Positions 1 to 52,202 of a stretch of DNA of 52,202 nt are shown piece after piece. The notes under the pieces were generated by a model. That model worked only from the letters and a program-made list of their open reading frames with translations, searched no databases and had not been told where the DNA came from. The translations under genes and the position numbers were made by a program. Numbering within the stretch: the first letter of the stretch is position 1; every line of letters starts with the position of its first letter. This DNA comes from Prevotella sp. (GTDB lineage Bacteria > Bacteroidota > Bacteroidia > Bacteroidales > Bacteroidaceae), in NCBI GenBank assembly GCA_017470345.1, contig JAFUEP010000004.1, positions 1-52,202 on the forward strand, written 5' to 3'.

Positions 1-151
1 GGTCGCCCAAAGTGACAAAAACATCACCCAAATGATGATAAAACAGCGGAAAACGCAATGAAGGGAAGGCTGAAGCCAAAACGTGCCATGGGCAAAACCT
101 CATGCCAATCCATACAAGAAGAATTAAACGACAATTCCTAAATAAATAACA

Positions 152-1066
152 ATGAGCAGAATGAAGCATGTGAGTGAAATAATCAACGAGGCAATGGCCG
201 TGGAGCCGAAGCCGATAGAAACGGGGATCAAACCGCTCGACGAACTGATCGGCGGGTATTATCCCGGGGAACTGACAACCGTTTGCGGACGGGAGAATGT
301 GGGGAAGACGGCCTTCATCGTCCATCAGGTGAATCGGATGGCGATTGACTTGGGGATTGAGACATATATGTATGCAAGTTACACGAGCGAGCAGGTGTGG
401 CTGTCGATGATGGTGGCCTACTACTGCGGCATCCAGACGGGTGATCTCCACTCCGTGCTGTATTCGCCTATGTATGCCGGTGCGGTGAAAGAGTACTTGG
501 AGAAACTGAGAGCGGCTCCGCTGTTTGTGGAGTTTGGCTTCAAGAAGGCTTTCTCGTTGGAGCATGTCATGGATGTCATCAAACGCGAGCACGTGAAGAT
601 CGCGTTTTTCGACGATGCCATGTGGCTGGGCGACGACGGGACCTCGCTGAAGCGGCTGGCCATGGAATGCGGTATCTCGGTGGTCGCAACGACATGGACG
701 TGGCTGAACGGACGTGATGGTCTGGAAGGACGTCGGGTGTTCCTGACGGATTTGGATCGGGACTCAAGCTGCTTCGGGTCGGACGTCGTGATTGGAATGA
801 TGGATTATGAGGCCGACCATATCTTTGTGGATGACAACGGCCGGAATTTGCGAGGTGTGCTGGAACTGGAGGTGCTGAAGCATAAAGGTTTGCGGGAAAA
901 GTCGCGTGTCAGGGTTTCGAAACAATCAATGCTCGTGAGGAGCTATTCAAAGGAAGATGGTCAGCGCTATCTCGAAGAAATGGTCGGGCGGAATCCCCGC
1001 GTGTCTTCGTTGATGAGCAAGCTTGGGCTGCAGTTGGAGAATACCGACGAAGCACCTCTCGGTTAG
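152..1066 (+). CDS. DnaB-like (RecA-fold) ATPase domain protein
   Basis: This 304-aa protein resembles only the C-terminal ATPase domain of replicative DnaB helicases; the N-terminal DnaB domain is absent. Residues 46-53 form a Walker A motif (GRENVGKT) and residues 151-155 (AFFDD) look like Walker B. The stretch around ATTWTW, where DnaB proteins normally carry a glutamine-containing sensor motif, is diverged, so helicase activity is doubtful. Such single-domain proteins occur in Bacteroidota and in phages or plasmids, but nothing mobile is visible here. The ATG at 152 follows an AT-rich stretch. A small hairpin and then the ftsZ-type promoter lie downstream, so it is probably transcribed separately from the next gene. 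Its function is not known from the sequence. Confidence 0.75.
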   Translation: MSRMKHVSEIINEAMAVEPKPIETGIKPLDELIGGYYPGELTTVCGRENVGKTAFIVHQVNRMAIDLGIETYMYASYTSEQVWLSMMVAYYCGIQTGDLHSVLYSPMYAGAVKEYLEKLRAAPLFVEFGFKKAFSLEHVMDVIKREHVKIAFFDDAMWLGDDGTSLKRLAMECGISVVATTWTWLNGRDGLEGRRVFLTDLDRDSSCFGSDVVIGMMDYEADHIFVDDNGRNLRGVLELEVLKHKGLREKSRVRVSKQSMLVRSYSKEDGQRYLEEMVGRNPRVSSLMSKLGLQLENTDEAPLG

Positions 1067-1084
1067 TCCCCGCTCCGTTTTCGG

Positions 1085-1103
1085 CCTCGCAAGGCTTGCG
1101 AGG
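1085..1103 (+). terminator. Short hairpin after the DnaB-like gene
   Basis: Nine-bp perfect arms (CCTCGCAAG / CTTGCGAGG) separated by one base lie 18 nt after the stop codon. There is no clear T-tract, so termination is only a guess from position. Confidence 0.35.
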
Positions 1104-1112
1104 GCTGAAAGA

Positions 1113-1145
1113 TTTGCCGGTTTGATTTTATTTTTGTAATTTTGC
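1113..1145 (+). promoter_or_regulatory. Bacteroidota-type promoter for the ftsZ-like gene
   Basis: TTTGC at 1113-1117 and TAATTTTGC at 1137-1145 match the Bacteroidota consensus (TTTG, about 20 nt, TAnnTTTG). The spacing between the boxes is 20 nt. The start codon follows 24 nt later. Confidence 0.75.
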
Positions 1146-1169
1146 CGCTGCAATTATAAGAATAGGACA

Positions 1170-2435
1170 ATGGAGGACATATTAGATTTCGGGCCCGTTG
1201 AGGACCAGATGCAGAATATCATCAAGGTGATTGGCGTGGGCGGCGGCGGATGTAATGCCGTGAGCCGCATGTATGACGACCATATACAGGGTGTGTCGTT
1301 TGCGGTGTGCAATACGGACAGTGCCTCGCTGAGCCATTCGCCGGTGCCGGTGAAGCTGCAGCTGGGTGCCGGACTTGGGGCCGGCAACAAACCGGAGGTG
1401 GGCCGCGCTGAGGCCGAGAGCAGCCTTGACGACATCGAACGGCTGCTGGACAAACAGACACGGATGGTGTTCGTCACGGCGACAATGGGTGGCGGCACGG
1501 GCACAGGAGCAGCGCCGGTGGTGGCCCGTGTGGCTAAGGAGAAGGGGCTGCTGACGATCGGCGTGGTGACGATTCCGTTCTACTTTGAGCACCGCCGCAA
1601 GATCATCAAGGCACTGAAGGGCGTCGACGAACTGCGCAAGAACGTGGATGCCATCCTGATTGTGAACAACGAACGGCTGTGCGACGTCTACTCGGATCAG
1701 TCGATGTCGCTGAAGGATGCGCTGGCTGAGGCCGACAATGTACTGAAGAATGCCGTGAAGGGTATCTCGGAATTGATCACGATCAGCTCGGAAGGCAACA
1801 TCAACCTCGACTTCCGCGACGTGGAGACGACGATGCGCAACGGCGGCGGGGCCATCATGGCCATCGGGCGTGCCAGCGGCAATCAGCGCGTGGAGCGCGC
1901 CATCCTCGATGCGCTCGACTCGCCACTGCTGCACGGCAACGACATCAACAGGGCCAAGCGTATACTCTTTAATATTTATGCCAGCAGCCAGAGCCCCATC
2001 CGGGTGACGGAGATGGAGGAGATCTCGGAGTTCTTCGACCAGCTGGATCCTGACATTGACGTCATCTGGGGCACGTCGACGGACGAGTCGCTGGGCGAGG
2101 ATGCGAAGGTGATCATCCTCGCGGCCGACATGGACGACGAGCTCGCCATGACGGACACGGATGACGACCACGACGACGACCACTATGAGCGGCTCATGGC
2201 CCAGCTGTACAAGCCCCTGCAGAAGCCAGTGGCGAAGTCGGCGGCCGAGGAGCCGGACTTCCAGGTGGTGGAGGCACCAATGCCGGAGGCTGCCTCAGCC
2301 GATCATGATGAGCCTGCTGCTGCCCCTGAACCAGCGGCGACAGATGTCAATGGACGTCAGCCGACGACGACGTTGGGACGTTGGAGGAGCTGGCTGAACC
2401 GCAAGTTGGACGAGATTATCAGTGAGGACAACTGA
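1170..2435 (+). CDS. ftsZ: FtsZ-family cell division GTPase
   Basis: This is a 421-aa tubulin-like GTPase of the FtsZ family. The N-terminal nucleotide loop reads IGVGGGGCNAV (residues 21-31), the tubulin signature GGGTGTG is at 107-113, and the T7 synergy loop NLDFRD (212-217) keeps both catalytic aspartates. The GTPase core ends near residue 320. An Asp/His-rich stretch (TDTDDDHDDDH), an acidic linker and a tail ending RKLDEIISEDN follow. FtsZ polymerises at midcell to form the division ring. Unusually, no ftsA, ftsQ or mur gene is next to it; its neighbours are a DnaB-like ATPase and a small unknown protein 4 nt downstream. The Cys in the first loop and the tail differ from Bacteroides FtsZ as I recall it. 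It may be a second FtsZ rather than the main one. Confidence 0.88.
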   Translation: MEDILDFGPVEDQMQNIIKVIGVGGGGCNAVSRMYDDHIQGVSFAVCNTDSASLSHSPVPVKLQLGAGLGAGNKPEVGRAEAESSLDDIERLLDKQTRMVFVTATMGGGTGTGAAPVVARVAKEKGLLTIGVVTIPFYFEHRRKIIKALKGVDELRKNVDAILIVNNERLCDVYSDQSMSLKDALAEADNVLKNAVKGISELITISSEGNINLDFRDVETTMRNGGGAIMAIGRASGNQRVERAILDALDSPLLHGNDINRAKRILFNIYASSQSPIRVTEMEEISEFFDQLDPDIDVIWGTSTDESLGEDAKVIILAADMDDELAMTDTDDDHDDDHYERLMAQLYKPLQKPVAKSAAEEPDFQVVEAPMPEAASADHDEPAAAPEPAATDVNGRQPTTTLGRWRSWLNRKLDEIISEDN

Positions 2436-2439
2436 GCCT

Positions 2440-3012
2440 ATGCCGTATCTCTATTCTAACGCTGACGACATGGCGGCCGAGCTGGAATGGCTGGCCCACC
2501 GGCTGCATGCGGCGGGACGCACCGATCTGCTGCTGCAGGCCCTGGGCGTGCCCCTGCTTGAGGATCTGCAGCTCGAGGCGGTCAGGGGACGCTTGCAGCC
2601 ACTGCGCATCACGCCTGATTATCGCTTCTTCGTGGGCGACCGCGAGGTGGAGCTGCAGCCCGTGCACAAGGCTGTCTACATGCTGTTCCTGGCTCACCCC
2701 GAGGGCATCGAGTTTAAACAGCTGGTCGACTTTCGCGACGAGTTGGGTCGTTACTACAGGCTGACGGCTCCCGGTATGGACCAAAGGAAGATGGATGAGG
2801 GGCTCGATCACCTGACTGACCCGCTCGATAATGCCATCAACGAGAAGTGCTCGCGAATCAAGAAGGTGTTTATGGACATGATGGACGATTATTCGGCCAG
2901 CTACTACTACATCAGCGGGCGCAAGCAGCGCCGGCTGACGGGGTCGGACCGCATTTGGTTTGACCGCCGCAAGGTGATTCAGCTGCCACGCCATCTGGTG
3001 GTGTGGCAGTGA
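2440..3012 (+). CDS. Conserved Bacteroidales protein, possible winged-helix output domain
   Basis: This 190-aa protein starts 4 nt after the ftsZ stop and must be co-transcribed with it. A GTG at 2422 in the same frame would overlap ftsZ; the ATG at 2440 is preferred because the recognisable protein begins there. The middle (KAVYMLFLAHPEGIEF, then a region containing CSRIKKVFMDMM) resembles a domain seen in many uncharacterised Bacteroidales proteins. That domain has the helix-turn-helix flavour of response-regulator output domains, but this is inference from memory. No signal peptide or membrane segment is visible. The coupling to an FtsZ homologue suggests a shared role, but no function can be assigned. 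Confidence 0.72.
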   Translation: MPYLYSNADDMAAELEWLAHRLHAAGRTDLLLQALGVPLLEDLQLEAVRGRLQPLRITPDYRFFVGDREVELQPVHKAVYMLFLAHPEGIEFKQLVDFRDELGRYYRLTAPGMDQRKMDEGLDHLTDPLDNAINEKCSRIKKVFMDMMDDYSASYYYISGRKQRRLTGSDRIWFDRRKVIQLPRHLVVWQ

Positions 3013-3031
3013 GCAGAAACGACTATACGCT

Positions 3032-3074
3032 GACGGCGCGGGTTTGGCAAGAGGTATGCCAAACTCGCGCCGTC
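3032..3074. terminator. Strong hairpin between convergent genes
   Basis: Arms at 3032-3049 and 3057-3074 pair over 18 bp with a single G-T wobble around a 7-nt loop. It lies between the stops of the 190-aa gene and the DUF362 gene, so it probably serves both directions. Neither side has a long T-tract. Confidence 0.6.
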
Positions 3075-3102
3075 GCGATTGTTGCAGGGTGGGGCAGTGG
3101 GG

Positions 3103-4101
3103 TCAGAGCTCCACGAGCTTATACTTCTTCGAGCCGAGGCCAATGCGCTCGGCATACTCGGTGATGTAGGTGCCGTGCTGGCGGTTGATGCGCTCAATGA
3201 GGGGCTGGTTGTCGTCGCCCTCATGACCCTGGTAGTTGAACACCTTGTCGAGACAGGCCTGGTCGACGGCCACGGGGTCGAGTGAGGCCATGATGCCCAT
3301 GTCGAGGAGCTCGGGCTTGGCGGGATTGCCGTCGCAGTCGCAGTCGACGGACATGTTGTTCATCACGTCGATGTAGAGGATCTTGCCGTTGAAGTGGTTA
3401 TGGACAGCCTGGGCGGCAGCGGCCATCGACTCGAGTAACAAGTCCTGCGTGGGCCCCTGGGCGCAGTATTCCTCGGTCCAGCAGAGCTCGGGGTCGGTGG
3501 TCTTGCCGGCCGAGTGGATGTAGGCCTTGCCGTTGGTGGAGGCGACGCCGATGCTGGCGTTCTTCAGCACACCGCCGAAGCCGCCCATCTGGTGGCCCTT
3601 GAAGTGGGCCAGGTTGATCATGAAGTCGTAGTTCGTGAGGTGGTTGCCGACGATGTCATATTTGATATGGGTCGTGTCGGCCACGGGAATCTGCATCTCG
3701 CCCTCCTCGTCCATGAGGTCGACGCGTGCAATCTGGTCGAAGCCGTGTTCGCGGATGGTCTCCCAGTGCAGCTTCGGGTCCTGACGGGTGCCGCCGTAGG
3801 CCGTGCAGCACTCGACGATGGTGCCGTCGACCTCCTTGACCAGCTGTCCGATGAGCTCGGGCTTCAGGTAGTGCGGGTTGCCGCCCTCGCCGGTTGAGAT
3901 TTTTACTGCCACGCGTCCTGTGGCCTCCAGTCCGAGTGCCTTGTAGATCTTGACGAGCGACTCGGGCGTGATGTCCTTCGTAAAGTAGACTGTCGGTAGG
4001 TCCATTTCTTCGTTTGTTTCGCTTTCTGCGGCGGGCTGCTTCTGTCCGCCGCAGGCCATCAGCGTCATTGCCGCGATGGCCAGGGTTAATAATTTGTTCA
4101 T
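3103..4101 (-). CDS. DUF362 domain lipoprotein
   Basis: This 332-aa protein has a lipoprotein signal peptide ending in the lipobox LMACGG, so it should be anchored in the envelope. The rest is a DUF362 domain: GRVAVKISTGEGGNPHYLKP near the start, then HFKGHQMGGFGGVLKN and YIDVMNNMSVDCDCDGNP. DUF362 proteins are often linked to Fe-S or redox functions, but the Cys pairs here (ECC, CDCDG) do not form an obvious 4Fe-4S ferredoxin motif. The start at 4101 puts the signal peptide at the N-terminus; an in-frame ATG nine codons upstream lies close to the predicted transcription start. It is monocistronic, convergent with the gene at 2440 and divergent from the hydrolase at 4201. Confidence 0.85.
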   Translation of the reverse strand: MNKLLTLAIAAMTLMACGGQKQPAAESETNEEMDLPTVYFTKDITPESLVKIYKALGLEATGRVAVKISTGEGGNPHYLKPELIGQLVKEVDGTIVECCTAYGGTRQDPKLHWETIREHGFDQIARVDLMDEEGEMQIPVADTTHIKYDIVGNHLTNYDFMINLAHFKGHQMGGFGGVLKNASIGVASTNGKAYIHSAGKTTDPELCWTEEYCAQGPTQDLLLESMAAAAQAVHNHFNGKILYIDVMNNMSVDCDCDGNPAKPELLDMGIMASLDPVAVDQACLDKVFNYQGHEGDDNQPLIERINRQHGTYITEYAERIGLGSKKYKLVEL

Positions 4102-4124
4102 AGCTGCGAATCTTTGATTTCGGG

Positions 4125-4133
4125 GCAAAGGTA
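4125..4133 (-). promoter_or_regulatory. -7 box for the DUF362 gene
   Basis: Read on the minus strand this is TACCTTTGC, a match to the Bacteroidota -7 element TAnnTTTG, 23 nt before the start codon. No clear -33 TTTG is seen. Confidence 0.5.
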
Positions 4134-4151
4134 CAAAAATCTTTTGATATA

Positions 4152-4184
4152 GTTGTCACTTTGCTATGTTTTTTGTAATTTTGC
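4152..4184 (+). promoter_or_regulatory. Promoter for the membrane hydrolase gene
   Basis: TAATTTTGC at 4176-4184 is the -7 box; a partial -33 box (TTG) lies about 20 nt upstream. Transcription should start near 4190, which supports the ATG at 4201 and rules out in-frame starts upstream. Confidence 0.6.
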
Positions 4185-4200
4185 CGAAGAAACTGTAACG

Positions 4201-5163
4201 ATGATGGACTTCAGACGCAGATTGCGCAAGAACAGGGTGGGCTGTTTCGTGCTGGGATTTCTCACGGCAGTGCTGCTGATGCTGGCGGGTGTGACCGTCG
4301 GCGGCAGCCTCTATATGCTCGACTATGCATTGGCGCCTAATCCCGAGCGGCAGGACACGGCGCAGCGATTCCAGTGGCTCTTCGAGGGCTATCCCGAGAC
4401 GCTGCCGTGGGTGGACAGCCTGCGGCGGGCTGAGGCCCTGTGCGACACGTTCGCGGTGATGCCGTCGGGCGAGCGCCACCATGCCTTCGTGATCCGACAG
4501 CCGCGCCCGACGGGGCGCACGGCCGTCGTCGTCCACGGCTGGCGCGACCAGGCCATCGGCATGTTCCACATCGCCCGGCTCTACGAGCAGATGGGCTACG
4601 ACGTGGTGGTGCCCGACCTGCATGCCCACGGGCTGAGCGAGGGCGACATGATCGGCATGGGGTGGCAGGAGCGGCGGGATGTGCTGCGCTGGATGGAGCT
4701 CTTCCGTCAGGACACGATGGTGGTCCACGGCATCTCGATGGGAGCTGCCACGACGATGAACGTCGCTGGCGAGGCGATGCCCGAGGGGGTACGCGACGTC
4801 AGGTTCGTCGAGGACTGCGGCTACACGAGCGTCTGGGATGAGTTCAGCTACGAGATGGGCGAGGAGTTCGGCCTCAGCGACTTCCCCCTGATGTACACGT
4901 CGTCGCTGCTCTGCTGGCTGAAGCTTGGCTGGCGTTTCGGCCAGGCCAGTCCGCTCCGGCAGGTGGCTAAGTGCCGGTGGCCGATGCTGTTCATCCATGG
5001 CGACAACGACCATTTCGTGCCCTCATGGATGGTGCATCCGCTCTATGAGGCTAAGCCGGGCGCCCGTCAGCTCTGGATTACTCGGGGCACACAGCATGCC
5101 CTGTCATACAAAGACTATCCCGAGGACTATGCGCAGCACCTCCGCGACTTCTTGGGACAGTGA
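4201..5163 (+). CDS. Membrane-anchored alpha/beta hydrolase
   Basis: This 320-aa protein has an N-terminal membrane helix (roughly residues 12-38) after a basic stretch (FRRRLRKNR), followed by an alpha/beta hydrolase domain. The nucleophile elbow is GISMG, the acid lies in HGDNDHFVP and the histidine in GTQHALSY. The oxyanion region VVHGWRDQ follows the usual HG motif. Such proteins are serine hydrolases (esterase, lipase or peptidase-like); the substrate cannot be inferred. The start was set at 4201 (ATGATG) because the promoter lies at 4152-4184. The gene is alone on its strand between two minus-strand genes. Confidence 0.85.
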   Translation: MMDFRRRLRKNRVGCFVLGFLTAVLLMLAGVTVGGSLYMLDYALAPNPERQDTAQRFQWLFEGYPETLPWVDSLRRAEALCDTFAVMPSGERHHAFVIRQPRPTGRTAVVVHGWRDQAIGMFHIARLYEQMGYDVVVPDLHAHGLSEGDMIGMGWQERRDVLRWMELFRQDTMVVHGISMGAATTMNVAGEAMPEGVRDVRFVEDCGYTSVWDEFSYEMGEEFGLSDFPLMYTSSLLCWLKLGWRFGQASPLRQVAKCRWPMLFIHGDNDHFVPSWMVHPLYEAKPGARQLWITRGTQHALSYKDYPEDYAQHLRDFLGQ

Positions 5164-5174
5164 ATTAAAAACTA

Positions 5175-5259
5175 CCACGAATTTCACGAATTTGACGAAT
5201 TGATAGCTAGCGCATAATGGCTTAGCAGCAGTAATTCGTTTAATTCGAGAAATTCGTGG
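5175..5259. terminator. Inverted AATTCGT-repeat hairpin between convergent genes
   Basis: Arms at 5175-5201 and 5233-5259 pair over 27 nt with three mismatches and are built from repeated ACGAATT units. On the minus strand the stem is followed by TTTTT, so it may terminate the phosphatase gene. The same word makes a much larger structure at 36471-36648. Confidence 0.6.
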
Positions 5260-5276
5260 TCTCTTATAGAATCGTT

Positions 5277-6785
5277 TTATTTCGTGATCTCGGTGATGGC
5301 CTCGCCGATGCAGGCTGAGGGCTGCTGGATGTGGAGCAGCTGGCAGACGGTGGGGGCGATGTCGGTGATGTGCACCTCGCGCGACGTGGCTCCGTGCGGA
5401 ATCTTCCAGCCGAGGAAGAGGCAGGGGATGTGGGCGTCGTAGGGGTTCCATTCGCCGTGGGTCGTCTGACCCTCGGGTGCTCCGCGCCACGACTCGTAGT
5501 GGTGGGGCTCGGGGATGAAGACGATGTCGCCCGAGCGGCCGGGGAAGTAGCCCTTCAGCAGCTGTTCGGCCAGCCGTTCGGGCAGTGCCGACGAGCGGAT
5601 CTGCTCATAGTCGACGGCCCGCTGGATGTGTGGATAGTGGCTGGCGAAGTCGACGGCGGTCTGGCGCACGCGGCTCATGTCGAGCCCCTGCTTCCGGATG
5701 GCCTCGCGGTTGAGGAAGATGCGATAGTTGATGATGTCGCTGACGACATTGCTGGTCGAGCCCGTCTGCTGGCTGATGTATGCCTCCAGCTCACGCTTGA
5801 AGTCGCCATTGAAGAATGGACCGCCGGGCAGTCGGTGGCTGCGCTGGTAGCGCCAGTTGTGGGCAGCGCCGTGGTCGGCCGTCAGGAAGGCCATCCACTG
5901 GCCCCGGCCTACCTGGGCGTCGAGCTTGTCGAAGAGCCGCTTCAGGTCGCGGTCGAGCGTGAGGTAGGCGTCGTCGGTGCGCTGTCCGCGCGTGCCCCAC
6001 TCATGTCCGATGACGTCGGTCTCGGAGTAGCTCACGCAGAGCATGTCGGTCGACTCGCCGCGGCCCAGCTGCTCGCCGTCGATGGCAGCGATGGCCATGT
6101 CGGTGATGACGGTGCCGCAGAGGGGACTGTAGCCGATGCGGTCGCCCTCAGCCTGCACCTCCTTGTTCTTCTTGATGGCCTCGTTCACCCGCTTGACATA
6201 CTGCGGCAACTCCGTCATGTAGTACGTGCTCGTGATGAACCGCAGGGCCTTCGTGTCGAGCCAGTAGGCCGCGTTGGCCGAGTGGCCGGCAGGGAAGATG
6301 GCGGCGCGGTCCTTATAGGAGACGCCGACCACCCTTGAGCGGAAGTCAGTGTGCAGCCGCAGCTGGTCGCCGATGGTCGTCGAGAGCATGTTGCGCGGCG
6401 AGCGGTTGCCGTAGTCGGCGTCGCTGCCGACGGCTCGGACGGAGTCATCCTGACATGAGACGACGCTGCGGCAGTTGATGTAGAAGTTGTTGCCGCAGAT
6501 GCCGTGGAAGGCGGGCGTCGTGCCCGTGTAGGCCGAGGTGTGGCCGATGGCCGTCACCGTCGGCACGTAGTTGATCAGGCAGTTGTCGGCCGAGAAACCC
6601 TCGTCGATCATCCGCCGGAAGCCGCCCTCGCAGAAGCGGTCGTAGTAGCGGTCCAGGTAGTCCCAGCGCATCTGGTCGACCACGATGCCCACGACCAGCT
6701 TGGGCTTTTCGCCGAACTGCGACTGTGCCGCTGCCGTCAGTGTGAGACAGCAGAGGGCCAGCAGTGAGAATAGTTTTTTTGTCAT
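5277..6785 (-). CDS. PafA-like alkaline phosphatase, secreted
   Basis: This 502-aa protein has a signal peptide cleaved near ...TAAAQ and an alkaline phosphatase superfamily domain of the PafA type, which hydrolyses phosphate monoesters in the periplasm. Metal and active-site segments are visible: VVDQMR (first Asp), VPTVTAIGHTS (nucleophilic Thr, residues 74-84), SETDVIGHEWG, LTADHGAAHN and a late His in TTHGEWNPYDAH. The length is close to other PafA-like enzymes (about 520-550 aa). It is transcribed alone, with its promoter back to back with that of the SNF2 gene. A role in phosphate acquisition is inferred from the family. Confidence 0.9.
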   Translation of the reverse strand: MTKKLFSLLALCCLTLTAAAQSQFGEKPKLVVGIVVDQMRWDYLDRYYDRFCEGGFRRMIDEGFSADNCLINYVPTVTAIGHTSAYTGTTPAFHGICGNNFYINCRSVVSCQDDSVRAVGSDADYGNRSPRNMLSTTIGDQLRLHTDFRSRVVGVSYKDRAAIFPAGHSANAAYWLDTKALRFITSTYYMTELPQYVKRVNEAIKKNKEVQAEGDRIGYSPLCGTVITDMAIAAIDGEQLGRGESTDMLCVSYSETDVIGHEWGTRGQRTDDAYLTLDRDLKRLFDKLDAQVGRGQWMAFLTADHGAAHNWRYQRSHRLPGGPFFNGDFKRELEAYISQQTGSTSNVVSDIINYRIFLNREAIRKQGLDMSRVRQTAVDFASHYPHIQRAVDYEQIRSSALPERLAEQLLKGYFPGRSGDIVFIPEPHHYESWRGAPEGQTTHGEWNPYDAHIPCLFLGWKIPHGATSREVHITDIAPTVCQLLHIQQPSACIGEAITEITK

Positions 6786-6813
6786 GTTGCTCTAACGTTT
6801 TTTTTGCTGTGCT

Positions 6814-6822
6814 GCAAAGATA
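6814..6822 (-). promoter_or_regulatory. -7 box for the alkaline phosphatase gene
   Basis: Minus-strand TATCTTTGC matches TAnnTTTG and lies 29 nt before the start codon. No -33 match is seen at the usual distance. Confidence 0.5.
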
Positions 6823-6843
6823 GCAATTATTTCTGATATATGC

Positions 6844-6876
6844 TTTGCCCGACTGACGTTTTTTTCGTAATTTTGT
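6844..6876 (+). promoter_or_regulatory. Promoter for the SNF2 helicase gene
   Basis: TTTGC at 6844-6848 and TAATTTTGT at 6868-6876 are separated by the standard 20 nt between TTTG and TA. It supports the ATG at 6907 over an upstream TTG. Confidence 0.75.
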
Positions 6877-6906
6877 GCCCGTAACTCCGAATTGTTCTAT
6901 ATATTT

Positions 6907-9900
6907 ATGGCAAATACGAAAAAGATGACTCTCGATGTGCCATTGCTGCAGGAGATGGCCTGCACGCTGGGCGATTATAACTACAATGAAGTGCGCGATA
7001 TATACGAGCGCAACCGAATGCGCGTCACGCCGATTGAGAACGACGTCAAGACGTGGCTGGCGCAGGGCGTGCTGACGGGTGAGCCCGTCGGGCGCTATAA
7101 GTACGGCTGTCGCGTGCGGATAGCCCCGACGCATTGGCCCGAGGTGCTGCGCACGATTGAGGCCGGACAGATGCCCAAACTGATGGCGCATAGTCCGCAT
7201 AGGCTGTCGAAGGACCGCGAGAATATGGACCGCTTCGTCTCAGCCTTCTGGGCTTTCCTCCATGGGCAGCCCTTCGTGGAGCGGCTGCAGCGCATCGACT
7301 GGGGCTACGTGTCGACACAGATGCCCGTGCTGGTGGAGACGGGTGCGTGGCTCATCGCGCAGCCCGAATATGCGGTGTTTGCCCAGCAGCTGGATCGTCG
7401 GGTGCTCCTGGCCGTCTTTCTGGATACGTATGAGTCGGCGTGGCTTGAACTGAGACGCACGGACGGCATGGACAACCTTCGTCGGGTGCTTTTCGACAAC
7501 CGGCTCATTCCCGACGACCAACGGCTCGATATGAAAGACAGCTATCTTTACAACTGCGAGTTCCTGCTGACCGGCCGACTGGACGAAGTGCTGCAGAAGA
7601 TGACGCCCGGTTCGCTCTATGCCAAGAAGCTGACGGCCGTCCGGCTGCTCCATGAGGGCCGTCCTGACGAGGCATTGCGGCTGCTGACTGCTGTTCTGAA
7701 GGAGGAGGACAATGACACGTTCGTCGAACCGCTCACCAACTTCGCCTACGGTCTGGCTCTTGGACTGACAGCCACGCCGGCGGCCAAACGCACCGCCGAG
7801 AAGCTGATGAAGAGTCGTAAGCTGAAGGGCGAGGACTACTGCTACGCCATGCTGTTGGCCCTCCACCACTACGTCCGGGGCGATGCCGCCGATTTTGTCA
7901 AGGCATTCTCCCTCAACGATTGCAAGGACCGCATGAACTGGCGGCTTGCAGCCCTGTTCCTCAAGCATTATCAGGTTTTGGACAAAGACATTCCCGTCAT
8001 CACCCCTCCGGAAGACATCGTCATGACCGAGGGCTACGACTACCTGCGGCTGCTCTACAGCGACGACTTCGCTGCCATGAAGATGATTGCCGCGAAGTTG
8101 CATGAGCAGACCGGGCTGCAGGGCAACCTCCTGCCTCCGGTGAAGAAGACGGAGCGCTGGGAGCGTGTCATCGACCAGCTCATGAAACTCAACACCTCTG
8201 TGGACGCGAAGCACAAGACGGAGGTCAGGAAGGAGATGGAGCGCGTGGCCTATGTGGTCAACCTGCACAATTACAACGTGCAGCCGAAGCTGCAGAAGTC
8301 GAAGGACGGCGGCATCACGTGGAGCAAGGGCCGCAACATTGCCATGAAGTCGTTCAGCATCGGCGGCGAGCCCTGCATGACGGCACAGGACCGTCAGGTG
8401 GCCACGATGGTCGAGACCTACAACTATGGGTGGTATGGACAGGTGAGCTACGAGCTCAGCGGTGCGCGGGTCATCGCAGCTCTCGTCGGGTGTCAGAGTG
8501 TCTACGATGAGAAGACCGACCAGCTTGTCGACATCGTCGAGGAGCCGCTGCAACTGATGGTGCAACCCTCACAGAATGGCTTCAGCGTGCGTTCGAATGT
8601 CAACATGAAACAGGTGGACAGCACGGGCGTCTGCATCACACAGCATGGCGACAAGCAACTCTCGGTCGTCAAGGTCAGCACCAGCCAGAAGAAGACGCTC
8701 GAACTGCTCAGCGAGATCGGCGTCTTCCCCAAACGGAGCAAGACGCAGCTGACCAACCTGCTCAAGACTCTCAGCGGCGACTTCACCGTGATGAGCCCGC
8801 TGCTGAAGAACGCTGCCGACCTGAAGCGCGTGGAGGCCAGCGCCCTCATCGCTGTCCAGATAGCACCGACGGACTCTCAGCGCTTCAGCGTCACGCTGGC
8901 CGTGAAGCCCTTCGGCGAGCATCCGCCCTATCAGCGGCCGGCCTGTGGCATCGAAATCGTCAGCACGACCATCGACGGCGAGCAGGTGCAGACGGAGCGT
9001 GACTTTAAGCAAGAGTCGGCCAACGCCGGGCGGGTCCGTCAGACCCTGGCCGACTGTGAGCAGAGTCCCTACGAGGAGGACTGTTGGACGCTCGACACGG
9101 CTGAGAGTCTCACGCTGCTGGAATGGCTCCGCACACACACCGACGTGGCCTACGCCGAGTGGCCCAAGGGCTCGCGGATGAGGGTGGTGCGCCCCATGAT
9201 CACGCCTGACCGCCTGCGGCTGAAGATCAGCTCTGCCGGACAATGGTTCGAACTGGAGGGCGACGTCAACATCGGCGACAAGGAGAAAATGAAGGTGGCC
9301 GAGCTCCTGGAACGACTCAGGCATGCCGACGGCAACTTCATCCGGCTGGGCGACGATGAGTACATAGCGCTGAGCGAACAGCTGCGCCGCCAACTGCAGG
9401 CGCTTGACCAGATGACCACCGGCCGCGGGCAGAAACTCAAGGTGGCGGCCATGAACGGGCTGCAGCTGCAAAGTCTCGGCGACATGGGGGCCAAGGTGAA
9501 AGCCGATGAGGGATTCACGCTCCTGATGCAGCGTATCCGCGAGGCTGACAAGCTGACGTTTGACGTGCCGACCAATATTCATGCTGAGCTGAGGCCCTAT
9601 CAGCTGCAGGGCTTTGAGTGGATGAGCCGGCTGGCTCACTGGGGCGCCGGAGCCTGTCTGGCCGACGACATGGGACTGGGCAAGACGCTACAGGCCATCA
9701 CCCTCATGCAGGCCCGTGCCGCCAAAGGCCCACAGCTCGTGGTCATGCCTACGTCGGTCGTGCTCAACTGGCAGGCTGAGCTGCGCCGCTTCGCTCCGGC
9801 CCTCAGCGTGAAGCTGCTCAACCCGCAGGGCACCGACCGCCGTGTGCTCGTGGAGCAGGCCGAGGAGGGCGACATCGTGCTCACCAGCTACGGGCTGCTC

Positions 9901-10968
9901 GTCACCGAGGGCGAGCTGCTGGCCTCGCGCCAGTGGACTACCATCGTGCTCGACGAGGCCCACATCATCAAGAACCGCGACACGCAGACGTCGAAAGCCG
10001 CCATGCTGTTGCAGGCCGACTTCCGGCTGATGCTCACGGGCACGCCGCTGCAGAACCACCTGAGCGAGATATGGAACCTCTTCCAGTTTGCCAACCCCGG
10101 CCTGCTGGGCTCCTACCAGCAGTTTGCCGACCGCTTCATCACTCCCATCGAGGCCGACCACAATCAGGAGCGCCAGCGGCTGCTGCGCCGCATGCTCTCA
10201 CCCTTCATGCTGCGCCGCACCAAGGACGACGTGCTCAGCGAGCTGCCGGAAAAGACCGAGATAACGCTCCGCGTGGAGCTCAGTCCTGACGAGCAGGCTC
10301 TCTTCGACAACCTCCGCCTGCAGGCCATCGCCAACCTCGAGCAGGGCACCAAGAGTCCGCTGCAGACGCTGGCTGAGATCACCCGCCTGCGCCAGGCTGC
10401 CTGCCATCCGCGGCTCATCGACGACCGGCTACAGATACCATCGAGCAAGACGGCCGCCTTCGTCAGCCTCGTACAGGAGTTGCGGCAGAGCGAACATCGC
10501 GCCCTCGTCTTCAGCCAGTTCACCAGCCATCTGTCACTTATCCGTGAGGCTCTCGACCAGCTGTCGCTCGACTATCTTTACCTCGACGGCAGCACGTCGG
10601 CAGCCGAGCGCAACCGACTGGTGAAGCAGTTCCAGACAGGCGACACACCGCTGTTCCTCATCAGTCTGAAGGCTGGCGGGCTGGGGCTCAACCTGACGGC
10701 TGCCGACTACGTGGTGCATCTCGACCCATGGTGGAACCCTGCCATTGAGGACCAGGCCAGCGACCGTGCCTATCGCATCGGACAGGAACGCCCCGTCACC
10801 GTCTATCGCCTCATTGCTGCCGGCACCATCGAGGAAAAGATTATCCGCCTCCACCAGAACAAACGCTCCCTGGCTGACGCCCTCCTGCAGGATGCCGACA
10901 TGTTCGCCCAGATCTCTGCCGACGACGTCATCCGTCTGCTCCGCGAGAGCGTCGATGCCATCGGGTAG
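6907..10968 (+). CDS. SNF2-family helicase/ATPase with long N-terminal extension
   Basis: This is a 1353-aa protein. The C-terminal part (from about residue 890) is a full SNF2 motor: Walker A in DDMGLGKT near residue 920, DEAH near 1016, LTGTPLQN, then a helicase C-terminal lobe with GLGLNLTAADYVVHLDPWWNP and QASDRAYRIGQ. The first 880 or so residues hold helical, TPR-like sequence and a beta-rich part (SKDGGITWSKGRNIAMKSF) that I do not recognise. SNF2 proteins translocate on double-stranded DNA and remodel protein-DNA complexes; in bacteria they act in transcription recycling or in defence. It is a single-gene unit, with no methylase or nuclease neighbour to suggest a restriction or defence island. 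Confidence 0.9.
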   Translation: MANTKKMTLDVPLLQEMACTLGDYNYNEVRDIYERNRMRVTPIENDVKTWLAQGVLTGEPVGRYKYGCRVRIAPTHWPEVLRTIEAGQMPKLMAHSPHRLSKDRENMDRFVSAFWAFLHGQPFVERLQRIDWGYVSTQMPVLVETGAWLIAQPEYAVFAQQLDRRVLLAVFLDTYESAWLELRRTDGMDNLRRVLFDNRLIPDDQRLDMKDSYLYNCEFLLTGRLDEVLQKMTPGSLYAKKLTAVRLLHEGRPDEALRLLTAVLKEEDNDTFVEPLTNFAYGLALGLTATPAAKRTAEKLMKSRKLKGEDYCYAMLLALHHYVRGDAADFVKAFSLNDCKDRMNWRLAALFLKHYQVLDKDIPVITPPEDIVMTEGYDYLRLLYSDDFAAMKMIAAKLHEQTGLQGNLLPPVKKTERWERVIDQLMKLNTSVDAKHKTEVRKEMERVAYVVNLHNYNVQPKLQKSKDGGITWSKGRNIAMKSFSIGGEPCMTAQDRQVATMVETYNYGWYGQVSYELSGARVIAALVGCQSVYDEKTDQLVDIVEEPLQLMVQPSQNGFSVRSNVNMKQVDSTGVCITQHGDKQLSVVKVSTSQKKTLELLSEIGVFPKRSKTQLTNLLKTLSGDFTVMSPLLKNAADLKRVEASALIAVQIAPTDSQRFSVTLAVKPFGEHPPYQRPACGIEIVSTTIDGEQVQTERDFKQESANAGRVRQTLADCEQSPYEEDCWTLDTAESLTLLEWLRTHTDVAYAEWPKGSRMRVVRPMITPDRLRLKISSAGQWFELEGDVNIGDKEKMKVAELLERLRHADGNFIRLGDDEYIALSEQLRRQLQALDQMTTGRGQKLKVAAMNGLQLQSLGDMGAKVKADEGFTLLMQRIREADKLTFDVPTNIHAELRPYQLQGFEWMSRLAHWGAGACLADDMGLGKTLQAITLMQARAAKGPQLVVMPTSVVLNWQAELRRFAPALSVKLLNPQGTDRRVLVEQAEEGDIVLTSYGLLVTEGELLASRQWTTIVLDEAHIIKNRDTQTSKAAMLLQADFRLMLTGTPLQNHLSEIWNLFQFANPGLLGSYQQFADRFITPIEADHNQERQRLLRRMLSPFMLRRTKDDVLSELPEKTEITLRVELSPDEQALFDNLRLQAIANLEQGTKSPLQTLAEITRLRQAACHPRLIDDRLQIPSSKTAAFVSLVQELRQSEHRALVFSQFTSHLSLIREALDQLSLDYLYLDGSTSAAERNRLVKQFQTGDTPLFLISLKAGGLGLNLTAADYVVHLDPWWNPAIEDQASDRAYRIGQERPVTVYRLIAAGTIEEKIIRLHQNKRSLADALLQDADMFAQISADDVIRLLRESVDAIG

Positions 10969-11045
10969 GGGGGAGGACGTGAAACGCCGACGCTCCGACG
11001 GAGCCGGGCGCCTCGCTGTCATCACATGGACTGATGGTGCTATAT

Positions 11046-11129
11046 AATGAAATCACGGCGTGACGCCATGCCGTCACGCCGTGATTTCATGCCGTCACGT
11101 CGTGACGGCATGGCGTCACGTCGTGGCGG
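11046..11129. repeat. Array of four 21-bp palindromic units (copy 1)
   Basis: Four 21-bp units follow each other; the last three begin with CATG at 11067, 11088 and 11109. Two hairpins are visible: perfect 19-bp arms at 11047-11065 and 11072-11090 with a 6-nt loop, and a perfect 25-nt palindrome at 11088-11112 centred on 11100. A near copy lies at 33779-33862. Both sit between convergent genes. Confidence 0.9.
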
Positions 11130-11154
11130 AAGTTTCTGATTCCCGGTCTGCTCG

Positions 11155-12447
11155 TTATTTCCCGAAGTCGCTGAGCTTCTTTGTCCAGTAGGCGCGCAGG
11201 TCGTCCCAGCGATAATAATACGGGGTGGCGGTCGGCGTGACGGGCAGGGTCACCTCGCGCTCGTTCAGCAGGGCCTTGACGAGGATGTCGCCCTGGCCAC
11301 GCTTCGGGCGGTAGAAGATGAGCTGCACGTTGCAGGCCATGGGGAAGATGCGGTAGTTGCGCCAGGTGGCGTCGAGCTGCTCCATGTCGCTGACCTGGGC
11401 GCCGCACGTGCCGAGCTCCATGAGGCAGGCCAGGGGCATGACGCAGACCTCGTGGCCGAAGCGCAGGGTGGCCTGCGGTCGGCCGCTGCTGAGGCAGGTG
11501 TCGGCCGTCTGGATGATGTTGGTCAGGAGATTCTGCTGTGAGAAGGGCATGATGGCGTCGGTCAGCGGTGAGGGCCCGTAGTGCTGATACCATCCGACGT
11601 TCTGGATGGTCCATAGCTCGTAGAGCTCGTCGGGGGTGAAGAGCGAGCGCATGTCGGGGCCGTCGTCGTGGCTCTGCATGTTGATGACCACCTCGAAGAG
11701 CTGGCGCATCAGGGGCTTCAGGTTGACGCTGTCAGCGGCCCACTGCTGGTCGTTGAAGAGCACCGTCGAGAGCCGCTCGGGGTGGGTGTGGCGGTCGGCG
11801 TAGTCATGGCGCACGCGGTCGCCCTTCTTGGCGGCCTCACGCAGGCGGTCGCTCCAGGGCTGGTTGAGGTAGTATTGCAGGGCGTCGCTGACGTCGTTGT
11901 GGATGCGTGCCGTCGGGTTGGCGGCCATGAGCTCCTCGCACTCGGCCACCATCGATAGGATGCAGCGGTTGACGGTCGTCGAGCGGGCGTCGATCTGCAG
12001 GCCCTTCGTCTTGACGAAGATCTCGGGGAAGTGCTCGGCCATGCGGCGGCCGATGCCGTGGTGCTGGCGCTCGCCGACGGTGGTCAGGTCGCCCAGACGC
12101 TTGTGAGTCGTCTTGTTGAACTGCTCGATGAGCCGCAGCGTCTCCTGGCCCTCGCGCGTCAGCTTGCCCTGCTGGCGGGCCCGGCGCAGGGGCCGCATGA
12201 CGCGCTCGTAGTCGTCCTCGCCGATGAGCCATCGCGAGCCGTGGCGCCCGTAGTGTGAGAAGTAGAAGGGGACGTAGCCGCGTGGCGCCTTCGTGTAGCG
12301 GAAGTCAGGGAGCTGACGGTCGTAGTCGACGTAGTTAGAACCGGCCAGCCATGTGTTCTGGCTGATTTCCTCGCGGGCTGTCGTCTGTGCCGTCGTGGTC
12401 AGTGCGGCCATCAGGCAAAGGCCCATTGCATAGATTTTCTTGATCAT
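11155..12447 (-). CDS. Secreted histidine-type acid phosphatase (MINPP/phytase-like)
   Basis: This 430-aa protein has a signal peptide (residues 1-20) and the histidine acid phosphatase motif YGRHGSR, with the nucleophile His at residue 69. A later FGHEVC would supply the proton-donor region (HE in place of HD, as in multiple inositol-polyphosphate phosphatases). Bacteroides has a characterised enzyme of this class that degrades inositol hexakisphosphate, so phytate or another phosphomonoester is a reasonable substrate guess. It is transcribed alone, divergently from the DUF4251 gene. With the PafA-like enzyme at 5277 the window holds two exported phosphatases. Confidence 0.85.
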   Translation of the reverse strand: MIKKIYAMGLCLMAALTTTAQTTAREEISQNTWLAGSNYVDYDRQLPDFRYTKAPRGYVPFYFSHYGRHGSRWLIGEDDYERVMRPLRRARQQGKLTREGQETLRLIEQFNKTTHKRLGDLTTVGERQHHGIGRRMAEHFPEIFVKTKGLQIDARSTTVNRCILSMVAECEELMAANPTARIHNDVSDALQYYLNQPWSDRLREAAKKGDRVRHDYADRHTHPERLSTVLFNDQQWAADSVNLKPLMRQLFEVVINMQSHDDGPDMRSLFTPDELYELWTIQNVGWYQHYGPSPLTDAIMPFSQQNLLTNIIQTADTCLSSGRPQATLRFGHEVCVMPLACLMELGTCGAQVSDMEQLDATWRNYRIFPMACNVQLIFYRPKRGQGDILVKALLNEREVTLPVTPTATPYYYRWDDLRAYWTKKLSDFGK

Positions 12448-12473
12448 ATCGTTGCGTTATTTGTTTTGCAGGG

Positions 12474-12482
12474 ACAAATTTA
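12474..12482 (-). promoter_or_regulatory. -7 box for the histidine phosphatase gene
   Basis: Minus-strand TAAATTTGT matches TAnnTTTG and lies 27 nt before the start codon. Confidence 0.5.
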
Positions 12483-12608
12483 CGAAATAAGTGAGAGAAA
12501 AGGAAAGGAAACTTTGTTTTTTTTCCTTTTCCGAGCGAAAAAGAAATTCGGCGAAGCCAAATTTACATAATATTTTCGGAAAAGCAGGGCGTATTTACGA
12601 AAAAGTTG

Positions 12609-12617
12609 TATCTTTGC
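12609..12617 (+). promoter_or_regulatory. -7 box for the DUF4251 gene
   Basis: TATCTTTGC is a good TAnnTTTG match 16 nt before the ATG at 12633. It makes an in-frame start at 12606 unlikely. Confidence 0.55.
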
Positions 12618-12632
12618 AGAAAAAGAAGCGAT

Positions 12633-13115
12633 ATGAAGAAGATATTGTTTGTGATTGGCATGCTCGTCGTGATGCTGGCGGGCTGCATGACGACGGCGGA
12701 GCGGGCTGCGGAGAGGGCTCGGAGGGAGACGGCGCTGGCGCAGGCGCTCAGCACGCGGCAGCTGACGATCAGCGTGCGCTCGATGAACACGCAGCGCTAC
12801 GGCACGCACCAGGTGACGCCCGACTTCCGGCTGAAGATCGAGCGCGACACGGTCGACAGCTATCTGCCCTACTTCGGGCGGGCGTGGTCGGCGGGCTACG
12901 GCAGCGACGCGCAGGGGCTCCACTTCACGGCCCCGATGGTCGACTACCGGCAGCAGCGGCTGAAGCACGACGTTGAGCGGCTGGAGTTTTGTGCGAAGAG
13001 CCGCGAGGACGTCTATTGCTTCACTGTCGACGTCTATCCCAACGGTCAGGCCAGCATCATCGTGCGTGCCCGCGACCGCGACAACATCAGCTTCGAGGGG
13101 GAGTGTGATTTATGA
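12633..13115 (+). CDS. DUF4251 family lipoprotein
   Basis: This 160-aa protein begins with a lipoprotein signal peptide (MKKILFVIGMLVVMLAGC, Cys 18). The mature part resembles the DUF4251 family of Bacteroidales envelope proteins: a short charged helix, then a beta-rich domain with SYLPYFGRAWSAGYG and a C-terminal FTVDVYPNGQASIIV...NISFEGECDL. The function of the family is not known to me. The start at 12633 fits both the -7 box and the signal peptide. The gene stands alone and converges on argH. Confidence 0.82.
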   Translation: MKKILFVIGMLVVMLAGCMTTAERAAERARRETALAQALSTRQLTISVRSMNTQRYGTHQVTPDFRLKIERDTVDSYLPYFGRAWSAGYGSDAQGLHFTAPMVDYRQQRLKHDVERLEFCAKSREDVYCFTVDVYPNGQASIIVRARDRDNISFEGECDL

Positions 13116-13127
13116 CTTGAAAAAGAA

Positions 13128-13237
13128 GGGAGTTTAGGAGTTTAGGAGTATAGGAGTTTAGACGATAGGCTTGTACGCGATAGCCATGGATTAGAACTAA
13201 CGTCTAAACTCCTATACTCCTAAACTACTGAACTCCC
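13128..13237. terminator. Large GTTTAGGA-repeat hairpin at the end of the arginine operon
   Basis: Arms at 13128-13164 and 13201-13237 pair over 37 nt with two mismatches. Each arm is itself a tandem run of an 8-bp word (GTTTAGGA). On the minus strand the stem is followed by TTCTTTTTC, which suits a terminator for the operon ending in argH. Confidence 0.7.
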
Positions 13238-13246
13238 AAAAAACTT

Positions 13247-14545
13247 CTATACTCCTTTTATCTGACTGAGCACCCGCTCCATCTTGCGGGCTATCTTGGC
13301 GTTGCAGAGGTTCCCGAGGCTGCCCTCATGGGTGTGGTGGAGCTGGCGCGTGGGCTGGTAGGTGCCTTGCTGCACCTCCTGGGCCACTTTTTTATAGGCC
13401 TCGCGGAAGGGCATGCCCTGGAGGGTGAGCCGGTTGACGTCCTCGACGGTGAAGAGCAGATCGTACATCGGGGCGTCGAGGATGTCGTGGCGCACCTCGA
13501 TGTGGCGCAGGGCGTGGACGGCCATCTCGAGGCAGCTGTCCATCTGGCTGATGGCCGGGAAGGTCGTGTCCTTCAGCAGCTGCAGGTCGCGATGGTAGCC
13601 CACGGGCAGGTTGGTGGTCAGGAGCGACACCTCGTTGACCATCGACTGCAGGCGGTTGCAGTGGCCGCGGATGAGCTCGAAGACGTCGGGGTTCTTCTTG
13701 TGGGGCATGATGCTGGAGCCAGTAGTGAACTGGTCGGGCAGCTTGACGAAGGCGAAGTTCTGACTGTTGAACAGGCAGAGGTCCATAGCGAGGCGTCCCA
13801 GAGTCGAGGCGACGGCATTGACGGCATAGGCGACGGCGCGCTCCGTCTTGCCGCGGCTCATCTGTGCTGCGACGACGTTGTAGTGGAGGTCCTCAAAGTC
13901 GAGCAGGCGGGTGGTCATCGTGCGGTTCAGGGGGAAGCTGGAGCCATAGCCTGCAGCGGAGCCCAGCGGGTTCTGGTTGGCGATGTGGAAGGCGGTGGCG
14001 ATGAGCTGCATGTCGTCGCAGAGGGTCTCGGCGTAGGCGCCGAACCAGAGGCCGAAGCTGGAGGGCATGGCCATCTGCAGATGGGTGTAGCCAGGCATGA
14101 GCACGTCCTTATGCTTCTCGCTGAGCGACTGCAGGAGGTCGAAGAGCTCCCTGACGCGACGAGCCATCTGTCGCATGGCGTCGCGATAGAACAGCTTGAG
14201 GTCGACGAGCACCTGATCGTTGCGCGAGCGGCCTGAGTGGATCTTCTTGCCGAGGGCGCCGAGGCGCTGTGTGAGCAGGTGCTCCACCTCGGAGTGGACG
14301 TCCTCGATGCCGTCCTCGATCTCGAATCGGCCGGCCTCGATGTCGGCAGCGATATGGCCCAGCTCCTCGATGAGCACGGGCAGCTCCTCAGATGTGAGCA
14401 GGCCGATGCTCTCGAGCATGGTGATATGGGCGATGGTGCCCTCGACGTCGTAGCGAGCCAGCTGGAGGTCGAGCTCGCGGTCGCGTCCTACGGTGAAGTT
14501 CTCTATTAACGAGTCAATGTCGTAACCTTTGTCCCAGAGTTTCAT
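13247..14545 (-). CDS. argH: Argininosuccinate lyase
   Basis: This 432-aa enzyme splits argininosuccinate into arginine and fumarate, the last step of arginine synthesis in the cytoplasm. The fumarase/aspartase fold is clear: SGRSRNDQ at 104-111, GYTHLQMAMP near 150, GSAAGYGSSFPL near 190, and the family signature GSSIMPHKKNPD near 270-281. The length is slightly below the usual 450-460 aa, with a shortened C-terminus. It is the last gene of the 14-gene minus-strand operon, 33 nt after argE, and is followed by a large terminator-like hairpin. Confidence 0.95.
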   Translation of the reverse strand: MKLWDKGYDIDSLIENFTVGRDRELDLQLARYDVEGTIAHITMLESIGLLTSEELPVLIEELGHIAADIEAGRFEIEDGIEDVHSEVEHLLTQRLGALGKKIHSGRSRNDQVLVDLKLFYRDAMRQMARRVRELFDLLQSLSEKHKDVLMPGYTHLQMAMPSSFGLWFGAYAETLCDDMQLIATAFHIANQNPLGSAAGYGSSFPLNRTMTTRLLDFEDLHYNVVAAQMSRGKTERAVAYAVNAVASTLGRLAMDLCLFNSQNFAFVKLPDQFTTGSSIMPHKKNPDVFELIRGHCNRLQSMVNEVSLLTTNLPVGYHRDLQLLKDTTFPAISQMDSCLEMAVHALRHIEVRHDILDAPMYDLLFTVEDVNRLTLQGMPFREAYKKVAQEVQQGTYQPTRQLHHTHEGSLGNLCNAKIARKMERVLSQIKGV

Positions 14546-14572
14546 GTGAGTTGAGAATTGAGAGTTGAGAAT
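14543..14572. repeat. Short GAGTTGAGAATT-type repeat in the argE-argH spacer
   Basis: A degenerate tandem of GAATTGAGAGTT words fills nearly the whole spacer right after the argE stop and touches the argH start codon. The same kind of word recurs at 51183-51226. Confidence 0.6.
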
Positions 14573-14578
14573 TGGGAA

Positions 14579-15652
14579 TTAATAATAGCGGGCGAGGGCG
14601 GCGATGAACGCGATGTAGCGGTCGATGCCGTCGATGACTTCCTGTTCGCCGACCCACTCGTCGGCCATGTGGCTGCGGGCGGAGTCGCCAGGGCCCATCT
14701 TGATGGAGGGGAAGGGCATCTGCGACTGGTCGCTCGTGGTGGGCGACGTGAAGCGGGGGATGCCCAGTTGGCAGGCCGTACGCACGAGGGGGTGGTCGTC
14801 GGCGATGGCTGAGGCACGGATGTGGGTGGAGCGGGGCTTGAACGTGGACGACACGACGGCCTGCTGCAGGAGGCTGACGACCTCCTCGTTGGTGTAGGCA
14901 TCGGTGGTGCGCACGTCGACGACGAAGCGGCACTCGGCCGGCACGACGTTGTGCTGGGTGCCCGCCTCTATCTGCGTGACGCTCACCTTGATAGGACCGA
15001 GCAGGGCCGACTCGCGCTCGAAGCGGTAGTCGCGCAGCCGACGGATGTCGTCGAGGGCCAGGTAGAGGGCGTTGATGCCTTCGTCGCGGGCGGCATGACC
15101 TGCCTTGCCGTGGGCCACGCCGTCGAACACCAAGAGACCGCGCTCAGCCACAGCGCATTGCATGCGGGTGGGCTCGCCGACCAAAGCCCCCTCCAACCTC
15201 CCCCCAAGGGGGAGGCTTAAAAGATAAGGGATGAGGGCGCGTGAGCCCTGCAGGCCCGTCACTTCCTCCTCGGCAGTCAGGGCGAGAAGGAGATTGAAGG
15301 GCAGCACCGTGTCGTAATAATGCAGGAAGGTGGCCACGAGACCTACGAGCGAGGCGCCGGCGTCGTTGCTGCCCAGACCGTAGATGCGCCCTGACTCATG
15401 CGTCGGGGCGAAGGGGTCGCGGGTGTAGGCCGTGGAGGGACGGACGGTGTCGTGGTGGGAGTTGAGCAGCAGCGTCGGCTTGCTGTCGTCCCATGCGGCA
15501 CAGCGCGCCCACACATTGTTGTGGAGGCGTTGCACGTCGCTGACGCCCTGACTGCGGAGGAAATCCTCGAGGAGCCGGGCCGTGGCGTCCTCGGAGCGCG
15601 ACGTGGAGGGCGTGGCGATGAGGCGGTCGAGCAGGTCAATGTAGATGTTCAT
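14579..15652 (-). CDS. argE: M20 family acyl-ornithine deacylase
   Basis: This 357-aa member of the M20 metallopeptidase family should remove the acyl group (acetyl or, in Bacteroidales, probably succinyl) from an acylated intermediate of arginine synthesis. Metal-site segments are visible: LLLNSHHDTVRPS, GLGSNDAGASLVG and TAEEEVTG (catalytic Glu). Later come ERGLLVFDGVAHGKAGHAARDEG (lid-domain His) and SDQSQMPFPSIKMGPGDSARSHMADEW. It overlaps argB by 4 bp (ATGA), so it is translationally coupled. About 11 residues (SLPLGGRLEGA) at the place where relatives have a short loop before VGEPT are encoded by a C/G-rich hairpin element; see the repeat at 15184. The substrate follows from the argF' neighbour and is inference. 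Confidence 0.88.
   Translation of the reverse strand: MNIYIDLLDRLIATPSTSRSEDATARLLEDFLRSQGVSDVQRLHNNVWARCAAWDDSKPTLLLNSHHDTVRPSTAYTRDPFAPTHESGRIYGLGSNDAGASLVGLVATFLHYYDTVLPFNLLLALTAEEEVTGLQGSRALIPYLLSLPLGGRLEGALVGEPTRMQCAVAERGLLVFDGVAHGKAGHAARDEGINALYLALDDIRRLRDYRFERESALLGPIKVSVTQIEAGTQHNVVPAECRFVVDVRTTDAYTNEEVVSLLQQAVVSSTFKPRSTHIRASAIADDHPLVRTACQLGIPRFTSPTTSDQSQMPFPSIKMGPGDSARSHMADEWVGEQEVIDGIDRYIAFIAALARYY
15184..15222. repeat. GC-rich palindromic element inside argE
   Basis: Perfect 8-bp arms (CCTCCCCC at 15197-15204, GGGGGAGG at 15208-15215) around a 3-nt loop, with flanking C-runs. It lies in frame within argE and encodes SLPLGGRLEGA. Confidence 0.65.
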
Positions 15653-16419
15653 GGGCGTATGACGGTTCCGATGTCGTTGAGCAGATTGTCGGCATGCTTG
15701 ATGACCACCGAGTTGACGCCGCCGTCGATGGCGCGGAAGGCGCCCGTGAGCTTAGGCAACATGCCCTTGGCGATGACGCCCTCGCGAAGCAGCTGGTCGT
15801 AGACGGCGCGGTCGATGTCGGGGATGAGGGTCGTGTCGTCGTCGACGTCGCGCAGCACGCCGCTCTTCTCGAAGCAGAGCACCAGCCGCGACGGCTCAAT
15901 GCGGGCGGCGGCGATAGCTACGGCGCTGGCCACGGAGTCGGCGTTGGTGTTGAGCATGGAGCCCTGGCCGTCGTGAGTCAGCGGACAGACGACGGGCGTG
16001 ATGCCCTGGCTGAGGAGCGAGGCGAGCAGCGACGCGTTGACTTCCGATGGCTCGATGTCGCCCACGAAACCGTAGTCGATGGGCTCGGCGGGCCGGCGGT
16101 GGGCAGGGATGAGGTTACCGTCGGCGCCGGAGAGGCCTATGGCCGTGCAGCCGAGGGCGTTGAGGCGGGCTACGATCTGCTTGTTGATGAGTCCGGCGTA
16201 GACCATCGTGACGACGTCGAGCGTCGGGCGGTCGGTGACGCGGCGCCCGTCTATCATCTGTGTCTCGATGCCCAGCTGGGCGCTGAGGCGCGTGGCCAGC
16301 TTGCCGCCGCCGTGCACCAGCACCTTCGGTGCCGGCAACTCGGCGAATCTACTGAGGAAAGCATCGAGGGCGGAAGGGTTGTCAATGACGTTGCCGCCAA
16401 TCTTTATGACTTGAATCAT
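15649..16419 (-). CDS. argB: N-acylglutamate kinase
   Basis: This 256-aa amino-acid kinase phosphorylates N-acetyl- or N-succinylglutamate, the second step of arginine synthesis. Visible motifs are VIKIGGNVID at the N-terminus, VLVHGGGKLATRLSAQLG, the substrate segment DGRRVTDRPTLDVV, GLSGADGNL, and NTNADSVASAVAIAA near the nucleotide site. The start at 16419 is chosen because the kinase fold begins there; an in-frame ATG 24 codons upstream would add residues encoded only by the AT-rich spacer repeat. Its stop overlaps the argE start by 4 bp. Confidence 0.92.
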   Translation of the reverse strand: MIQVIKIGGNVIDNPSALDAFLSRFAELPAPKVLVHGGGKLATRLSAQLGIETQMIDGRRVTDRPTLDVVTMVYAGLINKQIVARLNALGCTAIGLSGADGNLIPAHRRPAEPIDYGFVGDIEPSEVNASLLASLLSQGITPVVCPLTHDGQGSMLNTNADSVASAVAIAAARIEPSRLVLCFEKSGVLRDVDDDTTLIPDIDRAVYDQLLREGVIAKGMLPKLTGAFRAIDGGVNSVVIKHADNLLNDIGTVIRP

Positions 16420-16432
16420 TATATTTTCTCGG

Positions 16433-16496
16433 GATTTCGTTATAACGATATTTCGGTATTTCGATATTTCGGTATAACGGAATATCGACATATCGA
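16433..16496. repeat. NNATTTCG short-period repeat between argF' and argB
   Basis: Repeated 8-bp words (TATTTCGA, TATTTCGG, then TATAACGG, ATATCGAC) fill the spacer. The two halves are partly complementary. Related tracts lie at 17532-17628 and 30697-30782. Confidence 0.75.
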
Positions 16497-16510
16497 AATA
16501 ATGGTAAGGT

Positions 16511-17527
16511 TCATAGTGCCTCGAGCATGCGCTTCAGGACGACGGTGGCGGATACCTCGCGGTTGGCAGCCTCGGGGATGACGATGGAGTCGGGGCCCTC
16601 GATGACGTCGTCGGTGACGATCATGCCGCGGCGCACGGGCAGGCAGTGCATGAACTTTGCCTGGCGGGTCCACGACATGTGCTCGGTGTCGACCGTCCAC
16701 GACATGTCCTTCGAGGTGATCTTGCCATAGTCGGCGGGGTTGGTGACGCCTGGGTTCGACCAGTTCTTGGCGTAGATGAAGTCAGCGCCCTCAAAGGCTT
16801 TCCTCTGGTCATACTCCACATGGGCACCGGCCACGAACTTGGGGTCGAGCTCGTAGCCCTCGGGATGAGTGACGACGAAGTCGACGTCGGCCGCCAGCAT
16901 CCACTGGGCGAAGGAGTTGGGCACTGCCTGCGGCAGGGCCTTGGGGTGGGGGGCCCAGGTGAGGACGACCTTGGGGCGGGGAACTGCGGCAGTGCCGCAG
17001 TTAACCTGACGGGAGGAATTGCCGCAGCCCACCTGACGGGAGGCATATTCCTCGATGGTGATGAGGTCGGCGAAGGCCTGGAGGGGGTGGACCGTAGCGG
17101 TCTCCATGGCGAAGACGGGCCGTCCGCTGTAGCGTATGAACTGCTGGACGATGGTCTCGGCATAGTCGTAGTCGCGGTCGGTGAGACCGGCGAAAGAGCG
17201 GATGCCGATGATGTCGCAATAGCAGCCCATGACGGGAATGGCCTCGAGCAGGTGCTCCGACTTGTCGCCGTCCATGATGACGCCGCGCTCGGTCTCGAGC
17301 TTCCATGCCCCCTGGTTGACGTCGAGCACGATGACGTTCATGCCTAGGTTCATGGCAGCCTTCTGTGTCGACAGACGGGTGCGCAGCGAGTTGTTGAAGA
17401 AAATCATCAGGAGCGTCTTGTTGCGCCCCAGCTGACAATATTTATAACGGTCTTGCTTGATCTCCTGTGCCTCGGCCAGTGCCTTCGGCAGCGGCCCCAG
17501 GTCTTCTACGTTGATGAATGTTCTCAT
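16511..17527 (-). CDS. argF: N-succinyl (or acetyl) ornithine transcarbamylase, argF'
   Basis: This 338-aa transcarbamylase makes an N-acylcitrulline from N-acylornithine and carbamoyl phosphate. The carbamoyl-phosphate loop (FFNNSLRTRLS), GAWKLETERGVIMDGDK, FADLITIEEY, TWAPHPKALPQAVPNSF, HPEGYELDPKF and MHCLPVRR are near identical to the Bacteroides succinylornithine enzyme as I remember it. Residue 90 (DGDKSEH) is Ser; in that enzyme it is Pro and in acetylornithine transcarbamylase it is Glu, so Ser favours succinylornithine. About 20 extra residues (from SRQVGCGNS to AVP) sit between EEYA and RPKVV; they are encoded by a palindrome plus two 27-bp repeats. The rest of the protein looks intact. 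Confidence 0.93.
   Translation of the reverse strand: MRTFINVEDLGPLPKALAEAQEIKQDRYKYCQLGRNKTLLMIFFNNSLRTRLSTQKAAMNLGMNVIVLDVNQGAWKLETERGVIMDGDKSEHLLEAIPVMGCYCDIIGIRSFAGLTDRDYDYAETIVQQFIRYSGRPVFAMETATVHPLQAFADLITIEEYASRQVGCGNSSRQVNCGTAAVPRPKVVLTWAPHPKALPQAVPNSFAQWMLAADVDFVVTHPEGYELDPKFVAGAHVEYDQRKAFEGADFIYAKNWSNPGVTNPADYGKITSKDMSWTVDTEHMSWTRQAKFMHCLPVRRGMIVTDDVIEGPDSIVIPEAANREVSATVVLKRMLEAL
16982..17047. repeat. Palindrome plus two 27-bp repeats in frame inside argF'
   Basis: A perfect 21-nt palindrome (arms AACTGCGGCA / TGCCGCAGTT, 16982-17002) overlaps two 27-bp direct repeats at 16994-17020 and 17021-17047. The repeats encode the nine-residue units SRQVNCGTA and SRQVGCGNS. Confidence 0.88.
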
Positions 17528-17531
17528 GCCT

Positions 17532-17628
17532 AAAGTATTTCGGGATTTCGGGATTTTTCGGAATATCGGAATAACGATATAACGGAATTCCGGGATAACG
17601 ATATGACGATATGACGGAATTCCGGCTC
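17532..17628. repeat. NNATTTCG / GATATAACG repeat between proA and argF'
   Basis: The 110-nt spacer is almost wholly made of 8- to 9-bp words of the ATTTCGGG, AATATCGG, GATATAACG and GATATGACG type. It is related to the tracts at 16433 and 30697. Confidence 0.75.
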
Positions 17629-17637
17629 TTCAATATT

Positions 17638-18825
17638 TTATGGTCGCGTCTGCCCTTCGCCTTCGATGATCCACTTGTAGGTGGTGATCTCGCGAAGGCC
17701 CATCGGGCCGCGGGGACCCAGCTTCTGGGTGGAGATGCCGATCTCGGCGCCGAGGCCGAACTGGGCGCCGTCAGTGAACGACGTCGGGGCATTCCAATAG
17801 ACGCAGGCAGCGTCGACTTGCTGCTGGAAACGGCGGGCGGCCTGCTCATTCTCGGTGATGATGGCCTCGCTGTGGCCCGAGCCGTAGCGGTCGATGTGGG
17901 CGATGGCCTCGTCGAGCGAGCCGACGGTGACGACGTTCATCTTATAGTCCATGAACTCCACATCGTAGCGGCTCTCGTCGTTATAGAAGAGCTCCACTCG
18001 CCCGTCCATCGGGGCCAGCAGCGCAGGCAGGTCAGACAGCCTGTCCTTGTGGACGAGCAGCGTGTCGAGGGCGTTGCACACTGAGACGCGCCGTGTCTTA
18101 GCGTTGTTGATGATGCGTCGGCCCTTCTCCAGGTCGCCGTCGCGGTCGAAGTAGACGTGCACCACACCGGCGCCCGTCTCGATGACCGGCACACGGGCGT
18201 TGTCACGCACGAAATCAATCAGCCGCCGACCGCCGCGGGGGATGCACACGTCGACGTAACCTACGGCCGAGAGCATCGCGGCCGTGGCTTCATGAGTGGC
18301 GGGCAGGAGTGCAACCGCGTTGTCGTCGATGCCCTGTCGGCGAAGCTCTTCCTTGATGAGCCTGACGCCCGCCTCATTCGAAGCCTCAGCGTCGCGGCCG
18401 CCCTTCAGCACACAGGCATTGCCACTCTTGAAGCAGAGGGCAAAGACATCGAAGGTGACGTTGGGCCGCGCCTCATAGACCACGCCGATGACGCCGAAGG
18501 GCACACTCACGCGATGGATGCGCAGGCCATTGGGCAGCGTTCGTGCATCGGTCACCAGGCCCAGGGGCGAGGGCAACTCAGCCACATGGCGCATGTCGGC
18601 CGCGATGGCCTCGAGTCGCGGGGCCGTGAGTTGCAAGCGATCGTAGAGCGGATTCTGCGGATCCATCCGCGCGAGGTCCTGGCGGTTGGCCTCCAAGAGC
18701 TCCTCCTGCCGGGCAACGATGGCATCGGCCACGCCCATCAGAACGTCGCGCCGCTGCTCTTCGGTGATAGCGGTCAGCGACTTGCTGGCCGACTTCACAC
18801 GTTGGAAAGTCTCGGTCATTTGCAT
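17638..18825 (-). CDS. proA: Gamma-glutamyl phosphate reductase
   Basis: This 395-aa NADPH-dependent enzyme reduces glutamyl-5-phosphate to glutamate semialdehyde in proline synthesis. Family segments: PFGVIGVVYEARPNVT, FKSGNACVLKGGRDAEASN, CIPRGGRRLI, the catalytic cysteine in RRVSVCNALDTLLVH, and the C-terminal GLGAEIGISTQKLGPRGPMGL. It is slightly shorter than the usual 410-420 aa. Two starts are possible: 18825 or 18819, the latter giving an ATGA overlap with proB. Either way the two genes are translationally coupled, matching the need to channel the unstable glutamyl phosphate. Confidence 0.94.
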   Translation of the reverse strand: MQMTETFQRVKSASKSLTAITEEQRRDVLMGVADAIVARQEELLEANRQDLARMDPQNPLYDRLQLTAPRLEAIAADMRHVAELPSPLGLVTDARTLPNGLRIHRVSVPFGVIGVVYEARPNVTFDVFALCFKSGNACVLKGGRDAEASNEAGVRLIKEELRRQGIDDNAVALLPATHEATAAMLSAVGYVDVCIPRGGRRLIDFVRDNARVPVIETGAGVVHVYFDRDGDLEKGRRIINNAKTRRVSVCNALDTLLVHKDRLSDLPALLAPMDGRVELFYNDESRYDVEFMDYKMNVVTVGSLDEAIAHIDRYGSGHSEAIITENEQAARRFQQQVDAACVYWNAPTSFTDGAQFGLGAEIGISTQKLGPRGPMGLREITTYKWIIEGEGQTRP

Positions 18826-19589
18826 ACTATAAACTCCGTATGAGGTACGTTTTCGGGATGATCAATCAGCTGGCAGAGCACATCGGGGCGCTCGCCGTTG
18901 GCAATGAGCACACGGATGCCCGACTGCTGAACACGGCGGGCCGTGGTGTACTTCGAGTGCATGCCGCCCCGGCCGAAGGCGCTGCGCTCCTCCTTGATGT
19001 ATTGTGACAGGTCGTCGTCGGGCCGGACCGTGCTGAGCAGTCGCGACTCAGGGTCGTGCGGATCGCCCGTGTAAATGCCGTCAATGTTGGAGAGCAGGAC
19101 GAGCACGTCGGCCTGCAACATCCGGGCGATGAGGCCCGAAAGCTCGTCGTTGTCAGTGAACATCAGCTCAGTGACGGCCACCGTGTCGTTCTCGTTGACG
19201 ATGGGCACGACGCCGTTCTCGAGCATCACGGTCATGCAGGCCCGCTGGTTGTCGTACTGCTCGCCGGGCTGGAAGTTCTCCTTCATCGTGAGCACCTGAC
19301 CGACGTGCAGGCCATGTTCACGGAACAGATCGTAGTAGAGCCCGATGAGCTTCACCTGACCGAGGGCCGAGAAGAGCTGACGCTGCTCCACGGAGTCGAG
19401 CGAATGGTCGACGCGTAGCTCACTGCGCCCGCAGGCCACGGCACCGCTGGAGACGAGGACCACCTCATGGCCCTGCAGCCGCAACTGAGCCACCTGGTCG
19501 ACGAGGGCCGAGACGCGTGTGACGTCGAGCCGGCCGTCAGACCGCGTCAGCACGTTGGAGCCTATCTTGACTACGATCCTGCTATTCAT
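18816..19589 (-). CDS. proB: Glutamate 5-kinase, short form without PUA domain
   Basis: This 257-aa amino-acid kinase phosphorylates glutamate for proline synthesis. VVKIGSNVLT at the N-terminus, VLVSSGAVACGRSEL, NENDTVAVTELMFTDND and the glycine-rich GRGGMHSKYTTARRV are typical. The C-terminal PUA domain of the long form (about 370 aa) is missing, which is common outside Proteobacteria. It overlaps proA downstream and shares a 4-bp ATGA overlap with the fusion gene upstream. Confidence 0.93.
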   Translation of the reverse strand: MNSRIVVKIGSNVLTRSDGRLDVTRVSALVDQVAQLRLQGHEVVLVSSGAVACGRSELRVDHSLDSVEQRQLFSALGQVKLIGLYYDLFREHGLHVGQVLTMKENFQPGEQYDNQRACMTVMLENGVVPIVNENDTVAVTELMFTDNDELSGLIARMLQADVLVLLSNIDGIYTGDPHDPESRLLSTVRPDDDLSQYIKEERSAFGRGGMHSKYTTARRVQQSGIRVLIANGERPDVLCQLIDHPENVPHTEFIVCK

Positions 19590-20887
19590 TTTCTAAGAGT
19601 CTTGATGAGAAAATGCGACACGAGGTCAGTGGCGCGATAGATGTTTTGTCCGAAGCCGTGGTCGAAGAATTCCAGGAGGACATACTCGCTGCCGGGCCAC
19701 TGCTGATGGAAGCGCAGGCCATAGGTATAGGGTACGATGCGGTCGGCATTGCCATGCACGATGAAGGCGGGTCCCTTGTAGCGGGCGGCCGTCTCATAGA
19801 TGGGCAGCGAGAAGGCCGTCTTCAGGAAGTTGCGGCCGAGCTTGCGCCCAAAGATATCGACATATTCGGGCAGGTCGAGCGGGTCGTAGGTCTTGCCAAA
19901 GGTCGACCCGCGGATGGCATCGTCGCGCAGCACTGCAGCCGGCGCCAGCAGGGCCACGGCCTTAACGACATCGGCGCCCAGCTCGCCGGCTGTCATGGCT
20001 GCCACGACCCCACCCTGAGAGTGGCCGACGAGTGCGACACTGCTGACGTAGCGCAAGTCGAGCGCATACTCAACAACCTTCTTGGCATCCTCAATCTCAT
20101 TGGGGACAGTCATCTCCTGGAAGTCACCCTCACTCTGGCCGTGGCCGTTGAAGTCGAAGCGGATGCTGGCGATGCCGTTGGCCTGAAGTGAGTCAGCAAT
20201 GAGTTCAAACATCTGGTTGTCCTTGTTGCCCCCAAAGCCGTGACAGAGCACCGCCATCGGACATTGCTGGCCGGGCTCGAGGCTGGGCTTCTGCAGGATG
20301 GCCGCCAGGCGGCCGTGGTCGCCGTCAATGGTGAGGCGCTCCTCAGCGCCGCGCTGTCGGGGCGAGGTCAGTTCCTTGAGCAACTTATCCACCTTGTACG
20401 ACAGGACTGTTGAGAGCATCACCTTGCCGTCGGGCCCGACGACCACCATCGAGGGAATCCACTTGACGCCATACGCCTTGGCAATGTCGGTCTCCTTGAA
20501 CTTCCGCAGCTCGCTCACCTGCGGATAGGCAATGCCATACTGAGCAATCGCCTTCCGCCAGGCCTCGACGTCGGTGTCCATGGAAATGCCGACGAACTCG
20601 ATGCCCTTGGGATGATACTCATTGTAGAGCCGCACCACCTCGGGAGCCTCCTTGCGGCAGTCGGGACACCACGAGGCCCAGAAGTCGAGCACTACGGTCT
20701 TCCCCTTCAGCGAGCTCAGGCGGAACGTCTTGCCGTCGGGCATCTTCATCTTGAAATCTGGTGCTACGTCGCCGGCCTTGACCAGCTCGGTGGCATACTT
20801 CGTGTCCATGTCTTTCGGGGCAGGCTGAGCCGTCGCCGACGTAAGCCAAGCCGTCAGGATGATGGCAAAAAGAAAGATTTTCTTCAT
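19586..20887 (-). CDS. Exported thioredoxin (TlpA-like) / alpha-beta hydrolase fusion
   Basis: This 433-aa protein joins two domains behind a signal peptide (residues 1-20). Residues about 38-175 are a TlpA/ResA-type thioredoxin with the active site WCPDC (73-77) and a cis-proline region KWIPSMVVV. Residues about 185-433 are an alpha/beta hydrolase of the serine aminopeptidase or feruloyl-esterase kind: LCHGFGGNKDN, nucleophile GHSQGG, acid in HGNADRIVP, histidine in FFDHGF. A periplasmic redox-linked esterase is suggested, but no such combined activity is known to me. The gene is odd in its place: ATGA overlaps couple it to a cytoplasmic acyl-CoA synthetase upstream and to proB downstream. 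Confidence 0.88.
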   Translation of the reverse strand: MKKIFLFAIILTAWLTSATAQPAPKDMDTKYATELVKAGDVAPDFKMKMPDGKTFRLSSLKGKTVVLDFWASWCPDCRKEAPEVVRLYNEYHPKGIEFVGISMDTDVEAWRKAIAQYGIAYPQVSELRKFKETDIAKAYGVKWIPSMVVVGPDGKVMLSTVLSYKVDKLLKELTSPRQRGAEERLTIDGDHGRLAAILQKPSLEPGQQCPMAVLCHGFGGNKDNQMFELIADSLQANGIASIRFDFNGHGQSEGDFQEMTVPNEIEDAKKVVEYALDLRYVSSVALVGHSQGGVVAAMTAGELGADVVKAVALLAPAAVLRDDAIRGSTFGKTYDPLDLPEYVDIFGRKLGRNFLKTAFSLPIYETAARYKGPAFIVHGNADRIVPYTYGLRFHQQWPGSEYVLLEFFDHGFGQNIYRATDLVSHFLIKTLRK

Positions 20888-22581
20888 TGCTTTTTATCTT
20901 TATTTCTTATTTCCACACGACGAATCTTGCCGCTGATGGTCTTCGGCAGTTCGTCGACGAACTCCACGATGCGCGGATACTTATAGGGGGCAGTGACCCG
21001 CTTGACGTGCTGCTGCAGTTCCTTCACCAGTTCGTCGCCGGCCTTGTCGCGCCACTCACGTCCCAGCACGACGGTCGCCTTGACCACCATGCCGCGGATG
21101 TCGTCGGGCACGCCCGTAATGGCACACTCGACGACGGCCGGATGCGTCATCAGGGCCGACTCAACCTCGAACGGACCGATGCGATAGCCGCTCGACTTGA
21201 TGACGTCGTCGATGCGACCTTCAAACCAATAGTAGCCGTCCTCGTCGCGCCAGGCCATGTCGCCCGTGTGATAGAGTCCGTCGTGCCAGGCCTCGCGGGT
21301 GAGCGCCTCGTCGCGATAATACTCTTTGAAGAGGCCGAGCGGCTTCTTGTCGCCTACCCGGATGACGATCTCGCCCTTCTCGCCGTCCTCGCAGCTGGTG
21401 CCGTCAGGGCGGACGAGGTCGATGTCGTACTGGCCGTTGGGCATGCCCATCGAGCCGGGCTTCGGCTTCATCCAGGGGAATGTGCCGAGGGTCATGGTGG
21501 TCTCGGTCTGTCCGAAGCCCTCCATCATGCGGATGCCAGTCTTTTCGAAGAACTTGTCGAAGACTGCGGGGTTGAGGGCCTCGCCGGCCGTGGTGCAGTA
21601 TTCGAGTGCAGAGAGGTCGTAGCACGACAGATCCTCGCGAATCATGAAGCGATAGATGGTCGGCGGAGCGCAGAACGACGTCACGCGATACTTCTCCATC
21701 TGCCGCAGCAACGTCTCGGCCGAGAACTTCTCATGGTCGAAGACGAAGACCGTGGCGCCGGCAAACCACTGGCCGTAGAACTTGCCCCAGACGGCCTTGC
21801 CCCATCCCGTGTCGGCCACGGTCAGATGGAGCGACCCGGGATGCAGGTTGTGCCAGAAGACGCCCGTCGTCAGATGGCCCATGGCATAGAGGAAGTCGTG
21901 GGCCACCATCTTCGGTTCGCCGCTGGTGCCCGAGGTGAAGTACATGAGCATCGTGTCGGCGTTGTCGTTCTTCTCAGCCGGACGCACGAAGGGCGGTGCG
22001 GCATTGACCTCGTTGAGATAGTCGTGAGTCAGTGAAGAGTGAAGATTGAAGAGTGAAAAGTTTTCGGCCGCCTTCGAAAAGCGGTCGCCAACTACTATTA
22101 CACTCTTCAGTGTCGGGCTTTCGAGCACAGCCTGTTCTATCTGCTCACAGACGTAAGCATCGTCGACACAGACGATGGCCTTCACTGAGGCACGCGTATT
22201 CCTATATATAATATCCTTCTTCGTCAGCATGTGGGTGGCGGGAATGACGACGGCGCCCAGCTTGTGCAGGGCCAGCATGACGACCCACCACTCGTAGCGG
22301 CGCTTCAGGATGAGCATGACGGGGTCGCCCTTGGCCAGGCCAAGACTCTGGAAGTAGCTGGCCGCCTGGTCGCTCTGCGCCTTGAGGTCGCTGAACGTGG
22401 CGCGGATCTCGGCCCCCTCGTCGTTGGTCCAGAGCAGGGCCAGCCGGTCGGGACACTCACGTGCCCACTCATCCATCACGTCGTAGGCAAAATTGAAGTG
22501 CTCTGGAATGATGAACTCCAGATGCTTGTTGTAATCCTCGACAGACTCAAAATGAGTCTGCTTCAAAAATCTTTCTACCAT
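20884..22581 (-). CDS. AMP-forming acyl-CoA synthetase
   Basis: This 565-aa ANL-family ligase activates a carboxylic acid to its CoA thioester with ATP. Motifs: the P-loop-like YFTSGTSGEPKMVAHD, the A5 region GFGQTETT, YHTGDMAWRDEDGYYWFEGR, and KSSGYRIGPFEVES with the C-terminal PKTISGKIRR containing the adenylation lysine. It resembles the medium-chain or acetate-like synthetases that in Bacteroides lie beside the XRE-cupin regulator. The substrate is not determined. Some 20 residues (around SKAAENFSLFNLHSSLTH) before the P-loop derive from an inserted repeat (22024-22081). It overlaps the fusion gene by 4 bp. Confidence 0.9.
   Translation of the reverse strand: MVERFLKQTHFESVEDYNKHLEFIIPEHFNFAYDVMDEWARECPDRLALLWTNDEGAEIRATFSDLKAQSDQAASYFQSLGLAKGDPVMLILKRRYEWWVVMLALHKLGAVVIPATHMLTKKDIIYRNTRASVKAIVCVDDAYVCEQIEQAVLESPTLKSVIVVGDRFSKAAENFSLFNLHSSLTHDYLNEVNAAPPFVRPAEKNDNADTMLMYFTSGTSGEPKMVAHDFLYAMGHLTTGVFWHNLHPGSLHLTVADTGWGKAVWGKFYGQWFAGATVFVFDHEKFSAETLLRQMEKYRVTSFCAPPTIYRFMIREDLSCYDLSALEYCTTAGEALNPAVFDKFFEKTGIRMMEGFGQTETTMTLGTFPWMKPKPGSMGMPNGQYDIDLVRPDGTSCEDGEKGEIVIRVGDKKPLGLFKEYYRDEALTREAWHDGLYHTGDMAWRDEDGYYWFEGRIDDVIKSSGYRIGPFEVESALMTHPAVVECAITGVPDDIRGMVVKATVVLGREWRDKAGDELVKELQQHVKRVTAPYKYPRIVEFVDELPKTISGKIRRVEIRNKDKKQ
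22024..22081. repeat. GTGAAGAGTGAA-type element inside the acyl-CoA synthetase gene
   Basis: A run of GTGAAGAGTGAAGATTGAA-like words is followed by a short palindrome (TTTTCG / CGAAAA). The style matches the intergenic element at 23171-23355. It lies in frame within the coding sequence. Confidence 0.6.
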
Positions 22582-22610
22582 AAAAGGACTTTACCTAAAA
22601 TTAGCTTTAC

Positions 22611-23168
22611 TCATTCTACCGTGAAGGCCAGGAAGCGCACGGCCTTGTCGCCGACGGCCAGCATGCCGTGGGGCTGCGACGAGTCGAAATAGATGCTGTC
22701 GCCCTCGTCGAGTACGATGGTCTTGCCGCCAAGATAGATCTCCATGCGGCCCTCGAGCACGAGGTTGAATTCCTGGCCCGGATGCGTGTTCTTATAGATG
22801 GTGTGGGCATTGGGCTTCGGCTCGACAGTGACGATGAACACGTCGGCCTTATGGTCGACAAAGCCGCTCACCAGACTGCGATACTTATAGGCCTTGGTGC
22901 GCTCGACCGACATGCCCTGACCCTTGCGCACGACGAAGTAGGAGCGCATGCGCGGGCTCTCGGCAAACATCAGCTCCTCGGCCGAGACGCCATAGCGGTG
23001 GGCTATCTTCATCAGGTTGGAGATGGTGATGTCCTCCTCGCCCTGCTCTATCTTTTCATATTTCCCGACGCTGACGCCGATGACCTCAGCCACCTCCTCA
23101 GCCGTAATGTCGAGCACCTCGCGCAAGCCCTGCAGGCGCTGCCCTATCTGTTTCAGTTGATCTTCCAT
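22611..23168 (-). CDS. XRE-family regulator with C-terminal cupin
   Basis: This 185-aa protein has an N-terminal helix-turn-helix (LQGLREVLDITAEEVAEVIGVSVGKYEKIEQGE, residues about 10-45) and a C-terminal cupin_2 barrel (HPGQEFNLVLEGRMEIYLGGKTIVL, DSIYFDSSQPHGM). Such proteins are transcription regulators whose cupin binds a small effector. Its position 29 nt before the acyl-CoA synthetase gene and inside the arginine/proline operon suggests that it controls the synthetase or the operon. The same regulator-ligase pairing is, to my memory, conserved in Bacteroides. No separate argR gene is present in the window. Confidence 0.88.
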   Translation of the reverse strand: MEDQLKQIGQRLQGLREVLDITAEEVAEVIGVSVGKYEKIEQGEEDITISNLMKIAHRYGVSAEELMFAESPRMRSYFVVRKGQGMSVERTKAYKYRSLVSGFVDHKADVFIVTVEPKPNAHTIYKNTHPGQEFNLVLEGRMEIYLGGKTIVLDEGDSIYFDSSQPHGMLAVGDKAVRFLAFTVE

Positions 23169-23170
23169 AT

Positions 23171-23355
23171 TTTAAAGTAAAAGTGAATAGTGAAAAGTGA
23201 AAAATTTGCTTCCGCTCTCCTGTCTATCCATGGTTTAAAGTATAAGTGAATAGTGATAAGTGAAAAATTTGCTTCCGCTCTCCTAACTATCCATGTTTTA
23301 TTTCTTTATTCTTTGGGACAGCGGCAGCAAATTTTTCACTTTTCACTATTCACTG
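23171..23355. repeat. Composite direct and inverted repeat between proC and the XRE gene
   Basis: Two 62-nt direct copies (23171-23232 and 23234-23295, about four differences) are followed by an inverted part. A perfect 28-bp inverted repeat links 23182-23209 to 23327-23354. Its core TTTGCTTCCGC and the inverted GCGGCAGCAAA match the core of the element inside argC. The element fills most of the 202-nt spacer. Confidence 0.9.
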
Positions 23356-23370
23356 TTCCCTTATTAACTC

Positions 23371-24126
23371 TCACATGCCGGCCTTCAGTCCGCGAATGAC
23401 GGCCGACGAGAAGCCGGCACGCTCCATCTCGTTGAGGCCGCGGATCGTGAGTCCGCCAGGCGTCGTCACCAGGTCGACGGCCTGCTCGGGGTGCATGCCG
23501 CTGGCCTGGAGCAGCCGGACAACACCCAGGACCGTCTGCAGGACGATTTCCTGAGCCTCGTGGGCACGGAAGCCGAGCTCCACACCGCCCTCGGTCGAGG
23601 CCCGGACGTAGCGCATGGCATAGGCCAGGCCACAGGAGGCCAGCGTCGTCCCTGCCGGGAGCAACCGCTCCGGGCAGATGAACGTGCGGCCGACGGCATT
23701 GAAGAGGCCCTCGATGTCGCACTGGACCGTGTTCTTGACAGGCACGAGGAAGGTCATCGATGCCCGTTCGGACGCGGCGATATTGGGAATGGCGAGCCAC
23801 AGGTCGGCATAGAGCGACACCCACTGCAGCAGCTGTTCCGACGTGATGCCGGCAGCCACCGAGACGACCGTCTTGCGCGTCGTGTCGAGTGCGGTCAGCA
23901 CCTCCTCGACCAGCCATGGCTTGACGGCGATGATCAGCACGTCAGCCTCGCGGGCGGCCTCGGCATTGTCGGTGGTCACCCGGGCTCCCATCTTGGCGAA
24001 GCGTTCGAGCTTCTGCGCGGTGGGATTGCTGATGGTCAGTTCGTCGGGCCTGAGAAAATCGCTCTTGAGCAATCCCTCGGCGATAGCCCCGCCAATGGCA
24101 CCGGCCCCAATGATGGCTATCTTCAT
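23371..24126 (-). CDS. proC: Pyrroline-5-carboxylate reductase
   Basis: This 251-aa enzyme reduces P5C to proline, the last step of proline synthesis. The N-terminus has the Rossmann motif IGAGAIGGAIAEGLL; further segments are DVLIIAVKPW, SVAAGITSEQL and the C-terminal family signature around VTTPGGLTIRGLNEMERAGF. The length is just under the usual 265-270 aa. It overlaps the argD stop by 4 bp (ATGA), tying proline and arginine synthesis at the translation level. Confidence 0.94.
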   Translation of the reverse strand: MKIAIIGAGAIGGAIAEGLLKSDFLRPDELTISNPTAQKLERFAKMGARVTTDNAEAAREADVLIIAVKPWLVEEVLTALDTTRKTVVSVAAGITSEQLLQWVSLYADLWLAIPNIAASERASMTFLVPVKNTVQCDIEGLFNAVGRTFICPERLLPAGTTLASCGLAYAMRYVRASTEGGVELGFRAHEAQEIVLQTVLGVVRLLQASGMHPEQAVDLVTTPGGLTIRGLNEMERAGFSSAVIRGLKAGM

Positions 24127-25253
24127 AGCACTCGCTTTAGTCGTTCGACAAACTCGTCGGCCAGCTCGCGGGTGAACGTCAGTGGCGGCAGGAGCCGCAG
24201 GGTGAAGTCGCCGGAGCAGCCGGTGAAGACGTGCTGCTCATAGAGCAGTTGCTGGCGCACGGACTTCTGGGGCACGTCGAGCTCGATGCCGATCATCAGG
24301 CCGCGCCCACGCACCTCATTGATCTTGGGGCTCTCGAGCGCCCTGATCTTTTCCATCAGGTAGTCGCCCACCTCGCGGGCATTGTCCACGAGGCGCTGCT
24401 GTTCAATGACGTCGAGCACACTGAGGGCTGCCGCACAGGCCAGGTGGTTACCGCCGAAGGTGGTGCCCAGCTGACCTTTCTCGGGCTTCAGGTCGGGCGA
24501 GATGAGCACGCCGCCCATGGGCAGTCCGTTGGCGATGCCCTTGGCCACGGTGATGATGTCGGGCTTGATGCCGAGCCACTGGTGGGCGAAGAAGCGGCCG
24601 CTGCGCCCGTAGCCGCACTGCACCTCGTCGCAGATGAGCAGGGCCCCGTGGCGATGGGCGAAGTATTCGAGCGACTGGGCAAACTCGGGCGTCAGCATCT
24701 GAATGCCGCCCACGCCCTGAATAGGCTCCACGATGACGGCCAGCACGTTCTCCTTGTCGAGCTCGCGCATCCATGGCGTCAGGTCGTTGATGGGCAGGAA
24801 CTTGGCGTGGTGGTTGTCGTTGATCGGGGCCACAATCTTCGGGTTGTTGGTCACCTCGACGGCCAGCGACGTGCGCCCGTGGAACGAATGGCGGGCCGTC
24901 AGCACGACGCTGCGCTTGCGGTTATGGAACGAGGCCAGCTTCAGGGCATTCTCGTTGGCCTCAGCGCCGCTGTTCACGAGAAACAGCTGATAGTCCTCGT
25001 AGCCCGAGATGCGCCCCAGGCGCTCAGCCAGTTCCTCCTGCAGCGTGTTCCTGACCGAGTTGGAATAGAAACCCAGCTGGCCGAGCTGTGCCGCGACGCG
25101 CTCCACGTAGTGCGGGTGGGCATGGCCGATGCTGATGACGGCATGCCCGCCATAGAGGTCAAGATACTCCTGGCCCTGATCGTCCCACACCTTACAATCT
25201 TTTCCCTTGACGATATTGACGTCGAAGAGGCTATATACATCAAATAGTTTCAT
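24123..25253 (-). CDS. argD: N-acylornithine aminotransferase
   Basis: This 376-aa class III PLP aminotransferase converts N-acylglutamate semialdehyde to N-acylornithine. Motifs: LYGGHAVISIGHAHPH, the substrate and phosphate-binding VNSGAEANENALKLA, DEVQCGYGRSGRFFAHQ, and the PLP lysine in ITVAKGIANGLPMGG, then GTTFGGNHLACAAAL. It follows argC by 6 nt and is coupled to proC by an ATGA overlap. A second class III aminotransferase in the window (rocD at 28530) acts on free ornithine. Confidence 0.93.
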   Translation of the reverse strand: MKLFDVYSLFDVNIVKGKDCKVWDDQGQEYLDLYGGHAVISIGHAHPHYVERVAAQLGQLGFYSNSVRNTLQEELAERLGRISGYEDYQLFLVNSGAEANENALKLASFHNRKRSVVLTARHSFHGRTSLAVEVTNNPKIVAPINDNHHAKFLPINDLTPWMRELDKENVLAVIVEPIQGVGGIQMLTPEFAQSLEYFAHRHGALLICDEVQCGYGRSGRFFAHQWLGIKPDIITVAKGIANGLPMGGVLISPDLKPEKGQLGTTFGGNHLACAAALSVLDVIEQQRLVDNAREVGDYLMEKIRALESPKINEVRGRGLMIGIELDVPQKSVRQQLLYEQHVFTGCSGDFTLRLLPPLTFTRELADEFVERLKRVL

Positions 25254-25259
25254 CTTGTG

Positions 25260-26330
25260 TCAGAATGCTATTGCTTTTAGTTGAAGTCCTGTTTTCTCAT
25301 CGAGCCCAAACATCAGGTTCATGTTCTGGACGGCCTGACCGCTGGCTCCCTTGAGCAGATTGTCGATGACCGACGTGATGAGCAGCTTCTGCCCGTGCTT
25401 CTCGCAGTGCACCAGCGCCTTGTTGGTGCCGACGACCTGCTTCAGGTCTATCGGTTCATGGCTGTAGTGGGTGAAGGCTGCGTCGCGATAGAAGTCCTCG
25501 TAGGCCTCGACGACGTCCTCAATCGGAGCGGGCGTGCGCACCACTGCCGTGCAGAAGATGCCGCGGGCAAAGGGACCGCGATAGGGGATGAAGTCGATGT
25601 CGGCGTCGAGGTAGCCCTGCACCTGGCGCAGCGACTGGCGTATCTCGGCCACGTGCTGATGCTGGAAGGGCTTGTATATGCTCATGTTGTCGGAGCGCCA
25701 GGAGAAGTGGGTCGTCGCGCCGGGCTTCTGGCCGGCGCCCGTCGAGCCCGTGATGGCGTTGACGCTGACGTCCTCCTTCAGCAGGTTCAGATAGGCGGCG
25801 GGCAGCAGGGCCAGCTGGATGGCCGTGGCGAAGCAGCCGGGGTTGGCCACGCAGCAGGCTTGACGTATGGCGTCGCGGTTCAGCTCGGGCAGACCGTAGA
25901 CGAAGTTTCTTAGTGTAGAGTGGAGAGTGGAGAATGGAGAGTTTGCTGCCGCACTTGTTTCTTGCACAGCTTCTGCCGCGGTAGCAAACTCTACATTCTT
26001 CATTCTACACTCTACATTAGAATTGACCCTGAAGTCCTGGGCCAGGTCGATGATCTTCATGTCTGCCGGGATGTCGTGCTCGCGGAGGAAGGCCTCGCTC
26101 TTGCCATGGCCGAAGCAGAAGAAGACGACGTCGACCTCACTGAACGGCAACTGGTCGGTGAACCGCAGGTCGGTGTCGCCCACGAGTCCCTCGTGGACGC
26201 TGCTGACCGGGAGCCCAGCCTGACTCTCCGAATTGGCGAAGACGATCTCCGCATCCGGATGGTTGAGAAGCAGCCGGATCAGTTCGCCGCCCGTATAGCC
26301 GGCCGCGCCGAGAATTCCTACTCTTATCAT
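25260..26330 (-). CDS. argC: N-acylglutamyl-phosphate reductase with in-frame insertion
   Basis: This 356-aa NADPH-dependent enzyme reduces N-acylglutamyl phosphate to the semialdehyde. GILGAAGYTGGELIRLL opens the NADP fold, VANPGCFATA carries the catalytic Cys, and NAITGSTGAGQKPG and KQVVGTNKALVHCEKHG are typical. Relatives of about 320 aa go directly from DFR to the FVYGLPELNRD segment; here about 36 extra residues (VNSNVECRMKNVEF...SPFSTLHSTLRN) lie between. They are encoded by a 109-nt imperfect palindrome at 25911-26019. The reading frame is kept, and all catalytic segments are intact, so the enzyme is probably functional. Confidence 0.93.
   Translation of the reverse strand: MIRVGILGAAGYTGGELIRLLLNHPDAEIVFANSESQAGLPVSSVHEGLVGDTDLRFTDQLPFSEVDVVFFCFGHGKSEAFLREHDIPADMKIIDLAQDFRVNSNVECRMKNVEFATAAEAVQETSAAANSPFSTLHSTLRNFVYGLPELNRDAIRQACCVANPGCFATAIQLALLPAAYLNLLKEDVSVNAITGSTGAGQKPGATTHFSWRSDNMSIYKPFQHQHVAEIRQSLRQVQGYLDADIDFIPYRGPFARGIFCTAVVRTPAPIEDVVEAYEDFYRDAAFTHYSHEPIDLKQVVGTNKALVHCEKHGQKLLITSVIDNLLKGASGQAVQNMNLMFGLDEKTGLQLKAIAF
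25911..26019. repeat. Palindromic element inserted in frame inside argC
   Basis: Arms at 25911-25952 and 25978-26019 match over 36 of 42 nt around a 25-nt loop. The arms consist of GTAGAGTGGAGA-like words ending in TTTGCTGCCGC or TTTGCTACCGC. The core is shared with the intergenic element at 23171-23355. Confidence 0.9.
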
Positions 26331-26367
26331 AATGCTTCGTCGTTTAAGTTGTTATTATTCTTAAATT

Positions 26368-26440
26368 AGCGACGGTGTTTATTATTTCAGCGTCGGTGAA
26401 ATACTAAACAGCGTCGGTGAAATATTAAACAGCGACGCCG
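26368..26440. repeat. 21-bp tandem repeat between argG and argC
   Basis: Three full 21-bp units start at 26368, 26389 and 26410 (AGCGTCGGTGAAATA...), and a partial fourth starts at 26431. The first unit carries the tail in inverted form (TTTATTATTTC). The unit length equals that of the arrays at 11046 and 33779, but the sequence is different. It occupies the middle of the 146-nt spacer. Confidence 0.85.
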
Positions 26441-26476
26441 TTTTACCTTCGTCCGCACAAAAAAATATATCCCTGC

Positions 26477-27670
26477 TTAACGTTCACCGGGATGAACGCC
26501 GTAGTAGACGCGCAGCGGCGTCGACAGCACCTTGATGAAGCCCTTGGCCTCGTCGGCCGTCCAGCCCGTCTGCGTCTCGCCATATTCGCCGAGCTTCGAC
26601 TTGGTCAGGTCGTTGACCGAATCAATTCCCACCGTCTCGAAGCCGTAGGGGCGCAGGCGCAGGATGGCCGTGCCCGTGACGTTGCGCTGCGAGGAGAGCA
26701 GCATGGCCTCGATGTCGGGCATGACGGGCTCCAGATACTGGCTCTCGTGGAGGAACATGCCGTACCAGTTGGCCACCTGGTCCTTCCAGTACTGCTGCCA
26801 CTTCGACAGGGTCGACTTCTCCAGCAGGCGGTGAGCCTCGATGATGAGCTTGGGCGCAGCGGCCTCGAAGCCCACGCGGCCCTTGATGCCGATGATGGTG
26901 TCGCCGACGTTGCAGTCGCGACCGATGGCATACGACGCACCGATCTCCTCGATGCGCTGGATGGCCGCCACGCGGTCGTCGAACGGCTCGTCGTTGACGG
27001 CCGTGATCTCCCCATGCTTAAAGGTGATGCGCAGCAGCGACTCGTCCTGGCGTGTGGCGTGCTTCAGATAGGCCTCCTCGGGCAGTCCCTGTTCCGGGTC
27101 GAGCAGCTCGCCGCCACAGATGGACGTGCCCCAGATGCCGACGTTATAGGAGTATTTCAGCTTGGCGAAGTCGGCCGTGAAGCCATGAGCATTCAGATAG
27201 TCCACCTCCTCCTTGCGCGTCAGCTTCTCGTCGCGCGTCAGGGTGATGATCTCCACGCCCGGCGCCATGACCAGGAAGGTCATGTCGAAGCGGATCTGGT
27301 CGTTGCCGGCACCCGTAGAGCCGTGGGCAATGGCGTCGGCACCGATCTCGTTGGCATAGCGGGCGATGGCCAGCGCCTGGAAGATGCGCTCACTGGAGAC
27401 CGAGATAGGGTAGCAGTTGTTGCGCAGTACGTTGCCGAAGATCATGAAGCGCAGCGACTTCTCATAGTACTCCTGCGTGACGTCGAGCGTCGCATACTTC
27501 GCGGCGCCCAGCTTCAGGGCGTTCTCCTCGTTGCGACGGAGCTGTTCGGGGCTGAATCCGCCCGTGTTGGCACAGACGGCGTGCACCTCGTTGCCCTCCT
27601 GGGCCAGGCGCATCACGGTGTACGACGTATCAAGGCCTCCCGAGTAGGCCACAACAATCTTTTTACTCAT
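26477..27670 (-). CDS. argG: Argininosuccinate synthase
   Basis: This 397-aa enzyme joins citrulline and aspartate using ATP. The N-terminal pyrophosphatase loop AYSGGLDTS, the AHGSTGAGNDQIRFD segment, YLNAHG, SYNVGIWGTSICGG and the C-terminal YYGVHPGER are characteristic. The length is normal for the short bacterial form. It is the second gene of the operon, 18 nt after the acyltransferase gene. Confidence 0.95.
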   Translation of the reverse strand: MSKKIVVAYSGGLDTSYTVMRLAQEGNEVHAVCANTGGFSPEQLRRNEENALKLGAAKYATLDVTQEYYEKSLRFMIFGNVLRNNCYPISVSSERIFQALAIARYANEIGADAIAHGSTGAGNDQIRFDMTFLVMAPGVEIITLTRDEKLTRKEEVDYLNAHGFTADFAKLKYSYNVGIWGTSICGGELLDPEQGLPEEAYLKHATRQDESLLRITFKHGEITAVNDEPFDDRVAAIQRIEEIGASYAIGRDCNVGDTIIGIKGRVGFEAAAPKLIIEAHRLLEKSTLSKWQQYWKDQVANWYGMFLHESQYLEPVMPDIEAMLLSSQRNVTGTAILRLRPYGFETVGIDSVNDLTKSKLGEYGETQTGWTADEAKGFIKVLSTPLRVYYGVHPGER

Positions 27671-27688
27671 ATTTCAATCTGTTTTTTA

Positions 27689-28309
27689 TTATTTCTTAAT
27701 TCTGAAAACCTTATTAAACGCATTCGCCACCGACATCATATAGGGGGCCCACCACGAGACCGTCTTCTTCTCCGTGGCCGGGTCGTAGAGCATGCCGTAG
27801 CAGAGGCACACGCGACGGTTGTTGCGCTGCAGGATGTCGTAGTTCTTGCAGCCCTGACAGCCCTGCCAGAACTCCTCGTCCTGCGTCAGCTCGGTCAGCG
27901 TGACAGGCTGATAGCCCAGTCGCGTGTTGAGCTTCATCACGGGCAGCGACGTGGTGATACTGAAGATCTTGGCGTAGGGGAAACGGTCGCGTGCCAGCAG
28001 AAAAGTCCGCTCCTTGATCTGAGCGGCCAGTCCTCGTCGTCGGTAGTCGGGATCCACTATCAATCCGCTCGTGGCCACAAAGTCGCCGTGACTCCAGCTT
28101 TCAATATAACTGAAACCTACCACCTTGTCGCCGTCAAGAGCAATAATGGCTTTTCCACTCGTCATCTTCTGCGCAATATATGCAGGATCGCGCCTGGCAA
28201 TACCTGTGTTGCGCTGAAGGGCCGACTCATAAATCATCTGGCAAATGCGCTCAGCATACTTCACGTGAGTCTCGTCGGCCTGTTTCACTACCAACTCGTT
28301 TTCTTTCAT
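27689..28309 (-). CDS. GNAT acyltransferase, candidate acylglutamate synthase
   Basis: This 206-aa protein contains a GNAT acetyltransferase fold: the acyl-CoA-binding motif VDPDYRRRGLAAQIKERTF near residues 86-105 and beta-strand segments KAIIALDGDKVVGFSYIESW before it. It is the first gene of the arginine operon. The cluster lacks argJ, so an enzyme making N-acylglutamate is needed, and this GNAT is the best candidate (N-acetyl- or N-succinylglutamate synthase). The C-terminal Cys-rich stretch (WQGCQGCKNYDILQRNNRRVCLCYG) could be a metal site or a regulatory element. The specific reaction is inference from place. Confidence 0.85.
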   Translation of the reverse strand: MKENELVVKQADETHVKYAERICQMIYESALQRNTGIARRDPAYIAQKMTSGKAIIALDGDKVVGFSYIESWSHGDFVATSGLIVDPDYRRRGLAAQIKERTFLLARDRFPYAKIFSITTSLPVMKLNTRLGYQPVTLTELTQDEEFWQGCQGCKNYDILQRNNRRVCLCYGMLYDPATEKKTVSWWAPYMMSVANAFNKVFRIKK

Positions 28310-28362
28310 TTCTACTTGTTCGCTTACATAAGTTAATCGACGTTAATACCTGAAAATATTCT

Positions 28363-28395
28363 GCAAAGGTCAGCATTTTATTTCAATTGAGCAAA
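28363..28395 (-). promoter_or_regulatory. Probable promoter of the arginine/proline operon
   Basis: On the minus strand, TTTG (28392-28395) and GACCTTTGC (28363-28371) stand 20 nt apart, the normal Bacteroidota spacing. The -7 box has G in place of the first T. Transcription should begin near 28356, giving a leader of some 45 nt. Confidence 0.55.
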
Positions 28396-28450
28396 TTATT
28401 TGGGGAAAAACCGACTAAGTTGTTAGTGATTAACATTATTTAGGAACTCG

Positions 28451-28486
28451 ATTGTAAGAATAGTGCAAAAAAAATCGTAATTTTGC
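28451..28486 (+). promoter_or_regulatory. Promoter of the arginine catabolic operon
   Basis: TAATTTTGC at 28478-28486 is an excellent -7 box, with a partial -33 (ATTG at 28451-28454). About 55 bp separate it from the divergent promoter; this stretch includes GTTAGTGATTAAC, a partial dyad that could be an operator. Confidence 0.6.
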
Positions 28487-28529
28487 CACATAACTATAAT
28501 CATCTATTAACTTTTAAATGCTTCCATGT

Positions 28530-29780
28530 ATGACTAACACAACAACCGATCAACCTATGACCAACACCCAGCGACTGATGGAGCTGGAAGAACGCTATGG
28601 TGCACACAACTATCACCCGCTGCCCGTCGTGCTCCGCCGCGGCAAGGGCATCTATGTCTGGGACGTCGAGGACAAACGCTATTTCGACTTCCTCTCGAGC
28701 TATTCTGCCGTCAACCAGGGCCACTGCCATCCGCGCATCGTCAAGGCCCTGAAGGACCAGGCCGACCAGCTCTGCCTGACCAGCCGCGCCTTCTATAGCG
28801 AGCCGTTCTGCGAGTACGAGAAGTTCATGCACGACTTCTTCGGCTACGACCGCGTGCTGCCCATGAACACGGGCGCCGAGGGCGTCGAGACGTCGCTGAA
28901 GCTGGCCCGCCGCTGGGGCGCCGTCAAAAAGCATATCCCCAACGAGAAGATCAAGGTCATCTGCTGCGAAGGCAACTTCCACGGCCGCACCGTGACCGTC
29001 ATCACCATGAGCAACGACCCCAGCTCCTATGCCGACTACGGACCGCTGACGCCGGGCTTCATCCGCATCCCCTATAACGACACGAAGGCCCTCGAGGTGG
29101 CCCTCAACAAATATGGCGACGAGGTGTGCGCCTTCATCGCTGAGCCCATCCAGGGCGAGGCCGGCGTCTTCGTGCCTGACGACGGCTATCTGAAGCGGTG
29201 CTACGACCTGTGCCACCAGCACAACGTGCTCTTCATCGCCGACGAGGTGCAGACGGGCATCGCCCGCACGGGCCGCATGATCTGCTGCGAGCACGACGGC
29301 GTCCGACCCGACATCCTCGTCTTGGGCAAGGCTCTCGGCGGCGGCGTGCTGCCCGTCTCGGCCTGTCTGGCCGACGACGACATCATGCTCAACATCCGGC
29401 CGGGCGAGCACGGATCGACCTTCGGCGGATTCCCGCTGGCCGCCCGCGTGGCCATGGAGGCGCTGCGCGTCGTGCGCGACGAGCATCTCGTCGAGAATGC
29501 CGACCGCATGGGCCGCATCTTCCGCGAGGAGATCAAGAAGATTGAGTCGCCCTTCATCGTCGAGGTGCGCGGCCGCGGTCTGCTCAATGCCATCGTCACC
29601 AAGCCCATCGGCGACAAGACCGCCTGGGACATCTGTCTGCGCATGAAGGACAAAGGATTGCTGGCCAAGCCCACCCACGACGACATCATCCGCTTCGCTC
29701 CGCCCCTCTGCATCAACGAGCAGGAGCTGCGCGAGGCCATCCAGATCATCAAGGACACGTTTGAGGAAATGAGCCGCTGA
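28530..29780 (+). CDS. rocD: Ornithine aminotransferase
   Basis: This 416-aa class III PLP aminotransferase moves the delta-amino group of ornithine to 2-oxoglutarate, giving glutamate semialdehyde/P5C. Typical segments: [38 protein letters not shown] (ornithine-specific form of the phosphate-binding loop), [15 protein letters not shown], the PLP lysine in [15 protein letters not shown] and [10 protein letters not shown]. Starts at 28518 and 28557 are also in frame; 28530 is chosen as the one giving a normal N-terminus after the promoter. It leads the catabolic operon and is followed 6 nt later by ctlX. Confidence 0.93.
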
Positions 29781-29786
29781 GAGCCT

Positions 29787-30695
29787 ATGCAGACAACTAA
29801 CCGTGTATTGATGGTGCGGCCCGTGCGCTTCGCCTTCAATGAGGAGACGGCCGCGAACAATGCCTTCCAGGTGCGCAGCGCATCGGCCGAGGCCGCCAGA
29901 CAGACGCAGCAACGGGCCGTCGCTGAGTTCGACGCCTATGTCGATTTGCTCCGCAGCCATGGCGTCAGCGTCGACGTGCTCGAGGACACGCCTGAGCCTT
30001 TCACGCCCGACTCTATCTTCCCGAACAACTGCTTCTCGACGCACGACGACGGCACGCTCGTCGTCTATCCGATGTTTGCTCCCAACCGCCGCCGCGAACG
30101 CGCGAAACTGCTGCCTCACATCGGCACGGGCCGCTATAGCCGTCTGGTCGACCTGACCAACTGGGAGAGCCGCGGCAAGTGTCTGGAAGGCACTGGCTCG
30201 CTCATCCTCGACCGCGAGCACCGCATGGCCTACGCCTGCCTGTCGCCACGCACCGACCGCGACGTCGTCCACGCATGGGCCGAGGCTCTCGACTACGACT
30301 ACTTCCTCTTCGATGCCTCTGACGAGCAGGGCACGCCCGTCTACCACACCAACGTGGTGATGCACATCGGTTCGACCGTGGCCGTCGTCTGTCTCGACGC
30401 CGTCCGCGACGCCGACCAGCGAGCCACGCTCAAGGGACTGCTCGAGGAGAGCGGCAAGACCGTCGTCAGCATCACCCTCGCCCAGATGCATCAGTTCGCC
30501 GGCAACATGCTCGAGCTGCAGGGCAAGCAGGCCGAGCCCCTGCTCGTCATGAGCCAGACGGCCCGCCGCTCCCTGACCACGAAGCAGCTGCTCACCCTCA
30601 GTCAGCACGCCACCATCCTCAGCCCCGACCTGACCGCCATCGAACAAGCCGGCGGCGGCAGCGCCCGCTGCATGCTAGCCGAAATCTTCTCATAG
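29787..30695 (+). CDS. ctlX: Citrulline hydrolase (CtlX type, amidinotransferase fold)
   Basis: This 302-aa protein belongs to the guanidino-group modifying superfamily. It shows VRPVRFAFNEETAANN at the start, PDSIFPNNCFSTHDDGT (catalytic Asp region), CLEGTGSLILDRE, HTNVVMHIG (catalytic His) and the nucleophilic Cys near residue 295 in GGGSARCML. This pattern matches the citrulline utilisation hydrolase CtlX, which converts citrulline to ornithine, CO2 and ammonia. Its place between ornithine aminotransferase and P5C dehydrogenase, with arginine deiminase further on, fits this role. A dimethylarginine hydrolase would be the main alternative. Confidence 0.85.
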   Translation: MQTTNRVLMVRPVRFAFNEETAANNAFQVRSASAEAARQTQQRAVAEFDAYVDLLRSHGVSVDVLEDTPEPFTPDSIFPNNCFSTHDDGTLVVYPMFAPNRRRERAKLLPHIGTGRYSRLVDLTNWESRGKCLEGTGSLILDREHRMAYACLSPRTDRDVVHAWAEALDYDYFLFDASDEQGTPVYHTNVVMHIGSTVAVVCLDAVRDADQRATLKGLLEESGKTVVSITLAQMHQFAGNMLELQGKQAEPLLVMSQTARRSLTTKQLLTLSQHATILSPDLTAIEQAGGGSARCMLAEIFS

Positions 30696-30696
30696 C

Positions 30697-30782
30697 GATA
30701 TCCCCGAAATAACGATATTCCGAAATAACGATATCCCGAAGAGTCGAAATCTCGATATAACGATATAACGAAATAACGAAAA
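30697..30782. repeat. NNCGAAATAACGATA repeat between ctlX and pruA
   Basis: Words such as CGAAATAACGATA and CGATATAACG recur through the spacer. It is the reverse-orientation counterpart of the tracts at 16433 and 17532. Confidence 0.75.
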
Positions 30783-30808
30783 AAATAACAAAAACCAGAA
30801 ACAAAACT

Positions 30809-32434
30809 ATGAACAATTCCGTCATCACATTCCCCATCCCGGCCAACGAGCCGGTGAAAGCCTATCTGGCCGGTTCGCCAGAGCGTGTCGCACTCGAAAA
30901 GGAACTGGAGCGCCAGTCGAAGCTGGTCGTCGACATCCCCATCATCATCGGCGGCAAGGAGATCCGCACCGGCGATGTCGGGCAGGTCACCTGTCCCCAC
31001 GACCATCATCACGTCCTGGCCACCTATCATAAGGTAGGCCGCAAGGAGGTCGAGCTGGCCATCGAGACCGCCATGAAGGCATGGCAGGAGTGGAGCCGCA
31101 CGCCGTGGACCACCCGCGCCGCCATCGTGATGAAGATGGCCGAGCTGCTGGCCACGAAATATCGTCCCATCATGAACGCTGCCTGCATGCTGGGCCAGAG
31201 CAAGAACATCTATCAGGCGGAGATCGACTCGGCCTGCGAGACCATCGACTTCTTCCGCTACAACGTCCACTACGCCTCGAAGATCTACGCGATGCAGCCT
31301 AAGGACGGACAGGGACAGCTCAACCACACGGAGTATCGTCCGCTCGAGGGCTTCGTCCTGGCCGTCACGCCGTTCAATTTCACCAGCATCGCCTCCAACC
31401 TCTGCATGACGCCCGTGCTGATGGGCAACGTGGCCATCTGGAAACCGTCGACCACGGCCCTGCTATCGAACTACTACCTCATGCAGCTCTATCGCGAGGC
31501 CGGACTGCCCGACGGCGTCGTCAACTTCCTGCCCGGCAGCGGCGCACTCATCGGCGAGGTGGCTACGCAGTCACGCCACTTTGCCGGCATCCACTTCACC
31601 GGCTCAACGGCCACGTTCAAGAGCCTCTGGATGCAGGCCTGCTCCAATCTCGACCGCTACGTCAGCTATCCGCGACTCGTCGGCGAGACGGGCGGCAAGG
31701 ACTTCATCTTCGTCCATCCCTCGGCCGATCCGAAGGCCGTGGCCACGGCGGCCTTCTGCGGCGCCTTCGAGTTCCAGGGCCAGAAGTGCTCTGCCGCCTC
31801 GCGCATGTATATTCCCAAGAGCATGTGGCCCGGCGTGCTCGACGACATCAAGCGCATGTGCTCGGAGATCAGGATGGGCGACGTCTGCGACCCGAAGAAC
31901 TTCGTCAACGCCGTCATCGACGAGGCTTCGTTCGACAAGTGCAAGCAGTACATCGACTACGCCGCTGCGGCTGCCGACGCCAAGATCGTCGTCGGCGGCA
32001 AGTGCGACAAGTCAGTGGGATGGTTTGTCGAGCCGACCGTCATCGAGACCTCCAACCCGCATTTCCGCTCGATGGAGGAAGAGATCTTCGGCCCCATCCT
32101 GACGGTCTATCCCTACGACGACGACAAGGTCGAGGAAACCGTGAAGCTGTGCGACGAGACGTCGCCATACGGACTGACGGGCGCCGTCTTCGGCCGCGAC
32201 CGCATGGCCGTCGAGAAGCTGACGGAGCAGCTCTCCTATGCCGCCGGCAACTTCTACATCAACGACAAGCCCACGGGTGCCGTCGTCGGCATGCAGCCCT
32301 TCGGCGGCGCACGCGCCAGCGGCACCAACGACAAGGCCGGCGGCGAGTTCAACCTGATCCGATGGATCATCCCGCGCGTCATCAAGGAGACGCTCGTCTC
32401 ACCGACCGACTATCGGTATACCTATATGAAATAA
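30809..32434 (+). CDS. pruA: L-glutamate gamma-semialdehyde (P5C) dehydrogenase
   Basis: This 541-aa aldehyde dehydrogenase oxidises glutamate semialdehyde to glutamate with NAD. Signatures: TPFNFTSIASNL, GNVAIWKPSTTALLSNY, LVGETGGKDFIFVH (catalytic Glu), and FEFQGQKCSAASR (catalytic Cys), then EEEIFGPILTVYPYDD and the QPFGGARASGTNDKAGG tail. The length equals the usual stand-alone P5C dehydrogenase of about 540 aa, with no proline dehydrogenase domain. It supplies the last step of arginine-to-glutamate breakdown; arginine deiminase begins 11 nt later. Confidence 0.95.
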   Translation: MNNSVITFPIPANEPVKAYLAGSPERVALEKELERQSKLVVDIPIIIGGKEIRTGDVGQVTCPHDHHHVLATYHKVGRKEVELAIETAMKAWQEWSRTPWTTRAAIVMKMAELLATKYRPIMNAACMLGQSKNIYQAEIDSACETIDFFRYNVHYASKIYAMQPKDGQGQLNHTEYRPLEGFVLAVTPFNFTSIASNLCMTPVLMGNVAIWKPSTTALLSNYYLMQLYREAGLPDGVVNFLPGSGALIGEVATQSRHFAGIHFTGSTATFKSLWMQACSNLDRYVSYPRLVGETGGKDFIFVHPSADPKAVATAAFCGAFEFQGQKCSAASRMYIPKSMWPGVLDDIKRMCSEIRMGDVCDPKNFVNAVIDEASFDKCKQYIDYAAAAADAKIVVGGKCDKSVGWFVEPTVIETSNPHFRSMEEEIFGPILTVYPYDDDKVEETVKLCDETSPYGLTGAVFGRDRMAVEKLTEQLSYAAGNFYINDKPTGAVVGMQPFGGARASGTNDKAGGEFNLIRWIIPRVIKETLVSPTDYRYTYMK

Positions 32435-32445
32435 CTGTTCTTTTT

Positions 32446-33714
32446 ATGGAATCAGACATCATCCGACCATGTAAGGTCAATGTCGCCTCTGAGACAGGAC
32501 GGCTGAGGGCTGTCCTGCTCAGGAGGCCGGGCATCGAGGTGGAGCGCATGACGCCACTGAACGCCGCACAGGCCCTCTACAGCGACATCCTCGACAAGGC
32601 CACCGTCGACAAGGAGTACGGGCTCTTCTGTGGCATCCTCGAGCGATGGACCGACCACGTCTACTACGTGCGCGACATCCTCGCTCAGCTGCTCACCAAC
32701 GACAACATTCGCGACCACCTCGTCGACGCCAGCCTCCACCACGACCGCCACACCTCGCAGCTGACCAACGGCGAGAGCCTCCGCCAGTTGCTCATGTCGC
32801 TCGACAGCCGCGAGCTGGCCCGCGTCCTCATCGAGGGCTACGAACAGGACCACTGGGACGGCTTCACCGACGACCGCTTCCTGCTGAAGCCTCTGTATAA
32901 CATGCTCTTCACGCGCGATGCCTCGTCGACCATCTACAACCGCGTGCTCATCAACTCGATGTCGTTCGAGGTGCGCGAGCGCGAGACGCTCATCTACGAG
33001 GCTATCTTCCGCAACTTCTTCGGCGTCGAGCTGCTCAACGCGGCCGCATGGAACCCCCTGGCACGTACCGAGGGGGGCGACGTCCACATCGCCTCGCCCG
33101 ACCTGCTCTGCATCGGCGAGGGCATCCGCACCAACGCCAAGGGCGTCGACTTCCTCGCCCGCACCTTCGCACGCGAGCGCGACCACTTCGACATCCTCGT
33201 GCAGGAGCTGCCCACGGAGCCCGACTCGTTCATCCATCTCGACATGGTCTTCACCCTCCTCGGACAGCACCACTGCATGGTCTTCGAGCCCGTCCTGCGC
33301 AAGCAGGGACTCTTCGCCAACAAGGCCACGACGCTCGTCAGCATCCATCACGGACGCATCACCTATCGCGAGGTGCCCAACATCGTCGAAGGACTGCGCA
33401 CGCTGGGCTGGCAGATGGAGGAGCCCATCCTCTGCGGCGGCACCGACTCGTGGGTGCAGCTGCGCGAGCAGTGGCACAGCGGCGCCAACTTCTTCGCCCT
33501 GGGCGACGACCAGGTCATGGGCTATCGGCGCAACACCCACACCATCGACGCCCTCGACCGTGCCGGCTTCGCCGTGCTCAACGCCGAGGACATCGTCGAG
33601 GGCCGCGTCGACATGAACGGCTACGACCGCTTCGTCGCGGCCTTCCCCGGCTCCGAGCTGCCCCGCGCCGGCGGCGGTGCGCGCTGCATGACGATGCCGA
33701 TCCTGCGCGACTGA
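32446..33714 (+). CDS. arcA: Arginine deiminase
   Basis: This 422-aa enzyme hydrolyses arginine to citrulline and ammonia. The catalytic residues of the family are seen in FTRDASSTIYNRVLI (Asp), EGGDVHIASPDLLCIG, FIHLDMVFTLL (His) and the nucleophilic Cys 414 in GGGARCMTMPI. The ATG at 32446 follows the pruA stop by 11 nt; the same frame is open far upstream, but this lies inside pruA and is not a real extension. It ends the catabolic operon. There is no ornithine carbamoyltransferase or carbamate kinase nearby, so citrulline is probably passed to CtlX instead. Confidence 0.93.
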   Translation: MESDIIRPCKVNVASETGRLRAVLLRRPGIEVERMTPLNAAQALYSDILDKATVDKEYGLFCGILERWTDHVYYVRDILAQLLTNDNIRDHLVDASLHHDRHTSQLTNGESLRQLLMSLDSRELARVLIEGYEQDHWDGFTDDRFLLKPLYNMLFTRDASSTIYNRVLINSMSFEVRERETLIYEAIFRNFFGVELLNAAAWNPLARTEGGDVHIASPDLLCIGEGIRTNAKGVDFLARTFARERDHFDILVQELPTEPDSFIHLDMVFTLLGQHHCMVFEPVLRKQGLFANKATTLVSIHHGRITYREVPNIVEGLRTLGWQMEEPILCGGTDSWVQLREQWHSGANFFALGDDQVMGYRRNTHTIDALDRAGFAVLNAEDIVEGRVDMNGYDRFVAAFPGSELPRAGGGARCMTMPILRD

Positions 33715-33778
33715 CGGACGACCCGGTCCTTTTCTTCGCACCGTCCGCACGACACGACCTCCGCGGGCGGTGCTTTAA

Positions 33779-33862
33779 ACTTATGACACGACGTGACGCC
33801 ATGCCGTCACGTCGTGATTTCATGCCGTCACGTCGTGACGTCATGGCGTCACGTCGTGACGA
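33779..33862. repeat. Array of four 21-bp palindromic units (copy 2)
   Basis: Four 21-bp units; the last three begin with CATG at 33800, 33821 and 33842. Perfect 12-bp arms (CACGACGTGACG at 33787-33798, CGTCACGTCGTG at 33805-33816) enclose the same 6-nt loop as copy 1. It lies between the arginine deiminase gene and the convergent thioredoxin-like gene. Confidence 0.9.
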
Positions 33863-33972
33863 AAGTTATTTGAGTATTAAGATAAACTTGGTAATATCAA
33901 AAAAATAAATTGGTACAATTAGTCTGCCCCTGTAGGAGACGACGTGTCCGCACGTCGCACTTGCCGCAGGTG

Positions 33973-34860
33973 TCACTGATGGCTGAGCACGGCCTCCACC
34001 TGATCGATCGAGCCGTCCTTGACGACGACGCGCTTCTGGCGGTCGAGCAGATAGAGCGAGGGCAGGGCAGGCAGGTAGTAGGTCTGCTCGCGGATGATGA
34101 GCCCTTCGGGGCTGCGGCCCTCAAGCCAGTTCTGCGGCAGCGGCTTCACGTCCTTCTGCCAGGCCTCGGCATTGTGGTCGGGATAGATGTTTAGCACCCG
34201 CAGACGCGCGTCCTGCGTCAGCACGCGGCTGCCCATGATGCGGGGCATCTGCTCATGGCAGTGCTCGCACTCAGGGTCGCTGAAGACGATGAGCGTCAGC
34301 TCGCTGTCGACGTCGTAGAGGCGGTGCTCGCGGCCCTCGCGGTCGATGAACGTGAAGTCGGCGGCCTGCGTGCCGGGCTGGTTGCGCTCCACCATGCGCA
34401 GGCGGAACGCCATGCGCGAGCGGCGGGCCTCGTCGAGCTGGGGTAGGGCGGTGAAGGCGCGCAGCAGGTGGGCATAGGTGACGTCGTTGCGCAGGGGCGA
34501 GTTGGGGTTGCCCAGATAGTGGTCGACGAGGCCGTCGAACTGCTCCAGTCGGCTCTGGCTGCGGCTGATGCTGTCGGCCAGCGCGCGGGCACTCAGGGCG
34601 CACGTGGCCGAGTCGGCATACTGCATCAGGTTGACGTAGTCGGCAAAGCCCTGCTCGGCCACGGCCTGACCCCGCTCCGAGGTGTCGCTGAAGTCATAGC
34701 GGCTCCAGTAGTGCTCCATGAGATAGCCCAGCCGGGCCTCGGGCGTCTGCAGCAGCTCGGGGATCTGCGGGAAGGGGAACTGCACGTCGTCCTGTGCGCT
34801 CATCGTCAGGGTCATGACCAGTCCGAAGGTCAAGCTTATGATTCGTTTCATCCTGTTCAT
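33973..34860 (-). CDS. Exported DUF5106/thioredoxin-like protein
   Basis: This 295-aa protein has a signal peptide (KRIISLTFGLVMTLTMSAQ). A helical DUF5106-like domain (LGYLMEHYWSRYDFSDTS...LLRAF, residues about 35-150) precedes a thioredoxin-like domain with VFSDPECEHCHEQM, where CEHC is the probable redox pair, and ALPSLYLLDRQKRVVVKDG. Such proteins are frequent in Bacteroidota and are presumed periplasmic disulfide or redox proteins. Either ATG at 34860 or 34851 could be used. It is transcribed alone from a good promoter and converges on the arginine catabolic operon. Confidence 0.82.
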   Translation of the reverse strand: MNRMKRIISLTFGLVMTLTMSAQDDVQFPFPQIPELLQTPEARLGYLMEHYWSRYDFSDTSERGQAVAEQGFADYVNLMQYADSATCALSARALADSISRSQSRLEQFDGLVDHYLGNPNSPLRNDVTYAHLLRAFTALPQLDEARRSRMAFRLRMVERNQPGTQAADFTFIDREGREHRLYDVDSELTLIVFSDPECEHCHEQMPRIMGSRVLTQDARLRVLNIYPDHNAEAWQKDVKPLPQNWLEGRSPEGLIIREQTYYLPALPSLYLLDRQKRVVVKDGSIDQVEAVLSHQ

Positions 34861-34876
34861 TATTAATAATCTGGGG

Positions 34877-34909
34877 GCAAAGTTAAGTATTTTCTGCGAT
34901 ACAGCCAAA
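34877..34909 (-). promoter_or_regulatory. Promoter for the DUF5106 protein gene
   Basis: Minus-strand TTTG (34906-34909) and TAACTTTGC (34877-34885) are spaced by 20 nt, a full consensus match. Confidence 0.75.
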
Positions 34910-34951
34910 TGTTTATGTGGGAAGAATGCACAGGAATTCGTTTTTTCTTTG

Positions 34952-34960
34952 TAAATTTGC
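34952..34960 (+). promoter_or_regulatory. -7 box for the RNA methyltransferase gene
   Basis: TAAATTTGC matches TAnnTTTG and lies 19 nt before the ATG at 34980. No clear -33 box. Confidence 0.5.
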
Positions 34961-34979
34961 AGGCAAATAGCCGAAACGT

Positions 34980-35792
34980 ATGAACAAAATCATTGAGATA
35001 CAGACGCTCGGGGATCCCGGACTCGACGTCTTCAGCACACTCACTGAGGCACAGCTGCGCAACCAGCTGGAGCCCGAGAAGGGCATCTTCATCGTCGAGA
35101 GCCCCAAGGTGATCCGCGTGGCCCTCGATGCAGGCTACGAGCCTCTGTCGCTGCTCTGCGAGCGGCGTCACATCGAGGGCGACGCTGCCGACATCGTGGC
35201 CCGCTGTGCAGATATTCCTGTCTATACAGGCTCGCGCGAGCTGCTGGCCAGTCTGACAGGCTACACGCTGACGCGCGGCGTGCTCTGCGCCATGCGACGG
35301 CCGCAACCGCGGAGCGTCGAGGCGACGCTGAAGGACGCCCGCCGCGTGGTGGTCATCCACGGCGTGGTCGACACGACCAACATCGGGGCCATCTTCCGCT
35401 CGGCGGCAGCCCTGGGCATCGACGCCGTGCTGCTGACGCGCGACTCGTGCGACCCGCTCAACCGCCGCGCCGTCCGCGTCTCGATGGGCTCCGTCTTCCT
35501 CGTGTCATGGACGTGGCTCGACGCCCCGGTGACGAGCCTTGCCGCACTGGGCTTCAAGACGGTGGCCATGGCCCTGACCGACAAGTCTGTCAGCCTGGAC
35601 GACCCGCGGCTGAAGCAGGAGCCGCGGCTGGCCCTCGTCATGGGCACGGAGGGCGACGGCCTGCCCCACGACGTGGTGGCGCAGACCGACTACGTGGTGC
35701 GCATCCCGATGGCCCACGGCGTCGACTCGCTCAACGTGGCGGCAGCGGCGGCTGTGGCGTTCTGGGAGCTGAGGGATCGCGCCATACGCTGA
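34980..35792 (+). CDS. TrmH/SpoU-family RNA 2'-O-methyltransferase
   Basis: This 270-aa SPOUT methyltransferase uses S-adenosylmethionine to methylate ribose in rRNA or tRNA. Motif 1 is TTNIGAIFRSAAALGIDAVLL, motif 2 is LALVMGTEGDGLP and motif 3 is VRIPMAHGVDSLNVAAAAAVAFWEL, all complete and in the knotted C-terminal half. The N-terminal 100 residues form the usual substrate-binding domain (EPEKGIFIVESPKVIRVAL). The exact RNA target cannot be told. Its 3' end overlaps the convergent gene at 35731 by 62 nt. Confidence 0.92.
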   Translation: MNKIIEIQTLGDPGLDVFSTLTEAQLRNQLEPEKGIFIVESPKVIRVALDAGYEPLSLLCERRHIEGDAADIVARCADIPVYTGSRELLASLTGYTLTRGVLCAMRRPQPRSVEATLKDARRVVVIHGVVDTTNIGAIFRSAAALGIDAVLLTRDSCDPLNRRAVRVSMGSVFLVSWTWLDAPVTSLAALGFKTVAMALTDKSVSLDDPRLKQEPRLALVMGTEGDGLPHDVVAQTDYVVRIPMAHGVDSLNVAAAAAVAFWELRDRAIR

Positions 35793-36414
35793 CCCCTACG
35801 GAGAAAGAAAAGGCGGGATTGACCGAATAGCGCAGCTCGGCACCGATGCGGTCGCCGATGTCCTGGCGCATGTAGTAGGGCAGCAGCATGCTTCGCTCCG
35901 AGAGAAGACTCTTCTGGGCGAAGACCGTGGCCTCCCAATGGTCGTCGAAACGATAGCTCAGCATGGCCGACAGCCCGCCGTCGGTGGTGGGGCGACCGCG
36001 CCAGTCGAGCCGGCTCAGATAGCCGCCGACGGCATAGCTGAGCCGCGAGGTGAGCGTGTCGGCATACATCAGCGACACGGTGTTGGCGAAGCCCGAGCCG
36101 CCATGACGCCCCAGTCCGACGATGCCGGCCAGCGAGAGCGAGCCGTTGAGCCCGCGGTGCAGCTGCCAGCCGCCGAGGTCCCCGTAGAAGGGCGACAGGG
36201 CGTAGGGATGCCACGCGACGGTGCCCAGCTGGCTCAGCGGCGGCAAATCTAGCAGCCATGTCCTGTCGTCATCGCAGACCAGCGTGTCAGCCGCTGCAGG
36301 CACCCCGGTGGTGGGGTGGGGCACCTCGAACGACTGATAGATGTCGTCCTGCGCCATAGCGGCCCTACCGAACAACATCATCATCATGGCTATGATCGTC
36401 AGCTTCTTGTTCAT
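35731..36414 (-). CDS. Putative beta-rich outer membrane or periplasmic protein
   Basis: This 227-aa protein has a signal peptide (MNKKLTIIAMMMMLFGRAAMAQ) and then alternating hydrophobic and aromatic strands: GSLSLAGIVGLGRHGGSGFANTVSLMYAD, RLSYAVGGYLSRLDW, AMLSYRFDDHWEATVFAQKS, RIGAELRYSVNPAFSFSVGVSV. This pattern suggests a small beta-barrel. I do not recognise a family. The last 20 codons overlap the RNA methyltransferase gene on the other strand, and the Pro-rich end (RTPQPPLPPR) comes from that overlap. A 296-nt repeat-rich spacer lies upstream. Confidence 0.7.
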   Translation of the reverse strand: MNKKLTIIAMMMMLFGRAAMAQDDIYQSFEVPHPTTGVPAAADTLVCDDDRTWLLDLPPLSQLGTVAWHPYALSPFYGDLGGWQLHRGLNGSLSLAGIVGLGRHGGSGFANTVSLMYADTLTSRLSYAVGGYLSRLDWRGRPTTDGGLSAMLSYRFDDHWEATVFAQKSLLSERSMLLPYYMRQDIGDRIGAELRYSVNPAFSFSVGVSVWRDPSAPRTPQPPLPPR

Positions 36415-36470
36415 GATAGTTTCACACCTCAGTTTTTTCTAAACAACGAATTCTAAACAATGTTTTTTGA

Positions 36471-36648
36471 ACAACGAATTAAGACGAATTACACGAATGA
36501 AACGAATTGAATCTTATTTCACGAATTGAATCTTATTTCACGAATTGATTTTTAATTTGTGTAATTCGTAATAATTTGTGTAATTCGTATTAATTCGTAT
36601 CATTCGTTTTAATTCGTTTCATTCGTGTAATTCGTCTTAATTTGTTGT
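36471..36648. repeat. Large AATTCGT inverted repeat
   Basis: A 38-nt arm at 36471-36508 pairs with 36611-36648 with one mismatch. Both arms and the interior are built from ACGAATT/AATTCGT words of about 10-nt period, and a 19- to 20-bp direct repeat (GAATCTTATTTCACGAATT) occurs twice inside. The spacer 36415-36710 holds no gene. Confidence 0.9.
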
Positions 36649-36710
36649 TTTATTTAAAAGTTTTTAAAAGTCCCAAGTGTTTAAATCCGTTGTCTAAGAA
36701 TTTATTCATG

Positions 36711-38111
36711 TCATTCGTCAGGCATGAAGAGCGGGTCCTCGGGCATCACCATGACGGGAGCCGACTGGTAGGCCTGCATCACCTTCTGGGGCACGTACTC
36801 GTTGGGAACGACCAGACGGAACATGTATTCGCGCAGCCAACGGTCGGTCATGATCAGACAGCCCTGCTGTTGGCCCCACGAGGCACCCCACGAGTTCTCC
36901 ACCTTCCACTTCGTGGCCCGTCCCTTCTTGTCGAGGTCGACGGCCGTCAGCGTCATGGCGTGGGTCGAGCCGCTGTCGAAGGTGGCGATGCGCTCGGCCT
37001 TCGTCATAGGGAACGTCGTGTCGAAGAGCGAACCGTAGTCGTAGTTCTCCGTGTCGGCATAGCCACGCTTGCGATCGAGCATCTTGCCCACGTCGTAGCT
37101 CGAGTAGAGCTTGCGGCCGTCGCGCAGGGCGGCGATGGCCATCTGCTCGATGTCGTCCATCGGCAGGTTGACGTACTTCCAGTTATGACCGTCGTAGGTG
37201 TGGCGGTCGAGCTCCACCTCGTAGGTCTTGTAATAGTCGCGCCGCGGGTCGTTCATCACCATGATGAACGTGCCGTTGAGACGGTCGCCCACCACCTCGC
37301 GATAGAACTCCTGCGGCGTCCACTCGCGCACGTCGCCGACGGCGCGCCCCTTCTCGTCACGGAAGGCGTAGGTGAACTTCTGCGGCGGCTCGCCGATGGT
37401 GTATTGCAGCATGTGGTAGATCTGGCTCAGCATGCGCGTCTTAGCCTTCTCGAGCGACGAGCCCTTCTTGCCCTTGCTGACCATCTCGCGCAGTTGCAGG
37501 CCATACTCGCGCAGCTTCGACGAGATGAGCTGGCGGGCCTTCGACGTGTTGTCGCTCGAGAACGACTCGGGCATCACCTCGCTCGGCACGAGCCCGTACT
37601 TCTCGGCCAGGTCGGCCACGCCGCAGAACGTGCCGCCGTCGCCGATGGGTGAGCGGAAGAAGAACTGCACGCGCTGGTCGTCCATCGGCTTCTGGGCGTT
37701 GTCGATGCAGCCCTGCAGCATCAGGTTGGCCTTCTCCAGCTGGTCCCAGAAGAAGAGGTAGGCCTGGGAGAAGTCCACGCGGAGCGAGTCGGTGCGGCGG
37801 GCGAAGTCGGCGCGCAGCACGTTGAAGCCGGAGAACATCCAGCAGCGGCCGCTCGACTGTTGGTCGGTGATCGACTGCTTGGGGGTCTCGATGCTGAAGT
37901 GGGTGTCCAGTGCGCCGGCATTCTGGCGGTTCTGTGCCAGGTTGTCGATGGCGTTGGCGCCGATGGCGTTGATCAGTGCGCGGTCGCTGGCCTCCAGCTT
38001 CTGCTCCTTCTGGATGTCATCGAGCATCTTCTGCGAGATGCCCCCAGAGGTCTTCTGGGCTGTAGCAGTGAGGCTGGCGGCCGCTAAGAGTATGGTCAGT
38101 CTAAGCTTCAT
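36711..38111 (-). CDS. C1B aminopeptidase (bleomycin hydrolase/PepC-like), exported
   Basis: This 466-aa papain-family peptidase has the active-site Cys 90 in QQSSGRCWMFSG, the His in DSGSTHAMTLTAVD and the Asn in WKVENSWGASWG. Residues 1-18 form a signal peptide (MKLRLTILLAAASLTATA), whereas classical PepC is cytoplasmic; exported forms are usual in Bacteroidales. The enzyme should trim peptides from the N-terminus, probably in the periplasm. The gene follows the M48 protease gene on the same strand, but a 109-nt inverted repeat lies between them. Confidence 0.92.
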   Translation of the reverse strand: MKLRLTILLAAASLTATAQKTSGGISQKMLDDIQKEQKLEASDRALINAIGANAIDNLAQNRQNAGALDTHFSIETPKQSITDQQSSGRCWMFSGFNVLRADFARRTDSLRVDFSQAYLFFWDQLEKANLMLQGCIDNAQKPMDDQRVQFFFRSPIGDGGTFCGVADLAEKYGLVPSEVMPESFSSDNTSKARQLISSKLREYGLQLREMVSKGKKGSSLEKAKTRMLSQIYHMLQYTIGEPPQKFTYAFRDEKGRAVGDVREWTPQEFYREVVGDRLNGTFIMVMNDPRRDYYKTYEVELDRHTYDGHNWKYVNLPMDDIEQMAIAALRDGRKLYSSYDVGKMLDRKRGYADTENYDYGSLFDTTFPMTKAERIATFDSGSTHAMTLTAVDLDKKGRATKWKVENSWGASWGQQQGCLIMTDRWLREYMFRLVVPNEYVPQKVMQAYQSAPVMVMPEDPLFMPDE

Positions 38112-38137
38112 AAAGTTTACTGTTATTATTGATTATT

Positions 38138-38246
38138 GCCTGCGGCGCCACATGTAATACACATGAATAATTCATGAAATGATTCAAAAATATTATATGT
38201 ATGATTACATGTGTCATTCGTGTGCATTACATGTAGCGCCGCAGGC
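38138..38246. repeat. 33-bp inverted repeat between the protease genes
   Basis: Arms at 38138-38170 and 38214-38246 match with about five mismatches; the outer ends GCCTGCGGCGC / GCGCCGCAGGC are perfect. The 43-nt loop is AT-rich and has its own dyads (ATTCATGAAATGATTC). It resembles a small MITE or a terminator. Confidence 0.8.
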
Positions 38247-38275
38247 AACAAATCATTCGTCCCACTTTTCAGTTC

Positions 38276-39085
38276 TCACTTCTTGTAGTACTTCAGCGCC
38301 TCAGCCATCCAGCCCTGGATGTTCTTGATGCGGTCGGCATCCGAGGGGTGATCGCTGAACAGACCGCCAGAACCGCTCGACTGGGCTGCCATGCGCTGCC
38401 AGAACGACGTGGCCACCTGCGGGTTGTAGCCGGCCATGGCGGCGAAGATCAGACCCATGTGGTCGGCCTCGCTCTCCTGCTTGCGCGAAAAACCGCTCGT
38501 CCAGAGCTGCGAGCCCAGCTGCGAGCCCAGCGCCAGCAGCTGCTGCGCACCCTCGCTCATGCCGGCACCCTGGAGCACGGCGCCCAGGATCTGCGTGCCG
38601 TACTGCTTCTTATACTCATTGCTCAGCCGCTCGGCCGAGTGCTTCGCCACGGCGTGGGCGATCTCGTGGCCCAGCACGATGGCCAGCGAGGCCTCGTCCT
38701 GCGTCACGGGCAGCAGGCCCTCGTAGACGACGATTTTGCCGCCGGGCATGCACCAGGCGTTGACCTCCTTGCTCTGCACCAGGTTGAACTCCCACGCGTA
38801 GTTCTGCGTCTCGGCTGCCAGTCCGTTGGCGTTGAGATAGCTCACCACGGCCTGTGCCAGCTTCTGGCCGACGCGCTTCACCATGGCCGAGTTGGCCGAG
38901 TTGGTCGACGCCTTGGCCGACTTCATGAACTCCTGATACTGTTGGTTCGACAGGCTGAGCACGTCGCCGTCGCTCACCAGCAGTGTCTGTTTGCGGCCCG
39001 TGATGGGCACCGTCGACGTCGTGCCGCAGCTCGACATCGTCAGGGCTGCCACCATTGTCAGAACGAATAACTTAAACTTCTTCAT
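38276..39085 (-). CDS. M48-family metalloprotease lipoprotein
   Basis: This 269-aa protein starts with a lipoprotein signal (MKKFKLFVLTMVAALTMSSC). The zinc-binding motif is HEIAH in IVLGHEIAHAVAKHSAERLSNE, and the third ligand Glu is in RKQESEADHMGLIFAAMAGYNP, as in the Oma1/LoiP-like M48 proteases. It probably degrades damaged or misassembled envelope proteins. The start at 39085 is chosen for the signal peptide; an upstream in-frame ATG at 39130 has no such support. It has its own consensus promoter. Confidence 0.92.
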   Translation of the reverse strand: MKKFKLFVLTMVAALTMSSCGTTSTVPITGRKQTLLVSDGDVLSLSNQQYQEFMKSAKASTNSANSAMVKRVGQKLAQAVVSYLNANGLAAETQNYAWEFNLVQSKEVNAWCMPGGKIVVYEGLLPVTQDEASLAIVLGHEIAHAVAKHSAERLSNEYKKQYGTQILGAVLQGAGMSEGAQQLLALGSQLGSQLWTSGFSRKQESEADHMGLIFAAMAGYNPQVATSFWQRMAAQSSGSGGLFSDHPSDADRIKNIQGWMAEALKYYKK

Positions 39086-39154
39086 ACTGTCTTTTTTGTT
39101 TTTTATTGTGATAGTTAAATAATCTCGCAATTGTTAAGTGATAATTTGTGCGTT

Positions 39155-39187
39155 GCAAAGATAAGCATTAATTCCCGAACGGCCAAA
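39155..39187 (-). promoter_or_regulatory. Promoter for the M48 protease gene
   Basis: Minus-strand TTTG (39184-39187) and TATCTTTGC (39155-39163), spaced 20 nt: a full consensus match. Confidence 0.78.
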
Positions 39188-39195
39188 TAATTCAG

Positions 39196-39254
39196 AAAAA
39201 AAGAAGCGCCCTCGCTGTCAGGCTGCGGGGACTGCAGGCCTGGCACGAGGGCGC
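39196..39254 (-). terminator. Rho-independent terminator of the fimbrial operon
   Basis: Perfect 9-bp outer arms (GCGCCCTCG at 39206-39214, CGAGGGCGC at 39246-39254) with partial pairing inside; on the minus strand the stem is followed by a run of seven T. It lies 75 nt after the stop of the last fimbrial gene. Confidence 0.75.
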
Positions 39255-39328
39255 ATTTGCCATTAAATAAAACTACAAAAATAAAGAGCGCACTTCGCAG
39301 TGGACCACTTTTCTCTTTCGTCTTATGC

Positions 39329-41389
39329 TTACGGATTCTCTGTGGTCACGGGTACCGAGTAGTTCTTGCCGAAGTACTCGATGTAGAGGAAGAGACCGAC
39401 GTTCTGGACCGTAGCGTACTGGATATGGTTGCGCACATCCTTGAAGTAGATATAGACATCACCAGGATTGCCGTCACCATTCAGGTCGCCCGGACAGGTC
39501 TTCAGGCTGTAGGTGTACCAGAAATCCCAGTAGTTGTTAGCCTGCTGGAAATACCACTGATTCATCAATGCTGTGTTAGATGTGGACACAGGCGTGTTGT
39601 AGCCATTTTCGAAGTTTGCTGACTGCGTGAGCTTCTGAGTGTCCTCGATGCTGCCGCCGAACAGACCGTACTGCTCCACTCCATTCTGGATACCGTAGGC
39701 ATTCAGTGTGTTGGTGGTGAACTTGATGTCCATGGGATAGAGGCTGGCTGGATAGATGAGCTCATCGGGATCGCCCGTACCATCTGGCAGGAACTTCGTA
39801 TGCTCCATGGGTGGTATCTGGAAGTGGAGCACATAGTCATTGCCGTCAGCAGTCAGCGTAGGATAAATCTTGTAGCGGAACTGGTCGATGACGTAGACAT
39901 GGATGTAGCGGGTCAGGCCCGAGGCCTTGTGCTTCACTACGATCCACTCGTCCTGAAGCTTGTCAGTGAGCTGACCCTCAAGTACTGTGCAATGTATCTG
40001 GAACTGCTTCAGTGCTGGCACATAGGTCAGTCCCAAGGTCTCGGAGCAGAAGGTCTGTGACTTCTCCCAATAGATTTCAAAGTCGTTGGGATCGGTCGAG
40101 CCCGACGTGTTGACATCGCTGATCAGTCGGAACACGAAGTCAAGGTTATGGGTGCCTTCGGTGTTGAGCACGATCGACGTGGTCTGCGTAGGCAACTTGA
40201 TCTGCAGGGTGTACTGATTGTCATTGATGTCGGGAATCTCGCGGTCCACCTCGACGTCGGCATTGACGAACTCCGTACCGTTGACGGCATCTTCCAGAGT
40301 CTCGTAGAAAGCCACATCGGGACTGAGCAGCTTGGCGTCGATATAGTAGGTGTTGTTGCGCACGATGTCGTGCAGGATGCGACGTTCGCCATCAGGGTCG
40401 GTGGGGTCGACGCGGTTGAGTCGCAGCACATGATAGACCGTCTTGGGCGAGCCGTCGACGGTATAGGTCACGCGAAGAATCACCTTCACATCGTCGATGG
40501 CCTCGTTGTCGTCGTCAAAGAGGAACTGCGGCTTGGGCTCATAGCTACCCGTACTCTGATAAGCGACGTCGAAATTGTTCTCGTCATTCTCAGTCTCCGA
40601 GGTCCAAAGCGAATAGCGCAGTCCAGTATAGTCGTTCCGCGTGGCGACGGAGATTTTGTTGCTCTCTTGACCTGTGACGGTGGAGTTCTCATAGTAGCTC
40701 TCCCACTCACTGCTCTTCGGGGCCAGATAACCGCGTTCGTTGCCGTTGTGGATGAGCCATTCGATCTTGGTCACGGGCACCGAGGCACCTGCCGGGTCAT
40801 AGTTGAGCACCACCTTGGCGCGGTCGCGAATCATGTAGACGATACTTTTCGGGTCACCCTCCTTGGGGTTAAGCCACTTGTTCATGGCGTCGGCGCTGGC
40901 CTCTTTATGATATCCCCAGTAGCAGATCTTCTGGTGGTCGGCGTCATCCCACTTGGTCGATGTCTCCATCGACTTCATCACCTCCTCCTCAGCCGTGCCG
41001 ACGTTGAACGACAGGGGGATGGTCAGGCTGCGGTTGGCAATGAAGTGGATGCGGGCCGTACCTTGCGGCACGGTGCCCTTGATGATGCCGGTGTCAAACA
41101 TGATGGGCGGGTTGGTACTTCCGCCATTACTCATCACCTGTGCATCGCGTATACCGAGGTAGAGGCCGTTGGCGTCGAAGCAGATCATCTGCATATCGGT
41201 CACTACAGTCTCTGTGCCGCTGACTTTGCTGCGGGTCACGGCCGACCGTTGGGGCAAGTCGAAGGTGATGTTCACCGTCATGTCGCCCGGCTGCCGCTCC
41301 TCGGGTACGAAGAACTCTGTGCTCTCACTGCAGGCCGTCATGCCGAGCACAACGCCCGCGATGGCTACTATTTTAGAAAGATATTTCAT
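39329..41389 (-). CDS. Fimbrial accessory lipoprotein (DUF4906-like)
   Basis: This 686-aa protein has a lipoprotein signal (MKYLSKIVAIAGVVLGMTAC). Shortly after, DLPQRSAVTRSKVSG contains the Thr-Arg site seen in type V pilins, where gingipain-like proteases cut in Porphyromonas. The N-terminal third resembles the fimbrillin fold; the C-terminal part is beta-rich and matches DUF4906-like proteins of fimbrial loci. It is the last gene of the operon and is probably a minor or tip subunit. The start at 41389 is chosen for the signal peptide; upstream in-frame ATGs overlap the preceding gene. Confidence 0.78.
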   Translation of the reverse strand: MKYLSKIVAIAGVVLGMTACSESTEFFVPEERQPGDMTVNITFDLPQRSAVTRSKVSGTETVVTDMQMICFDANGLYLGIRDAQVMSNGGSTNPPIMFDTGIIKGTVPQGTARIHFIANRSLTIPLSFNVGTAEEEVMKSMETSTKWDDADHQKICYWGYHKEASADAMNKWLNPKEGDPKSIVYMIRDRAKVVLNYDPAGASVPVTKIEWLIHNGNERGYLAPKSSEWESYYENSTVTGQESNKISVATRNDYTGLRYSLWTSETENDENNFDVAYQSTGSYEPKPQFLFDDDNEAIDDVKVILRVTYTVDGSPKTVYHVLRLNRVDPTDPDGERRILHDIVRNNTYYIDAKLLSPDVAFYETLEDAVNGTEFVNADVEVDREIPDINDNQYTLQIKLPTQTTSIVLNTEGTHNLDFVFRLISDVNTSGSTDPNDFEIYWEKSQTFCSETLGLTYVPALKQFQIHCTVLEGQLTDKLQDEWIVVKHKASGLTRYIHVYVIDQFRYKIYPTLTADGNDYVLHFQIPPMEHTKFLPDGTGDPDELIYPASLYPMDIKFTTNTLNAYGIQNGVEQYGLFGGSIEDTQKLTQSANFENGYNTPVSTSNTALMNQWYFQQANNYWDFWYTYSLKTCPGDLNGDGNPGDVYIYFKDVRNHIQYATVQNVGLFLYIEYFGKNYSVPVTTENP

Positions 41390-41411
41390 ATCCTTAAGCA
41401 TTTTTTTCGTC

Positions 41412-44400
41412 TTATTGATTGCTATACTTCTCCTGAATCTTTTCGAAGCCATTCAGACGCTCGACTTCGGCGGCAGAGAGGTCGCGGACACAACGGAGGT
41501 AAGCATTACCGGTATCCACAACCTGATTGTCAGCCGTCCGAATTCTGCGACCAGAGAGACACCAATACAATTCACCACCCAAAACCTCTGCCATTGGTCG
41601 ATAGTCAGCAGGAATTGTAACATTGTTGATATTACCATTCTGATACCTGCTGATAATACCTATTTCTGATTGCGTCGGAAGGCGCCAACCTGTGTAGCGG
41701 GTGCCGTCAGAAGCGACCTCCATATATTGGTCACAGTGATTGGCGGCATTGGTTGCTGCATTCTCACCAGTGAATTGCGTAACTGCACCTAACTGTGAGG
41801 CAATCATAAATGCTGGGGATACCACATCATCATACGACTGATTTGCAGATGGATTGCCTTTAACAGGTCGTCCTAAGACATAGTCTTCGCTCGTCGAAGA
41901 TATCTGTATGACATACATATGATTGTTAGTCAAATCCATTCCACCAGCTGTCCCGATGGTGCCATCTGTTGAATAAACATAGTAACTACCTTGAGTGTAA
42001 TTATCCGCAATACCATAGGTTAAATATGAAAACGTATAATACCCCCCACCCCAAGTTTGGTTATATCGAATATCTCCATCAGGCTCTATGGCGTAAATAC
42101 GATTCCTGCTTTCATCATAAACCTTTGCAGTAAAGTTATTACCCCGGGTATATTTATAATTGCCGCTATAATAAGTCTGATAAGCATCTCGTTCCCAATC
42201 AACCCAGTTACCAGTACTTGCCATCTCAACGGTCATAGAATACTGAGTGTAGGAATAGGTGTGAGTGTAGGAAGCAGTGTAATAGTTTGTATAACGGTAA
42301 AGATTATAACGATTTCCATTGGGGGTAGTATAATCATATGTGTACAGCCCCAAATAACGATTTTGTACATTAGTGGCGACTGTTTCGATGCCAGTACCCC
42401 AATAATAGTTGTGACCTTCACTTGCATCAGCAACAGCGTTTGCCTGACTGTTTGCAGTTTGTCTATTGTTGTTATTAGGAACTGCGTTGAGGAATGCATT
42501 GCGCGTAATAATGGTTGGGCCATTCATGGTGTACCCCTCTTCGGAAGAATGAGCGGTATACTCTGCAAATGTGATATAGTCGGTAGTATTGATCTCCTCG
42601 GTAGAAAAGCTCACACCATACTGCTCGGCCCAAGACTGGGCTTCAGTTAAAGAACGGGTGGTAAGAGTAACTTGTTGAGTTCCCCCGTCAGTTGTGTGGT
42701 ATGACGACCAGCTACCAACAATATTCTGGACATTATCCGTCGGGAAATGGCGGATGATGATGTCCTCATACATCGTAGGATTACCATTGGCATCGAATGT
42801 GTCGGGTTCGTCAAGATAAACGCGGAGACGAATATACTTGATGGCCTTGTTTGTCAGAGCTGTGGAAGTAACAGTGACGGTACCTGCAGAACCACTGGTG
42901 CCTTCAGTACTTTGAACGATATTAACGCCCATATTACTCCAGTTAATACCGCTTCCCGTGTCACGATAGGTAGTAATAAACGTGCCATCGGAATTATAGA
43001 ACCATGCGCGGATTGCATTAGCATCATCATTGTCGACAACTGCAGTCTGATTGCCATCCTCATCATATGTAAACAGTGCCCAGTTGACCTTCGTTCCTGA
43101 CGCCTTGGAGTAGTTCAGGACTACGCTCTGGTCGCCGTCGCCGCGGAGGGTGTAGACCTTCGGGTTGACGTTGAAGTAGTAGTGCTGGACGGACTGCACC
43201 TCGTTGTGGATGGCCTGGCTGTTGGTCTCGTCGTTCCAGGGTAGCACATTATAGATGACGTCCTCGATGACGTCCTCGTCCTCATGGAGCTCCGAACCGC
43301 GGGTGGCGATGGTGGCGTTGATGACGTAGATGTGGTTGCGCTCGATGGCCGTGACGTCGCTCTTCACGAGGGGGATGCGATAGTAGTGGTAGTCGGGCTG
43401 CGATGCACCATTCTGCAGGTAGGGCACGGAGATGACCAGCGACGGTGCCTTGGTGGCATAGTCGGCAGCGGCCCACGTGTTGGGATAGGTGTAGGTGATG
43501 ATCTGGAAGTGCTTATCGTCGCCGGCAAACTCGTGGGGATGGCGGAGCAGCGTGGCGCTGTTGTGCACCTCGACGCCTGCGCCCTGCGTCTCGGGAGCAA
43601 AGACGGGGGCTCCGAAGGCGAAGTTATAGAAGCGCCAGGCGGGTGCGTCGGTGATGCTGACCTGCTCGGCTGCGGGTTTGGGCTCCCAGGTGGTGTCCGT
43701 GCCGTTGACGGTCATATTCTGCGTCAGGGTCTTCAGGAACGTGGCGTCGAACTTCACGTTGAGCACGATCTTGGCGGCGGCGCGGTTGAGCGTGACGTCG
43801 TCGAACACCTGGTCGAGCGTCGTCGCATCGGGTGTCCAGTTCTTGCGGATGCCGTCCATCATGAACTCCTTTTGGGTGGTGAAGCCATAGAGGTTGTTAT
43901 TAACCTTGACGGCGTCGGCACCAGACTCGTCGACAAATTGCTTGTAGATGTTGCCGGAGGGTGTGTTGGCGAACTGGTCGGTCCACGGCCAGGCGATGTT
44001 GTTAGAAGCCTCGTCGACCACAGCCAGACCGTCGGTGACCTCGTCGGCCACCAGCCCCTTCAGCGCCTCGACGTTGAAGGTCGTCAGGTCCTTCTCGTCC
44101 TTGGTCCGCGTGTTGTTCGTGGCCACGTAGATGTTGTAGTTCTGGCCAATCTCCAGACCTTCGGCACGCCACCGCTCCGCGAGGAAGTTGTTCATCAGCT
44201 CCTGGATGGGCGTCTGGGCCGTACCCACGAGGTGATACTGGCGGAGGAACGTGCCGTCGCCATTGCCGTCGGTCACGTGCTCGACGAAGACGTCGAGCGT
44301 GTTCAGCGCTTTTTCGTTCAGCTCCTCGACCGACGCGGCACGCGTGACGAGGCGTGCCTCCGACACGGTCGGCTTGATCGAGAGCCCCTCGCTGTCGGCA

Positions 44401-44513
44401 TGGCGCATCGCGTCGAACATGCCGACCTCCTCAGCACATGCCGTCATGCCTCCGACGACGGTCAGGGCCAGCAGCGACTGAGTGAGATAAGACTTATAGC
44501 TTGATTTCTTCAT
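41412..44513 (-). CDS. Large fimbrial tip-type lipoprotein with FISUMP/DUF1566-like C-terminus
   Basis: This 1033-aa protein begins with a signal ending in VVGGMTAC. Residues to about 430 are fimbrillin-like (SEARLVTRAASVEELNEKALNTLDVFV, AAAKIVLNVKFD, HIYVINATIATRG). The middle is rich in Tyr, Thr and Asn (YTNYYTASYTHTYSYTQYSM). The last 110 residues (RYTGWRLPTQSEIG, ELYWCLSGRR, NAYLRCVRDL) look like the FISUMP/DUF1566 domain of the C-type lectin kind. It occupies the place of Mfa5-like tip adhesins. DNA coding for residues from about 475 to the end is visibly more AT-rich than the first half and the neighbours. Confidence 0.8.
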   Translation of the reverse strand: MKKSSYKSYLTQSLLALTVVGGMTACAEEVGMFDAMRHADSEGLSIKPTVSEARLVTRAASVEELNEKALNTLDVFVEHVTDGNGDGTFLRQYHLVGTAQTPIQELMNNFLAERWRAEGLEIGQNYNIYVATNNTRTKDEKDLTTFNVEALKGLVADEVTDGLAVVDEASNNIAWPWTDQFANTPSGNIYKQFVDESGADAVKVNNNLYGFTTQKEFMMDGIRKNWTPDATTLDQVFDDVTLNRAAAKIVLNVKFDATFLKTLTQNMTVNGTDTTWEPKPAAEQVSITDAPAWRFYNFAFGAPVFAPETQGAGVEVHNSATLLRHPHEFAGDDKHFQIITYTYPNTWAAADYATKAPSLVISVPYLQNGASQPDYHYYRIPLVKSDVTAIERNHIYVINATIATRGSELHEDEDVIEDVIYNVLPWNDETNSQAIHNEVQSVQHYYFNVNPKVYTLRGDGDQSVVLNYSKASGTKVNWALFTYDEDGNQTAVVDNDDANAIRAWFYNSDGTFITTYRDTGSGINWSNMGVNIVQSTEGTSGSAGTVTVTSTALTNKAIKYIRLRVYLDEPDTFDANGNPTMYEDIIIRHFPTDNVQNIVGSWSSYHTTDGGTQQVTLTTRSLTEAQSWAEQYGVSFSTEEINTTDYITFAEYTAHSSEEGYTMNGPTIITRNAFLNAVPNNNNRQTANSQANAVADASEGHNYYWGTGIETVATNVQNRYLGLYTYDYTTPNGNRYNLYRYTNYYTASYTHTYSYTQYSMTVEMASTGNWVDWERDAYQTYYSGNYKYTRGNNFTAKVYDESRNRIYAIEPDGDIRYNQTWGGGYYTFSYLTYGIADNYTQGSYYVYSTDGTIGTAGGMDLTNNHMYVIQISSTSEDYVLGRPVKGNPSANQSYDDVVSPAFMIASQLGAVTQFTGENAATNAANHCDQYMEVASDGTRYTGWRLPTQSEIGIISRYQNGNINNVTIPADYRPMAEVLGGELYWCLSGRRIRTADNQVVDTGNAYLRCVRDLSAAEVERLNGFEKIQEKYSNQ

Positions 44514-44529
44514 AATCACTTTTATTGCT

Positions 44530-46275
44530 TTAGCTTTGAACAGGTGTGGGAACCAACGGATTGGCGACGTTCTGATAGTACATCTTCAGCTTGCCGTTGA
44601 TGGTATACTCTTCCTCGGGGAAGTAGTAGACCCATATCTCGGACGAGTCGTCGGAATAGCCCGGAAGTACGTTGTTGTTGAACGTGACCTTCTGCTTGCC
44701 CATGACGGGGTCGTTGTAGATGAGCGACACCTTGGCGATGGGGTTCGCGGGCACGACGCCCTCCTTGGGCACGACGTAGAAGTAGGTATAGACATTGTCG
44801 GCGGCGGCGATGGTCAGCGTGCCGTCGGTGCTGGCGTCGTAGGAGGTGACGACGCCCGTGGCGTCCTTGTTGGCGCGGACGATCTCAAAGTCGCTGTTGT
44901 CGACGGTGAGGTCGAAGTTGCCGCTGCCGCTGGTGACAAGCTGTATCTGCGGCGAGCGCAGCGGGCGGCCGGCCACTGTCTCGGGGGCTACGGGCGTCTC
45001 GACGCGACCAGAGGAGACGGCGATGTGGCTACCGGCCCAGTTCGTCCAGTTCGTATAGTCCTGATCGATGGTGTCGTAGCGATAGAGCCACGAGTCGAAC
45101 AGTCGCATGTTGGTCGACATGTCGATGGTGTAGTCCAGCGGCGGGGTGTCGATCCAGTCGGCCACCATGGGCTTGACGTAGAGCTTGCCGCCCGAGAAGT
45201 AGGCATAGACGATCCACGAGTGGTTGCGGACGAAGTCGTCGGCAGCGTCCATGGTGAAGTCGGCCTTCAGGATCTCGCCGCCGGCCTCCGTGCGATAGTA
45301 GATGGAGCCGGTCAGCTGGCGGTCGCTCTCACGCAGATAGGTCAGGTATTTGGAACCGACGGTGGCGTCGATATAGGTGTCGTAGGCCTGAGGCTCCATG
45401 CCCGACTCGGCATAGACAGACTTCTCGGGCTCGTCGAGCTCGGTGATAGCTGTGGTGGTGATGAGGGCGCTGACGGTGGCGTCGGTGCCCGTGGCGTCGC
45501 TGCCATAGAGCAGGGCGTCGGCCAGATACTTGTCGGCCGTGATGTTGCACTTCGCGTCGCCATTGTAGGGCGCGGCGTAGTTGTCTGTAGACTGCAGGGG
45601 GAATATCTTTTCCTCCTCGGCAATGACGCCACCATTGATTTTGATGCCAGTGACCTCGACGCCCCCGAGGAACCTCTGGCGGGCGAAGGCGAAGCGCACC
45701 TTAGAGACGGCACGCGTCAGGTTGATGGTCTCAAGGTTGGTCTTGACGGCCTTGTTCTCTGTGACCTGCCAGTCCTTCTTTATCTGCGAGTACGGCAGTC
45801 CCGTCGCTGGCACAGCCTGGGTCTTGGCTGCAGGCGTGAAGGCGGTGCCGGTGAGCATCAGTGCCTCCAGCTGCTCGCGCGTCATGGCGTTGGTGAGGTC
45901 GGTCAGCCCTGCACTCTCGGCATTGCCGATGACGTAGACGTCGACGGTTCGGTCCTGGTTGACGATATACTGCGGGAGACTCATCGTCACGGACGATCCG
46001 ACGGTCTCAGGGCTCTGGAAGTCAAGCAACTGGCCGTTGGTGTTGTCGAAGAGCCACACTCTGAGGCTGTGGAGCGTCTCCTCAGCGCTGACGGCGTTGA
46101 CGTCGCCGAGGTAGGCGCGGGTGAACTGCTCGCCTGGCGTCTGCAGATAGATGGTCAGGGGACTGCTCATCAGTGCCTCAGGATCCTGCTCCAGCTCGGA
46201 ACAGCCGACTGCGAGCAGACCTGTCAGGGCCATTGCCCCGAATGCCATTGTATTTCTAATCGTATGTTTCATCAT
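44530..46275 (-). CDS. Fimbrial accessory lipoprotein (Mfa-like)
   Basis: This 581-aa protein has a lipoprotein signal with the lipobox AVGC (Cys 25). GEQFTRAYLGD gives the Arg-type processing site, EETLHSLRVWLFDNTNGQLLDF matches the first core strand of fimbrillins, and LTRAVSKVRFAFARQ the second. A C-terminal beta-rich domain (YTINGKLKMYYQNVANPLVP) follows. It lies 15 nt from the fimbrillin gene upstream and 16 nt from the tip gene downstream, so it is part of one transcript. It corresponds in position to the Mfa3/Mfa4 accessory subunits. Confidence 0.8.
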   Translation of the reverse strand: MMKHTIRNTMAFGAMALTGLLAVGCSELEQDPEALMSSPLTIYLQTPGEQFTRAYLGDVNAVSAEETLHSLRVWLFDNTNGQLLDFQSPETVGSSVTMSLPQYIVNQDRTVDVYVIGNAESAGLTDLTNAMTREQLEALMLTGTAFTPAAKTQAVPATGLPYSQIKKDWQVTENKAVKTNLETINLTRAVSKVRFAFARQRFLGGVEVTGIKINGGVIAEEEKIFPLQSTDNYAAPYNGDAKCNITADKYLADALLYGSDATGTDATVSALITTTAITELDEPEKSVYAESGMEPQAYDTYIDATVGSKYLTYLRESDRQLTGSIYYRTEAGGEILKADFTMDAADDFVRNHSWIVYAYFSGGKLYVKPMVADWIDTPPLDYTIDMSTNMRLFDSWLYRYDTIDQDYTNWTNWAGSHIAVSSGRVETPVAPETVAGRPLRSPQIQLVTSGSGNFDLTVDNSDFEIVRANKDATGVVTSYDASTDGTLTIAAADNVYTYFYVVPKEGVVPANPIAKVSLIYNDPVMGKQKVTFNNNVLPGYSDDSSEIWVYYFPEEEYTINGKLKMYYQNVANPLVPTPVQS

Positions 46276-46290
46276 AGCTCTTTAGCTTTA

Positions 46291-47955
46291 TTATTTCAGT
46301 TCAATACCGGCAGGGGTCACCATGCGCCACTTCGTCACGCCGAGCGACAGCTGCAGCTCGGCAGCGCTGAGGGGCGGGATGATGTAGTAGGCGTTCTTCA
46401 GGTCACCCACGGCGAAGGTCACGTCGGTGACGTAGTCCTGACAGAAGACGCGGTTCTTGGCGTCCGTGTTGGCGTCGTAGTTGTCATGTCCGCTAACGGA
46501 GAGCTGTCCGACGAGGTAGAACTTGCATCCCGGGGGCACGATCTGGTCGTCCGCGCCGGTGACGATGTCGACGTCGCTGTTGTTCTGCAGCTCGACGGCG
46601 ATGTTGACGTCCACGTCTTTCTGCGTCTCGAGCACCAGCGTGTGGGTGGGATCAGCCTTGTTGATGGTCGTCGAAATCTCGCTGTCGTAGACCGTGAAGG
46701 CATCGCCGCCCTTGCTCTTGAAGAGGAAGTCGACGGGGCACTGCTGGCCGATGAGGACGCCCGTGACCAACAGGTCGTTGATGTTAATTTCGTGGTTCTC
46801 CTTATCCTTTAGCGTCGTCGTCGTGGCCGTCAGCTTCATGTCGAGGCGCCCGACGGCATACTGCATCTGCTGGCGCACGGCCACCGACTTGGTCTCGGGC
46901 TGCACGGTGCCGTTCTGTACGGCGTAGGCGTCGAGCACACCGCCCCACGTCGGCTGAGTCTCGTAGTCATCACGCCTCGACTCGTAGTCGGTGTTGATGC
47001 GGCTGTTGGTGCGATACCACAGCTCGGCGGGCTTCACGAACTTCGTCACGTCGACGTTCATCGCGCCGAGGTTATTCTGGCTCGTGACGGCGACGAACTT
47101 CTTTTCGGTCTCGTTCCACTCGATGACGGCCGTGCCCTCGGGCAGACCCAGGTCGGCGGGGTAGCCCTGGCAGTCAGCGGGCAGCGCCACGGTCTCGGGC
47201 AGCTCAGCGGGCAGCGCGTCAACGGCGAGCATGGCCTTCAGCACATTGCTGACATAGTCAGTAGTGGCCGACTTCTTCAGTACGTCATAGATCTCGTTGA
47301 CGAAGGCGAGGACGCTGGCGGACGAGCCGGCCTTCATCTTCGGCAGCATCTCATAGAAACCGTAGAGGGCGGGATAGTTGGTCCTATCCGCCCAGTTGGC
47401 ATTAAAAATAGTGTTTAGGTAGTCGATGATGGCATCGCCCTTCTCGCCGGCGGCGTGGCCAGCTGTGGCGCTGGGGACAATCTGCACGGGGCTGAAGGTG
47501 ATGCCGGCGGGGTCGCCGTCGAGGCCCGAGGGGGTGAGCACGCCGCTGGTCTCAGCCATCGAGCGGCCATAGATCAGCATGGCGTTGGTGCCCGCCGGCA
47601 GCACGACCTCGTCGTAGAGCTTCGAGTTGTTGCTGGCATGCAGGGCGTCGGCAGCCAGGTCGGTCAGCTGCGAGAGCGTGCCGAAGCGACGGTCTGTGCT
47701 CTTGACGGGGTCGGCGTCGGTGCCCTGCTTGTTGAAGGGGATGAGGCTGATGTCCTTCATGCCCTTGAACTTCTGGTCTGACTGTGTGGCGTCGGCCGTC
47801 ATGCGCGTCGTGTTGCTTCCCGACACAGAGAGCGAGATCTGTGCCACGACCGTGCCGTGATCCGGCTGCGGCATCTCCTCGTCGTAGCTGGAGCAGGCCG
47901 TCAGGGCGAGTCCGGCAGAGAGGAGACCTATTACGTGAGTGTGACGTATCATCAT
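46291..47955 (-). CDS. Second Mfa1-type fimbrillin
   Basis: This 554-aa protein has a lipoprotein signal (SAGLALTACSS) and the fimbrillin pattern: SGSNTTRMTADAT (processing site), MKDISLIPFNKQG, VVLPAGTNAMLIYGRS, PAELWYRTNSRIN, MQYAVGRLDMKL, LLVTGVLIGQQ. The same words occur in the major fimbrillin at 49250 (PAELWYRVN, LQYAVGNLE, LTGILVG), so the two are diverged tandem paralogues. It may be an alternative or minor shaft subunit. The start is at 47955 or 47952 (two adjacent ATG codons). Confidence 0.85.
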   Translation of the reverse strand: MMIRHTHVIGLLSAGLALTACSSYDEEMPQPDHGTVVAQISLSVSGSNTTRMTADATQSDQKFKGMKDISLIPFNKQGTDADPVKSTDRRFGTLSQLTDLAADALHASNNSKLYDEVVLPAGTNAMLIYGRSMAETSGVLTPSGLDGDPAGITFSPVQIVPSATAGHAAGEKGDAIIDYLNTIFNANWADRTNYPALYGFYEMLPKMKAGSSASVLAFVNEIYDVLKKSATTDYVSNVLKAMLAVDALPAELPETVALPADCQGYPADLGLPEGTAVIEWNETEKKFVAVTSQNNLGAMNVDVTKFVKPAELWYRTNSRINTDYESRRDDYETQPTWGGVLDAYAVQNGTVQPETKSVAVRQQMQYAVGRLDMKLTATTTTLKDKENHEININDLLVTGVLIGQQCPVDFLFKSKGGDAFTVYDSEISTTINKADPTHTLVLETQKDVDVNIAVELQNNSDVDIVTGADDQIVPPGCKFYLVGQLSVSGHDNYDANTDAKNRVFCQDYVTDVTFAVGDLKNAYYIIPPLSAAELQLSLGVTKWRMVTPAGIELK

Positions 47956-48010
47956 TGTCTTATTTTTTATTCGTAGTGATATAGTCTTTACTTGTGCAAG
48001 CCGGGGGAGC

Positions 48011-49087
48011 TCAGAGCTCGGGCTCGAACGTGGTGCCGGGCTTCCAGTCGAGGTCGACAGTGGTACCGACGTTGGCGTCGTAGACACGGACGACACCCTG
48101 GTCGTCGATGAAGCCCTTGATGATCTTCAGCTGTCCGGCGCGCAGCGGGTGGCGCACGGTGAGGATGGTGTGGGTCACCTTGCCGTCCTGCATGGTGACG
48201 AAGGACTCATACTGCCAGAGGTCCTTGCCGCAGTCCTCGTAGGTGAAGAAGGGGGCGTCGGCGAGGGTCATGAGGCGGGTAGCGTCGCTCTCGGGCGACG
48301 GCATGCTGACGCCGCAGAAGGCGAGCCAGTTGGTATTGTTGAGGCTGACGCGCTCGGCACGCGTCACCGTGGGATGGTCGAAATGATAGGTACTGTCGCT
48401 GACGGTGTAGCTGTCAGCGAAGCCTTTGGTGAAGACGCTCACGCTGGTGTACTTGGCGGTGCGCGGGTCGAGGACCAGTGCGGCGGCACTGTTCACCATG
48501 TAGAGATCCATGTGATAGTTCATGGGGCCGTACTTCACGCCGGTCAGCTGCAGGCGGCCGCTGAAGAGGCCGGTCTTCTGTGAGCTGACGGTGTCGGGAG
48601 CCGCAGCGGTGGCTGCCGACGAGAGGGTGAGGCTGCAGTCGCGGTAGCTCTGCTCCTGAGCGAGGGCCACAGGGCCGTTGCCGCGCAGGTTGACTGTGGC
48701 CAGATGCATATAGTCATGGACGGGCATTGAGATTTCGAACGAACGCTCAACAGCATTCATCTCCGTGGGCAATGGCGATTGACCGGGAAGGGTGAATGCA
48801 TAGTCAGGCATGGCATAGAATCCCGTCAGGCCAAAGTCGCGACCATAGTCGGAGAAGACATCCTTCAGATGCTCCCTGAGGTCGTTGGCGATACCTGAGA
48901 GACTGTCACCTAACACGCGGTTGAGCTCATGCTGCTCGTTAGACACAAGGTGCAGACGATAGCTGGCCTGGAAATCCACCTCGCAGTCGTCAAGGTCATC
49001 GTCGATCACCGCGCACGACGTCAGAGAGAGTGCCACGCCCGTCAGGCAGCACATAACTAAGGTAGCGTTTTTCCAGATTCGTTTCAT
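48011..49087 (-). CDS. FimB/Mfa2-family fimbrial anchor lipoprotein
   Basis: This 358-aa protein has the lipobox LTSC and the typical start of mature Mfa2/FimB proteins, CAVIDDDLDDCEVDF. The C-terminal part contains NYHMDLYMVNSAAALVLDP and ILTVRHPLRAGQLKIIKGFIDDQGVV, as expected of the second beta domain. Mfa2 anchors the growing fimbria in the outer membrane and limits its length. It follows the major fimbrillin after a 162-nt spacer that contains a hairpin, so it may be expressed less strongly. Confidence 0.88.
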   Translation of the reverse strand: MKRIWKNATLVMCCLTGVALSLTSCAVIDDDLDDCEVDFQASYRLHLVSNEQHELNRVLGDSLSGIANDLREHLKDVFSDYGRDFGLTGFYAMPDYAFTLPGQSPLPTEMNAVERSFEISMPVHDYMHLATVNLRGNGPVALAQEQSYRDCSLTLSSAATAAAPDTVSSQKTGLFSGRLQLTGVKYGPMNYHMDLYMVNSAAALVLDPRTAKYTSVSVFTKGFADSYTVSDSTYHFDHPTVTRAERVSLNNTNWLAFCGVSMPSPESDATRLMTLADAPFFTYEDCGKDLWQYESFVTMQDGKVTHTILTVRHPLRAGQLKIIKGFIDDQGVVRVYDANVGTTVDLDWKPGTTFEPEL

Positions 49088-49159
49088 TGTTCTTTCTTTT
49101 TAGTGTTGTGGAGCGGCACGACTGCCCTGACTCCGGATGTTTGTTGTTTTTTTTGAAAA

Positions 49160-49210
49160 GCCTGCACCCGGGACGGTGAGCACCAGGGCTTCTGCGCACC
49201 GGGTGCAGGC
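49160..49210 (-). terminator. Hairpin between mfa1 and mfa2, possible attenuator
   Basis: Perfect 12-bp arms (GCCTGCACCCGG at 49160-49171, CCGGGTGCAGGC at 49199-49210). On the minus strand the stem is followed by only TTTT. Its position after the major subunit gene suggests partial termination. Confidence 0.5.
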
Positions 49211-49249
49211 GATAAGATGTGTGATGACTATTCAGTCAATTTTTTCCGA

Positions 49250-51103
49250 TTACGGCTCAACGGTAGGCTCAGTCTCAGCCTCGCCAACGGCGATCTCAAA
49301 CTCGTAGCCCTTCTGCCACTCGAGGTCGACGCTCAGACCGAACTCCAGCTCCGGCGTGCGGAGGTCGGGCACGGTGTTGTAGGCGTTGTTCTCCAGCGTG
49401 TTGATGGTGAACTTGGCGATGGTCTTGAAGTCCTGCTGGAAAATCTCCGTAGCACCGTTCTTCGTGCCCTCGTCTTTCTTCAGCTGGCCAATCAGATAGA
49501 ACTTCGTGCCGGCGGGGATGATGCAGCCGTTCACACCGGTGAAGTCGACTCCGCTGTTGTTCTCAAACTCGAGGGCCACGTTGACAGCCTCCTTGGCGGT
49601 CTCGAGGACGAGGGTCTGCGAAGCCTTGTCAAAAGCAGTGCCAAAGGTGGTCTTGATCAGGTCGGTGTCGTAGATGACAAGGGCATCAGCGTCCTCAACG
49701 GGCAGAGCCTGCCAGTCAACCTTCTTCTGGTCGCCAACGAGGATACCGGTCAGCTTCAGGGCGCTGACGGGAACGGTCTCGGAGACTTTTTCTTCCGTGC
49801 TCAAGACAATGGGGTTACCCTCAGCATCGGTCTTGGGAACCTGAATAACATTTCCGTCCTCATCCTTAACAGGATTACCTTCATCATCAAGCTTGTCTGT
49901 CATTTCGTACGTAACCTTAGTGACGGTGGTCTTGATCATGTTCTCGTTGGCATACTTGATCTGAGTCTCCAGGTTACCAACGGCATACTGCAGCGGGTTC
50001 ACCAGGGCGATCGACTGAGAAGAAGCTTTGACGGCATTGTTGGCTGCCTCGTAGGCGCTACCGATGAATGTTTCCCAATCCTGAGTGCCGACGTTCTGCT
50101 GCTGGACCTCCTCGTCGACGCGGATACCCGTGTTCACGCGATACCAGAGCTCGGCGGGATAGGCGTAGGTGTTGACACCCCAGGCGTTGTTGGTGATGTG
50201 CTTGGTCTGGTCGAAGGCGAACACACCGTCGGTGCATGTCAGCACGGCAGCACCGTCAGGCATGTTGGCCTCAGCGGTGAAGTCGCCGCCATCCTCCAGC
50301 GTCTCGAGGGCATCCGTGACGGCAGCCGTCAGCTTCTTGTCGATACCGTTCTCACCAGCGCCGGTGGGCAGTGCGCAAGCGGCCTTCAGGTCCTCAAGGA
50401 AAGCCTTGACGCTCTTGTAGGAACCGGCAGTCAGCGAGGTGAAGGTCTGATAGAGCTCAGCATAGTACTGGTTGTCAGCCTCGGCAGTCATGGCCTTCCA
50501 AGCCTTAGGTGCCGTGGCGGTGGCGTTGGCAAGACCCTCGACGCCAGCCAGCGAATTCAGAGCCTCAAGCAGCTTTGCACCCACATTAGCCAGGTCAATC
50601 TCTTCGTTAATGGCCTTCAGCTCGAAGGTCATGTCCTGAGGATTGGTGCCGTCGACCTTGTTGAGCACACCATTGACCTTCTCAGCACCTGCGCTGGGAG
50701 CTGCAGCATAAACCAGGAATGCGTTGGTACCGACGGGAACGGTAATGTCAGTGTACCACTTGTCCTGAGCAGTCTGATGATCAAAGGCGCTGAAAGCACC
50801 AAGGGTGATGTCAGAGAGCTTCGGCGTCCCGGCAATGACGGGGTCTGCATCCTTTGCCTGAGCAGCGTTCATGGCATAGATGAAGAACTTGTTGGCGTCG
50901 ATGCCACGGAAATTACCGTTGGCCTGCGTGTTCACCTCCTGCATACGGGTCGTGAACTTACCGGGCAGGTTGAGGGCGAACTCAGCCTTGACGTTCTTGC
51001 CGTCGAAGGTGGGGTTAACCTGTGCCACCTCATCCTCGGACGAGCAGGCAGCGAATGTGAGTGCCATGGCGCCCATCATTCCAAAAACTAAATACTTTTT
51101 CAT
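49250..51103 (-). CDS. mfa1: Major Mfa1-type fimbrillin
   Basis: This 617-aa protein has a lipoprotein signal (MKKYLVFGMMGAMALTFAAC) and LPGKFTTRMQEV, the Arg site where type V pilins are processed before polymerisation. The two fimbrillin domains are marked by TVPVGTNAFLVYAAAP, PAELWYRVNTG, LQYAVGNLE, LKLTGILVGDQKK and TLVLETAKEAVNVALEFENNSG. It is predicted to form the fimbrial shaft on the cell surface. A charged insertion (DEGNPVKDEDGN...TDAEGNPIVLSTEE, about residues 400-440) holds three EGNP- or DGNV-like units and is probably a surface loop. Its position directly before mfa2 supports the assignment. Confidence 0.88.
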   Translation of the reverse strand: MKKYLVFGMMGAMALTFAACSSEDEVAQVNPTFDGKNVKAEFALNLPGKFTTRMQEVNTQANGNFRGIDANKFFIYAMNAAQAKDADPVIAGTPKLSDITLGAFSAFDHQTAQDKWYTDITVPVGTNAFLVYAAAPSAGAEKVNGVLNKVDGTNPQDMTFELKAINEEIDLANVGAKLLEALNSLAGVEGLANATATAPKAWKAMTAEADNQYYAELYQTFTSLTAGSYKSVKAFLEDLKAACALPTGAGENGIDKKLTAAVTDALETLEDGGDFTAEANMPDGAAVLTCTDGVFAFDQTKHITNNAWGVNTYAYPAELWYRVNTGIRVDEEVQQQNVGTQDWETFIGSAYEAANNAVKASSQSIALVNPLQYAVGNLETQIKYANENMIKTTVTKVTYEMTDKLDDEGNPVKDEDGNVIQVPKTDAEGNPIVLSTEEKVSETVPVSALKLTGILVGDQKKVDWQALPVEDADALVIYDTDLIKTTFGTAFDKASQTLVLETAKEAVNVALEFENNSGVDFTGVNGCIIPAGTKFYLIGQLKKDEGTKNGATEIFQQDFKTIAKFTINTLENNAYNTVPDLRTPELEFGLSVDLEWQKGYEFEIAVGEAETEPTVEP

Positions 51104-51182
51104 CTTGGTTTTTGTTTAAATTAAAAAAGTGAATTAATAAAAAAATTAAATAGTCTCTATATTTTTTGTCTTTCGACTTGTT

Positions 51183-51226
51183 ATCAATCTTCAATTTTCA
51201 ATCTTCAATTCTCAATTCTCCTCCAG
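51183..51226. repeat. CAATCTTCAATTTT repeat at the end of the OmpA/TPR-like gene
   Basis: Repeated TTCAATYTTCAAT words begin inside the last codons of the gene at 51212 and run into the spacer. It is of the same style as the tract at 14543. Confidence 0.6.
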
Positions 51227-52202
51227 CTGCTCGAGGTTCTTGCGGGCGTCGGCGTTGCCGTCCTGGTCAGCCTTATGGAACCAGCGGATGCCCTCGTCCT
51301 CGCGGCCGAGCATGTAGTGGCAGCAGCCGAGGGCGTTCCACGAGCGGTGGTCGGCCTGAACCTTAGGCATCGAGAGGATGTCGTAGGCCTCCTGGTACTT
51401 GTCCTGGCGCATCAGCTCGACGGCCTGGTTGATCAGGCGTGCGATCTCGTCGGGCACGTAGTCCCAGTAGACACGCAGGTAACCCGAGTTACGCTGGTCG
51501 GCCAGCAGGGTGCGCAGCAGGAAGCGGTAGGTCTGTCCGCCCTTGATGGCGCGCAGGCGCTGCTCGCGGCGGTCGAGGTTCTTCTCGTTGTCGATGATGT
51601 CGAGCACCTGGTCGAGCTCCTCCATCGTAATCTGCGACAGGTCGGCATCGGTCAGCGCCAGGTCGTAGGCGTCGACGCCGAGCTGCTTGGCGTCCATCTT
51701 CTGGCCCTGCTTCAGCAGGCGCACGTCGTTGATCTGGTCGCGGAACTCCGTCCAGGCCTCACCGCCGTCGATGACCTCGAACATGTCCTCGGTCACGGTG
51801 GGCACCTCGCGGCGCACGTAGTCCTTCAGTGCGCGGCCGCGGTTCTGGGCCAGCCAGTGGTTGTGGGGCACGGTGCCCTCGACGGAGGCCATACCGATGA
51901 TCTGGATCTTCTCCACCGACGACGTCGTGTCGGCCGTGATCTGGCGCGTGATGTCGACGATGCGGTCGAGGCGCCAGTCGTTGTCGCGGAAGTTATAGCG
52001 CAGGTCGATCTTGTCGAGCGGGAAGTGGACGTAGAGGGCGCCCTTCTCCTTGCGCAGGATGCGCGACTCGTCGTAGGGGCGGTACTTCGACTTGTGCTCC
52101 AGCACGGGATAGAGCTTCTCCAGCTCGCCGGCACGTCCCTTGTTCTCCTCCACCTTATTATATATAGGTGCGAACGGCACCATGTGCGCGAAGGGGCTGG
52201 AC
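51212..52202 (-). CDS. OmpA-like/TPR fimbrial-locus protein (DUF3868 type), 5' end outside window
   Basis: The frame is open to the window edge, so the N-terminus is missing; about 330 residues are visible. One part, KIQIIGMASVEGTVPHNHWLAQNRGRALKDYVRRE, follows the OmpA peptidoglycan-binding pattern. The C-terminus (QAVELMRQDKYQEAYDILSMPK...NALGCCHYMLGREDEGIRWFHKADQDGNADARKNLEQL) is a TPR pair. Proteins of this make-up (DUF3868) are encoded next to Mfa1 fimbrillins in Bacteroidales and may link fimbrial assembly to the cell wall. It is the first visible gene of the operon; a 108-nt AT-rich spacer separates it from mfa1. Confidence 0.75.
   Translation of the reverse strand, partial: SSPFAHMVPFAPIYNKVEENKGRAGELEKLYPVLEHKSKYRPYDESRILRKEKGALYVHFPLDKIDLRYNFRDNDWRLDRIVDITRQITADTTSSVEKIQIIGMASVEGTVPHNHWLAQNRGRALKDYVRREVPTVTEDMFEVIDGGEAWTEFRDQINDVRLLKQGQKMDAKQLGVDAYDLALTDADLSQITMEELDQVLDIIDNEKNLDRREQRLRAIKGGQTYRFLLRTLLADQRNSGYLRVYWDYVPDEIARLINQAVELMRQDKYQEAYDILSMPKVQADHRSWNALGCCHYMLGREDEGIRWFHKADQDGNADARKNLEQLEEN

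Follow-up and report, generated by a model that had tools for sequence, protein, structure and literature searches.

The argC gene of a Prevotella sp. genome (G000; 2.67 Mb, 61.55% complete) carries a long palindrome in the middle of its coding sequence, which raises the question of what this element is, whether it is read as protein and what might have brought it there. The window, that is, the whole stretch of DNA analyzed, comprises 52,202 nucleotides.

The palindrome in argC and its copies

A first-pass annotation, made from the letters of the window, had described a 109-nt palindrome lying in frame in argC (25911..26019), and the repeat search of the window bore this out: two arms of 42 nt each (25911-25952 and 25978-26019), 36/42 (86%) complementary, are separated by 25 nt. 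All six mismatches, as that annotation had it, oppose a G in the left arm to an A or a T in the right arm when read from the sequence. The hairpin has a folding energy of −49.9 kcal/mol (z = −7.24 versus 200 shuffles). The argC ORF is intact (356 aa, minus strand, 25260-26330 including the stop codon). The parts of this element, and of a second one in the window, are the following:

25260..26330, minus strand: argC, N-acetyl-gamma-glutamyl-phosphate reductase, the insertion host (ORF; Pfam PF01118 and PF22698; PDB matches)
25911..26019, minus strand: complete short element in argC, consisting of 31-nt heptamer arm, core, 25-nt loop, core and 31-nt arm (inverted repeat, copies elsewhere)
25911..25941, no strand assigned: heptamer-repeat arm of the GTGTAGA/GTGGAGA type, the 3′ arm on the coding strand (sequence)
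25942..25952, plus strand: core TTTGCTGCCGC, which recurs genome-wide
25953..25977, no strand assigned: variable loop; the core-to-core length of 47 nt is 2 mod 3
25978..25988, minus strand: core TTTGCTACCGC, in the argC frame TTT GCT ACC GC (sequence and ORF)
25989..26019, no strand assigned: opposite arm, the 5′ arm on the coding strand, with ATGAAGA instead of ATGTAGA as the second heptamer from the core
23173..23363, no strand assigned: second, composite element, in which two tandem half-elements of the GTGAAAA/GTGAATA type face one inverted half (cores at 23205, 23268 and 23321)

On the coding strand, the argC element reads ..NVECRMKNVE-FATAAEAVQETSAAAN-SPFSTLHSTL... In its 5′ arm, ATGAAGA takes the place of the stop-prone ATGTAGA, and thus no in-frame TAG arises. 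Between argC and an argG-like ORF (named by eye), two 21-nt direct repeats, CAGCGTCGGTGAAATAYTAAA, and a partial third one (26388-26429) may be regulator sites.

The encoded stretch of ∼36 residues had been thought to lack a counterpart in ArgC, and alignment with ArgC proteins from 29 other genomes agreed, as the full insert was absent from all of them. In 21, the DFR segment is joined to YGLPE by a short link; in the remaining 8, the loop is longer and differs in sequence, that of L027 being a probable heptamer remnant. In the AlphaFold model of ArgC (27-sequence alignment; mean pLDDT 82), residues 106-139 have a pLDDT below 50 and sit between the confident strands 92-95 and 143-145; this low confidence is partly expected because none of the relatives compared has a stretch matching the insert.

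The annotation had also seen the core recur in a nearby spacer (given there as 23171-23355), which is the composite element; it lies in the spacer between a 185-aa and a 251-aa ORF, the latter proC-like by eye. Within the window, TTTGCNNCCGC was found six times (0.64 expected), one occurrence (at 36237) lying outside any such element. In the whole of G000, the single core TTTGCTNCCGC is present 97 times and the paired core, TTTGCNNCCGC-N10-40-GCGGNNGCAAA, at 24 places, whereas the respective control patterns (reversed, for the pair) yielded 0. The arms beside these cores are tandem heptamers of the GTGTAGA, GTGAAAA/GTGAATA and GTGAAGA types; heptamer number varies between copies, and half-elements occur in tandem. 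Across the genus, exact pattern searches, which miss decayed copies, placed the core pair in 71 of 398 genomes (G000 included), with a patchy distribution and up to 24 copies per genome, the reversed control giving single matches in four. Elsewhere in the order, none of the 294 genomes searched had the pair (reversed control: single matches in four); only three of these belong to the same family.

These numbers support the earlier proposal of a mobile or spreading element that tolerates insertion into coding DNA, as Rickettsia palindromic elements (RPE) do; neither observation that would have spoken against it was made, as the residues are absent from the relatives and further copies of the core are many. 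They also decide against a non-mobile origin, be it a loop extension evolved by the host or a chance palindrome. ArgC loop length does vary naturally among proteins and solved structures, but the same peptide and DNA occur in unrelated genes of G000 and of other genomes, and the reversed-pattern controls gave zero matches in G000 and single ones in four of 398 genomes; such an origin is already refuted by the copies. Three properties go beyond the first-pass annotation and are treated below: the rule on reading phase, the heptamer make-up of the arms and a full-length version encoding a PF05635 protein.

Several loci deserve mention on their own account. L011 and L019 (G000 contigs C31 and C47) are a near-identical gene plus element on two contigs, reflecting duplication or an assembly effect; both have 30-nt in-frame arm duplications in the left arm. 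At nine half-element loci (L053, L088, L089, L090, L094, L096, L097, L099 and L101), the TAA of the upstream ORF lies exactly 29 nt before TTTGC; this TAA falls at the arm terminus TAAGG, so that either the elements were inserted at stop codons or they brought the stop with them. The lutB-lutC spacer (L349-L378) is in full, half or other repeat states depending on the genome, and is a possible insertion hot spot. Of its 30 loci compared, a LutC start could be placed in 29 and a lutB end in 26, some of these ends being clearly wrong ORFs. No exact empty site was obtained from the ArgC loop or the lutB-lutC spacers, both being too diverged to give a target duplication or precise ends.

Reading phase of the copies inside genes

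In total, 94 copies were read, 24 from G000 and 70 from other genomes; the latter were taken among the matches listed, with at most five per genome, from 29 of the 70 other positive genomes. A copy was considered intragenic when the longest ORF 150 nt to the left and 150 nt to the right of the core was identical, which applied to 51 of the 94 (18/24 in G000, 33/70 in the other genomes). On either strand, 50 of these 51 read TTT GCT NCC GC (phase 0), and in every one of these 50 the core length is 2 mod 3 (35, 41, 44, 47, 53 or 62). In contrast, the 43 copies outside ORFs show a random distribution of core length mod 3 (17, 15 and 11 copies with remainders 2, 1 and 0, respectively), and the difference (50/51 versus 17/43) is significant (Fisher p = 8e-11). 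The other genomes alone gave 32/33 versus 14/37 (p = 1e-7), and when shared host sites were merged, phase and length followed the rule in 40 of 41 intragenic copies (p = 3e-9). One G000 copy, L006, was assigned phase 0 on the basis of a 379-aa plus-strand ORF with an epimerase match; a longer shadow ORF would give phase 1. The exception, L188, enters in phase 2, has a core of 48 and exits in the usual phase; unusual entry with usual exit indicates two compensating shifts. Outside the 94 copies, the peptide of six loci found by peptide similarity and lacking an exact core pair (L192-L197) lies in a long open frame in five.

In-phase stop codons within the 28-nt 5′ arm were found in 0 of the 50 sense arms versus 37 of 50 when the antisense of the same copies was read; the former value is forced by the ORF criterion, the latter is not. 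The two other sense phases contain stops in 48/50 and 44/50 arms, and the remaining copies have an in-phase stop in 72 of 88 arms (both arms of L188 included). One open phase, the rule on core length and the stop counts together suggest an insert that is translated and on which selection acts through the host protein. Judged from these sequences, the element is very probably translated in the manner of RPE, and we infer that this holds for the insert in vivo.

Translation of the insert has to be weighed against its removal from the mRNA (intron-like excision or RNase III processing) or its skipping by ribosome bypassing, either of which would leave the protein unchanged. A long hairpin would suit such events, and, according to excerpts of the report, the related element in Coxiella rRNA is excised by RNase III (PMC4990558). 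An open frame would be needless if the element were skipped, yet intragenic copies have a single open phase and retain their core length mod 3, and stops are abundant when the other phases or the antisense strand are read. Moreover, rRNA stays fragmented after such excision, an outcome that would disrupt an mRNA. Removal or skipping is thus very unlikely.

Leaving L188 aside, there are 49 distinct intragenic host ORFs, and all 40 of those scanned have a Pfam match. Among them are ArgC (two genomes), CTP synthase, an RNB-domain ribonuclease (two), topoisomerase, PriA, GMP synthase, carbamoyl-phosphate synthase, RsmF (two copies in one gene), a radical-SAM/ferredoxin protein, M24 peptidases, ABC transporters, a sigma factor and a histidine kinase, in which the insert lies within the HisKA match; others are of loose or undefined function, for example, DUF6055. 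In several homologous genes, inserts occupy the same site across species (by eye). At L161:3-2051, the element sits where a CarA-type domain meets a CarB-type one within a single open frame, and it may have fused two neighboring genes.

In-frame, protein-building palindromes are best known from Rickettsia (PMC10969869), where, in the passages available, RPE are described as small palindromes in frame within many unrelated genes and read as protein (PMC10969869, PMC3733652). The likeness, which is one of description and not of sequence, lies in the in-frame position within many unrelated ORFs (51 of 94 copies intragenic, 50 of them in one phase). The present element differs from RPE in occurring in another phylum, in having arms of tandem heptamers and in possessing a full-length, protein-coding relative; the nearest named relatives of its ArgC mark the carrier as a Prevotella-type member of the Bacteroidales. 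It constitutes an independent, patchily distributed case outside the phylum of Rickettsia, in which 51 natural insertions into conserved proteins were read.

The full-length form and its PF05635 gene

Two core pairs of G000, 414 and 488 bp long when the cores are counted, surround ORFs of 134 and 125 aa (L087 and L097). Both match PF05635 (84.7 and 89 bits) and TIGR02436, and the one that was searched against solved structures matches PDB 2rld. The short element and these elements with a PF05635 gene (IVP) have arms and core in common; the argC copy itself has no PF05635 ORF, the IVP being encoded by the full-length form only. To our knowledge, PF05635 has no catalytic domain, and domain searches recognized no nuclease or integrase encoded by the full-length form.

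The genome contains 10 PF05635 genes, two of which have TTTGC cores. Eight of the 10 lie between inverted repeats that exceed the 99th percentile of mismatched flanks; the repeat unit, mostly 7 bp, is own to each of these loci, and most have their own core. Of the other two, L278 is cut by a contig end (inverted-repeat score of 16.0 on a 79-nt flank, borderline) and L284 is weak. L278, the best PF05635 hit near a contig end, was considered as a possible insertion in 23S rRNA, and this was rejected for lack of an Rfam match; no rRNA match was found by Rfam in L278, L284, L087 or L097.

Wide core pairs (∼400 bp apart) were present in 32 of 398 genus genomes (control 0). When 30 such loci were read, 28 enclosed an ORF of more than 120 aa starting at or just after the core, and all 28 ORFs match PF05635; the other two loci (L302 and L303) enclose no IVP ORF. 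Removing G034 and G337 leaves 30 of 398 genomes counted as having an IVP, two of which (G162 and G244) were judged from the match start only. Short copies occur in 23 of these 30 versus 48 of the 368 others (p = 1.7e-13, a value that ignores kinship and overstates independence). Seven IVP genomes have no short copy, and 48 of the 71 short-copy genomes have no full-length form by the exact pattern, which overlooks pairs with another spacing and those lost to incomplete assembly.

Protein clade and heptamer type coincide in 54 of 54 classifiable arms (28 elements; 2 of 56 arms unclassifiable; Mantel r = 0.73, p = 2e-4), clades having been assigned from sequence motifs and dialects from the three bases that precede the core, with both labels defined after the sequences had been seen. 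This agreement is also expected from simple co-descent of arms and gene. The short copies follow the same division: genomes with an A-clade IVP have 28 A arms and no B or C, and those with a B-clade IVP have 5 A (all in G144), 17 B and 6 C (A versus B genomes, p = 6e-11; unclassified arms were omitted, as was G000, which has both IVP types). The IVP gene itself is under purifying selection (dN/dS of 0.06 to 0.21 in five close pairs).

The dialects also bear on the history of argC. Its loop has been hit by three heptamer types: type A is present in G000 and type B in G117 (L155), and the remnant in G034 (L027) is C-like. This suggests that the ArgC loop is a tolerant site that received repeated insertions rather than one inherited event.

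Mobility, known relatives and generality

The findings are best accommodated by regarding the argC insert as a non-autonomous, MITE-like copy of a heptad-armed mobile element with a PF05635 parent, which would have spread and been retained in frame; we consider this probable. The element consists of two inverted arms made up of tandem 7-bp repeats, each ending on its inner side in a TTTGCTNCCGC core, and of a loop between them, which in the full-length form encodes a four-helix-bundle protein of the PF05635/TIGR02436 family (23S rRNA intervening-sequence protein, S23). Short copies, retaining arms, cores and a small loop, would have spread through the genome, and those landing in a gene in the one open phase would persist as a translated insertion of ∼35 residues. 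The IVP may drive mobility by acting in trans, where it would probably bind the heptamers, be it as DNA or as an RNA hairpin, and would thereby mobilize both forms. Movement would most likely proceed through the hairpin (DNA or RNA), the chemical steps being left to host enzymes. Copies within genes would then survive if the frame is kept (50/51 by phase 0).

Like a MITE, the short form is small, non-autonomous and built of inverted repeats, and it has its termini in common with a coding, full-length parent; unlike in a MITE, this parent encodes no recognized transposase. Mobilization by a reverse transcriptase was considered and rejected, as PF00078 had 0 hits in G000, which, the genome being 61.55% complete, is weak evidence.

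Palindromes of such small size are often REPs, which makes movement by a RAYT (Y1/HUH) transposase, the mechanism proposed for REPs, worth weighing; the link to PF05635 would then be incidental. The size is typical, the copies are dispersed palindromes, many of them intergenic, as in REP/REPIN-RAYT systems, and G000 does encode one Y1_Tnp domain with an HVH motif in its translation. However, this sole Y1 domain is not beside the copies: the 3.2 kb around it are devoid of TTTGC cores and of heptad arrays of this type (other RAYT genes are possible in a genome 61.55% complete), and it is flanked by other repeats, by eye those encoding GGDVSHVATED-type peptides. The TTTGC arms and cores flank PF05635 genes instead, and REP/REPIN systems differ from the present element in its strict in-frame coding class. 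A RAYT-driven origin is distinctly unlikely.

The Y1 locus itself (L318:1-3213; G000:C35, ∼31873-32097) shows a RAYT-like domain nested in frame in a DNA-methyltransferase-like ORF (by eye ...GNALRMDW... to ...YDYIIGNPPF...). With GGDVSHVATED-type repeats on both sides, it possibly represents a second family of in-frame mobile insertion. The CACGACGTGACG/TCACGTCGTGA palindromes of the window (11054-11125 and 33778-33867) resemble, by eye, the repeats around this domain.

A dedicated protein would not be needed at all if the arms arose by replication slippage and hairpin template switching and were spread by gene conversion, with PF05635 genes as passengers. Variable heptamer number, tandem half-elements, the 30-nt arm duplications in L011/L019 and the lack of a recognized nuclease or integrase in the full-length form are what such a process might leave behind. 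It accounts poorly for identical cores and arms at unrelated sites in many genomes and for an IVP gene that is under purifying selection and tracks the arm dialect. Slippage as the full explanation is unlikely, somewhat less so than a RAYT.

Another of the closest described systems is the 23S rRNA intervening sequence (IVS) with its S23/IVP ORF. In excerpts on Coxiella, the IVS has a 28-bp terminal stem and, depending on the strain, two to three GACAGAT heptamers upstream of the S23 ORF; earlier workers suggested that this ORF served mobility, and the IVS is suspected to be mobile, the function of the ORF being called unknown (PMC4990558). As far as these excerpts go, both systems have a PF05635-type ORF inside an inverted repeat, with heptamers. 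They differ in that IVS are described in rRNA genes, whereas the present elements lie between or inside protein-coding genes and have short, ORF-less derivatives. Tandem 7-bp repeats, TAACTGA, are reported from Beggiatoaceae and some Bacteroidetes in passages of another study; in contrast to the present arms, those of the main genome in that study are mostly direct repeats that precede start codons, and a search of its text found no mention of a helix bundle, 23S rRNA or S23 (PMC4679880). PF05635 genes are, in an excerpt, also reported in cas loci (PMC3936711). No account of heptad-armed PF05635 elements outside rRNA, or of in-frame palindromes in Prevotella, was recognized in titles and abstract beginnings of the open-licence literature.

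How general the arrangement is was assessed in a sample of the phylum Bacteroidota, in which 75 of 99 genomes (G000 included) have PF05635. At 30 PF05635 loci, one per genome, the flanks match as inverted repeats beyond mismatched pairs (p = 6e-13), an effect that is modest per locus (17/30 above the 95th percentile, 4/30 above the 99th). Flank autocorrelation peaks at lag 7 (0.371 versus 0.268 at control positions), and the highest value falls at lag 7 or 14 for 23 loci and at lag 8 for the other 7. That heptads are a mere property of gene flanks was rejected, as the flanks of 41 argC genes show neither signal.

A wider reading, to which we give slightly less than even credence, is that PF05635/S23 genes, including those in 23S rRNA IVS, are the autonomous members of a widespread class of mobile elements that lacks a recognized transposase and is defined by inverted heptad arms. 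The four-helix-bundle protein would read its own heptamer dialect and drive full and short forms, the latter acting as a natural agent of in-frame protein insertion in core enzymes of Prevotella-type rumen bacteria. Heptad arms, dialects and the match with protein clade turn the puzzle of rRNA-IVS mobility into a testable system of recognition and mobility.

The window contains further arrays. An inverted repeat between ORFs (13128-13237) has arms of 41 nt with a period of 8 (GGAGTTTA) and a loop of 28 nt, and may be the short form of another dialect. Two intergenic inverted arrays (5174-5260 and 36470-36649) consist of ACGAATT units with a period of ∼9 to 10.
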